In this document: positions 1-38,076 of the stretch, one piece after another
Layout: each line of letters begins with the position of its first letter
Position numbering within the stretch: position 1 is the stretch's first letter
From: Cyanobacteria bacterium M5B4
Lineage (GTDB): Bacteria; Cyanobacteriota; Cyanobacteriia; Pseudanabaenales; Pseudanabaenaceae
NCBI GenBank assembly: GCA_002861535.1
Contig: PHFO01000006.1
Coordinates: 1 to 38,076, forward strand
Direction of reading: 5' to 3'
DNA: 38,076 nt
Program-made: the position numbers and the translations under genes
The notes under the pieces: generated by a model
Told to the model about the DNA's origin: nothing
Database searches by the model: none
Seen by the model: only the letters and a program-made list of their open reading frames with translations

Positions 1-1335
1 TTAAGGCAACCATGTTGTTTTTTTTCCCCACCAGTCTAGGGCAGTCAGGGAGTTTGTTGCCCCGATCGTGAATTGGTAAATGGGGGACTCGGCACTAGAG
101 AGGAGAATTGCTTGATTATCGGGGGCAAGATCGATCGTGACATCTCTCTGTCCCTTTAGGTCAATTAGTTTAGAAAAGTGGCGATCGCTCAGATTGATTA
201 CTGCAAGGTAGGGATGTTCTTGGTACGTGGTGTTAGTTTGTTCTACGGCTGTAAGCAAGACGTATAACAAATTGCCACTAAAGTCAAATTCGCTAGCTAA
301 TAGGGAGCCTTGAATTTTAATTAGTTCTTGCTCTTGTCCCTGATTATTGATTAAAAATAACGATCGTGTATAGTCCTTATTAAATTTAACTACCACAGCT
401 TGGGAACCATCTTGATTAAAACTTAAAATATTGCCGAATTTAGGTAAAAAATCTAGGGGTTCTGTGCCCTCTTCCAGGGATAGAATTGCTACTCCTTCCC
501 CCTGGGTAATTGCCAAGGAAGTATTATCCGGTGCAATCATAAATTCCCCCCCTGGGGGCTGACTGAGGGGAGCTATTTGTTGATTTTTAATTTGCCATAG
601 TCCGTAGCTGCCCCGCATCGATCGGCTTAATCTTTGCACGACTATTCTTTCGCCATCCCCAGAGAGGTCAAACTTAAAAATTTGGTATTCTTTGTTGTCT
701 AAAATCTGCTCTACTTCTCCAGGATTATTGCCGATTCCGGTAGTAACTCTGAATAGTTCTTGGTCTAACAAACTGGAATTATTCCCTCTGCCAGTGGCTC
801 CGTAGAGAATATAAGACCGATCGGGGTAAATTCTAAAATCTGTGACTAATTGATCGGCAGGGGTTAAAATTTTGTGATAGTTTTGGCTAAAGTTATGTAA
901 TACTAACCTGCCTGCTTCTTCTCCCCTAGTGCCAATATAAACAAACCCCCGATCGGGAGTGTAAAACTCGTTATTAAAAGATAGATAAACATTAGATTTG
1001 GCAAACCGATCGGTAGCCTTAGTTAAACTTAAACTAAACTTTTGTCCGTAGGGCAGGGGTTCGGTTAAAGTATAGGCCATCCTCCTCCCTGCCCAACTAA
1101 ATTTGCCCCCGATCGGAGGGCTAATTTTAAGATTACTTTCCACACTGCTCTGATCCATTGGACGGCTAAATGTGATCAGAAACATCCGATCGGCGGCATT
1201 TACTTGGCGATTTTGCCAACTAAATTCCCGCACTTGGGGGACAGTTTGGTCTCCCTGTCCCAGTAAAATAGCGATCGTAATCGTTAAAATTAAACTTACA
1301 GTCAGAGCAACACGATCGAGGGGTTGTAACTTCAT
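1..1335 (-). CDS. Membrane-anchored Ig-like (SbsA/Big_5 type) protein with beta-propeller-like C-terminus
   Basis: The product has a short N-terminal hydrophobic anchor (about residues 8-26) followed by an extracytoplasmic Ig-like region. The phrase ITFSRPMDQSSVESNLKISP and the following YTLTEPLPYGQKFSLSL are typical of bacterial SbsA/Big_5 Ig-like domains. The rest (about 120-440) is a series of short repeats such as DLSGDGERIVV, APDNTSLAI, NQDGSQAVVV and APDNQAILL, which resemble TolB/WD40-like propeller blades. It is probably a periplasmic or envelope protein that binds a partner; no catalytic motif is visible. The ATG at 1335 is preferred over a TTG two codons upstream. The gene ends with TAA exactly at the window edge, so the reading frame is complete. 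The function is unknown. Confidence 0.75.
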   Translation of the reverse strand: MKLQPLDRVALTVSLILTITIAILLGQGDQTVPQVREFSWQNRQVNAADRMFLITFSRPMDQSSVESNLKISPPIGGKFSWAGRRMAYTLTEPLPYGQKFSLSLTKATDRFAKSNVYLSFNNEFYTPDRGFVYIGTRGEEAGRLVLHNFSQNYHKILTPADQLVTDFRIYPDRSYILYGATGRGNNSSLLDQELFRVTTGIGNNPGEVEQILDNKEYQIFKFDLSGDGERIVVQRLSRSMRGSYGLWQIKNQQIAPLSQPPGGEFMIAPDNTSLAITQGEGVAILSLEEGTEPLDFLPKFGNILSFNQDGSQAVVVKFNKDYTRSLFLINNQGQEQELIKIQGSLLASEFDFSGNLLYVLLTAVEQTNTTYQEHPYLAVINLSDRHFSKLIDLKGQRDVTIDLAPDNQAILLSSAESPIYQFTIGATNSLTALDWWGKKTTWLP

Positions 1336-1396
1336 TTGCAAATAAACGCCGCCATTCTAAACCCGATATGATATAGGCAATTGAGAAAAATCTCCC

Positions 1397-1741
1397 ATGA
1401 ACAACTTTGAACTCTCGGATAGTATCTGCTTTTGGCTCAATCTGCTAATCCTATTGACTCTAGTGAGCGTTTTGGGTTTAGGTTGGCTGATTAAATCTTT
1501 ACTATTTTTATTACTATTTCTGTTCCTTGCCCTGATCGGGATTGCAATCGCCTTCCAAGTGTGGCTGAGAACTAGTCTGTTGACAGCTCCCTGCCCTGTG
1601 TGTGGCTATGTTTCCACAGCAATCAAAGACGAGCCCTTTGAATGCCCCAACTGCGGCGAACCCCTAGAAGTGTCAGGGAGTAAGTTTGTCCGGCTTACGC
1701 CCCCAGGCACGATCGATGTAGAAGTACAAACGATCGATTAG
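1397..1741 (+). CDS. Two-TM membrane protein with C-terminal zinc ribbon
   Basis: This 114-residue protein has a hydrophobic N-terminal half (about residues 12-58) that can form two closely spaced membrane helices. A four-cysteine zinc ribbon follows (CPVCG ... CPNCGEPL, about residues 65-88), then a short acidic tail. Small proteins of this design are common and conserved in cyanobacteria, but I know of no assigned function. It is divergent from the Ig-like gene, with 55 bp between them. Its stop overlaps by 4 bp the stop of the convergent gene on the other strand. The ATG at 1397 opens the longest frame and starts just before the first helix. Confidence 0.75.
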   Translation: MNNFELSDSICFWLNLLILLTLVSVLGLGWLIKSLLFLLLFLFLALIGIAIAFQVWLRTSLLTAPCPVCGYVSTAIKDEPFECPNCGEPLEVSGSKFVRLTPPGTIDVEVQTID

Positions 1742-2037
1742 GGCTTGGGCTTTTGTTGTAATTTTTGTTGCTTGCGGAATGCCTCCACCGCCTCATTAAA
1801 AGACTGGTTTTGCTCTTCCTGAAACTCCTGTAAAGACCGCTTGTTAGCTAAGTTAGCACGATGAATTAGCTCATTGAGGTTGATGCCCCCCGATTGATTA
1901 AAGCTCTGCCCCTGGGGCTGAAAATCCTGTAATGCCCTTTGAGATTCCGACTGGGCATCCTGTACAGTAGCACTCTGAGCCAAGATACAGTGGGGAATCA
2001 AGAGTAAACCGATCGTCGTCAGACAAATCCTACTCAT
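1738..2037 (-). CDS. Small secreted protein, function unknown
   Basis: The protein has 99 residues. Residues 1-20 (MSRICLTTIGLLLIPHCILA) form a classical signal peptide, with likely cleavage after the ILA motif. The mature part is Gln-, Glu- and Asn-rich and predicted to be helical (about 30-95), with repeated phrases such as SQRALQDFQ and RSLQEFQ. The sequence suggests a small periplasmic helical protein; I do not recognise a family. It lies just downstream of pipX on the same strand (about 30 bp away) and may be co-transcribed with it. There is a 4-bp tail-to-tail overlap with the zinc-ribbon gene. Confidence 0.65.
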   Translation of the reverse strand: MSRICLTTIGLLLIPHCILAQSATVQDAQSESQRALQDFQPQGQSFNQSGGINLNELIHRANLANKRSLQEFQEEQNQSFNEAVEAFRKQQKLQQKPKP

Positions 2038-2069
2038 AGCCTCTACCTCCGAATTTGGTTACATTATAT

Positions 2070-2336
2070 CTAGGCAAAAGTGCGTTTGAAAATATGTTGC
2101 AATTGCTCGTAGTCGGAGTGATGACCTTCCCGCCGCAGGTGCCGCATTCTTGTCTCCACCAGCATGCGAGCATCTGCCCGCGTCAACATTTCAAATTGGT
2201 TGCTGCCGTTAGTCGTGGTGATCACAAAAAACAGACGCTGGGCATAGAGGGTTGTAAACAGACTACGATAGTCATCCAGAATGCAGATGCGAGAAAGCAG
2301 ACCAAACGTGGGATGATTGATATAGGTTTCGGTCAC
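2070..2336 (-). CDS. pipX: PII-interacting protein PipX
   Basis: PipX is a small cyanobacterial adaptor. It binds either the PII signal protein (when 2-oxoglutarate is low) or the transcription factor NtcA (when it is high), and so couples nitrogen status to NtcA-dependent transcription. The 88-residue product matches the family along its whole length: the opening TYINHPTFGLL, the core FTTLYAQRLFFVI with the conserved Tyr (residue 31, equivalent to Tyr32 in Synechococcus), the basic stretch ARMLVETRMRHLRREG, and the C-terminal helix ending in KRTF. In many cyanobacteria pipX is followed by pipY (YggS-type PLP protein); here a small secreted-protein gene follows instead. The start at 2336 gives the usual family length. 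Confidence 0.93.
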   Translation of the reverse strand: MTETYINHPTFGLLSRICILDDYRSLFTTLYAQRLFFVITTTNGSNQFEMLTRADARMLVETRMRHLRREGHHSDYEQLQHIFKRTFA

Positions 2337-2395
2337 GGATTAAGCTAGGAAATAATTAAGTGATAGTAGTTGGTTCAGTATCGCATTTTACAGCA

Positions 2396-2758
2396 ATGGG
2401 GCGACAGATTTGTCGGTTCTTGCTGATTTTATGGCTAACGCTGTTGGTTTGCTCTTACCCCGCACAGGCTAGCCCCAGACCTGTATTACCCAGTGCTAAA
2501 TTGACGGGGTGGGACTGGCAAAACTTAACTACAGAAATTCAGCAGTCCTACTGTGTGCAAGCATTTGCCGCCTTTCGCGGTTCCCCCGCCCAGAGCTATA
2601 TTATTAGCCACGGGGTACAGAGTCTGACTCCAGCAGGTTTGTGTGACCGGCTGACGCAGTTTTACAGTATCGAAGACAATCGGGATACGCCCATCGCTAC
2701 GGCAGCTGCCCTTGCTCCTATCCTCTTTGCTGATACTCCCATCGGCACGCGCTACTAA
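2396..2758 (+). CDS. Small secreted protein, function unknown
   Basis: Starting at the ATG at 2396, the 120-residue product begins with a clear signal peptide (MGRQICRFLLILWLTLLVC, then SYPAQASP, probable cleavage after QAS). A GTG start at 2360 would add 12 residues before the signal peptide and is less likely. The mature domain (about 95 residues) has two Cys residues (in SYCVQAF and GLCDRL) that could form a disulfide. It contains the phrase DWQNLTTEIQQSYCVQAF. I do not recognise the family. It is divergent from pipX and ends 6 bp before the glycosyltransferase start, so it is probably co-transcribed with it. Confidence 0.65.
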   Translation: MGRQICRFLLILWLTLLVCSYPAQASPRPVLPSAKLTGWDWQNLTTEIQQSYCVQAFAAFRGSPAQSYIISHGVQSLTPAGLCDRLTQFYSIEDNRDTPIATAAALAPILFADTPIGTRY

Positions 2759-2764
2759 GGCTTG

Positions 2765-4789
2765 ATGACCAATTATTTCCGTAAAATACAAAAGATCGGC
2801 AGGGAAGAGGGGTTGCGGGGCATTTGGCAACGGGTTCTCACTAAGCTGGGTTTGTTCCTGCGCACCGGCAGGCTAGGCGATCGTCCTAGTAGGGTAGATA
2901 TTGCCCCGCCTCCTCTGGTTACGCCCCGCCCCCTCCATCTCTCCATTCAACGGGATGCGCAATTTTCCGTACTGGTCTATGGTTCGGGGGATAAAATTTT
3001 TAACTGTCTCTACTACCTACAGGAGCATTTGGCTCAGCGTCACAGTATTGAGGTGATGGTGCTGTGGGATGGTAATCCTCCCCCTGCAGACTTGATCACG
3101 ATCGGTGGCGTGCAGCTACTTTATTCGCCCCATCCCCTGGGGGAATTAGCAGCTTGGAATTATCTAGCTAAAAAGGCGCGGGGTCGATACATCATTTTTC
3201 TGGACGATCGGTGTCAGGTGACGGAGAATTATCTCGATCGGTTAATTCCCTTCCTCGATCGGGGTTGTGGCGTAGGGGGCAAAATCATTTCCGAACATAG
3301 CCAACTCCTGAGTGCGGGGGTAGTAATGGCAGAGCAACTGTCCTACTTCGGCGATCAGGACTACCCAGGGGAACCCTGCTACAACTACGTCCGACCGGTA
3401 GAAGCCCTGCCTCCCATGGGCTTTGCCATCAGCACAAATTTATTTTGGCGCTTAGAGGGGTTGCGGGAAGAATTTAGCTCCGCTGCCTACGGTATGGCAG
3501 ACTTTTGCTACCGCCTGAGTCAGCAGAAGATTCCTGTGATCTATCAACCCAAAAGCCAGCTAATTTACCGCGACGGACGACTACCCCAGGGCAACGATCG
3601 GCAATTGTGGCAATCTCTGTGGGGCGCTCCCCTGCCCCCCTTCCATAGCCGTAAAGCTATTAAAAATCCGACAATCTTGGTAGTGGATACCCTCGTCCCC
3701 GCCCACGATCGGGAGTCGGGAGCATTTCGGCTACATCAAATTTTGTTGATTCTATTGCGCCAGGGCTACAGCGTAATTTTTCTGCCGGACTATGGTCATG
3801 AACAGGAACCCTACACCTCAGAATTAGAATCCTTAGGGATTGAGGTACTGTATTTTACCTATCAGCACTACGACTGGGCAGAACGACTACAACAACGCCT
3901 TAATTACATTGACCTAGCCTGGGTTTGTCGTCCAGAATTAGTAGAAAAATACTCGCCAATCCTCAAACAAAACCCTCGCATAAAATTAATCTATGACACG
4001 ATCGATCTCCATTTTCTCAGGCTAAAACGAGAGGCGAGTTTACAAAATAGTAATTCTTCTGCCTGGCAAACTATGCAGAAAAGAGAGATAGAATGCGCCA
4101 ATAAGGCAGATATTACCCTGGTAGTAACTCCAACAGAACAACAAATTCTCCAGGACTTAACTAAGGCGAAAATAAAAGTAATTCCTAATATTCACCCCCT
4201 GTTTAGAGGGGAAATACCCAGCCTGGAATCACGATCGGGGCTATTATTTATCGGCGGCTATTATCACTCCCCTAATGTGGATGCAGTGCTGTGGCTTGTG
4301 GAAGCAATCATGCCCCTAATTTGGCAAAATTTACCCCAAGTTACCCTCACTCTCCTGGGGAGTAATCCCCCTGAAGCGGTGCAAAATCTTGCCCAAGACC
4401 CCAGGATTACAGTACCTGGCTATGTTCCTGATGTCTCTCCCTATTTTCTCAACCATCGTCTGTTTGTCGCCCCCCTGCGCTACGGTGCGGGGATGAAGGG
4501 CAAAATTGGGCATAGCCTCTCCTTTGGGCTGCCTGTGGTCACTACCCCGATCGGGGCAGAAGGGATCGGTCTCACCCACAATCAAAACGTCGTCATCGCT
4601 GAGTCGCCGGAGGAATTTGCTCAGGCAGTTTTGGCACTCTACGATCAACCCGATCGGTGGCAGTATTTGTCCCAGCAGTCCCATCAGTTTATCCAGCAGT
4701 ATAGCCCCGAAGCCGTAGCTCCCACGATCGTGGAGATGTTGGCAGAGTTCTTTCCTCAGATGGAGCAATGTCAGACAATCATGGCATAG
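2765..4789 (+). CDS. Two-domain glycosyltransferase (GT2-like N-terminus, GT4/GT-B C-terminus)
   Basis: The N-terminal third (about residues 60-230) has a GT-A/GT2 pattern: FSVLVYGSGDK, then VMVLWDG, LAAWNYLAKKARGRYIIFLDD (the DD of the metal site), and AYGMADFCYRLSQQ. The C-terminal half (about 300-660) is GT-B/GT4-like: VVDTLVPAHDRESGAFRLHQ, a region ending LLFIGGYYHSPNVDA, the acceptor/donor region VAPLRYGAGMKGKIGHSLSFG, and PVVTTPIGAEGIGL. The enzyme probably transfers two sugars in sequence during polysaccharide or glycan synthesis in the cytoplasm; the substrates cannot be read from the sequence. At 674 residues it is much larger than single-domain enzymes. The ATG at 2765 is preferred over a TTG immediately upstream. 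It follows the small secreted-protein gene by 6 bp. Confidence 0.85.
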   Translation: MTNYFRKIQKIGREEGLRGIWQRVLTKLGLFLRTGRLGDRPSRVDIAPPPLVTPRPLHLSIQRDAQFSVLVYGSGDKIFNCLYYLQEHLAQRHSIEVMVLWDGNPPPADLITIGGVQLLYSPHPLGELAAWNYLAKKARGRYIIFLDDRCQVTENYLDRLIPFLDRGCGVGGKIISEHSQLLSAGVVMAEQLSYFGDQDYPGEPCYNYVRPVEALPPMGFAISTNLFWRLEGLREEFSSAAYGMADFCYRLSQQKIPVIYQPKSQLIYRDGRLPQGNDRQLWQSLWGAPLPPFHSRKAIKNPTILVVDTLVPAHDRESGAFRLHQILLILLRQGYSVIFLPDYGHEQEPYTSELESLGIEVLYFTYQHYDWAERLQQRLNYIDLAWVCRPELVEKYSPILKQNPRIKLIYDTIDLHFLRLKREASLQNSNSSAWQTMQKREIECANKADITLVVTPTEQQILQDLTKAKIKVIPNIHPLFRGEIPSLESRSGLLFIGGYYHSPNVDAVLWLVEAIMPLIWQNLPQVTLTLLGSNPPEAVQNLAQDPRITVPGYVPDVSPYFLNHRLFVAPLRYGAGMKGKIGHSLSFGLPVVTTPIGAEGIGLTHNQNVVIAESPEEFAQAVLALYDQPDRWQYLSQQSHQFIQQYSPEAVAPTIVEMLAEFFPQMEQCQTIMA

Positions 4790-4834
4790 AATATTTACAG
4801 TTCTTAAAAAAACTTCACACTCAGGAGAAAAACA

Positions 4835-4978
4835 ATGCAAAATACAGAACCCAAATTCGGTTTCAACACCTTCGCAGAAACTTGGAACGGTCGTCTCGCA
4901 ATGCTCGGCTTTGTCATTGGTTTGGCAACTGAGTTTCTGACCGGTCAAGGTATTCTTTCTCAAATCGGCTTGATGTAA
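4835..4978 (+). CDS. High-light-inducible (Hlip / small CAB-like) protein
   Basis: This 47-residue, single-helix thylakoid protein has the chlorophyll-binding signature ETWNGRLAMLGFVIG (about residues 15-29). Hlips bind chlorophyll and carotenoid and protect the assembly and repair of photosystems under high light. The frame runs from ATG at 4835 to TAA at 4976-4978. AGGAG sits at 4823-4827, 7 bases ahead of the start, and a strong hairpin-plus-T terminator begins 11 bases after the stop. It may be expressed alone or by read-through from the glycosyltransferase gene, 45 bp upstream. The identification is secure from the motif, although the gene is short. Confidence 0.92.
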   Translation: MQNTEPKFGFNTFAETWNGRLAMLGFVIGLATEFLTGQGILSQIGLM

Positions 4979-4989
4979 TTTCCTGCTTA

Positions 4990-5014
4990 CCCCCACCTGG
5001 GGGTTTTATTTTTT
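4990..5014 (+). terminator. Rho-independent terminator of the hli gene
   Basis: A perfect 5-bp G/C stem (CCCCC at 4990-4994 with GGGGG at 4999-5003, 4-base loop) is followed by TTTTATTTTTT. It lies directly after the hli stop and before the convergent rlmN gene. Confidence 0.8.
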
Positions 5015-5023
5015 ACCTAAAAT

Positions 5024-6067
5024 TTAGCTCTGGTCTTCGGGAGATTTAGGAGTTAAATTTGTAAACCGACCCCGTAGTTGACCACAGGCGGCATCAGCTT
5101 CTAAGCCCCTTGTGCGTCTCACACTGACAGCCACTTTTTCTTGCTCTAGTACCTCGACAAATTTCTGGATTGCTTTTGCGGTAGGACGACGGAAATCAGC
5201 ATCCCCGATCGGGTTATAGGGAATTAAATTGACGTGGGATTGAAAGCCCCGAATTAGCCCAGCAAGATTGATTGCCTGCTCAATGCCATCGTTCACCCCT
5301 GCCAGGAGGGTATATTCAAAACTAACTCTCCTGCCTGTAATTTTGACGTACTCTTGACAATCCGCCATCAACCGATCGAGTTCATACCGATCGGCGGAGG
5401 GAATCAACTGACGGCGCAGTTGTTGCGTGGGGGCATGGAGACTGACAGCCAGGGTCAGGGGCAGATTGTAGGTAGCCAACTGGGGAATTTTATCTGGTAT
5501 GCCCACGGTAGAGACCGTAATGTGCCTGTAGCTGATCCCCATGTCCTCATGGAAACTGTGGATTGCTCCCACCAAATTGTCCAAATTGAGGAGTGGTTCC
5601 CCCATACCCATAAACACCAGATGACTAACGCGGCGCTCCATCTGTTGCTGGATTGTCAACACTTGGTCAATGATTTCGTGCTTGGCGAGGTTGCGTTGCC
5701 AGCCCCCCTTACCGGTGGCGCAGAAGGTACAGCCCATAGGGCATCCTACCTGGGTAGAAACGCACACCGACAGACGTTTACTGGAGGGAATACCTACAGT
5801 TTCAATGATTTTGCCGTCTTCTAGTTGTAATAACAATTTCTGGGTGCCGTCTTTCGTGACTGCGCTGTAGACAACCTCCGATCGTCCCACTTTGACATCC
5901 CCGATCGCTTCTCGCCATTGTTTGGGCAACACAGGAATTTGCTCCAGTTGGGACACTCCCTTTTCATAGATCCACTCATGGAGTTGTTTGCCCCGAAAGG
6001 CGGGCTGTCCCCTAGCGACTGCCCACTGCGCCAGCTCCGATCGGGATTTACCCAGCAACGTCACCAT
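5024..6067 (-). CDS. rlmN: Dual-specificity 23S rRNA/tRNA adenine-C2 methyltransferase RlmN
   Basis: RlmN is a radical SAM enzyme that methylates C2 of A2503 in 23S rRNA and A37 in some tRNAs. The 347-residue protein has the radical SAM cluster motif C109-x3-C113-x2-C116 ([14 protein letters not shown]). It also has the GMGEPLLN motif, SVSLHAP, and the family-specific C-terminal Cys (about residue 328, in DAACGQLRG) that carries the transient methyl group. Length and motif order are standard. It begins 3 bp after the PRC-barrel gene on the same strand, so the two form a likely operon. It converges with hli, separated by the terminator. Confidence 0.96.
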
Positions 6068-6070
6068 AGT

Positions 6071-6964
6071 CTAGAGTTCTTCCATCTCTTCGGTCACTTT
6101 TTTCTCTTCCGCCCAGGCATTCTGGATTTGCTGTTGGGTATTTTCGTAATAATCAGGTTCCGGTTCACGGCGGCGGGGTTCCGGTTCAATACGCCGGCGG
6201 CGCTCCTGGGGTTTAAGGGGGACTCTTTCCTCTTGCCAGTTGTCTTCCTCTTCCCAGGTTTCTTCGCGGCGGTAAACAGGGCGCTCCTTGGGATAGGTAT
6301 TTTCCCTGCGTCCAGAGCCTAGAGCATTCCCAGATACGGTAGTGGGAGGTAGATAGTCGTCTTCAAATTCCTGCTCCCAGGGGGGCTTGCCCAAGCCCAG
6401 GGTTTCTAGGATGCCCTTGCTCAACTGCTCCATCCGTTCTTCCATGCCCTCTGTTACCACAATGCGCTCCCTACCTACAGCAATTACTTCATTCACATCC
6501 AAGAGATAGGTGCTAATTAACTGGGGAGGAATTTGGGGCAGTCCTAGCGAAGAGAGAATTAAATAGAGTAAATCCCCATTTTCAGGATCAAACTGGAAGT
6601 CTCGCACCTTGCCCAGCACTTCCCCTGACTCGGTAACAACTTCGCAGCCAATTAAATTGCTATAGCGCTCACTGACCAAAATATCTTGCAAGACCCGATC
6701 GGTGTCTACTAAAATGGCATCGGGACCCAGGAGGCTAATATCCTCAAGCGCCATGTAGTAAGCATCCCCAAAACCAATGGTAGTACCAGGCAGCACTCGT
6801 TCGGTGACGGTTAAACCCATAATTTGTCTCTGACTCATGTCTACCCAAATTTCAGTCACAATGCCCAAGCGCCTAGCTGTGGACTGACTTATGACCTGGA
6901 TTCCTAGTACCGAACCCCTTTGGCGGATTTGTTCATCCGATATACTCATGGATTTAGCCTGCAT
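6071..6964 (-). CDS. PRC-barrel domain protein
   Basis: The N-terminal two thirds hold two PRC-barrel-like units (about residues 10-85 and 95-170), with phrases such as GSVLGIQVISQSTARRLG and SNLIGCEVVTESGEVLGKV. The C-terminal third (about 200-297) is a charged, low-complexity tail rich in Arg, Glu and Pro (RRRREPEP-like), probably disordered. Cyanobacteria and plastids have conserved proteins of this kind. PRC barrels act in RNA processing (RimM) or as photosynthetic complex assembly factors, but the role of this one is not established. The ATG at 6964 is preferred over GTG one codon upstream. It is the first gene of a likely operon with rlmN. Confidence 0.85.
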   Translation of the reverse strand: MQAKSMSISDEQIRQRGSVLGIQVISQSTARRLGIVTEIWVDMSQRQIMGLTVTERVLPGTTIGFGDAYYMALEDISLLGPDAILVDTDRVLQDILVSERYSNLIGCEVVTESGEVLGKVRDFQFDPENGDLLYLILSSLGLPQIPPQLISTYLLDVNEVIAVGRERIVVTEGMEERMEQLSKGILETLGLGKPPWEQEFEDDYLPPTTVSGNALGSGRRENTYPKERPVYRREETWEEEDNWQEERVPLKPQERRRRIEPEPRRREPEPDYYENTQQQIQNAWAEEKKVTEEMEEL

Positions 6965-7122
6965 CACTTGAATTATTAAACATCATATCTTACTCCCCTT
7001 GGTAGCTAGAAGCAATCTGCATTGTCCCGTTATCCTGTCTAGGAAAAATCTTTATAGACAGAACTCATCCCTTCTCCGAGAAGGACTCTGCAAGACTCCC
7101 CTCAGCCCTCGATAGATCGCTT

Positions 7123-7140
7123 CCTGAGCCTGTCCAAGGG
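7123..7140 (+). repeat. Short dispersed motif CCTGAGCCTGTCCAAGGG
   Basis: An 18-base copy of a motif that recurs at 11054-11070 and 31619-31637, where it reads CCCTGAGCYTGTCGAAGGG. It lies in the gene-free stretch 6965-7207 next to a degenerate, C-rich sequence that resembles the interior of the dispersed repeats. No gene or tRNA is seen in that stretch. Confidence 0.5.
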
Positions 7141-7207
7141 ATTGAATTTTGACCCGGCGCCAGTCCTCAGCCATGTTAAACTACAGAGTACCTTTGAGAT
7201 TAAGTTC

Positions 7208-8119
7208 TTGGATTTCCTCCGTTCCCAAACGATCGGTTTATACCTGGAGCAACCAGTCACCTGGCTACATTTAGTTGATAGCAGGGTAAAAATTTTATGG
7301 GTTTTGAGTTTACTTGTGTCGCCAATTTTAGCTAATAATAATTGGCGGATTGCTATGGTACTGCTCCTAATTTTTACTACTATTTCTACGGGACTACCTG
7401 CTAGGGTGTGGAAGCAACAGATGGGTATTCTGCTGTTATTGGCAGCTATGACTTACACGATCGCTATATTTTCAGGGGACGGTTTGTTACTTAACTCCCA
7501 GCCCCGTCGTCCTCCTTCCTCATTCATAACTTATGCCTCCAGGACAGGGAAAAATTGCCCACTCCCCCAACCGACTAACTATTGTTATACTATCTTCAAA
7601 GCTGGTAGATTTCAAATTACTAGACGTTCCCAAGATTTAGGCTTACGCATCAGTACAATTATTTTTACCTATACCTATGCTCCCACTTTATTTTTATTAG
7701 TTACTGCCACCGAAGAAATTACAGTAGCCCTTACTCATCTTGCCTATCCCTTGAAGTTTATCGGCTTACCTATTGCAGAATTAGCCCTGACTTTGACCCT
7801 CTCTCTCCGCTTTATTCCTTTGGTGTTAGAAGAAGTACAAAATCTCGCCCGATCGGTACGCACGCGATCGATCAATTGGCGGCGATTAGGTTACAAACGA
7901 TCGGTGCAGACCCTAACCATTTTGGCGGAAAGGCTATTAAAGAATTTATTTGACCGATCGGAGCAAATGGCAAAAGCAATGACGTTGCGGGGATTTACTA
8001 CAGCAGAAAAACATCAATCTGAGTGGGTCATGCTCAAAATTAAGGTTAAAGATATTTTATTGATAGTATTGGTAATTATTTTTTGGATAGTACGCATACT
8101 CTACGGGCAAGAAGTATAA
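7208..8119 (+). CDS. Energy-coupling factor transporter transmembrane protein (EcfT/CbiQ family)
   Basis: EcfT is the membrane scaffold of ECF-type vitamin/metal importers; it links the substrate-binding S component to two ATPases. The protein has a conserved start region (IGLYLEQPVTWLHLVDSRVKILW), helices at roughly residues 30-100 and 165-200, and the cytoplasmic coupling region with ALTLTLSLRFIPLVLEEV and the Ala-x3-Arg-Gly signature AMTLRGF. A final helix is at the C-terminus. There is no in-frame ATG before residue 50. The family normally begins just before the LLRS-like motif, so the TTG at 7208 is the best start; the frame is open back to TTG 7142. No A or S component is adjacent, which is normal for the shared (group II) arrangement. 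Confidence 0.82.
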   Translation: MDFLRSQTIGLYLEQPVTWLHLVDSRVKILWVLSLLVSPILANNNWRIAMVLLLIFTTISTGLPARVWKQQMGILLLLAAMTYTIAIFSGDGLLLNSQPRRPPSSFITYASRTGKNCPLPQPTNYCYTIFKAGRFQITRRSQDLGLRISTIIFTYTYAPTLFLLVTATEEITVALTHLAYPLKFIGLPIAELALTLTLSLRFIPLVLEEVQNLARSVRTRSINWRRLGYKRSVQTLTILAERLLKNLFDRSEQMAKAMTLRGFTTAEKHQSEWVMLKIKVKDILLIVLVIIFWIVRILYGQEV

Positions 8120-8239
8120 AATCTAGTCACAATTTCCCTCCTCCCACTTTGTGAGGGTCTCAGAAATCGCTCGGTAACTTGTGGAAGGCGACGATGTCAG
8201 CGATAATAAAAATAACTTCTATAATCTGCGCCCTAGCTC

Positions 8240-10146
8240 ATGTCCCCGCCTAAGTTACATCCGGACATGATTGCCCAGGTAAACCAAAGGGTTGATCTGG
8301 TAGATATTGTGGCAGAGTATGTACCTCTACGCAAATCTGGCAGAACCTATCGCGGTGCCTGTCCATTCCATAAGGGGAGTAATCAGTCTGCCCTTAGTGT
8401 AGACCCCCAGCGTCAGACTTATCACTGCTTTAGTTGCGGCGCTAGCGGCAACGGGGTCAAATTCTTAATGGAAATAGGAAAGCGTTCCTTCTCGGAAGTA
8501 GTGCTCGACCTCGCCCAGCGCTATGCTATCCCCATCCGCACGATCGAGCCTGAACAGGCTCAGGCATATCAAAAACAGCTATCTTGGCGGGAGCAGTTGC
8601 AGGAAGTTTTAGCGTTAGCTGCTAATTTTTATCACCATGCCCTCTTTGCCCCCCAGGGCGTTGCTGCCCTCTCCTATCTCACCGAAAAACGCTACTTATC
8701 CCTAGAGGCAATTAAGAATTTTCAGTTGGGCTATGCTCCCCAGGGTTGGGATGCCCTCTACGGTTACTTGGTTAAGCAGCGGGGGATAGCAGTAGCACTG
8801 GTAGAGCAGGCAGGTTTGATTGTGCCCCGCCCCCAGGGCAATGGCTACTATGATCGGTTCCGCCATCGCATCATGATCCCAATTTTGGATATTAAGGGGG
8901 GGGTGATTGCCTTTGGCGGCAGAGCCTGGGGGATGAACAACCCAAATATCTCAATTCTCCCGAAACGGAACTATTTCGCAAGGGCAGTAACTTATTTTTA
9001 CTCGATCGGGCGCGGGATGCCATTGCCAAGACAGACCAAGCGATCGTGGTGGAGGGCTACTTTGATGCAATTAGGTTACATTTGGCGGGATTTCCCCAGA
9101 CAGTGGCAAGTTTGGGCACCGCTCTCAGTAAGGAGCAGATTTTACAATTAGCCCGTTATACGCCCTCCAAGCGCATCTACCTCAATTTTGATGGCGATCG
9201 TGCCGGCATCAAAGCTGCCGAAAGGGCGATCGGGGCGTTCGCCGACCTGGTTTACAAAGGCACGATTCAGTTACGCATTGTCACCCTCTCCGGGGGCAAA
9301 GATGCCGATGAGTTTTTACAACATCACAGCGCCGCCGACTACCGATCGGTTTTAGACCAAAGCCCCCTATTTTTAGACTGGCTGATTGACCTTTCCCTAG
9401 AGCACAAAAACCTCAACCTGGGGGATCACTTTATGGAAGCAAGTCAGGCATTAGTTAAAATCCTGCAAAAGCTGCCTGATGCGCCCGTAAGAAGCTACTA
9501 TCTACAAAAATGCTCCTATTTGCTCGCCCAAGGTAACGCCCACCTTGCCCTGCGCCTAGAAAAAGACCTGCGCCGCCAATTGCGCCAAGCCCGCTGGTCT
9601 AGTCCCCAAAATAACCCTGCTCCCACCGTCACCTCTACTCTGCAACTAGCGGAATTACAACTACTCCAGATTTTTCTCCATTTCCCTGACTATCGCGCCC
9701 AAATCATTGACACTTTGGCGGCAGAAGATATTGGCTTTAGTTTGTCCCATCATCGCCAACTGTGGCAGATGATTTTGGAATTACTCGATCGGGGGGGAGA
9801 ATCTAGCGGGGAGCGCTTGGTAGAACTACTCCAGGCACAATGCGCCGAAAAACCAGACCTGATGGCACAGTTAGACCCGCTTTTGTGGTTAAACGAAAAC
9901 GCTAAAGTAGCACTCCTGCGTCCAGAAATAGTGATCAAGGCAGCAGTAATTCGGATTTTGTTAATTATGACCGAAAAAACCTACCGCCATTGGCGCGACC
10001 TATGGGAAAAGACAGAAGTTACACTTAATCCCGAACTAGGTCTTTATTATCAGACTAAACTACAAGAACAACGATCGAAGATGGAAGACCTGAAAAAACA
10101 ACTACTAGACTCGACACAATCGGTCTTGTACATCAATAATGCCTAA
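8240..10146 (+). CDS. dnaG: DNA primase DnaG (single-base frameshift near 8925)
   Basis: DnaG makes RNA primers for replication. The N-terminal zinc domain has the CHC2 pattern C41, H44, C63, C66 (CPFHKG ... YHCFSCGASGNG). The catalytic core follows, with the Toprim motifs VVEGYFDAIRL and LNFDGDRAG, and the C-terminal region (about 430-635) is the DnaB-binding domain. The frame breaks at 8925-8926: the expected codons after GGR are GCC CTG GGG GAT, but one C is missing. The first frame then runs to 9151 as nonsense, while the next frame reads GDEQPKYLNSPETELF and continues to the TAA at 10146. Restoring one base gives a normal 635-residue primase. The gene is essential and intact on both sides, so a sequence error is more likely than a real mutation. 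Confidence 0.93.
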
Positions 10147-10160
10147 TTTTTACTTGGGTA

Positions 10161-10308
10161 AGGACTTACGTTACTTTTTCTAAAACCCTCACCCTAGCTC
10201 TCTCCCAAAAAGGGAGAGGGAACAAGAAAAAATTGATAGACTTCCCTTCTCTCCGCTGTGGGAAAAGGGATTGAGGGATGAGGGGTAATTTTACTTGGCG
10301 TAAGTTCT
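10161..10308 (+). repeat. TIR-flanked dispersed repeat, copy 1
   Basis: A 148-bp element bounded by AGGACTTACG (10161-10170) and the near-complement CGTAAGTTCT (10299-10308). The interior has a CCCTCACCCTAGCTC block, a CTCTCCC-aaaaa-GGGAGAG hairpin and an A-rich stretch. It is closely similar to the element at 31528-31676. The gene-free stretch 10147-10466 consists almost wholly of this copy and the next one. Confidence 0.75.
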
Positions 10309-10320
10309 ATGTTGTTATAC

Positions 10321-10448
10321 AAGACTGACGCAGCATTTTCTGAAACTCTTACCTTAACGTCAGTTTGGGATAAGAAAAGACTAACAAACCGAGTTCGATA
10401 CTTCTGGAAATGTTAAAACCTTTGTTCAGAAAAAGCAACGTAAGTCCT
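10321..10448 (+). repeat. TIR-flanked dispersed repeat, degenerate copy 2
   Basis: It starts with AAGACTGACG and ends with the typical right end CAGAAAAAGCAACGTAAGTC followed by CTGA. The interior is only loosely similar to the other copies, so this is probably an old or divergent member of the same family. Confidence 0.5.
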
Positions 10449-10466
10449 GACTGATCTCTAGGGCAA

Positions 10467-11042
10467 TTACAGTTGTTTTAAGAACTCAATAATTGCCTGT
10501 TGATCCTCCCCACTCAACGATCGATAACGGCGAATTACTTCGCGGGCATCACTGCGATGGGTCGTGGAAAGAGGACTGGTGTAGGGAGGGCAAATTACAC
10601 TGATCGGATTGTCACCATAGGAAACATTCACCATACTGCCAGGGGGGGGAATAGGACAACCAGCCCCAGGAATCTTTGGTGTTTTACTGTCATCGGGAGC
10701 AGGGAGGTCGTGCAGCTCGATCGCAGCCCGAATCGCATCATCAAAAGTACGCACCACTAAAGGAGCATTAGTCACTGAAGCATCAGAATAGACCGTACTA
10801 GCAGGCGTACTGTTGAGAGTCAGTGTACTTAAGTAAACTCTACCATCATGCATAAAAGGTGGTCCGACCTTCCCTAAGCCCATTAGAGGAGCAGTCCGAT
10901 ACTCATCCCCAAAAGATGGGGGAGTCCCCTCCGGCTTGGCACCTCTTCCAGCTGTAGGGTCTTGCCCCTGAAATGTATCCTGCGCAAGACTACGGTATGT
11001 ACGCTGAGGAAAAAGTCCCCTCTCCCTTTTTGGGAGAAGGCT
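10467..11042 (-). pseudogene. C-terminal relic of a di-heme oxidoreductase (DHOR) family gene
   Basis: The open frame lacks an N-terminal part. Read in frame from about 11042, it gives a stretch that includes FGDEYRTAPLMGLG and GPPFMHDGR, the hallmark of the C-terminal domain of di-heme cytochrome c peroxidase-like (DHOR) proteins. It ends with RYRSLSGEDQQAIIEFLKQL, also typical. No CxxCH heme motif remains, and full-length members are several hundred residues. Upstream, the frame runs into a degenerate dispersed repeat and stops at an in-frame TGA (11045-11043). An ATG at 10883 could give a 138-residue product, but it begins in the middle of a conserved motif. Best read as a gene truncated at a repeat. 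Confidence 0.7.
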
Positions 11043-11070
11043 TCAGATTCCCTCCCTGAGCCTGTCGAGG
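11000..11070 (+). repeat. Truncated dispersed repeat fused to the DHOR relic
   Basis: TACGCTGAGGAAAAA, CCCCTCTCCC-ttttt-GGGAGAAGG and CTTCAGATTC match the left and middle parts of the TIR repeat (compare 18688-18774). The CCCTGAGCCTGTCGAGG motif follows. No right TIR is present. This copy marks the break point of the DHOR relic. Confidence 0.5.
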
Positions 11071-11080
11071 TATGTCGCAT

Positions 11081-11832
11081 TTAGGTAAGACTAGGGGTAA
11101 AGGGCTGCCAGGGTTCGATTTGGGGCACGATCGTGCTTAATCCCCGCTGAGTTAGGGCGGTTTGCATTTCCTGCACTGAGCCCTCCGCCCGCAGTAGTTT
11201 TAACAAAAGCCCCGTCGCCTTCAGGTCGCCCCCAGCGGCTGTAGGCAACAATAGCTGGGGATGGAGCGCTAAGCACAACTGGAGGGCGCTTTCCCTGCCC
11301 TTGATCACCGCTCCTAAGAGGGGCAACAGGAGGTCAATTACTGGGGTAATCACCACATCGATCGGTCGTGGCTGTTGCAAAATCTGGTCATGGAAGCCAT
11401 GAGGTTCGTAGTAAATTGTCTGCTCCCCCCTCCTTAAAATGTAGGCATTCTCCCTGGTTGTTGCACCCACTGGTGCCCCAGGCAGAGCCTCGATTGTGAT
11501 TTCCTGAAAATCGATCGTCTGATGGTGCCCTAATGCTTGGACGTTTTGGTAGCCCATTTTCTGACAAATCTGCGCCGCCGCAGGAGAAGCTACCACAGGT
11601 ATTGATCGGTCGAGGGCAGCCAGGGTAGGCGGGTGGGCATGATCGGGTAAACCCTGGGACAGCAGCATTAAATCCACCGATCGGGAATAGGGCGACAGGC
11701 AGTACGTTCCGCCTTAAACAACCATTCCGCACCGCCAAAGACCAGGGGACCTACCAACCAAGGATCAAGCAAAATCCTCTTGTTCCCCCAGTCAATCAGC
11801 CAGGAGTTACTATCTAGCCAAGTAAGCTCCAT
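11081..11832 (-). CDS. MBL-fold metallohydrolase-like protein (single-base frameshift near 11680)
   Basis: Two adjoining frames together give one conserved cyanobacterial MBL-fold protein of about 250 residues. The N-terminal part (ATG at 11832) reads MELTWLDSNSWLIDWG ... LLDPWLVGPLVFGG ... FKAERT and stops at TAA 11670-11668. The second frame picks up with VDLMLLSQGLPDHAHPPT (the DHAHPP metal-ligand region) and continues with YYEPHGFHD to 11081. One missing base around 11676-11692, just before the VDLML segment, explains the break. The family resembles UlaG/L-ascorbate-6-phosphate lactonase-type hydrolases, but the substrate is unknown. It begins 1 bp after the A-type Fe-S carrier gene, so they share a transcript. 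Confidence 0.8.
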
Positions 11833-11833
11833 A

Positions 11834-12187
11834 CTAACTGCAAGCTACGGGAGTACCGACATCCTTAGGAGTAGCAAAGGAGGTACCGCAACTACAGGAG
11901 CGTACAGCATTGGGGTTATGGAAGCGGAAGCCTCCCCCCATTAAGTCCTCGGCGTAGTCCAGTTCCAGCCCTTCCAGTTGGGGGCGGTAGAGGTCATTGA
12001 TAACAATTTTGACCCCATTGCAGTCATACTCCTGCTCCAGGGGTTGCAATTCCGAGACAAAGTCCATGGTGTAGGACAGCCCCGAACAACCGCCGCTCTT
12101 GACCCCGATGCGGAGGGGATTAGTGGTTTGCTTCTGACTTTGCAGGGTACGTACCCGCTTAATGGCTGCTTCCGATAGAGTAATCAT
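11834..12187 (-). CDS. A-type iron-sulfur cluster carrier (IscA/SufA/HesB family)
   Basis: This 117-residue protein delivers Fe-S clusters to apoproteins. It has the three conserved cysteines of the family: C34 in SGGCSGLSY, and C98 and C100 in SCSCGTSF. It also has the typical ITLSEAAIKRV opening and GFRFHNPNA before the C-terminal motif. It sits 3 bp after a small conserved gene and 1 bp before the MBL-fold gene on the same strand, a compact operon. Whether it should be called sufA or iscA cannot be decided from the sequence alone. Confidence 0.93.
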   Translation of the reverse strand: MITLSEAAIKRVRTLQSQKQTTNPLRIGVKSGGCSGLSYTMDFVSELQPLEQEYDCNGVKIVINDLYRPQLEGLELDYAEDLMGGGFRFHNPNAVRSCSCGTSFATPKDVGTPVACS

Positions 12188-12190
12188 AGG

Positions 12191-12400
12191 TTAATCTTCT
12201 AACAGTACTAACGCTATGCTAGCAAGAGCAACGTGGGTATAGCCAGCCACTTTAGTTAGTTTGTAGAGGGGGCTGGTGAGGGGGCAACGATTTAGACCCA
12301 ACAGACGTGCGCCCTTATCCAGTAGTAGACCGGTTTTGAAGTGGAAGTCGCGGTGTGCTCTGACTGCTTTGGCTAAAGGAGAAGTATTTTTGCAACCCAT
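12191..12400 (-). CDS. Small conserved-looking protein, function unknown
   Basis: This is a 69-residue frame with ATG at 12400, preceded by a GGAG-like ribosome site. The N-terminal half is basic (AKAVRAHRDFHFKTGLLLDK) and the C-terminal half is hydrophobic (YTHVALASIALVLLED), possibly one amphipathic or membrane helix. It ends 3 bp before the A-type carrier gene and is probably its upstream operon partner. I do not recognise a family. Support comes from position, ribosome site and reading-frame length. Confidence 0.55.
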   Translation of the reverse strand: MGCKNTSPLAKAVRAHRDFHFKTGLLLDKGARLLGLNRCPLTSPLYKLTKVAGYTHVALASIALVLLED

Positions 12401-12418
12401 TGTTTTACTCCGGTTAGG

Positions 12419-12811
12419 ATGTTATATGAACAATCTAACCGAAAAATTAGCCTTTCTCGACAGTTGATGATGAATATAGGGAAAAATACGCCGACAGTTA
12501 TAGATGAGTTTAATAGCGATGAATTTAAGCGGTTACAGCGCCTTACTCCCCAGCGCCTCGATCGGTTGGAACAGGATACAGCCCTAATTTCCCGCAGTGT
12601 TGCCCAGACTGGGCTTGTTACTAATAGTACTATTGCCCAACTCGATCGGCGGTCAGAGACTACCCAGAGGCGCTTGAGTGCTCGTGTAGAGAATGCCCTG
12701 GTGATCGGCGCGGGTCTACTGACGATGGCAGTTACTTACTGGGCGACGGATTTCCTGCTGTGGCGTTTTTTGCATTACTTAGCCGATCGGTTTGGTTGGT
12801 CCCTTACTTGA
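12419..12811 (+). CDS. Coiled-coil protein with C-terminal membrane helix, function unknown
   Basis: The middle of this 130-residue product (about 35-95) is charged and helical, with regular Leu/Arg spacing (LQRLTPQRLDRLEQDTALIS), and is probably a coiled coil. A single membrane helix (about 95-118, NALVIGAGLLTMAVTYW) follows, with a short tail. It could be a tail-anchored scaffold or regulator. An ATG at 12467 would remove 16 residues and is also possible. It converges with the response-regulator gene and overlaps its 3' end by 37 bp. No family recognised. Confidence 0.55.
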   Translation: MLYEQSNRKISLSRQLMMNIGKNTPTVIDEFNSDEFKRLQRLTPQRLDRLEQDTALISRSVAQTGLVTNSTIAQLDRRSETTQRRLSARVENALVIGAGLLTMAVTYWATDFLLWRFLHYLADRFGWSLT

Positions 12812-14439
12812 TTGAACCAGTGGTCGAACTGGTCGGGGGGCACGGGCAGGCTAAAAAGATAGCCCTGTCCGTATTGGCATCCCGATCGGTGTAAAAGTTC
12901 CATTTGTTCGATCGTTTCAATGCCCTGGGCAACTACCGCCCAGTTCAGTTCCTGGGCAAGTTCGATCATAGACTGGGCAGTGGCGTGGGTATGTTTGTCC
13001 GTAAAGAGATGACGGATGAAGGATACGTCAATTTTGAGATAATTGGCGGGGAAATGCTTGAGAATTTCGTAGGAAGAAAAGCCCGTACCGAAGTCATCGA
13101 TGGCGATTTTAACACCAAATTCCTGGAGGGTGCGCAAATGGGCAATCAGTTTAACGGGATGACGCATCACCGTAGTCTCGGCAATGTCCAGGCAGAGGGG
13201 ATAGCGGCGCACACGGGGGAGGAGGGCTTCCAGGGCATAGTCCTGCTGGAAATGCTTGCCCGATATATTGATGGAGATAGGTAAACGCCAGCGATCGTAG
13301 AGAGCTTCTGCCTGCTCCAAAGTCCACAGGTCTAGGTCTAAAATCAGCCCCGTTTCTTCGGCGAGGGGTAAAAAGCGACCGGGGAGAATTGTGCCCATCT
13401 GACGATGTTGCCAACGCAGGAGGGCTTCGATCCCCACCACCCCACGACTAGCCAAATCCACGATCGGTTGGACGACCAAACGAAATTCCCCATGGTCTAA
13501 GCCGTGGCGCATACTGTTTTCTAACGCCATCCGTTCGGCAAATTCTGCACTGATGGAGGCTTCAAAACACTGGTAGCGATTGTGTCCTAGTTGTTTCGAT
13601 CGGTAGAGGGCGCTGTCGGCATTTTTGAGTAAATCATCGGCGGTGAGGGCATCCTGGGGATAGATAGAAATGCCTAAACTGACAGTAATAAAAATTTCAT
13701 GCCCAAAAATGGCGTAACCCCTAGATAGATGCTGGATCAAGACCTGGGCAAACTCCTGTACCTCCACCCGATCGGCTATTTTGGGCATAATCAGGGCAAA
13801 CACTTCCTCCCCCAGGCGGGCAATGGGATAGTCGGAGGGAACCACCGATTGTAGTCTTTCTCCCACTAATTGTAATACTTCCGCGCCAATATCTCTCCCT
13901 AAAGTGCTATAGATCAGGGATAGCTGGTCTACCTCGATCAGCAGTAGTGCCAATCCCTGATTGCCCACGATCGAGAGGACATTGTTAAGGAGTTCGTAAA
14001 ATTCACTGCGTTGGCAGAGGGAGGCAGTTTTAGCTTCTTTGCTAGTTTCGGCGGCATAATTTTTCAGGAATTGCACCTTTTGCAATCTACCCTGAATTGC
14101 CCCTAGTAGTTCCGCTACCGTAAAGGGCTTGGTGAGATAGTCGTCCGCCCCCAGTTCCATGCCCTGACGCATATCGCTCTTGTCTGCTTTGGCGGTCAAA
14201 AAAATAAAGGGAATCATGGCGGTAGTAGCCTGCTGGCGCAGGATGCGCAGAGTCTCATAGCCATCCATTTGCGGCATCATCACGTCGCACAAAATAATAT
14301 CCGGCAGATGCTCTGTTGCCAGGGCTACGCCAATAATGCCATTTTCGGCCCCCAACACTTCAAACCCCTCAAACCTCAGCGTATCCATGATTTCTTCCCT
14401 GAGGGCATCCATGTCTTCAACGACTAAAACTAAAGTCAT
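12775..14439 (-). CDS. Response regulator with degenerate GGDEF and EAL domains
   Basis: The receiver domain (1-120) has the phosphoacceptor Asp52 (ILCDVMMPQMDG) and Lys104 (YLTKPF). The GGDEF-like domain (about 145-290) carries RLGEEV at 208-213 in place of GGDEF, so diguanylate cyclase activity is unlikely. The EAL domain (about 305-545) keeps E338 (EALLRW), N391, E421, D448-D449 (IDDFGTGFSS), K469 and Q525. However, the usual AEG[VI]E motif reads AQGIE, with Gln505 in place of the first Glu. That position corresponds by spacing to Glu352 of RocR, which is important for c-di-GMP hydrolysis. The protein may therefore bind c-di-GMP without efficient turnover. Its ATG overlaps the stop of the upstream kinase gene by 4 bp, so the two are a cognate pair. 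Confidence 0.92.
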   Translation of the reverse strand: MTLVLVVEDMDALREEIMDTLRFEGFEVLGAENGIIGVALATEHLPDIILCDVMMPQMDGYETLRILRQQATTAMIPFIFLTAKADKSDMRQGMELGADDYLTKPFTVAELLGAIQGRLQKVQFLKNYAAETSKEAKTASLCQRSEFYELLNNVLSIVGNQGLALLLIEVDQLSLIYSTLGRDIGAEVLQLVGERLQSVVPSDYPIARLGEEVFALIMPKIADRVEVQEFAQVLIQHLSRGYAIFGHEIFITVSLGISIYPQDALTADDLLKNADSALYRSKQLGHNRYQCFEASISAEFAERMALENSMRHGLDHGEFRLVVQPIVDLASRGVVGIEALLRWQHRQMGTILPGRFLPLAEETGLILDLDLWTLEQAEALYDRWRLPISINISGKHFQQDYALEALLPRVRRYPLCLDIAETTVMRHPVKLIAHLRTLQEFGVKIAIDDFGTGFSSYEILKHFPANYLKIDVSFIRHLFTDKHTHATAQSMIELAQELNWAVVAQGIETIEQMELLHRSGCQYGQGYLFSLPVPPDQFDHWFNQVRDQPNRSAK

Positions 14440-16766
14440 CTTCCCTCCCTAATTGGTAACGTAATGGTCACGATCGTGCCAATGCCCTCCTGACTGCTGA
14501 GGGTTAAACTTCCCCCCTGCAATTCCACGGAGGACTTGGCGATCGATAGTCCCAATCCAGTGCCAGAGATACTTCCCACATTTTGAGCGCGATAGAAGGC
14601 ATCAAAAATGCGCTCTTGGTCTTTGACGGGAATGCCGATGCCCTGGTCTTGAATCTCAATTATGATCTGTTGCTCTTGCTGATACAAACTAACAGTAATA
14701 TTTCCCCCTTGGGGCGAGTATTTTATGGCATTAGAAAGGACATTGATCAATACTTGGCGCATCAGTTTACTATCTAGCCATAATACCCCGATCGGGCAAC
14801 GACAATCTAACCGCAAATGGTGATGTGATCCAGCAAAAACGCCCACTTCTCCTATAATATCTCGACACATCTGGCACAGATCGATCGGTGCCAATTGCAG
14901 CTTTCTTGTCCCCGATTCCACTTTAGAAATACTTAAAATATCTTCTAACAAATCCGTCATGCGTTTTACTTCAATCTGGATTTTGTGTAGTCTTTCTTCC
15001 CGCTGCTGGGGAGTCATTTGTTCGCTGTAATGCAACAGGGCATCACTAGCAGCTTGAATTGTGGCAAGGGGGGTACGAAACTCGTGGGAAGCCATAGACA
15101 CAAAGTGAGATTTTAATTCACTTAATTCTTTTTCTTTAGATAGAGATTGTTCTAGTTGTACTAGACTTTCTTCGAGTTGGGCTGTCCGCTCGGCAACTTC
15201 TGCTTCTAAATGGCTATTCAGTTCTTGGACGGTTTGCAGGAGGATAGACTGTTGTAATGCTACGGCTACATGGCTGGCAATTTCTTGCAAGAGATTAACT
15301 TCAAAGGATTGCCAATGCCTGGGTTCGGAACAGTGATGGGCAATGAGTAATCCCCATAAATTACCACTGATCACGATCGGGACTACTAAATTTGATCGCA
15401 CCTGGAATTGTAATAACAAATCCCGATGACAATCCCGAATGGAGGCGCTGTAAATGTCATCGATCGTGTGCACCCTGCCCTCCACGTAGAGTTGTACATA
15501 TTTTTCATGGAAACAGTGGTCGTAGACCTGCTTAGAAATGACGGAATCCCAGGGAGGGACGACCGATTCCACCACAAACTTTCCCGACCAATCGGTCAGA
15601 AATTGAAAGATCACCACCCGCTCAGTTTGCAACAGCCGGCGTACTTCATCTACCGTTGTATGCAGAATGGAATCAATATCTAGTTCTCGTTGGATGCGCA
15701 GGGTAATGCCCCCCATCAACCGCTCTCGTTCGATTTGATAGTATAGTTGGGACTCGGCGGCTTTGCGGGCGGTAATGTCGGTATAACTAGATAGATAGGT
15801 GGGGTTGCCCCGATAGAACAAGAGAGAGACGGAAATCGCCACATACTTGATCGTGCCGTCGGCACAACGAATTTTAACTTCATCTTCCCAGGTTTCCCCC
15901 TGGTAGCGCAGTTGGGCGATGCCGGCAAGTAGTCTTTCCCGTTCCTCCCGATCGGGATAAAGCCGTTCTAAAAATGCGGGATTGTGGTTTGCCTCCTCCT
16001 GGGAATAACCCGTAAATGCTTCCATGGCGGGGTTAAATAGGGCAAAGTCGCCGATCGTGGGTCCCAGGGTAATGCCCTTTTTTACGGCAGTAAGGAGGGT
16101 AAATAGTTCTTCTTCGCGGCGCAGGAGTTGCTGGGAAGCTACTTGGGTAAGGCGGGCATCCCGCAGATCGGCGATAATATAGGTCTTAAATTCTCCCCCC
16201 TGAATTACGCGCATCTCTGCGGGCGTAATCTCCCCAGAGCGGCGCAAAATTTCAATTTCTGTATGCTCTCCCTGCACCAGGGGCAAGCCAAATTCTTGTC
16301 CCACAATCTCTGGGGCAGACCGATCGAATAGTTCCTCTGCGGCTGGGTTGACAAATTGCACAATGCCCTGGGGGTCGAGCACAATCATGCCGTCGGGATA
16401 TTTAGTTAAAAAATCTATCAACAGGGGTTTAATGCTCAATGTCTCTTGACAGGTGCCCACAATCTGCGTGCCATTGGGGGTGAGGGTGACGTTAAACTCC
16501 CGATCGTGGCAAATCCAGTGATGGGTGACCGCGGTCTGGCTATCGTGACAGTTGTGGCAGGCGCGCAACAATCCCTCCGAATTAACGACTTGGTCTAACC
16601 GATCGGGGAGGGGGTGGGGCGCAGTACCCAATAACTCCCACCATAGTTTATTTGCATCGGTTAGGTAGAAATAACCATCTCGCCAATCAGCAACAAAGAC
16701 TCCTACAACAACATGATCTAAGACTCCAGTAAAGGGCATGGAGCAAAACAGGAAGAACATTTGCAT
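14436..16766 (-). CDS. PAS-PAS-GAF histidine kinase with DXCF-type cyanobacteriochrome GAF
   Basis: Order of domains: an N-terminal PAS-like region (about 10-110) containing an unusual CHNCH (70-74); two PAS domains (about 112-205 and 215-340, the second with a PAC segment ending SSYTDITARK); a GAF domain (about 352-515); a coiled coil; a HisKA domain with phosphoacceptor His561 (MASHEFRTPLATI); and an HATPase (DQGIGIPVKDQERIFDAFYR, GTGLGLSI). The GAF domain has Cys446-His447 (DCHRDLL), the bilin attachment pair. It also has Cys418 in D-H-C-F, the second Cys of DXCF cyanobacteriochromes. The 28-residue spacing is the same as in the DXCF photoreceptor TePixJ, as I recall it. It is therefore probably a blue/green-type light sensor, cytoplasmic since no membrane helix is evident. 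It is followed directly by its EAL response regulator (4-bp overlap). Confidence 0.9.
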   Translation of the reverse strand: MQMFFLFCSMPFTGVLDHVVVGVFVADWRDGYFYLTDANKLWWELLGTAPHPLPDRLDQVVNSEGLLRACHNCHDSQTAVTHHWICHDREFNVTLTPNGTQIVGTCQETLSIKPLLIDFLTKYPDGMIVLDPQGIVQFVNPAAEELFDRSAPEIVGQEFGLPLVQGEHTEIEILRRSGEITPAEMRVIQGGEFKTYIIADLRDARLTQVASQQLLRREEELFTLLTAVKKGITLGPTIGDFALFNPAMEAFTGYSQEEANHNPAFLERLYPDREERERLLAGIAQLRYQGETWEDEVKIRCADGTIKYVAISVSLLFYRGNPTYLSSYTDITARKAAESQLYYQIERERLMGGITLRIQRELDIDSILHTTVDEVRRLLQTERVVIFQFLTDWSGKFVVESVVPPWDSVISKQVYDHCFHEKYVQLYVEGRVHTIDDIYSASIRDCHRDLLLQFQVRSNLVVPIVISGNLWGLLIAHHCSEPRHWQSFEVNLLQEIASHVAVALQQSILLQTVQELNSHLEAEVAERTAQLEESLVQLEQSLSKEKELSELKSHFVSMASHEFRTPLATIQAASDALLHYSEQMTPQQREERLHKIQIEVKRMTDLLEDILSISKVESGTRKLQLAPIDLCQMCRDIIGEVGVFAGSHHHLRLDCRCPIGVLWLDSKLMRQVLINVLSNAIKYSPQGGNITVSLYQQEQQIIIEIQDQGIGIPVKDQERIFDAFYRAQNVGSISGTGLGLSIAKSSVELQGGSLTLSSQEGIGTIVTITLPIREGR

Positions 16767-16981
16767 CCTAGCAAGCCGCGATCGGTTTTGCCCTAAACCA
16801 CAATAAACCTTTAAGAATTTCCCCAGAGCAACTACTCAAGCAAAATTTGCCCAAACAATCGACCGATCGGACTAGGAAATTCCTATATCCCAGGACAGGG
16901 AATATGCACTATGATAAACGTAAAGAATTGTATTCTTATATCATTTAAGATAAACCGTTATCCCTAGAGGAATAGTAAAAA
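16767..16981 (+). promoter_or_regulatory. Upstream region of psbB
   Basis: The 215-bp gap between the divergent kinase gene and psbB is AT-rich in its right half. It contains TATGAT at 16910-16915, a possible -10 element without a clear -35, and AGAGGA about 11 bases before the psbB ATG as ribosome site. The promoter must lie here by position, but its exact place is not certain from sequence. Confidence 0.35.
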
Positions 16982-18508
16982 ATGGGACTACCTTGGTATC
17001 GGGTACACACTGTACTCATCAATGATCCAGGCAGACTAATTGCCACCCACCTGATGCACACCGCCCTGGTCGCAGGTTGGGCAGGATCGATGGCTTTGTA
17101 TGAGACCACAACTTTTGATCCTAGTGATCCAGTTTTCAATCCCATGTGGCGGCAAGGCATGTTTGTCATGCCCTTCATGGCACGTTTAGGTATTACTGAT
17201 TCTTGGGGCGGTTGGAGTGTTACGGGTGAACCTGCTCTCAACGCCGGCTTCTGGACTTTTGAGGGTGTAGCGATCGCCCATATTGTCCTGTCGGGGCTGT
17301 TGTTCTTGGCTGCCTGTTGGCACTGGGTCAACTGGGACTTAGAACTCTTCCGCGACCCCCGCACCGGCGAACCCGCTCTTGACTTGCCCAAAATGTTTGG
17401 TATCCACCTGTTTTTGTCTGGTGTACTGTGCTTTGGTTTTGGCGCTTTCCACCTAACGGGCTTGTTTGGTCCGGGCATGTGGGTCTCCGATCCCTTCGGC
17501 TTGACTGGTCATGTGGAACCTGTAGCTCCTGATTGGGGACCGAATGGCTTTAACCCCTTCAACCCTGGTGGTGTGGTGGCTCACCACATCGCCGCTGGAA
17601 TTGTGGGCATCGTGGCAGGTCTGTTTCACTTGATCGTCCGTCCTCCGGAAAGGCTGTACAAGGCGTTACGGATGGGTAATATCGAAACCGTCCTTTCCAG
17701 CAGTATCGCCGCTGTATTTTTCGCCGCTTTTGTAGTGGCAGGCACAATGTGGTATGGCTCTGCCACCACCCCGATCGAGTTATTTGGTCCTACCCGTTAT
17801 CAGTGGGACAATGGCTACTTCCAACAAGAAATCCAACGCCGCGTCCAGGCTCAACTCAATGAAGGCGCTACCCTATCCCAGGCTTGGTCTAACATTCCTG
17901 ATAAGTTGGCATTCTATGACTATGTGGGCAACAGCCCCGCTAAGGGTGGTCTCTTCCGCGTAGGACCGATGAATAAAGGCGATGGTATCGCCCAAAACTG
18001 GTTGGGGCATATCATCTTCAGAGCTAAGGATGGCACGGAATTATTTGTCCGCCGTCTACCCAACTTCTTTGAAACTTTCCCCGTAGTGTTGCAGGATGCT
18101 GAGGGCAATGTCAGAGCTGATATTCCCTTCCGTCGCGCTGAATCCCGCTACAGCTTTGAGCAGGCTAAGGTAACGGCGGAGATTTACGGCGGTACTTTGG
18201 ATGGCAAGGTATTTACCGATCCTGCTACTGTGAAGAAACTCGCCCGCAAGGCACAACAGGGAGAGGCTTTTGAGTTTGATGCCGACACCCTCAACTCCGA
18301 TGGTGTATTCCGCACTAGCCCCAGGGGTTGGTTCACCTTTGCCCATGCGGTATTTGCTCTGTTGTTCTTCTTTGGGCATATTTGGCATGGTGCTCGTACC
18401 CTCTTCCGCGATGTGTTTGCCGGTATCGATCCCGACTTCTCCGAAGAGCAGGTAGAATGGGGTGTGTTCCAAAAGGTTGGTGACAAAACTACCCGTGTGG
18501 AGGCTTAA
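16982..18508 (+). CDS. psbB: Photosystem II chlorophyll-binding protein CP47
   Basis: CP47 is the inner antenna of photosystem II; it binds chlorophyll a and passes energy to the reaction centre. The 508-residue product matches the family throughout. It opens with [20 protein letters not shown], followed by [20 protein letters not shown]. Six membrane helices, each with conserved His ligands, and the large lumenal loop E between helices 5 and 6 (about 255-450) are all present, with [12 protein letters not shown] and [20 protein letters not shown] as landmarks. psbT follows 3 bp after the stop, the standard cyanobacterial psbB-psbT arrangement. The frame is intact. Confidence 0.98.
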
Positions 18509-18511
18509 ACC

Positions 18512-18625
18512 ATGGAAACGATTACCTACACTTTTATCTTTGCTTGCATTATTGGACTGTTCTTTTTTGCCATCTTCTTTCGTGAACCCCCGAAAATTGA
18601 ATCCGATCGGAATGAAAAGAGATAG
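18512..18625 (+). CDS. psbT: Photosystem II reaction centre protein T
   Basis: PsbT is a single-helix subunit at the photosystem II dimer interface near CP47 and D1. The 37-residue product begins [20 protein letters not shown] and continues IFFREPPKI, which is the family consensus; the short C-terminal tail is a few residues longer than usual. The ATG at 18512 starts 3 bp after the psbB stop, and a rho-independent terminator lies about 30 bp after the TAG. The two genes are almost certainly one transcript. Confidence 0.96.
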
Positions 18626-18653
18626 CAGACTGCTAGTAGTTATTTAGACTAAC

Positions 18654-18685
18654 AAGTGTTCCTCTAGGGGAGCACTTTTTTATTT
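18654..18685 (+). terminator. Terminator after psbB-psbT
   Basis: A hairpin with arms AAGTGTTCC and GGGGAGCACTT (18654-18677, with bulges) is followed by a T-rich run. It ends the psbBT transcript. Confidence 0.75.
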
Positions 18686-18687
18686 TA

Positions 18688-18774
18688 CAGGACTTACGCT
18701 GAGGAAAAATTCCCCTCATCCCTTTTGGGGAGAGGGCTAGGGTGAGGGTTTCAGAAAAAGCAACGTAGGTCCTG
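18688..18774 (+). repeat. TIR-flanked dispersed repeat, copy 3
   Basis: An 87-bp element with ends CAGGACTTACG (18688-18698) and CGTAGGTCCTG (18764-18774); the two ends are inverted repeats with one mismatch. The interior contains TTTTGGGGAGAGGGCTAGGG followed by TGAGGG and TTTCAGAAAAAGCAA. It nearly matches the element at 33999-34102. Confidence 0.8.
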
Positions 18775-18810
18775 ATTTTATAGAACAATTTTGGGTTGAG
18801 GAAACAACTG

Positions 18811-19083
18811 TCACTCTTGGGCGGCTAGAGTGCGGAATGCAATAAAGGCAAAAACTAGGGCAGCTATAGCTTTAAGGAAACGATCGGGTAAAAAATTTGC
18901 CACTCCATCTCCTAACAGAACACCCAAGCCACTGGTTAAGACTAGGGCAGCGGCGGAACCGATAAAAATATACCAGGGGGAGCTAGAATTACTGCTCATG
19001 GTCAGGGTCACCAACTGGCTTTTATCCCCTAACTCTGAGATGAACACCGTGATAAAACAAACAGAAAATAATTGCCAATCCAT
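18811..19083 (-). CDS. GDT1/TMEM165 (UPF0016) half-size cation exporter, second subunit
   Basis: GDT1 proteins export Mn2+ or Ca2+ by cation/proton exchange; the cyanobacterial members known as Mnx protect against Mn excess. This 90-residue protein has one of the two signature repeats, with ELGDKSQL (E-x-G-D-K/R-S/T) in the first helix, and three predicted helices. It pairs with the adjacent half-size gene upstream (TGATG overlap at 19083), so the exporter is probably a heterodimer of two single-repeat halves. The ATG at 19083 is chosen over the TTG one codon upstream. Confidence 0.85.
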   Translation of the reverse strand: MDWQLFSVCFITVFISELGDKSQLVTLTMSSNSSSPWYIFIGSAAALVLTSGLGVLLGDGVANFLPDRFLKAIAALVFAFIAFRTLAAQE

Positions 19084-19351
19084 CAACTAACCGCATCCCA
19101 CAACAAACCGATCGATAAAACTAAATAACTCAGACCAGTTAGAGTCTCTAAAATTCTGGGAGTAAGGAATTTAGCCAGCCAAGTGCCAGCAATTACACCC
19201 AACAAACTGGTGAGACACAGAGCAGAACCAGCCCCTAAAAAACAGTTAAAGGGGCATTTGATTCCGCCGACAACATAAAAGTAGATAGTTGGGTTTTATC
19301 GCCAATTTCTGCGACCAAGACGGTCAAAAATGCTAAACCAATTAAGCGCAT
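19083..19351 (-). CDS. GDT1/TMEM165 (UPF0016) half-size cation exporter, first subunit (frameshift at 19237-19242)
   Basis: This reading frame is broken. From ATG 19351 it reads [21 protein letters not shown], with the GDT1 signature EIGDKTQ, then SNAPLTVF and a stop. One extra T in the TTTTTT run (seen as six A at 19237-19242 on the + strand) restores the frame: LGAGSALCLTSLLGVIAG ... ILETLTGLSYLVLS ... LLWDAVS, ending at TGA by 19083. The repaired length is 89 residues, the same as its partner. The ATG overlaps the ilvB stop by 1 base (TGATG). A homopolymer sequencing error is the simplest explanation. Confidence 0.82.
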
Positions 19352-21072
19352 CAAACGAACTCTTTGATCCTTTGCCGTTTCGGTACTGGTAACCCCACCA
19401 TCTCCGAGTTGCTAGCTCCAGGAGGTACCATAGGGTAGCAGTTTTCGTCCCGCTTCACTCGGAAATCTACCACGATCGGACCTTGGTATTCCAATATCTG
19501 GGCAACGCAACTACTTAGGTCATCCTGGGCGGTCACCAACATCCCCTTGACCCCAAAAGCCTCTGCTAATTTGACAAAGTCCGGCATGCCCAACTCCATG
19601 TTAGAAGCTGAGTAGCGTTCACTGTAGAAAGCTTCCTGCCACTGCCTTACCATTCCTTGCCAGCCGTTATTGATAATGGCAATTTTAGTGGCAATGCCAT
19701 ACTGAGCGAGGGTACCCAACTCCTGGATGTTCATCAGCACACTGGCATCTCCAGCAATACAAATGACTTGCTCCAAGCCTACCGCAACTTTGGCTCCCAT
19801 GGCTGCCGGTAGCCCAAACCCCATAGTACCCAAGCCAGCGCTAGAAATCCATTGCCTGGGACCATTTTTGAGGAACTGGGCTGCCCACATTTGGTGCTGT
19901 CCCACATCGGTAGTGTAAAAGGCATGGGGCGCTTGCTTGGCAAATTCGGAGATTACTTCCTGGGGCGATAGCTCCCCTTCGTAGTGGGGCACTTCTAGGG
20001 GATAGTCTTCCTTCCATTCATTGATTTGTTGCAGCCAAGCCTGGGTGCGGATCGTCTCTTCGTAGGAAGTGTGCTCTAGCATGTGTTTTAGCACTTGCTT
20101 GACATCTCCCACGATCGGGACATCGGGGGTACGATTTTTGCCGACTTCGGCGGGGTCAATATCGATGTGAATTACCTTAGCCAGGGGGGCGAATTTGTCC
20201 AGCTTGCCAGTTACCCGATCGTCAAAGCGGGCACCAACGGCGATTAACAGGTCACAATTTTGCACGGAAAAGTTGGCATAGGCAGTACCGTGCATCCCCA
20301 ACATGCCCACGGAGAGGGGGTCATTTTCATCAAAGCTACCTTTTCCCATCAAAGTAGTGGTAACAGGAATTTGGAACCGATGGGCTAGTTGTTTAATTTC
20401 AGCAAAGGCGTTAGAAAGAATAGCACCGCCGCCCACATAGAGGAGGGGACGATCGGCTTCACGGATCAGCTTTACTGCATTTGCTACTTGTTGGCTGTGC
20501 CCCTTCACCGTGGGTTTATAGCCGCGCAAATTGACCGTTACTTCTGGTTCGTAGTCAAACTCCCGCTGACCTATATCCTTGGGAATATCAATCAAAACGG
20601 GTCCCGGTCTACCGGAATTGGCGATATAGAAAGCCTCTGCTACAATCTGGGCGATTTCTTCGGGCTTGCGCACCATGTAGGAATGCTTGACGATAGGGAG
20701 GGTAATGCCAAAAATGTCCGTTTCCTGGAAAGCATCAGTCCCGATCGCGTAGGAAGGTACTTGTCCCGTAATTACCACCAAGGGAATAGAATCCATGTGG
20801 GCGGTGGCAATACCGGTGACTAGGTTGGTGGCTCCAGGACCAGAGGTGGCTACACATACCCCCACCTGCCCCGTCGCTCTGGCATAGCCATCGGCAGCGT
20901 GGACTGCACCTTGTTCATGGCGGACGAGATAATGGCGAATTGCTCCCCTGACTTCAGCTTTGTAGATTTCGTCATAGACGGGCAGAATTGCTCCCCCTGG
21001 GTAGCCAAAAATATGTTTCACGCCATGACGAATTAGACTGTCAACTAAAGCAAATGCCCCCGTAGTATGCAA
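19351..21072 (-). CDS. ilvB: Acetolactate synthase large subunit
   Basis: This TPP enzyme makes acetolactate or acetohydroxybutyrate, the first step of branched-chain amino acid synthesis. It has the catalytic Glu53 ([18 protein letters not shown]), the FAD/beta-domain [13 protein letters not shown], and the TPP-Mg motif from [12 protein letters not shown] to [12 protein letters not shown]. At 573 residues it is slightly shorter than some cyanobacterial relatives at the N-terminus; no obvious upstream start is seen. It overlaps the first GDT1 gene by 1 base at its end, which suggests translational coupling of amino acid synthesis and a cation exporter. Confidence 0.95.
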
Positions 21073-21158
21073 GACGACCTCCCTGGCAAGTTAAGTGTAT
21101 TATTTTTATCAAATTTAGGAATGATTCTAGCATTAGCTCCCCTAGCCGATTCAATTAT

Positions 21159-21587
21159 TTAGTCGTACCGGCGATCGATCGCCCACTCTTCTTGTTCTCC
21201 CCCTACATAGACTGCTACGATCGGCACATATTCTTCACTAAAACGATAGAGGGCGTTGATCAGGACATCGAGGGCAATACCATCGGTAGTACCCAAGTCC
21301 ACCCAGCACCTCGCCCATTTGCCTTCGTACTCTACATCGCCGATGTTGTGCATTACTGCCATCATGTCCGTTGCCATGGCATCATTGTCGTAGTCTAAGT
21401 GACTGACATCTACTCCTGCTTCTAAAACCTGGGAATTGACGGCATTAAATCCTCCCAACTTGCCCAATAAAAACCAGGAAGCAAATACTTCATCGAGCAT
21501 TTGTTTCTCTCGTTCACTGATAAATTCCTCAAACTCCAGCCAAATCCAGAGGTTAAACCAATCGCATTCCCGAAATTTTACTTCCAT
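21159..21587 (-). CDS. DUF3531 family protein
   Basis: The 142-residue acidic protein resembles the DUF3531 family shared by cyanobacteria and plastids. The start MEVKFRECDWFNLWIWLEF and the later WFLLGKLGGFNA and GKWARCWVDLGTTD are typical. The function is not known. Its ATG overlaps the stop of the preceding small gene by 1 base (TAATG), so it is translated with the small gene and the aminotransferase upstream. Confidence 0.82.
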   Translation of the reverse strand: MEVKFRECDWFNLWIWLEFEEFISEREKQMLDEVFASWFLLGKLGGFNAVNSQVLEAGVDVSHLDYDNDAMATDMMAVMHNIGDVEYEGKWARCWVDLGTTDGIALDVLINALYRFSEEYVPIVAVYVGGEQEEWAIDRRYD

Positions 21588-21811
21588 TAGTCTTCTTCCT
21601 CCTCGCTGATTTTACTCAAAGCACAGGACTGAGCAGCGGTCATGAGGCGCTCAAACTCGATCGGGGAGAGTTGGGCTAGGGTCTTGCCGGCGAGGTCGGG
21701 GCAGAGCATCGCCACCATATCGGCATCGGAGAAGACTTGCTCCGCTCCCATCATGTTGCCCAACCAGACTAAATCGGGGTCATTTGCCATGGATTGCTTG
21801 AATTGCGGCAT
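21587..21811 (-). CDS. Small protein between aminotransferase and DUF3531 genes, function unknown
   Basis: The 74-residue frame from ATG 21811 (or 67 residues from ATG 21790) contains MANDPDLVWLGNMMG, FSDADMVAML and ELSPIEF-like helices, with an acidic tail EEEED. It overlaps the 3' end of the aminotransferase gene and its stop overlaps the DUF3531 start by 1 base, which supports real translation. A longer frame up to 21973 is only the shadow of the aminotransferase. No family recognised. Confidence 0.6.
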   Translation of the reverse strand: MPQFKQSMANDPDLVWLGNMMGAEQVFSDADMVAMLCPDLAGKTLAQLSPIEFERLMTAAQSCALSKISEEEED

Positions 21812-22930
21812 TGATACCCGCCCCTGGGGTAAAGTCATACTCCAGGAGTTGTAAAGTGGCTTCCAGGGCACCGATCGCGGTGAGAATATCCCGATCGTTG
21901 ACATAGCCCAGGTGCCCGATGCGGAAGATTTTGCCCGATAGATGATCCTGCCCGCCGGCGAGGGCAATGTCAAACTTTTTCTTCATAGTCGAGCGGATTT
22001 TTTCCGCATCTACGTTGAGGGGAGCGACGGCAGTAATGGCGGGGCTGGCGCAATCATCCTTAGTTAACAGGGGTAGCCCCAGGGCTTTGACGGCATTTCT
22101 TGTAGCACGGCGATGCCGATCGTGGCGGGCAAAAATATGCTCTAAACCCTCGGCTTGCATCATGGTCAAACTTTCCCGCAAAGCCATGATCATATTGACG
22201 GAAGAAGTAAAGGGAGTAGTATTCTTCTGGGCATCTTTGCGGGCTTTGCCCAAATCGAGGTAGTAACGGGGTAAATCTGCGGTTTTGTAAGCCTCCCAGG
22301 CGCGGGCAGAAACGGCGACAAAGCCCAATCCGGGCGGGATCATGTAAGCCTTTTGGGAGCCGGAACCCACTACATCTAAATCCCACTCATCGATGGGGAT
22401 ATTAGTTGCCCCCAAACTGGTGACCGCATCGACAATAATTAGGCTTTGCCGTGGGCTTTGACATGGCGGTTGATTGTCTCCAGATCGTTGAGGACACCGG
22501 TAGAAGTTTCGCTGTGGGTGATAATCACCGCTTTAATGTTCTTGTCTGTGTCTGCCTCTAGTTTGGCGCGGAATACTTCAGGATCGAGGGTTTCTCCCCA
22601 TTCTGTCTTGATCCGTTCGGCGTTGATGCCGTAGGCATCGCAAATATCTGCCCAGCGCTGACCAAATTTGCCATTTTCTCCCACTAAAACCCGATCGCCC
22701 TTGCTTAAAAAGTTGATGATGGCAGCTTCCATTGCTCCCGTGCCACTTGCAGTCAAAATTAGCACGTCATTTTGGGTCTGGTGGAGCCATTTTAATTTTT
22801 CAGTAACTTCGGCAAAAATCTGGCTAAACTCACCGCTACGATGCCCGATCGGGTGTTTTGCCAGGGCTAGCAACGATCGTTCTGGTACGGGAGTAGGACC
22901 AGGGATCATCAGCATCAATTTATCTTCCAT
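21780..22930 (-). CDS. Class V alanine/serine-glyoxylate aminotransferase (frameshift at 22442)
   Basis: This PLP enzyme is expected to transaminate glyoxylate to glycine with alanine or serine as donor, part of photorespiration. The first frame starts MEDKLMLMIPGPTPVPERSL and runs through SGTGAMEAAI to VKAHGKA, where it stops at 22439-22441. The second continues as LIIVDAVTSLGATNIPID with the PLP lysine in SGSQKAYMIPPG (Lys194 in the repaired protein). One missing C in GCC(C)TAATT restores a normal 383-residue protein. The gene is a likely operon with the 74-residue and DUF3531 genes downstream. The 5' neighbour is the divergent UPF0489 gene. Confidence 0.9.
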
Positions 22931-23031
22931 CGTTATTCCTTGGACTGCAATAGCTAAAAATTATATCTGTTTCCGGCAAAATCCTTAAAGTCTTCCTGCT
23001 ATATTTGACTCCGAGTCAGCATGGGTAGGCA

Positions 23032-23904
23032 ATGATTCCCTATTGGATTATAGAAGAGCATCACGAGGCGTTTTACGTTTGGCATCGGGCAATAAAAAGT
23101 AAGATAATTCCGCCGCGGGGTAATTTATTATTGCATATCGATGAACACAGCGATCTGGGTGTTCCCCTCTTAACTACTGACCTCAATTCCTTAAAACTAG
23201 ACCTCGATCGAATTCGGAACTTCGTCTATCAAGAATTGAGCATTATTAACTTTATTTATCCCGCTTTTTATTTGGGGATATTCGATCGTTTTTATTGGTT
23301 AAGACAAAACCACGATCGGGATATAAAGCCCCGTAAATTGTTTGTCTCTAGCCACAATAAAGAGGGTAAAACCCTCAAAGTTACCTCCCAGGGCAAGGTA
23401 ATTGATTGGTGGCAAACCGATCGGAAATGTATCCAATTTTATCCCGTCACTGCCCAACAAACTAACTTAAACTTAAAGCCGCCATTAGTTTTAGATATAG
23501 ACCTAGACTATTTTTCCTGCGATAACTCTCTAGGGTCTTATTTTGAGGTCGAAATTACTGCCGATGCCTACTACAATCTCAGGGACAATTATTACCACAA
23601 AGCTAGACTAAACTTAGGCAATGAATTAAAAATTGTGGCAAAAGAAGATAAATATTTCCTCTGTACGGAAATCACTGATTATGAACCAAATCTCAAAGTC
23701 AGTACAACAGAAATTACCGATCGGATTGACCAACTAGGACAATTTTTGCAAAACAATCAAATTAAACCAGCAATGATTACGATTTGCCGTTCTCGCCTTA
23801 GTAATTACACCCCCGCAGATCAATGGCAATTTATAGAAGAAAAACTGACCGATCGGTTAAATTCCCTCTACACGATGCAGTTAATCGATGCTCCTAGCAA
23901 TTAA
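23032..23904 (+). CDS. UPF0489 family protein with arginase-like metal motifs
   Basis: The 290-residue protein has H35-x-D37-x-H39-x-D41 (LLLHIDEHSDLG) and D155-x-D157-x-D159 (LDIDLDYFSC). These two clusters have the same form as the binuclear Mn2+ site of arginase-fold ureohydrolases. The UPF0489 family is related to that fold. One cyanobacterial member, OspR, is a peptide arginase that converts Arg to ornithine in a ribosomal peptide; that is known from the literature, not from this sequence. No RiPP precursor, radical SAM or protease gene lies next to it here, so its substrate is unknown. It is divergent from the aminotransferase. It contains four CGATCGG-type motifs and is not compositionally foreign. 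Confidence 0.8.
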   Translation: MIPYWIIEEHHEAFYVWHRAIKSKIIPPRGNLLLHIDEHSDLGVPLLTTDLNSLKLDLDRIRNFVYQELSIINFIYPAFYLGIFDRFYWLRQNHDRDIKPRKLFVSSHNKEGKTLKVTSQGKVIDWWQTDRKCIQFYPVTAQQTNLNLKPPLVLDIDLDYFSCDNSLGSYFEVEITADAYYNLRDNYYHKARLNLGNELKIVAKEDKYFLCTEITDYEPNLKVSTTEITDRIDQLGQFLQNNQIKPAMITICRSRLSNYTPADQWQFIEEKLTDRLNSLYTMQLIDAPSN

Positions 23905-23923
23905 AATTCCCCTACTCAACAAT

Positions 23924-24003
23924 AGGACTTACAGGGGGAGAAGGGAAGTGGATCAATTTTTCTAGTCCCCTCTCCCGCTTTTAGAAAAAGCAACGTCAGT
24001 CCT
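23924..24003 (+). repeat. TIR-flanked dispersed repeat, copy 4
   Basis: An 80-bp element with ends AGGACTTAC (23924-23932) and CGTCAGTCCT (23994-24003), interior CCCCTCTCCCGCTTTTAGAA and AAAAGCAA. It lies between the convergent UPF0489 and DUF3122 genes. Confidence 0.75.
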
Positions 24004-24044
24004 GAATAAGATAATCATCACATAGTTATTAACAAAACTCAATC

Positions 24045-24527
24045 TTAGGAGGGTTTAATCAAGTTTTGCTGTTGGATTACTGATTGCCACTCGACAATTA
24101 CGGCGGCGGGAACTAACACCTGAATATCACCTTCTTGGAGAGGGAGTGTCAAAATTAGTCGTTGATCTTTAGGTATTTCTTTGATTACAGGCAACAGGTT
24201 AAATTGACCTACATTTGTGACTGTTTCACCCTTGGGAAAATCATCTTGCGCTTCAAATTTTGCCCCTGAAATTGTCTCCAATACTAAAGGGTCTGGATGC
24301 CGAAAATGATACCGATCGGGGAAACAAACTAACCGCAACTGCAGTTCCTGCTGCCGAGCAAACAAAATGACCTGCCACACCGATCGTTGATTATCTTTTA
24401 GTTGGTGGCGGGATTGGATTAATATTTGATCGGGAGCTTCTTGGGTAGTTCGTACCATAGCATAGCCAGGATCAGGAGTTCCTAACCAAAGCAAAAGACA
24501 GAATAAAAATAATAAGAGAGGTTTCAT
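24045..24527 (-). CDS. DUF3122 family secreted protein
   Basis: The 160-residue protein has a signal peptide (MKPLLLFLFCLLLWLGTPDP, then GYA) and a mature beta-rich domain with WQVILFARQQELQLRLVCFP, LETISGAKFEAQDDF and IKEIPKDQRLILTLPL, which resembles the cyanobacterial DUF3122 family. The function is unknown, but the cell location is outside the cytoplasmic membrane. It is the last gene of the sulfide-type operon and overlaps the radical SAM gene by 4 bp. Confidence 0.8.
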   Translation of the reverse strand: MKPLLLFLFCLLLWLGTPDPGYAMVRTTQEAPDQILIQSRHQLKDNQRSVWQVILFARQQELQLRLVCFPDRYHFRHPDPLVLETISGAKFEAQDDFPKGETVTNVGQFNLLPVIKEIPKDQRLILTLPLQEGDIQVLVPAAVIVEWQSVIQQQNLIKPS

Positions 24528-25306
24528 TGCTCATGTACCATAACAAAACTAACAGCAAGACCAGATTGATCTCTGATTTCTTGGGCAAAGGCTTCTAGAT
24601 AATCCATTTCTAGGGGCTTAAACCAATTGGCTTCCTTGCTTTCAGTAAGATTCTCTCTACCCTGCAATAGTCTTAACTTAGGCTTAGGGCGGCAGGGGAT
24701 ATTGAGGTAAACCCGATCGGGTCTGATTTGATTTAACCCATTGATGTAAGCCTGTCGTTCGTTATGATTCCATCGGGAAAGTAACATTGTTTGAATAGTC
24801 ATTCTGCCTCTAAACAAATGGCGCAAGTGGAAGAAACTGTCGGCAAATTGCTCCCAATTCCACCTAAAGTTAGGACGATTGACACGATCGACCCGATCGG
24901 TGGTAATACCATCTAATTTGACAGACACTTCATCGGCAAGAAGTAAGTCCGATTGGACGCTAGCTAAACCTAAAAGACTACCGTTTGTCAAAACAATAAC
25001 AGGAGTTTTAGTTATCTGTTTGACACTTCTGATAATTTCCCCTAGATTAATAGCCAGGGTAGGCTCTCCACTACCACTAATGGTAATGACATCGAACTTT
25101 TCTGTGCTTTTTTGTTTGACTAAATCGACAATCTCTGCCGTTGACACAAAGTTCTGACGATCTAAAGACGATCGTTCAATCTTACCTAACTGACAATAAA
25201 CACAGTTAAATGAACAAGTGGAAACCATACCGATCGGGTCAATGCCGAGGGAGTTACCGTAGCGCCAGGATTTAACTGGTCCATACACTGGAAGAAAGTT
25301 TTTCAT
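24524..25306 (-). CDS. Radical SAM protein (COG0731-like)
   Basis: The cluster motif C31-x3-C35-x2-C38 lies in STCSFNCVYCQLGKIE, with GSGEPTLAI as the SAM-binding GGE-like loop and VSVKLDGITTDRVDRVNRP further on. The family is related to TYW1-type radical SAM enzymes; the substrate of the short 260-residue bacterial members is not known. The gene overlaps both neighbours by 4 bp, so it is translated as part of the sulfide:quinone oxidoreductase operon. Confidence 0.88.
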   Translation of the reverse strand: MKNFLPVYGPVKSWRYGNSLGIDPIGMVSTCSFNCVYCQLGKIERSSLDRQNFVSTAEIVDLVKQKSTEKFDVITISGSGEPTLAINLGEIIRSVKQITKTPVIVLTNGSLLGLASVQSDLLLADEVSVKLDGITTDRVDRVNRPNFRWNWEQFADSFFHLRHLFRGRMTIQTMLLSRWNHNERQAYINGLNQIRPDRVYLNIPCRPKPKLRLLQGRENLTESKEANWFKPLEMDYLEAFAQEIRDQSGLAVSFVMVHEQ

Positions 25307-25881
25307 TTTTCTGTCAGAGCCTTTTGTAACTCAGGTATAATGAGGCTATACATACCTCGTAAATCACCCACACGGAAATCATAGGCGAGGTCTTCAGGAT
25401 ACTTACTCTTGACAAAAGAAGGTCTATCTTCTTTTACCCCATGACAAGCTAAACAACTAGCTTCCACATTGATGCGGCGAAAATAACGCACTCCTTGCTC
25501 ATCTTGTTGCCAAAAACCTTGTAAGTCGGGATGTTCCCTAAACTCAGCTAACGCTGTTTCTTCGGTCAGATTTTGGGGTTTATGCAGAGGATTGCGATAT
25601 TTGTCAGATACTTGGCGCAATTGCCAGCCATTTTCTTGGGCGATTTGCTGAGCTTGCTTGCCCACAGGAGCACAAACTGCCTTGAAAGTACCGATCGTTG
25701 GTTCTTCAGTCATGCCCTCTAAAGTGGAAGCTAAGCCAGAACGCATTTGGTCTAACCTTTCGATCTCGATCACTGCCTTACCTAGTTGGTCTGGATCGAC
25801 ACTGGCAAAAGATGGCAGAGCAAAACCGATCGTTAGACATAAAACAAGTCCTAAAGTCCATAAAGTAATTAGTCTTCGCAT
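25303..25881 (-). CDS. Tll0287-like (DUF3365) periplasmic heme c protein
   Basis: The 192-residue protein starts with a signal peptide (about residues 1-26, ending ALPSFA). The mature part is a PAS-like DUF3365 domain with one heme c attachment site, C143-x-x-C146-H147 (SCLACHGVK). Cys70 is a candidate for the second heme ligand. Proteins of this type, such as Tll0287, are suspected redox or gas sensors or electron carriers in the lumen or periplasm. Here it is co-transcribed with sqr and arsR (13-bp overlap with arsR, 4-bp with the radical SAM gene), which suggests a role in sulfide or redox response. Confidence 0.87.
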   Translation of the reverse strand: MRRLITLWTLGLVLCLTIGFALPSFASVDPDQLGKAVIEIERLDQMRSGLASTLEGMTEEPTIGTFKAVCAPVGKQAQQIAQENGWQLRQVSDKYRNPLHKPQNLTEETALAEFREHPDLQGFWQQDEQGVRYFRRINVEASCLACHGVKEDRPSFVKSKYPEDLAYDFRVGDLRGMYSLIIPELQKALTEK

Positions 25882-26213
25882 GATGAAATTTCCTCCCTAG
25901 AAGTATTAATATTAGATAGCTCAATCAAGGACTGAGCACACAAGCCTAGATATTTGGGGTCGGCGAGAAAATAAATCCGACTATTCCCCTCCTTACGACA
26001 GGCAACAATGCCCCCCATTCTTAACATCTGTAAGTGCTTGGAGACATTTGCCTGACTTAATCCCGTCATTTCACAAATTTGTCCTACACTACATTCTGCC
26101 TGACAAATGCACCACAAAATGTGTAACCGACTTGGATCGCTCATCAGTTTGAATAACTCTGACAAACGATCGAAATCAGGCGGATTCATGGCTTTAATGA
26201 TTGTAAGTGGCAT
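25869..26213 (-). CDS. ArsR/SmtB family transcriptional repressor
   Basis: The 114-residue winged-helix protein has MSDPSRLHILWCICQAECSV as helix 2-3, LSQANVSKHLQML as recognition helix and EGNSRIYFLAD as wing. Cysteines at 35, 37, 41, 47, 72, 92 and 112 are candidates for thiol or metalloid sensing; C41 is near the position of the sensing Cys in ArsR/SqrR proteins. ArsR-type repressors control sulfide or arsenite operons and are inactivated by the inducer. Starting at ATG 26213 gives the family length; an open frame to 26480 is only read-through of sqr antisense. The sqr stop is 5 bp upstream, so sqr and arsR are one transcript and likely self-regulated. Confidence 0.9.
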   Translation of the reverse strand: MPLTIIKAMNPPDFDRLSELFKLMSDPSRLHILWCICQAECSVGQICEMTGLSQANVSKHLQMLRMGGIVACRKEGNSRIYFLADPKYLGLCAQSLIELSNINTSREEISSCED

Positions 26214-26217
26214 AAAT

Positions 26218-27504
26218 TTACACGTTAATGATTTGACGGACATCTTCTGGTACAGGACGAGATAAAGATAGCCCGAATAATAATTGTAGTCCCAATCTTT
26301 CAAACCAGGGTAAGCCCAAACCAAAGCGCATTTTGACCATAAAATAGTGCTCAAAGGATGCCTTTGCCCAGTTGACCCATACCCCCCGCGCTGCATAGGA
26401 ATAGCGCCGTTTACCAGTTTTAGGATCGGGAATGATCGGCGCAGCAATGTAGGCAATGCCTGTTTCCCCGTATTCTGCAAAACAAAGAGCTTCCAAGGTG
26501 GGTACTTCTAAGGGGCGTTTGAGCACTCCCAAGTCTACAGCAATATTGTGGGCGGCTACCATTGCCATTGCTTCCGTCATTTGTCCGCTTTTGGGCAGAC
26601 CGATCGGGACTGGGGTTTTATCGGGTTGGTCTAACTGTACACTTACCCCCACACCATAAATCTCAGGATATTTCTCGTGGCGCAGTGTTGGTAATACTGG
26701 TAAAAAGCCCTTGGCATTGCCTAAACCGGACACGCGGACAAATTCTGCTCCCCTAAATGATGCCAAAACCATGGTATAGGCTTGCTTAAACGATCGTCCA
26801 TCGGCAAGATAAACCCGATCGGGGGTAATTTCTTTGATTTCGGCATTAGTTATAGTGCTAATGTGGCGCTCCTGCATTAAACCTTCTGTTAGCTGTCGCG
26901 CCTGGTGAACTTGGGCAATCCCCAGATGACCAATGTAGGGTTCCGGTGTGATGTAGGTGATCTGAACCCGATCGCGGATGCCCCTCCGACGCAGATCAGC
27001 CTCTGCCGACAACACAAATTCGTAGGCAGGACCAAAACAACCCGCCCCTGGGGCAGCCCCCACTAGCAAATCCCCAGGATGGGCGCAAAACTCTTCCCAG
27101 GCATCCTTAGCCGCTAAGGCGTGGACAGGAGTACAAACCGAATGGCTATACACTCCTAGCCCAGGCACTAAATCATTGGCTAACTCTGACCCGCTGGCAA
27201 TAATGAGATAGTCGTAGGCTAAATCCCGATCGGCTGTATATATGCACTTCTTCAGCGGATCAATCCTTTCTACTTTCCCTTGTACCCATTCCAATTTGTG
27301 CCTCCGCGCTAACTGCCCCAGGTCTAACTGCACTCGATCGAGGGGGACATGCCCCAATGCTACATGGACTAACCCCGGAATAAAGGTAAATTGGGAAAAT
27401 TCCGATACTAAAGTTACCTGGTGCTCTTGCCCCAGGTAATGCCGCAACTCATAGGCAGCGGGTAAACCGCCCAGTCCTGCCCCAATCACAACTACTCTCG
27501 CCAT
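26218..27504 (-). CDS. sqr: Sulfide:quinone oxidoreductase-like flavoprotein
   Basis: SQR oxidises sulfide at the membrane and passes electrons to quinone. The 428-residue protein has the FAD motif VVVIGAGLGGLPAAYEL and the later FAD region PEIYGVGVSVQL. Three cysteines, C124 (SVCTPVHA), C156 (PGAGCFGP) and C341 (LCFAEYGETG), are at the places used for sulfide oxidation and thiol exchange in SQRs. C-terminal amphipathic helices (LPWFERLGLQLLFGLSLSRP) could bind the membrane. A GAGG ribosome site precedes ATG 27504. It leads the five-gene operon sqr-arsR-DUF3365-radical SAM-DUF3122 and is divergent from DUF302-chrA. The type within the SQR family is not assigned. Confidence 0.88.
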   Translation of the reverse strand: MARVVVIGAGLGGLPAAYELRHYLGQEHQVTLVSEFSQFTFIPGLVHVALGHVPLDRVQLDLGQLARRHKLEWVQGKVERIDPLKKCIYTADRDLAYDYLIIASGSELANDLVPGLGVYSHSVCTPVHALAAKDAWEEFCAHPGDLLVGAAPGAGCFGPAYEFVLSAEADLRRRGIRDRVQITYITPEPYIGHLGIAQVHQARQLTEGLMQERHISTITNAEIKEITPDRVYLADGRSFKQAYTMVLASFRGAEFVRVSGLGNAKGFLPVLPTLRHEKYPEIYGVGVSVQLDQPDKTPVPIGLPKSGQMTEAMAMVAAHNIAVDLGVLKRPLEVPTLEALCFAEYGETGIAYIAAPIIPDPKTGKRRYSYAARGVWVNWAKASFEHYFMVKMRFGLGLPWFERLGLQLLFGLSLSRPVPEDVRQIINV

Positions 27505-27528
27505 TGTTAACCTCGTTAAAAAATAATA

Positions 27529-27570
27529 TTGACTTATGTAACTATATAGTTATATGTTTAGTATACTAAA
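27529..27570 (+). promoter_or_regulatory. Divergent promoter region with two perfect 14-bp palindromes
   Basis: TAACTATATAGTTA (27539-27552) and TTTAGTATACTAAA (27557-27570) are perfect palindromes between sqr and the DUF302 gene. TTGACT at 27529-27534 with TATGTT at 27553-27558 is a possible -35/-10 pair reading rightwards, and the first palindrome sits in its spacer. They are good candidates for operators of the ArsR repressor encoded in the operon. Confidence 0.55.
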
Positions 27571-27617
27571 TATCAAGCTTAACGGGCAAATTTTAATTAA
27601 AAGTCTAGGAGTTAAGG

Positions 27618-28001
27618 ATGTACTACTTTAGCAAGACCATCCCAGTAGATTTCGATCGTGCTGTGGATTTGGTAAAAGATGCCCTCAAGCAGGAGGGTAT
27701 GGGCGTAATGACGGAGATGGATTTACAAAGTGCCTTCAAACACAAACTCGATCGAGATTTCCGCCGTTATCGAGTTTTAGGGGCCTGCCATCCCCAAGTA
27801 GCCTTTGACATTTTGCAGATCGATGACAAAGCCGCCGTCATGTTTCCCTGCAATGTGATAGTCCAGGAGCGGGAAGCAGGAGAGGTAGAGGTTTCTGCCG
27901 TTGATCCCTTAGCCATGTTTTTGATGGTGCATTCTCCCAAGGCGAAGGAGATTGCTCTTTATGCCAGTACCATGATGCAGCGTGTCATCAATCATCTTTA
28001 A
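27618..28001 (+). CDS. DUF302 domain protein
   Basis: The 127-residue cytoplasmic protein matches DUF302: FSKTIPVDFDRAVDLVKDAL, MTEMDLQSAFKHKL, YRVLGACHPQVAFDILQ and MFPCNVIVQE. Two cysteines (in GACHPQ and FPCNV) are typical. The molecular function is unknown, but DUF302 genes are often found near sulfur or sulfide oxidation genes. TAGGAG precedes the ATG at 27618. It is the first gene of the rightward unit, with chrA starting 34 bp after its stop. Confidence 0.88.
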   Translation: MYYFSKTIPVDFDRAVDLVKDALKQEGMGVMTEMDLQSAFKHKLDRDFRRYRVLGACHPQVAFDILQIDDKAAVMFPCNVIVQEREAGEVEVSAVDPLAMFLMVHSPKAKEIALYASTMMQRVINHL

Positions 28002-28035
28002 GTTAATTATTTTGAGAAGTAAGGAAGGTAGAAAT

Positions 28036-29273
28036 ATGGAAGAGGTAGAAGTTTTAGAGTCATCGGTAGAAGCAAAGATACCGGACTTAACTGAGATGAC
28101 ATGGTTGTTTTTGAAGTTAGGCTCGATCGGGTTTGGGGGCGGTATTGCCATGATTGCCCTGATAGAAGACGAGTTTGTCAAACGGCGCAGTTGTTTAGAA
28201 ACGGAGGAGTTTTTACATGGGGTTGCCCTCAGTCAGATACTTGGTTCTTTTCCTGTAAATACTGCTCTCTTTGTTGGCTATCGTCTACATGGTTTTCTAG
28301 GGGGGCTTTTGAGTAGTATGGTCTTCCTTTTTCCTTCTTTTTTGCTGTCATTGTTTTATCTTGGCTTTATTTTAGTTTTAATACCATTCCCTCTTTACAG
28401 GGAGTTTTATCGGGTTTAGCTCCTGTAGTAATTGCCATCATTTTAACGGCGGCGTGGTCGATGGGGCAAAAAGCGATCGGTTCCTATGTAGCCTTAGGTC
28501 TAGCGATCGGGGGCTGCATTGCTACTTTAACCAAGGTCAATCCCGTTTTAATTTTGAGTGTAGGTGGCATTGTTGGGTTGCTATTAAAACTTACTCCCAG
28601 AAAACCCCAACCGAAAAAGACGACAGAGCAGTCCCAAGCCGCGATCGGTTTGCCTTTAGCCATGGAAGTTTTACCCCACGAGATAGCACAACTAGCTGAT
28701 AAAACCTCTGCTCCAGCAACAATTAGTTTAGTCAGTCTAGGTCTTACCTTTCTCAAAGTTGGATTTGTCTTTTTTGGCGGTGGTTTTGTGCTGATTCCCA
28801 TTCTTAAACAGTTGTTAATAGATAACTTGCACTGGCTAACTCAGCAGGAGTTTATTGATGGGGTAGCAATTAGTCAATTAACACCAGGTCCGATCGCGGT
28901 GATTTCTACCTTTGCTGGTTTTAGGGTAGCGGGTCTGACGGGTGCAGTAATTGCGACGATCGGTTTATTTTTACCCTCGATCGTGTTGATGTTTATCTTG
29001 GCAAATTATTATCAGAAAGTCCGTCACTTGCAACCAGTTAAGCATTTTTTATCGGGGGTCAATCCCACAGTTGTAGGGATGATTGTCTCGGCAGCAATTA
29101 ACTTAGCTCCTTCTATCCTGCCGATCGATCAGCCCATCAGAATAGGAATAAATCTAGCTTTATTGGCCATAGGTTTGTTAGTAATTGTTAAACTAAAATG
29201 GCATCCCGCGATCGGTTTGGCGATCGGGGCGATTACAGGGGTTATTATTGGTTTTATACCGGGATTGAATTAG
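28036..29273 (+). CDS. chrA: ChrA-type chromate/anion transporter (frameshift near 28335-28356)
   Basis: Two CHR repeats make the usual long-chain CHR transporter. The N-terminal half starts at ATG 28036 (ribosome site AGGAAGG) with EMTWLFLKLGSIGFGGGIAM and FLHGVALSQILGSFPVNT. The C-terminal half has the matching FGGGFVLIPIL and QEFIDGVAISQLTPGPIAVI. The frame changes by one missing base in the T-rich stretch around 28335-28356; the second frame resumes as SWLYFSFNTIPSLQG and runs through LSGLAPVV to TAG 29273, giving about 412 residues after repair. In Synechocystis the sulfide operon suoRSCT also contains a CHR transporter; here it lies opposite sqr. Confidence 0.87.
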
Positions 29274-29277
29274 CAGT

Positions 29278-29771
29278 ATGAATCAATTACAAACATGGGG
29301 TTTTCGTAGAGATTGGTGGCGCAACCAACGGGGTGAGTTTTGGGTGATCGGACAAACAATTCTGAGTATTGCTTTTATTCTTACTCCGGTCATCCGAATT
29401 TATACCATACCAATGATGATCAGACTGGGAGGAACGATCGGTTTGGGGCAATTGCCCTTGGGTTAGGTTTAGGCGGTCTGCTGCATTTAGGGGACAATCT
29501 GACACCTCTGCCTCATCCCAAAGATGAAAGTAGCTTAGTTACAGTTGGTGTTTATCGTTTTGTGCGCCATCCCATCTACAGTAGTGTGATCTTTTTGACC
29601 TTAGCCTATGCCACGTGGCAGATGAGTATTTCCCACACGATCGGGGTCTTCATCTTTTTGTTGTTTTTCGATCAAAAAGCAAGACAAGAAGAACAGTGGT
29701 TAACCGCTAAGTTTCCCGAATATGAAGACTACAAACGATCGGTAAAGAAGATTTTACCCGGCATTTATTGA
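29278..29771 (+). CDS. Isoprenylcysteine carboxyl methyltransferase-like membrane protein (frameshift at 29445-29448)
   Basis: After repair this is a 164-residue membrane protein of the ICMT/phospholipid methyltransferase family. The first frame (MNQLQTWGFRRDWW) covers the first helix; the second frame resumes with GAIALGLGLGGLLH. It continues with the family signature YRFVRHPIYSSVI and the C-terminal EEQWLTAKFPEYEDYKRSV. One G is probably missing from the GGGG run at 29445-29448. The ATG is 5 bp after the chrA stop, so it is the third gene of the DUF302-chrA unit. The substrate is unknown; it probably methylates a lipid or a thiol. Confidence 0.82.
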
Positions 29772-29963
29772 TAACAAGTTCTCTCTCACAGTTTGGAATA
29801 GGGTCTCCTCCACTCCCAGAAAGAGAGTAGATACCATACCCTCGATCGGGGCGGGCAACATTTCCCCCCGCCAATCTAAAATTTGCACTAAAACCAGATA
29901 GGCAATTCCTAATAAAAGTGATATTGCCCCCGTTAAAACTGCCACCAACTTAGACCTTTCCAT
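29754..29963 (-). CDS. Small single-TM protein, function unknown
   Basis: The 69-residue frame has one strong membrane helix (about residues 7-30, VAVLTGAISLLLGIAYLVLV), a short outside segment PAPIEG and an amphipathic C-terminus. GGGGGTG lies just ahead of the ATG. Small proteins with this LTGAI...LLGIAYL pattern are found in cyanobacteria as conserved hypotheticals. It overlaps the convergent methyltransferase gene by 18 bp. Confidence 0.6.
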   Translation of the reverse strand: MERSKLVAVLTGAISLLLGIAYLVLVQILDWRGEMLPAPIEGMVSTLFLGVEETLFQTVRENLLSINAG

Positions 29964-30116
29964 GACACCCCCTTGGCAAACTCCTAGAATTTAGGGGAAA
30001 AAAATAGCGCTGTCAATTATACAGTTTCGCCTCAGTATAAAAAAAATCTTAAACTATTTACAACTTATTTGCAATAAGCTAATATCTGTAGATAGTGATA
30101 AAGAGTATCAATAACT

Positions 30117-30362
30117 ATGGTATTTCAGTCTTTCCCCTCTGACGCTAATTCAGAAGTGATCAAGGCAGAGTTGGCTTCCATGCAAGTATGCCCTACTCCC
30201 AGGGGCGATCGTTTCTACGGAGTATTTCAGTTACCAGATGGTAAGTCCATAGGGATTTGGACTGATGCTAATGATTCAATTAGCCAGCTCAAGCCAGGGG
30301 ATAAAGCCTTTTTTCGCCATCGTCACGGCAGTAACTATGAATTTATCGCAACAGCATCCTAG
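30117..30362 (+). CDS. Small cytoplasmic protein, function unknown
   Basis: The 81-residue frame begins at ATG 30117 and has no signal peptide or membrane helix. Its features are CPTPRGDRFYGVFQLPDGKS, SQLKPGDKAFF and FRHRHGSNYEF, which suggest a small beta-rich fold. It lies 83 bp upstream of futA on the same strand. A 6-bp inverted repeat CTTATT-TGC-AATAAG (30064-30078) precedes it. No family recognised. Confidence 0.55.
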   Translation: MVFQSFPSDANSEVIKAELASMQVCPTPRGDRFYGVFQLPDGKSIGIWTDANDSISQLKPGDKAFFRHRHGSNYEFIATAS

Positions 30363-30445
30363 TTGTCTGGGGGTTGTAATAAATAATTACTTCTAACACT
30401 ACTGAGAATATTTCACTTTATTAGAGCAAAATAGGAGAATTAACC

Positions 30446-31484
30446 GTGAACCATAACTGGACTAGAAGGACAGTTTTAGCAGGATTAGGGGCTTGGGGAG
30501 CCAGCTACTTTTCGCCATCAGTGGCGCAGGGACAGGTAATCAACCTCTATTCTGCTCGCCACTACGACACCGACAATGCCATTTACACCAATTTCACCAA
30601 AGCTACGGGGATCAGGGTCAATCTAGTTGAAGCCAAGGCAGAAGAACTGATCGCCCGCATTAAAGCGGAGGGAGCCAATAGTCCCGCCGATCTAATTGTG
30701 ACGGTTGATGCTGGCAACCTATATCGCGCCCAGCAGGAAGGAATTTTACGCCCCACCCAATCGGAGATTTTGACTAGGGTAATTCCGGCTAACTTGCGCG
30801 ACCCCCAGGGGCACTGGTACGGCTTAACGAAGCGGGCGCGGGTGATTGTATATAACAGAGATAAAGTCAGACCCCAAGAATTATCTACCTACGAAGACCT
30901 TGCCAATCCCAAATGGAAGGGGCGGTTAATTGTGCGTAGTTCTAGCAGTATTTACAATCAATCCCTCATGGGTTCGATTATTGTTGCTAATGGCCGGGAA
31001 AAAGCCGAAGCCTGGGCACGGGGACTTAGTTGCCAATTTCGCCCGCCCTCCCCAAGGTAATGACACTGCCCATATTCAGGATGTTGCCGCCGGAGTAGGG
31101 GACTTGACCCTAGTAAATACCTACTATGTGGCAAGGTTGCTGAAGTCGAAAAAGGCTGCCGATCGAGAAGTAGTGGAAAAGGTAGGGGTATTCTTTCCTA
31201 ATCAAAACGATCGGGGTACTCATGTCAACATTAGCGGGGCGGGTGTCGCCAAAAATGCGCCCAATGGGGCAAATGCTCTTAAATTTATTGAATATTTAGT
31301 TTCTAGGGAAGCCCAGGATATTTTTGCCCGCAGTAACAACGAATATCCTGTTGTGACCGGCACAGCGATCGATTCGATCGTGCGGGGGTTTGGAGCTTTC
31401 AAGGAAGATAAAGTCAATGCCGCCGAATATGCCCGCCTCAATGGCGAAGCCGTGAGGATTATGGATAGAGCGGGCTGGAAGTAA
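30446..31484 (+). CDS. futA: Iron(III) ABC transporter substrate-binding protein, FutA-like (frameshift near 31024-31028)
   Basis: The protein binds ferric iron for an ABC importer. It has a Tat signal peptide (TRRTVLAGLGAWGASYF), the opening INLYSARHYDTDNAIY, and the Tyr-rich iron site including VNTYYVARLL. The first frame ends at 31060; a one-base insertion in GGGACTTAGTTGCC near 31024-31028 explains the change. The second frame resumes with VANFARPPQGNDTAHIQDV and runs to DRAGWK at 31484. The repaired length is 345 residues. GTG 30446 with AGGAG at 30433 is the start. No permease (futB) or ATPase (futC) gene is adjacent. A 95-bp duplicate of its 3' end lies at 32679-32773. Confidence 0.9.
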
Positions 31485-31527
31485 CAAGCTCCGTCTTGTC
31501 TATCTAATCAGCTTTGTCATATTCAAT

Positions 31528-31676
31528 AGGACTTACTTTTTCTAAAACCCTCGCCCTAGCCCTGTCTTAAAAAGGGAGAGGGAACAAGAAAAAATTGATA
31601 CACTTCCCTTCTCCCGTACCCTGAGCTTGTCGAAGGGATTGAGGAATGAGGGTCAATTTTGCTTGGCGTAAGTCCC
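31528..31676 (+). repeat. TIR-flanked dispersed repeat, copy 5
   Basis: A 149-bp element with ends AGGACTTAC (31528-31536) and CGTAAGTCCC (31667-31676). It shares CTAAAACCCT, CCCTAGC, AAAAAGGGAGAGGGAACAAG and AAAAAATTGATA with copy 1. The motif CCCTGAGCTTGTCGAAGGG (31619-31637) is nested in it. Confidence 0.8.
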
Positions 31677-31679
31677 GAT

Positions 31680-32573
31680 TCAAGCAAGGATTAACCGACA
31701 GCCGATCAATCGAGATATTTCTTGACCCAGGCTGTTAATTATTTCTTGATTTAGTCCTGCGCTAACTAAAATTTTGTTTTGTTTATTTCCCGATCGGTAA
31801 CGAATCTCTAAAGAGTACAATTTATTCCCATCATTGTCAGTGTTTTCGCCATCAATATCAGTACTTTCTACTACTGCAATTTCTACTACCGGAACCTCAC
31901 TTTCTACTATTGCAATCTCATCGACATTACTAAAACTTATCGTTTTATAGTAGAAAGGCAAACCAATACGTTTTTCTGTAATTTGTCTGATGTTAGCATT
32001 GATGTCAATGACCTCGTAAAAAACAGATGAAGAAACTATAGGAATACCCAACAACACGAGCATCGCCGAGAAAAGAACAAACCCAATTTCTGTACCTATT
32101 ACACCTATTTCACGACTACTTGAAACTGATAGTGTTTCCTCCTGAGAGTTAAGAAAATTACTGATTTGACCTACTGCCCATTGAGCATAGTAGCCACTAT
32201 ATCTAACCTTGTTATCACCTGATGCTTGCTTAAAAATGATGTAATGAGATGTATATGTAACTTCGTTTCCTTTTCTATTTGTAGTGGTCTCTGTTTCTTG
32301 AAAATACTGTATATCCTTGATGCCTGTATAGCTTTCTACAGTGGTAGGGAAAAGTCTAATTTTAGGTGTTTGAGTAAATTCACAATCAGCTATCTTTAGC
32401 TCTACTTTTTTACAAGAAATGTTCAAAGTGTTTAACTGACCGAGAGTAGCTACTATCATAAGCAACCCTGATATGATAAAAGATAAACCAAAAACAGCCC
32501 CAATTCCAACTATAAACCACGGAAGAGATTCAAGTAATATTATTTGTCCAGGTTTACGTACAATGTTTGCCAT
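31680..32573 (-). CDS. Two-TM membrane protein, function unknown
   Basis: The 297-residue protein has a strong helix pair near the N-terminus (about 15-44, LPWFIVGIGAVFGLSFIISG and beyond), an extracytoplasmic domain with TNRKGNEVTYTSHYIIFKQ, a second membrane region (about 158-185) and a C-terminal cytoplasmic domain with YSLEIRYRSGNKQNKILVS. No family recognised. The gene is AT-rich and has a single CGATCG near its 3' end, and none for the next 850 bp, whereas neighbours have several per kb. It lies between a dispersed repeat and the duplicated futA fragment, so it may be an acquired gene. Confidence 0.65.
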   Translation of the reverse strand: MANIVRKPGQIILLESLPWFIVGIGAVFGLSFIISGLLMIVATLGQLNTLNISCKKVELKIADCEFTQTPKIRLFPTTVESYTGIKDIQYFQETETTTNRKGNEVTYTSHYIIFKQASGDNKVRYSGYYAQWAVGQISNFLNSQEETLSVSSSREIGVIGTEIGFVLFSAMLVLLGIPIVSSSVFYEVIDINANIRQITEKRIGLPFYYKTISFSNVDEIAIVESEVPVVEIAVVESTDIDGENTDNDGNKLYSLEIRYRSGNKQNKILVSAGLNQEIINSLGQEISRLIGCRLILA

Positions 32574-32678
32574 GGGTTTATGTGCAACGCTAACTTCATA
32601 TTAACTAGTTAATGAAAACTTCATGTTAACTTGGGATTAAGCTTTATTTAATTAAAAGTTAATTAAATAACTATGATC

Positions 32679-32773
32679 TCGATCGTGCGGGGGGTTGGAG
32701 CTTTCAAGGAAGATAAAGTCAATGCTGCCGAATATGCCCGCCTCAATGGCGAAGCCGTGAGGATTATGGATAG
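32679..32773 (+). pseudogene. Duplicated 3' fragment of futA (direct repeat of 31374-31468)
   Basis: The 95 bp match 31374-31468 with two differences that I can see (GGGGGTTT versus GGGGGGTT, and AATGCCG versus AATGCTG). Only the last part of futA is present; similarity stops at GGATAG on the right and at TCGATCG on the left. It is a non-functional fragment that, with the original, makes a direct repeat flanking about 1.2 kb. Confidence 0.85.
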
Positions 32774-32836
32774 TAAATCCCCTGTTTATTCTGGATGCTC
32801 CAAGGTACAATTGTCTCTGGTTTCTTAAAGGCTTTT

Positions 32837-33259
32837 ATGACTATTCCCTTTCCTCCAGAACAAGTGGTGCTGACAGGTATTGCCATTGCCGCTATTTTGA
32901 TCTATGTGCCTTTTTTTGTTGTCGGTGCGGCTCGTCTCAATGCCAAGGTCGATCTTGGCAATCCCCGATCGGAGCAAGATAAGTTGCCCCCCTATGCCCA
33001 AAGAGCGAGTGCAGCCCATCAGAATTCCTTTGAGGTTTTTATGCTCTTTGCTGCTGCTGCCATCATGGTCTATGTGACGGGTCAGGCATCCAACTATACT
33101 TCGATCGTCACGATCGTTTTTTTGCTGGCGCGTCTACTCCATTCGGTGTTTTATATCAGTAATGTGCTACCTTTGCGGGGACTGATGTGGGCAACAAGTA
33201 TAGGTTGTGTTGCCGCTTTAATGGGTACAGCTTTGCAGGCAGTTAAGACTCTGTCATAA
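32837..33259 (+). CDS. MAPEG family membrane protein
   Basis: The 140-residue protein (ATG 32837, preceded by AAAGG) has four predicted helices and family features such as RASAAHQNSFEVFMLFAAA and LARLLHSVFYISNVLPLRG. MAPEG proteins include glutathione-dependent membrane enzymes; the substrate of this bacterial member is unknown. An ATG at 32795 would add 14 residues and is less likely. It ends 17 bp inside the convergent creatininase-family gene. Confidence 0.88.
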   Translation: MTIPFPPEQVVLTGIAIAAILIYVPFFVVGAARLNAKVDLGNPRSEQDKLPPYAQRASAAHQNSFEVFMLFAAAAIMVYVTGQASNYTSIVTIVFLLARLLHSVFYISNVLPLRGLMWATSIGCVAALMGTALQAVKTLS

Positions 33260-33965
33260 AGCGTTGGTATTGTTCCCCGATCTCGGTGACAGCTACTTCA
33301 AAGAACTTTTTGCCATGTTCTACAGTGGCGAGGGAGGGGTCAGAACCCATGCGTCCGTCGGGATAGCGGGCGCGAAAATCCTGGGGGCTATAAATTTTCA
33401 TGGTGGAACTGCTGAGGGGGGCGAGTTCTGCCTGTTTGATCGCTTCGGGGTAGGCATACATAGTCAGGGCAACTTCGCTGGGGGTGGCATGGAACCCCTC
33501 CCGATCGCCGTAGAGTTCCCGCGCTAATTTGGATACTTCTTGCCCCACCCACCAGTTGGCAATTTGGCAGCGTACCTGGGGCAGTTCGCTATAGATTTCG
33601 CAGAACGCCGATCGCATAATATTGATGTTGCCGCCGTGACCGTTAATAAAGAAGAAACGTTCAAAACCATATCGCGCTAGGCTGTGGATATAATCCCGCA
33701 AAACTAGCATTAGGGTGGAAGGGCGCAGGCTAATGGTGCCAGGAAAAGCGGTGTGATGCTCTGCCATACCGATCGTTAAAGTAGAACTGACCATCACATC
33801 TCTGGTTTGGCTAATGCCTTTAGCGATCGTTTCCGCACAGATAAAGTCCGTGCCAATTAGACCCGTAGGTCCATGTTGTTCGGTGGAACCGATCGGGATG
33901 ATGATGCCCCGCGATCGTTGCAGGTAGGCTTCCACCTCAAGCCAAGTAGAGAGATAAAGTAGCAT
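33243..33965 (-). CDS. Creatininase-family amidohydrolase
   Basis: The 240-residue protein has the family signature GSTEQHGPTGLIGTD, the metal region FFFINGHGGNINIM, and GFHATPSEVALTMYA. Members are Zn/Mn amidohydrolases that act on creatinine or on formamides of flavin-related precursors. The substrate here cannot be set from sequence; a general cyanobacterial role is not established. The ATG at 33965 starts at the usual place. It is convergent with the MAPEG gene. Confidence 0.88.
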   Translation of the reverse strand: MLLYLSTWLEVEAYLQRSRGIIIPIGSTEQHGPTGLIGTDFICAETIAKGISQTRDVMVSSTLTIGMAEHHTAFPGTISLRPSTLMLVLRDYIHSLARYGFERFFFINGHGGNINIMRSAFCEIYSELPQVRCQIANWWVGQEVSKLARELYGDREGFHATPSEVALTMYAYPEAIKQAELAPLSSSTMKIYSPQDFRARYPDGRMGSDPSLATVEHGKKFFEVAVTEIGEQYQRFMTES

Positions 33966-33998
33966 AGTCGGTAATCAAATGTATTGTTAGATTATAGT

Positions 33999-34102
33999 CA
34001 GGACTTACGGGGAGGAAAAATTCCCCTTATCCCTCAATCCCCTCTCCCTTTTTGGGAGAGGGCTAGGGTGAGGGTTTCAGAAAAAGAGCAACTTAAGTCC
34101 TG
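33999..34102 (+). repeat. TIR-flanked dispersed repeat, copy 6
   Basis: A 104-bp element with ends CAGGACTTACG (33999-34009) and CTTAAGTCCTG (34092-34102). The interior has CCCCTCTCCC-tttttg-GGAGAGGGCTAGGG, TGAGGG and TTTCAGAAAAAG, as in copy 3. It lies upstream of the MASE1-SpoIIE gene; no other feature is seen between 33966 and 34200. Confidence 0.8.
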
Positions 34103-34200
34103 ATAGTTTTTAGCCCCGTTAGATTGACAACGGACAAATTGAGGGCAAATCGTCAGTTTAACGATAAGATAAAGCAAATCTAGTCTTGCCGTTTTAATTG

Positions 34201-36027
34201 ATGAATCGGATTTGCATGGAAAGAGTAAGGGCGATAGCTAAATTGTGCAAATTACCCTATCGCAGCTTAACCTGGCGACAAGATGTAATCATGCTAGCTA
34301 TAGCATATTTCTTGGGGGGCTGGCTGGTTCTACAAATGCCTCAAAGTCAGTATGGTTCTCCCTTTTGGCCTCCTGTTGGTATTGCTTTGGGTGCTCTGCT
34401 GAGCCGGGGCATCGATCGGTGGTTAGGGATATATTTAGGGGCATTTTTAATTAGTGTTTTAATCAATAAAGTCCCCTTTCTTTTAGCTTTGATTACTTCT
34501 AGTTCTCCCACGATCGGTTGCATAATATCCGCAGCTTTGATTACTAGATTTACTCATAATTCCTATCCCTTCGATCGGTTACGTCATGTTTTAATTTTTA
34601 TCATTATTTCCTTGTTCACAGGCACAATATATCAGTCCGTTACGGGAAATGTTATGGGATTAGTTCTAGGATTTACCCAGAGGGAAACTCTGCTAAATTC
34701 TCTAATTAACTGGTGGGCTGGAGATAGTATTGGTATTTTAGTTTTTACCCCCTTAATCATTAGTTGGACAAGATTAAGGACTGTTAGTAAATTATTAGTC
34801 TCCAGAAAGTACGAAATATTATTTGTCGTCCTAGCCTTATTTGTTATATTACTTTTGTGTCTAATTAAAAGCCAACCGATCGAGTACTTAATTTTGCCCC
34901 CTCTATTGTGGTCTGCTTTCCGACTAGGGGATAGGGCTACTTCTCTATTGGTTGCGATCGTTGCCACAGCTGCGGCCACAGTAACTGCCTATGAAATTGG
35001 CGTATTTTTTAAGTCGGCTCAAGTCAATGAGTCCCTAGTATTATTACAGTTATTCATTGGGGTAATTTCTATCACAACTATGACGGTTTTAAGTATAGTT
35101 ACAGAGAATCAAACTGCAAATCAAATAATTTCCAAACAAGTGCAAATTACCCAGGATGCTCTGACAAAACTTGACCATCTCAATAAAAATTTAGAGAAAA
35201 TAGTAGAAGAACGTACCTTAGAAATCAAACAAGCTAACTTAGAAATTACTAAACTTAACCACAAATTAAAGGCAGATAATATCCGCATGAGTTCAGAGTT
35301 AGAAATTACGCGCCGTCTACAAAATATGATTTTACCAACACCAATAGAATTAGAACAAATAAAAGAGTTAGATATTGCTGGGATTATGGAACCTGCTGAT
35401 GAGGTGGGCGGAGATTATTATGATGTGCTTTTCCATCACAGCATAACTAAAATAGGCATCGGTGATGTTACTGGTCATGGTTTAGAAAGTGGGGTAATTA
35501 TGATTATGGTGCAAACGGCAATCAGAACTTTAATGCTCCATGGTGAAACTGATCAAACTAAATTTCTTACTACGATAAATCAGACTATCTATGAAAATGT
35601 TAAAAGGATGCAATCCGATCGGAATTTGTCATTAATTTTATTAGACTACTATAACAATACCCTATCTTTAAGTGGGCAACATGAGAGTGTTATTATTGCC
35701 CGACAAAATGGCACGATCGAGGAAATTGACACCGATCCCTACGGCTTCCCGATCGGATTGACAGATGATATTAGTGAATTTATCAGTGAGCTGAAAATTC
35801 CCCTATCTAGGGGAGAAGTAGTGGTACTTTATACTGATGGTATTGTGGAAGCGATTAATAGTCAAAAACAGCAATATGGTATCGATCGGTTAAAAAGAAT
35901 AGTAGGACAAAACTACCATAAAACTTCTGCCCAAATCAGAGAAAGTATTATCACCGATCTCCATGAGCATATTGGGGACTATAAAATTTTCGACGATATA
36001 ACTTTAGTAGTCATTAAACGGAAATAA
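34201..36027 (+). CDS. MASE1-type sensor with SpoIIE/PP2C-like serine phosphatase
   Basis: The N-terminal 300 residues form about eight membrane helices of the MASE1 type (YGSPFWPPVGIALGALL, INWWAGDSIGILVFTPLI). A coiled coil (about 310-370) links them to a PP2C/SpoIIE phosphatase domain with metal-binding aspartates in ADEVGGDYYDV, GIGDVTGHGLESG, VLYTDGIVEA and FDDITLVV. It probably dephosphorylates an anti-sigma-factor antagonist in response to a membrane signal. No such partner gene is adjacent. The ATG at 34201 is chosen over the TTG immediately before it. The gene is AT-rich but contains the local CGATCGG motif. It converges with the AllA-like gene 10 bp away. Confidence 0.9.
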   Translation: MNRICMERVRAIAKLCKLPYRSLTWRQDVIMLAIAYFLGGWLVLQMPQSQYGSPFWPPVGIALGALLSRGIDRWLGIYLGAFLISVLINKVPFLLALITSSSPTIGCIISAALITRFTHNSYPFDRLRHVLIFIIISLFTGTIYQSVTGNVMGLVLGFTQRETLLNSLINWWAGDSIGILVFTPLIISWTRLRTVSKLLVSRKYEILFVVLALFVILLLCLIKSQPIEYLILPPLLWSAFRLGDRATSLLVAIVATAAATVTAYEIGVFFKSAQVNESLVLLQLFIGVISITTMTVLSIVTENQTANQIISKQVQITQDALTKLDHLNKNLEKIVEERTLEIKQANLEITKLNHKLKADNIRMSSELEITRRLQNMILPTPIELEQIKELDIAGIMEPADEVGGDYYDVLFHHSITKIGIGDVTGHGLESGVIMIMVQTAIRTLMLHGETDQTKFLTTINQTIYENVKRMQSDRNLSLILLDYYNNTLSLSGQHESVIIARQNGTIEEIDTDPYGFPIGLTDDISEFISELKIPLSRGEVVVLYTDGIVEAINSQKQQYGIDRLKRIVGQNYHKTSAQIRESIITDLHEHIGDYKIFDDITLVVIKRK

Positions 36028-36037
36028 AAATAGCAGA

Positions 36038-36517
36038 TTATTCCAGGGCAAACGTAATCGATCGGTCTAGTTCTACGCAATGGTGATCAGTGATGTTTGT
36101 ATCCGTTAATTCTAGGTTGAAAAAATCCATCGCCTCTGCCACAAAATAGGGACCAGCGTGCCATGTGCCCTTCTCTAGTTTGATCAAACAATGTTCTTTA
36201 ATTCGGAAGACGAATACATCAGTGGCTAATAAACGATCGGGAGCAATTTCGGGACGAGCAACTCCTAAAAACCATTCTCCCCCGCCGATCGCGGCTAAAC
36301 ATTGGGTACAACGACGGTGTTGAGTAATTTTGTTGAAAGTTAAACCCTGATTCTTTAGGGTCATGATATAGACCCGCGGTATACCCTGGGATAAATCGAG
36401 GTTAGCATCATTCTCGTCCCAAGGTTTGTCATCCCTCTGAGGATAAATTACTTGCCCAAAAGGACGAAACCGATCGGGGTCAATTAGCTGTAACGACTTC
36501 TCTAAGTTTGAATTCAT
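36038..36517 (-). CDS. Ureidoglycolate lyase (AllA)-like protein
   Basis: The 159-residue product of ATG 36517 matches the AllA family: LIDPDRFRPFGQVIY, HRRCTQCLAAIGGGEWFLGV, RLLATDVFVFRI and GTWHAGPYFV. AllA enzymes release urea from ureidoglycolate in purine breakdown. Bacteria that lack an allantoin pathway often keep this protein with an unknown role; no allantoin genes are nearby. A longer frame from 36556 is possible, but would begin inside the upstream gene. The likely start overlaps the upstream dehydrogenase by 38 bp, which supports co-translation. Confidence 0.83.
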   Translation of the reverse strand: MNSNLEKSLQLIDPDRFRPFGQVIYPQRDDKPWDENDANLDLSQGIPRVYIMTLKNQGLTFNKITQHRRCTQCLAAIGGGEWFLGVARPEIAPDRLLATDVFVFRIKEHCLIKLEKGTWHAGPYFVAEAMDFFNLELTDTNITDHHCVELDRSITFALE

Positions 36518-37517
36518 GGTTATGCCACACCTGTCCATCGAGGGCAGTTTGTTCAATTACACTAGCGAGGCGCAGAGTTTTAAGTGCCTGGATACCGCCC
36601 ACCGAGGGCTGTTGACCGCCCCTTACACAAGCGGCAAAGTGTTCTAGTTCGGCATTGAGCGGCTCAATGTTACTGGTATAAACTTTTTCAATCAATCCAT
36701 CTTGACGATAGAGCACCTGCCCGTAATCTGTAGTACAGTTGGCGGTTGTTTGGCGATGAATGAGAATTTCATTATTCAAAAAGTCTGCTTCTGTCAAAGA
36801 ATTTTTGCAGTGGGCAACAATGCGCCGTTGCTTGCGGTGGGTGACTTTGCTGGCGGTGAGGGTGGCAATTACACCATTGTCAAAGGAAATAGTGGAAGTA
36901 ACGTAGTCTAAGAAGCCAGACCCAGAAACATGATTGCCGTTAGCACTCAAGCGAATGATCTGCCCTGGCACTAGCTCCAGTAGTAAATCGATGTCATGAA
37001 TCATCAAGTCGAATACTACTGATACATCATTGGCACGGTGGGAGTAGGGACTCATGCGGTGCGCCTCGATCGCTAGGATCGTCTCCCCTTTTAGCACCTT
37101 TGATAATTCCTGAAAAGCAGGGTTAAAGCGCTCAATATGCCCCACCTGCAAAATGCGATTGGCTTCCGCTGCCGTATTCACTAGGGATTCTGCTTCTGCG
37201 ATCGTGGCGGCGATCGGTTTTTCGATCAGAACATGCACCCCCGCCTTGAGGCAAGTAATGCCCACTTCGTAGTGCAAGCGCGTAGGCACAGCAATACAAA
37301 CCGCGTCTACTAGGGGGAGCAACTCCCGATAATCTTCAAAAAATCTCACTCTATGCTTACTGGCAGTATCCAAACCCCGATCGACATGAATATCTGCGAC
37401 ACCGACTAAGTCCACATCCTTTAATAAACTTAGAACCCTGGCGTGGTGTTGCCCCATATTACCTACGCCAATCACGCCCACACGGATCGGCTCGACATGA
37501 TTACGGTAGGAATTCAT
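36480..37517 (-). CDS. Gfo/Idh/MocA family oxidoreductase
   Basis: The 345-residue NAD(P)-dependent protein has the Rossmann motif VGVIGVGNMGQHHARVL, the signature GVHVLIEKPIAATIAEAES and the catalytic-region motif VFDLMIHDIDLLLEL. The pattern QVGHIERFNPAF is characteristic of sugar-nucleotide 3-dehydrogenase-like members, so a role in UDP-sugar or glycan synthesis is likely; the exact substrate is unknown. The ATG at 37517 (GAGGG ribosome site) is preferred over the long frame to 37592. It is followed, with overlap, by the AllA-like gene. Confidence 0.88.
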   Translation of the reverse strand: MNSYRNHVEPIRVGVIGVGNMGQHHARVLSLLKDVDLVGVADIHVDRGLDTASKHRVRFFEDYRELLPLVDAVCIAVPTRLHYEVGITCLKAGVHVLIEKPIAATIAEAESLVNTAAEANRILQVGHIERFNPAFQELSKVLKGETILAIEAHRMSPYSHRANDVSVVFDLMIHDIDLLLELVPGQIIRLSANGNHVSGSGFLDYVTSTISFDNGVIATLTASKVTHRKQRRIVAHCKNSLTEADFLNNEILIHRQTTANCTTDYGQVLYRQDGLIEKVYTSNIEPLNAELEHFAACVRGGQQPSVGGIQALKTLRLASVIEQTALDGQVWHNHEFKLREVVTAN

Positions 37518-37626
37518 TGCCCTCACACTCCCTAATGCTGTGAGAATCTTAACACACTCCCACTCACTGAGGGGAAAGTTGGCAGTAGTCATCTACTGCG
37601 GGCATAAATTTGGGTATGCTTAGGGC

Positions 37627-38076
37627 ATGACAAAGTTTGACTCCCTGCTAGAAGCGGAATATACCCATACCCAGAGCCAAAGGAACTTGTCAGTGGCTCG
37701 TCTGCTTTATTTGGCAAACTGTTGTTTTATTTTAGGGTTTGTGGCTTGGGATGTTGCCATCGATCGCAATCAGGCATTATTCACTCTGCTAATTAGGGGG
37801 GGGGCTGCCGCCTTCTCCCTGGGGGTTTTTGTCTTTCTTTCATCAGTCAGCTCAAAAATTACACCCATTTATTTAGCTACATTAGTGCCTTGGCTAGTCA
37901 TTTAGCCCAATCGATCGTGTTAATTTCTCTAGAACAGGGTTTAGTTTATGGCACAGCAGCGCTGACCTTCTTCCCTCTGGTGTTAGTAGCTTTGGCTCCT
38001 ACCTCCCGATCTACCCTCAGTGTAGGCGCTCTAGGCTTTTTTTTGATTCCTAATTTGGTGATGGCAATTGCCAAAA
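37627..38076 (+). CDS. Membrane protein, N-terminal part (frameshift near 37854, runs off the window)
   Basis: The first frame (MTKFDSLLEAEYTHTQSQRN) gives a soluble start followed by two membrane helices (about residues 27-75). It stops at 37905. The next frame continues coherently, THLFSYISALASHLAQSIVL and then LEQGLVYGTAALTFFPLVLV, with further helices to the window end. One A missing from the AAAAA run at 37854-37858 fits best. The protein could be the N-terminal membrane domain of a sensor (cyclase or kinase), but no output domain is inside the window. Confidence 0.6.

Follow-up and report, generated by a model that had tools for sequence, protein, structure and literature searches.

Sulfide:quinone oxidoreductase (SQR) lets cyanobacteria tolerate sulfide or perform anoxygenic photosynthesis, and the partners of the enzyme are poorly known. 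The closest described system is the suo locus on plasmid pSYSM of Synechocystis, where the annotated gene order is chrA-DUF302 divergent from SQR-ArsR-DUF3365-DUF3122. SuoR is reported to bind the shared promoter and SuoS to be an SQR (PMC4307280). Repression by SuoR and SQR activity are likewise published for Synechocystis, and the CHR transporter SuoT has been tied to arsenite transport or import (PMC4307280, PMC5061849). Arsenic-related sqr clusters in Gloeomargaritales MAGs also combine a Type I sqr with adjoining arsR and chrA genes; the authors set these clusters beside the Synechocystis cluster, and put forward horizontal transfer for cyanobacterial sqr (PMC11304991). Finally, the crystallized cytochrome Tll0287 (PDB 5b82) belongs to the sCache_heme family, and a stand-alone Tll0287 relative from Pseudomonas putida has stable Cys/His ligation and properties interpreted as those of an electron-transfer or redox-sensing protein (PMC12889525); the PCC 7002 homolog listed for the Synechocystis heme protein sll5034 was labeled in a thylakoid-lumen proximity proteome (PMC7880944).

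The window analyzed here is the whole 38,076-nucleotide stretch of contig PHFO01000006.1 of Cyanobacteria bacterium M5B4. A preliminary description had placed eight genes in two divergent units around one short gap, and a Pfam profile search confirmed each family at its place (locus 24045-29771, with a gap of 113 bp at 27505-27617): DUF3122, Radical_SAM, Tll0287-like (PF11845, formerly DUF3365), ArsR HTH_5, Pyr_redox_2, DUF302, two Chromate_transp pieces, and ICMT (Table 1), the Pyr_redox_2 protein being identified as an SQR by its PDB matches. Successive genes on the leftward strand overlap by 4 bp (24524-24527), 4 bp (25303-25306), and 13 bp (25869-25881), and the SQR stop and ArsR start are 4 bp apart. 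These overlaps are present as first described and are consistent with translational coupling, but they fall short of proving the joint translation that had been read from them, and the pSYSM junctions are gaps (about 111 bp for arsR-DUF3365, about 39 bp for DUF3365-DUF3122). Rfam and tRNA scans of the whole window gave no matches; the flanks (23032-23904 and 31680-33965) encode a UPF0489 protein, an unassigned protein of 297 aa, a MAPEG protein, and a member of the creatininase family, with no obvious sulfide gene among them.

Table 1. Features of the divergent locus in window coordinates, and pairs of an ICMT-like relative with a different SQR-like gene in two other genomes.
Feature	Coordinates	Strand	Remarks
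DUF3122 protein	24045..24527	-	160 aa; N-terminal hydrophobic segment, signal-peptide-like; PF11320 E 2e-39
Radical SAM protein	24524..25306	-	260 aa; CxxxCxxC motif (CSFNCVYC); PF04055 E 1e-14
Tll0287-like (DUF3365, sCache_heme) predicted exported heme c protein	25303..25881	-	PF11845 E 7e-31; PDB 5b82 E 3e-70
ArsR/SmtB-family repressor, SuoR ortholog	25869..26213	-	start 26213; PF01022 E 1e-11; NF033788 above cut-off
Type I-like SQR, SuoS ortholog	26218..27504	-	428 aa; PDB 3hyv SQR E 2e-81
Palindrome 1, TAACTATATAGTTA	27539..27552	.	candidate SuoR operator
Palindrome 2, TTTAGTATACTAAA	27557..27570	.	possible second operator; not conserved
DUF302 protein, SuoC ortholog	27618..28001	+	PF03625 E 8e-21
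chrA, CHR transporter, SuoT ortholog	28036..29273	+	PF02417 on both pieces; frameshifted in assembly
ICMT-like integral-membrane methyltransferase	29278..29771	+	PF04140 E 2e-8 on second piece; frameshifted in assembly
ICMT-like relative and different SQR-like gene	L213:6816-8509 and L212:5717-7407		G023 and G040

A comparison of the window locus with pSYSM reveals extensive agreement. Specifically, i) in both, SQR is followed by ArsR, and this pair is divergent from DUF302 and ChrA; ii) window SQR is 72% identical to SuoS, and in the SQR tree the two form one clade (support 95/83) with the SQRs of a congener (G001) and of a genome of family f17 (G050), this clade then joining G134 and Thermosynechococcus-type genomes with support 100/99; iii) heme (DUF3365) and DUF3122 genes lie downstream of arsR in both; and iv) the divergent gaps have a similar, operator-like palindrome in common. 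On gene order and SQR phylogeny, we conclude that the window locus is a genuine and conserved ortholog of the pSYSM suo locus, in keeping with the assignment first made. An SQR clade that spans several families, with a plasmid copy among its members, would also fit horizontal transfer.

The two loci differ in that only the window has a radical SAM gene, which separates the heme gene from DUF3122, and an ICMT-like gene, which comes next after chrA, whereas an ARMT1-like gene lies downstream in pSYSM and is missing from the window; moreover, the pSYSM locus is plasmid-borne, which need not hold for the window locus. All four accessory genes had initially been taken for an undescribed extension of the suo set. 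This holds for the radical SAM and ICMT-like genes insofar as pSYSM lacks them, but not for the heme c and DUF3122 genes, which are already present in the Synechocystis locus and in dozens of cyanobacteria. The Gloeomargaritales clusters are reported to include ArsA and ArsB, neither found at the window locus, and the discussion in that paper does not extend to heme, DUF3122, radical SAM, or ICMT genes (PMC11304991). A plasmid-borne SQR of Picosynechococcus PCC 7002 was considered as a further suo-type locus and rejected, having no suo neighbors.

The conserved neighborhood that the preliminary description had proposed to look for is present among cyanobacterial genomes. A class-wide search of 390 genomes yielded 107 with this SQR and 91 with the heme gene; when 89 of the latter are tallied (two partial hits were omitted), 74 genomes carry both genes, 15 have the heme gene alone, 33 have SQR alone, and 268 have neither, for an odds ratio of 40 (Fisher p 3e-38, genomes being treated as unrelated). 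Among 93 heme genes, 50 have SQR no more than 3 kb away. At 72 inspected SQR loci, partly picked for high SQR similarity so that the fractions are not those of a random sample, the genes found within 5 kb were ArsR (42), DUF3122 (42), the heme gene (32), DUF302 (21), ChrA (6), radical SAM (5), and ICMT (5). The heme gene is on the SQR strand at 32/32 inspected loci, DUF302 is divergent from SQR at all 21 loci that carry it, and the eight-family set is far from a chance grouping. We conclude that the Tll0287-like heme protein is a regular operon partner of SQR across these approximately 390 genomes; it is not obligatory to the SQR locus, because 15 genomes have it without this SQR and many SQR loci do without it.

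Inspection of SQR neighborhoods by eye found rhodanese, Rieske, SCP-2-like, RND-efflux, and psbA-like genes recurring near SQR, as well as an ACR3/arsenite-efflux-like transporter near SQR at L033, L034, L035, and some 15 other loci where ChrA is missing. In another genome (G057, L192), a DUF3122-radical SAM pair is accompanied by neither this SQR nor the heme gene and may be a remnant of the locus.

The window heme protein scores above the PF11845 cut-off and resembles Tll0287 and the sCache_heme family (PMC12889525) in its CxxCH motif, conserved Cys, export signal, and stand-alone architecture; both CxxCH and an upstream cysteine (C70) are invariant in 12 relatives, the cysteine matching in position the one expected for Cys/His heme ligation. 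One inspected locus (L116) encodes a heme protein almost identical to crystallized Tll0287, and such genomes have the order SQR-Tll0287-DUF3122 and no adjoining ArsR. Where we depart from the published accounts of the family is in suggesting a redox or sensing role in sulfide oxidation. Our literature search had incomplete coverage, so that we claim no priority; it found nothing on a link between SQR, Tll0287, and DUF3122, nothing on DUF3122, and nothing on DUF3365 together with sulfide and cyanobacteria, and a search of PDB with a DUF3122 model gave no significant fold match. We tentatively suggest that SQR, the Tll0287-like protein, and DUF3122 could form a dedicated and widespread cyanobacterial sulfide-oxidation module, in which Tll0287, located toward the lumen or periplasm, might act on the sulfur product or electrons of SQR; further sulfur-handling enzymes might then be the radical SAM protein and the ICMT-like protein.

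A rather unlikely alternative is that all four accessory genes (heme, DUF3122, radical SAM, and ICMT) have no part in sulfide oxidation and hitch-hike in an island devoted to low oxygen or stress. The rhodanese, Rieske, psbA, and SCP-2-like genes that recur near SQR would suit such an island, as would ICMT relatives near psbA, heme oxygenase, and Rieske genes (assigned by eye), but the heme and DUF3122 genes are repeatedly adjacent to SQR in constant order and orientation across many families. The radical SAM and ICMT genes, mostly located elsewhere, are a different matter, and for these two hitch-hiking and a sulfur role seem about equally likely. Radical SAM is an occasional member of the locus: among 63 genomes with the gene, 7 have it no more than 5 kb from SQR, the window and the congener G001 included. 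The protein reached no NCBIfam equivalog cut-off and gave no PDB match by sequence.

In the window, in G001 and G050, and on one G134 contig, the gene immediately after ChrA is the ICMT-like one. A relative stands immediately after a different SQR-like gene, approximately 30% identical to window SQR, in both G040 and G023 (Table 1), and these pairs are a second tie between ICMT-like methyltransferases and sulfide-type flavoproteins; a third genome, G033, has a relative about 3 kb from a different SQR-like gene, and other relatives are placed elsewhere in their genomes. The protein resembles both MddA thiol S-methyltransferase and protein-S-isoprenylcysteine O-methyltransferase in belonging to the integral-membrane methyltransferase superfamily and in weak profile matches, but differs from both in being shorter and far under either curated cut-off. 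Identification as MddA was rejected at 26.6 bits (window piece) and 22.1 bits (intact G050 ortholog) against a cut-off of 270 bits for NF045656. Since MddA is a membrane enzyme that methylates H2S and MeSH (PMC12904073), a role in S-methylation of sulfide or thiols is attractive and plausible, but a score so far under the MddA cut-off makes it only a lead.

The divergent gap contains two perfect 14-bp palindromes, TAACTATATAGTTA and TTTAGTATACTAAA; when the gap sequence is dinucleotide-shuffled, two or more palindromes of this kind arise in 0.08% of the shuffles. In a weak consensus scan, palindrome 1 is flanked by the hexamers of a promoter-like site that points rightward, and a leftward promoter-like site has its second hexamer covered by palindrome 2. 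Perfect palindromes, absent in most relatives, were rejected as a conserved feature; what is conserved is an approximate operator: the 16-mer ATAACTATATAGTTAT occurs upstream of SQR with at most 2 mismatches at 20/77 loci, compared with 0/1540 mononucleotide-shuffled sequences, and with at most 3 mismatches at 28/77 compared with 3/1540, the 77 loci being related and hence not wholly independent. Palindrome 1 is a candidate SuoR operator. No other site with 2 or fewer mismatches to ATAACTATATAGTTAT was found in the organism's own genome, and this single good match would fit a regulon confined to the suo locus; a wider regulon was considered and rejected, 3 or fewer mismatches giving 10 sites per strand and the reversed-pattern control 11. 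In Thermosynechococcus-type genomes (L115-L120), SQR-Tll0287-DUF3122 has no adjoining ArsR, yet a degenerate operator-like site is kept about 43 bp upstream of SQR, and a repressor encoded elsewhere may therefore control the operon.

Taken together, we think it quite probable that this is a suo-type, ArsR-controlled locus that detoxifies sulfide and reduces plastoquinone, with an exported heme protein and DUF3122 as accessories. An ArsR dimer (SuoR) bound to the palindromic operator would repress both units, until sulfide, its oxidized products such as polysulfide, or arsenite modified conserved SuoR cysteines. One cysteine is common to 34/34 ArsR proteins adjoining SQR and three others are found in 32, 30, and 29 of the 34, and these residues are candidates for thiol-based sensing; a BigR-type sulfur sensor was rejected as an identity for the protein (NF040642, 40.7 bits against a curated cut-off of 155 bits). 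SQR (SuoS) would then oxidize sulfide to zero-valent sulfur and pass the electrons to plastoquinone. It has the FAD fold and the three redox/catalytic cysteines of a Type I SQR: C124, C156, and C341 are invariant in 8 relatives and align with cysteines of the solved Aquifex enzyme (PDB 3hyv). DUF302 (SuoC) and the CHR transporter (SuoT) would serve a linked arsenite or sulfur-anion branch, while the Tll0287-like protein and DUF3122 would assist SQR on the lumen or periplasm side, most likely by handling the sulfur product or sensing its redox state; the radical SAM and ICMT-like proteins would be lineage-specific additions. Export of the product, also proposed in the preliminary description, drew support from no test, and published work connects the CHR transporter with the transport or import of arsenite (PMC4307280, PMC5061849).

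The locus might instead serve arsenic primarily, with ArsR sensing arsenite, the CHR protein moving it, SQR taking part in arsenite oxidation or feeding plastoquinone, and sulfide secondary. Arsenite transport and the light-dependent oxidation of arsenite have both been linked to the Synechocystis genes (PMC4307280, PMC5061849), and an ACR3-like transporter is found at the DUF302 side of some related loci (assigned by eye). We nonetheless consider this improbable: SQR retains the three cysteines of sulfide oxidases, ChrA is near SQR at just 6/72 loci, and SQR-heme-DUF3122 persists without ChrA, including in Thermosynechococcus-type genomes that have neither ChrA nor ArsR.

As assembled, chrA is divided between two ORFs in different frames (27982-28419 and 28461-29273), and so is the ICMT-like gene (29278-29466 and 29340-29771), by 1-nt frameshifts at short homopolymers (about 28338-28343 and 29442-29448, respectively). 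The intact G050 ChrA ortholog, with two CHR domains, scores 242.5 bits as a CHR chromate efflux transporter (TIGR00937, cut-off 171.7 bits), and the second window piece alone reaches 141.1 bits because of the frameshift. Both genes are unbroken in G001 and G050, as is chrA in pSYSM. A class-V aminotransferase (21587-22930) and an iron-type periplasmic binding protein (30446-31484) are also split across frames, which suggests that frameshift errors are assembly-wide in this 389-contig genome; since other window genes are split likewise, the chrA and ICMT-like breaks are probably sequencing or assembly errors rather than decay of the locus. It is correspondingly doubtful that the rightward unit is decaying and that the two genes are true pseudogenes in this organism: both do carry a frameshift in this assembly, but the changes are single nucleotides at homopolymers, two unrelated genes are affected in the same way, and the congener has both genes intact.

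We regard the linkage of SQR, Tll0287, and DUF3122 as the most useful by-product of the analysis. The candidate SuoR operator can now be sought across cyanobacteria, and the strong linkage opens the function of the crystallized orphan cytochrome Tll0287 to testing: the comparison gives both Tll0287 and DUF3122 a testable assignment to sulfide oxidation.
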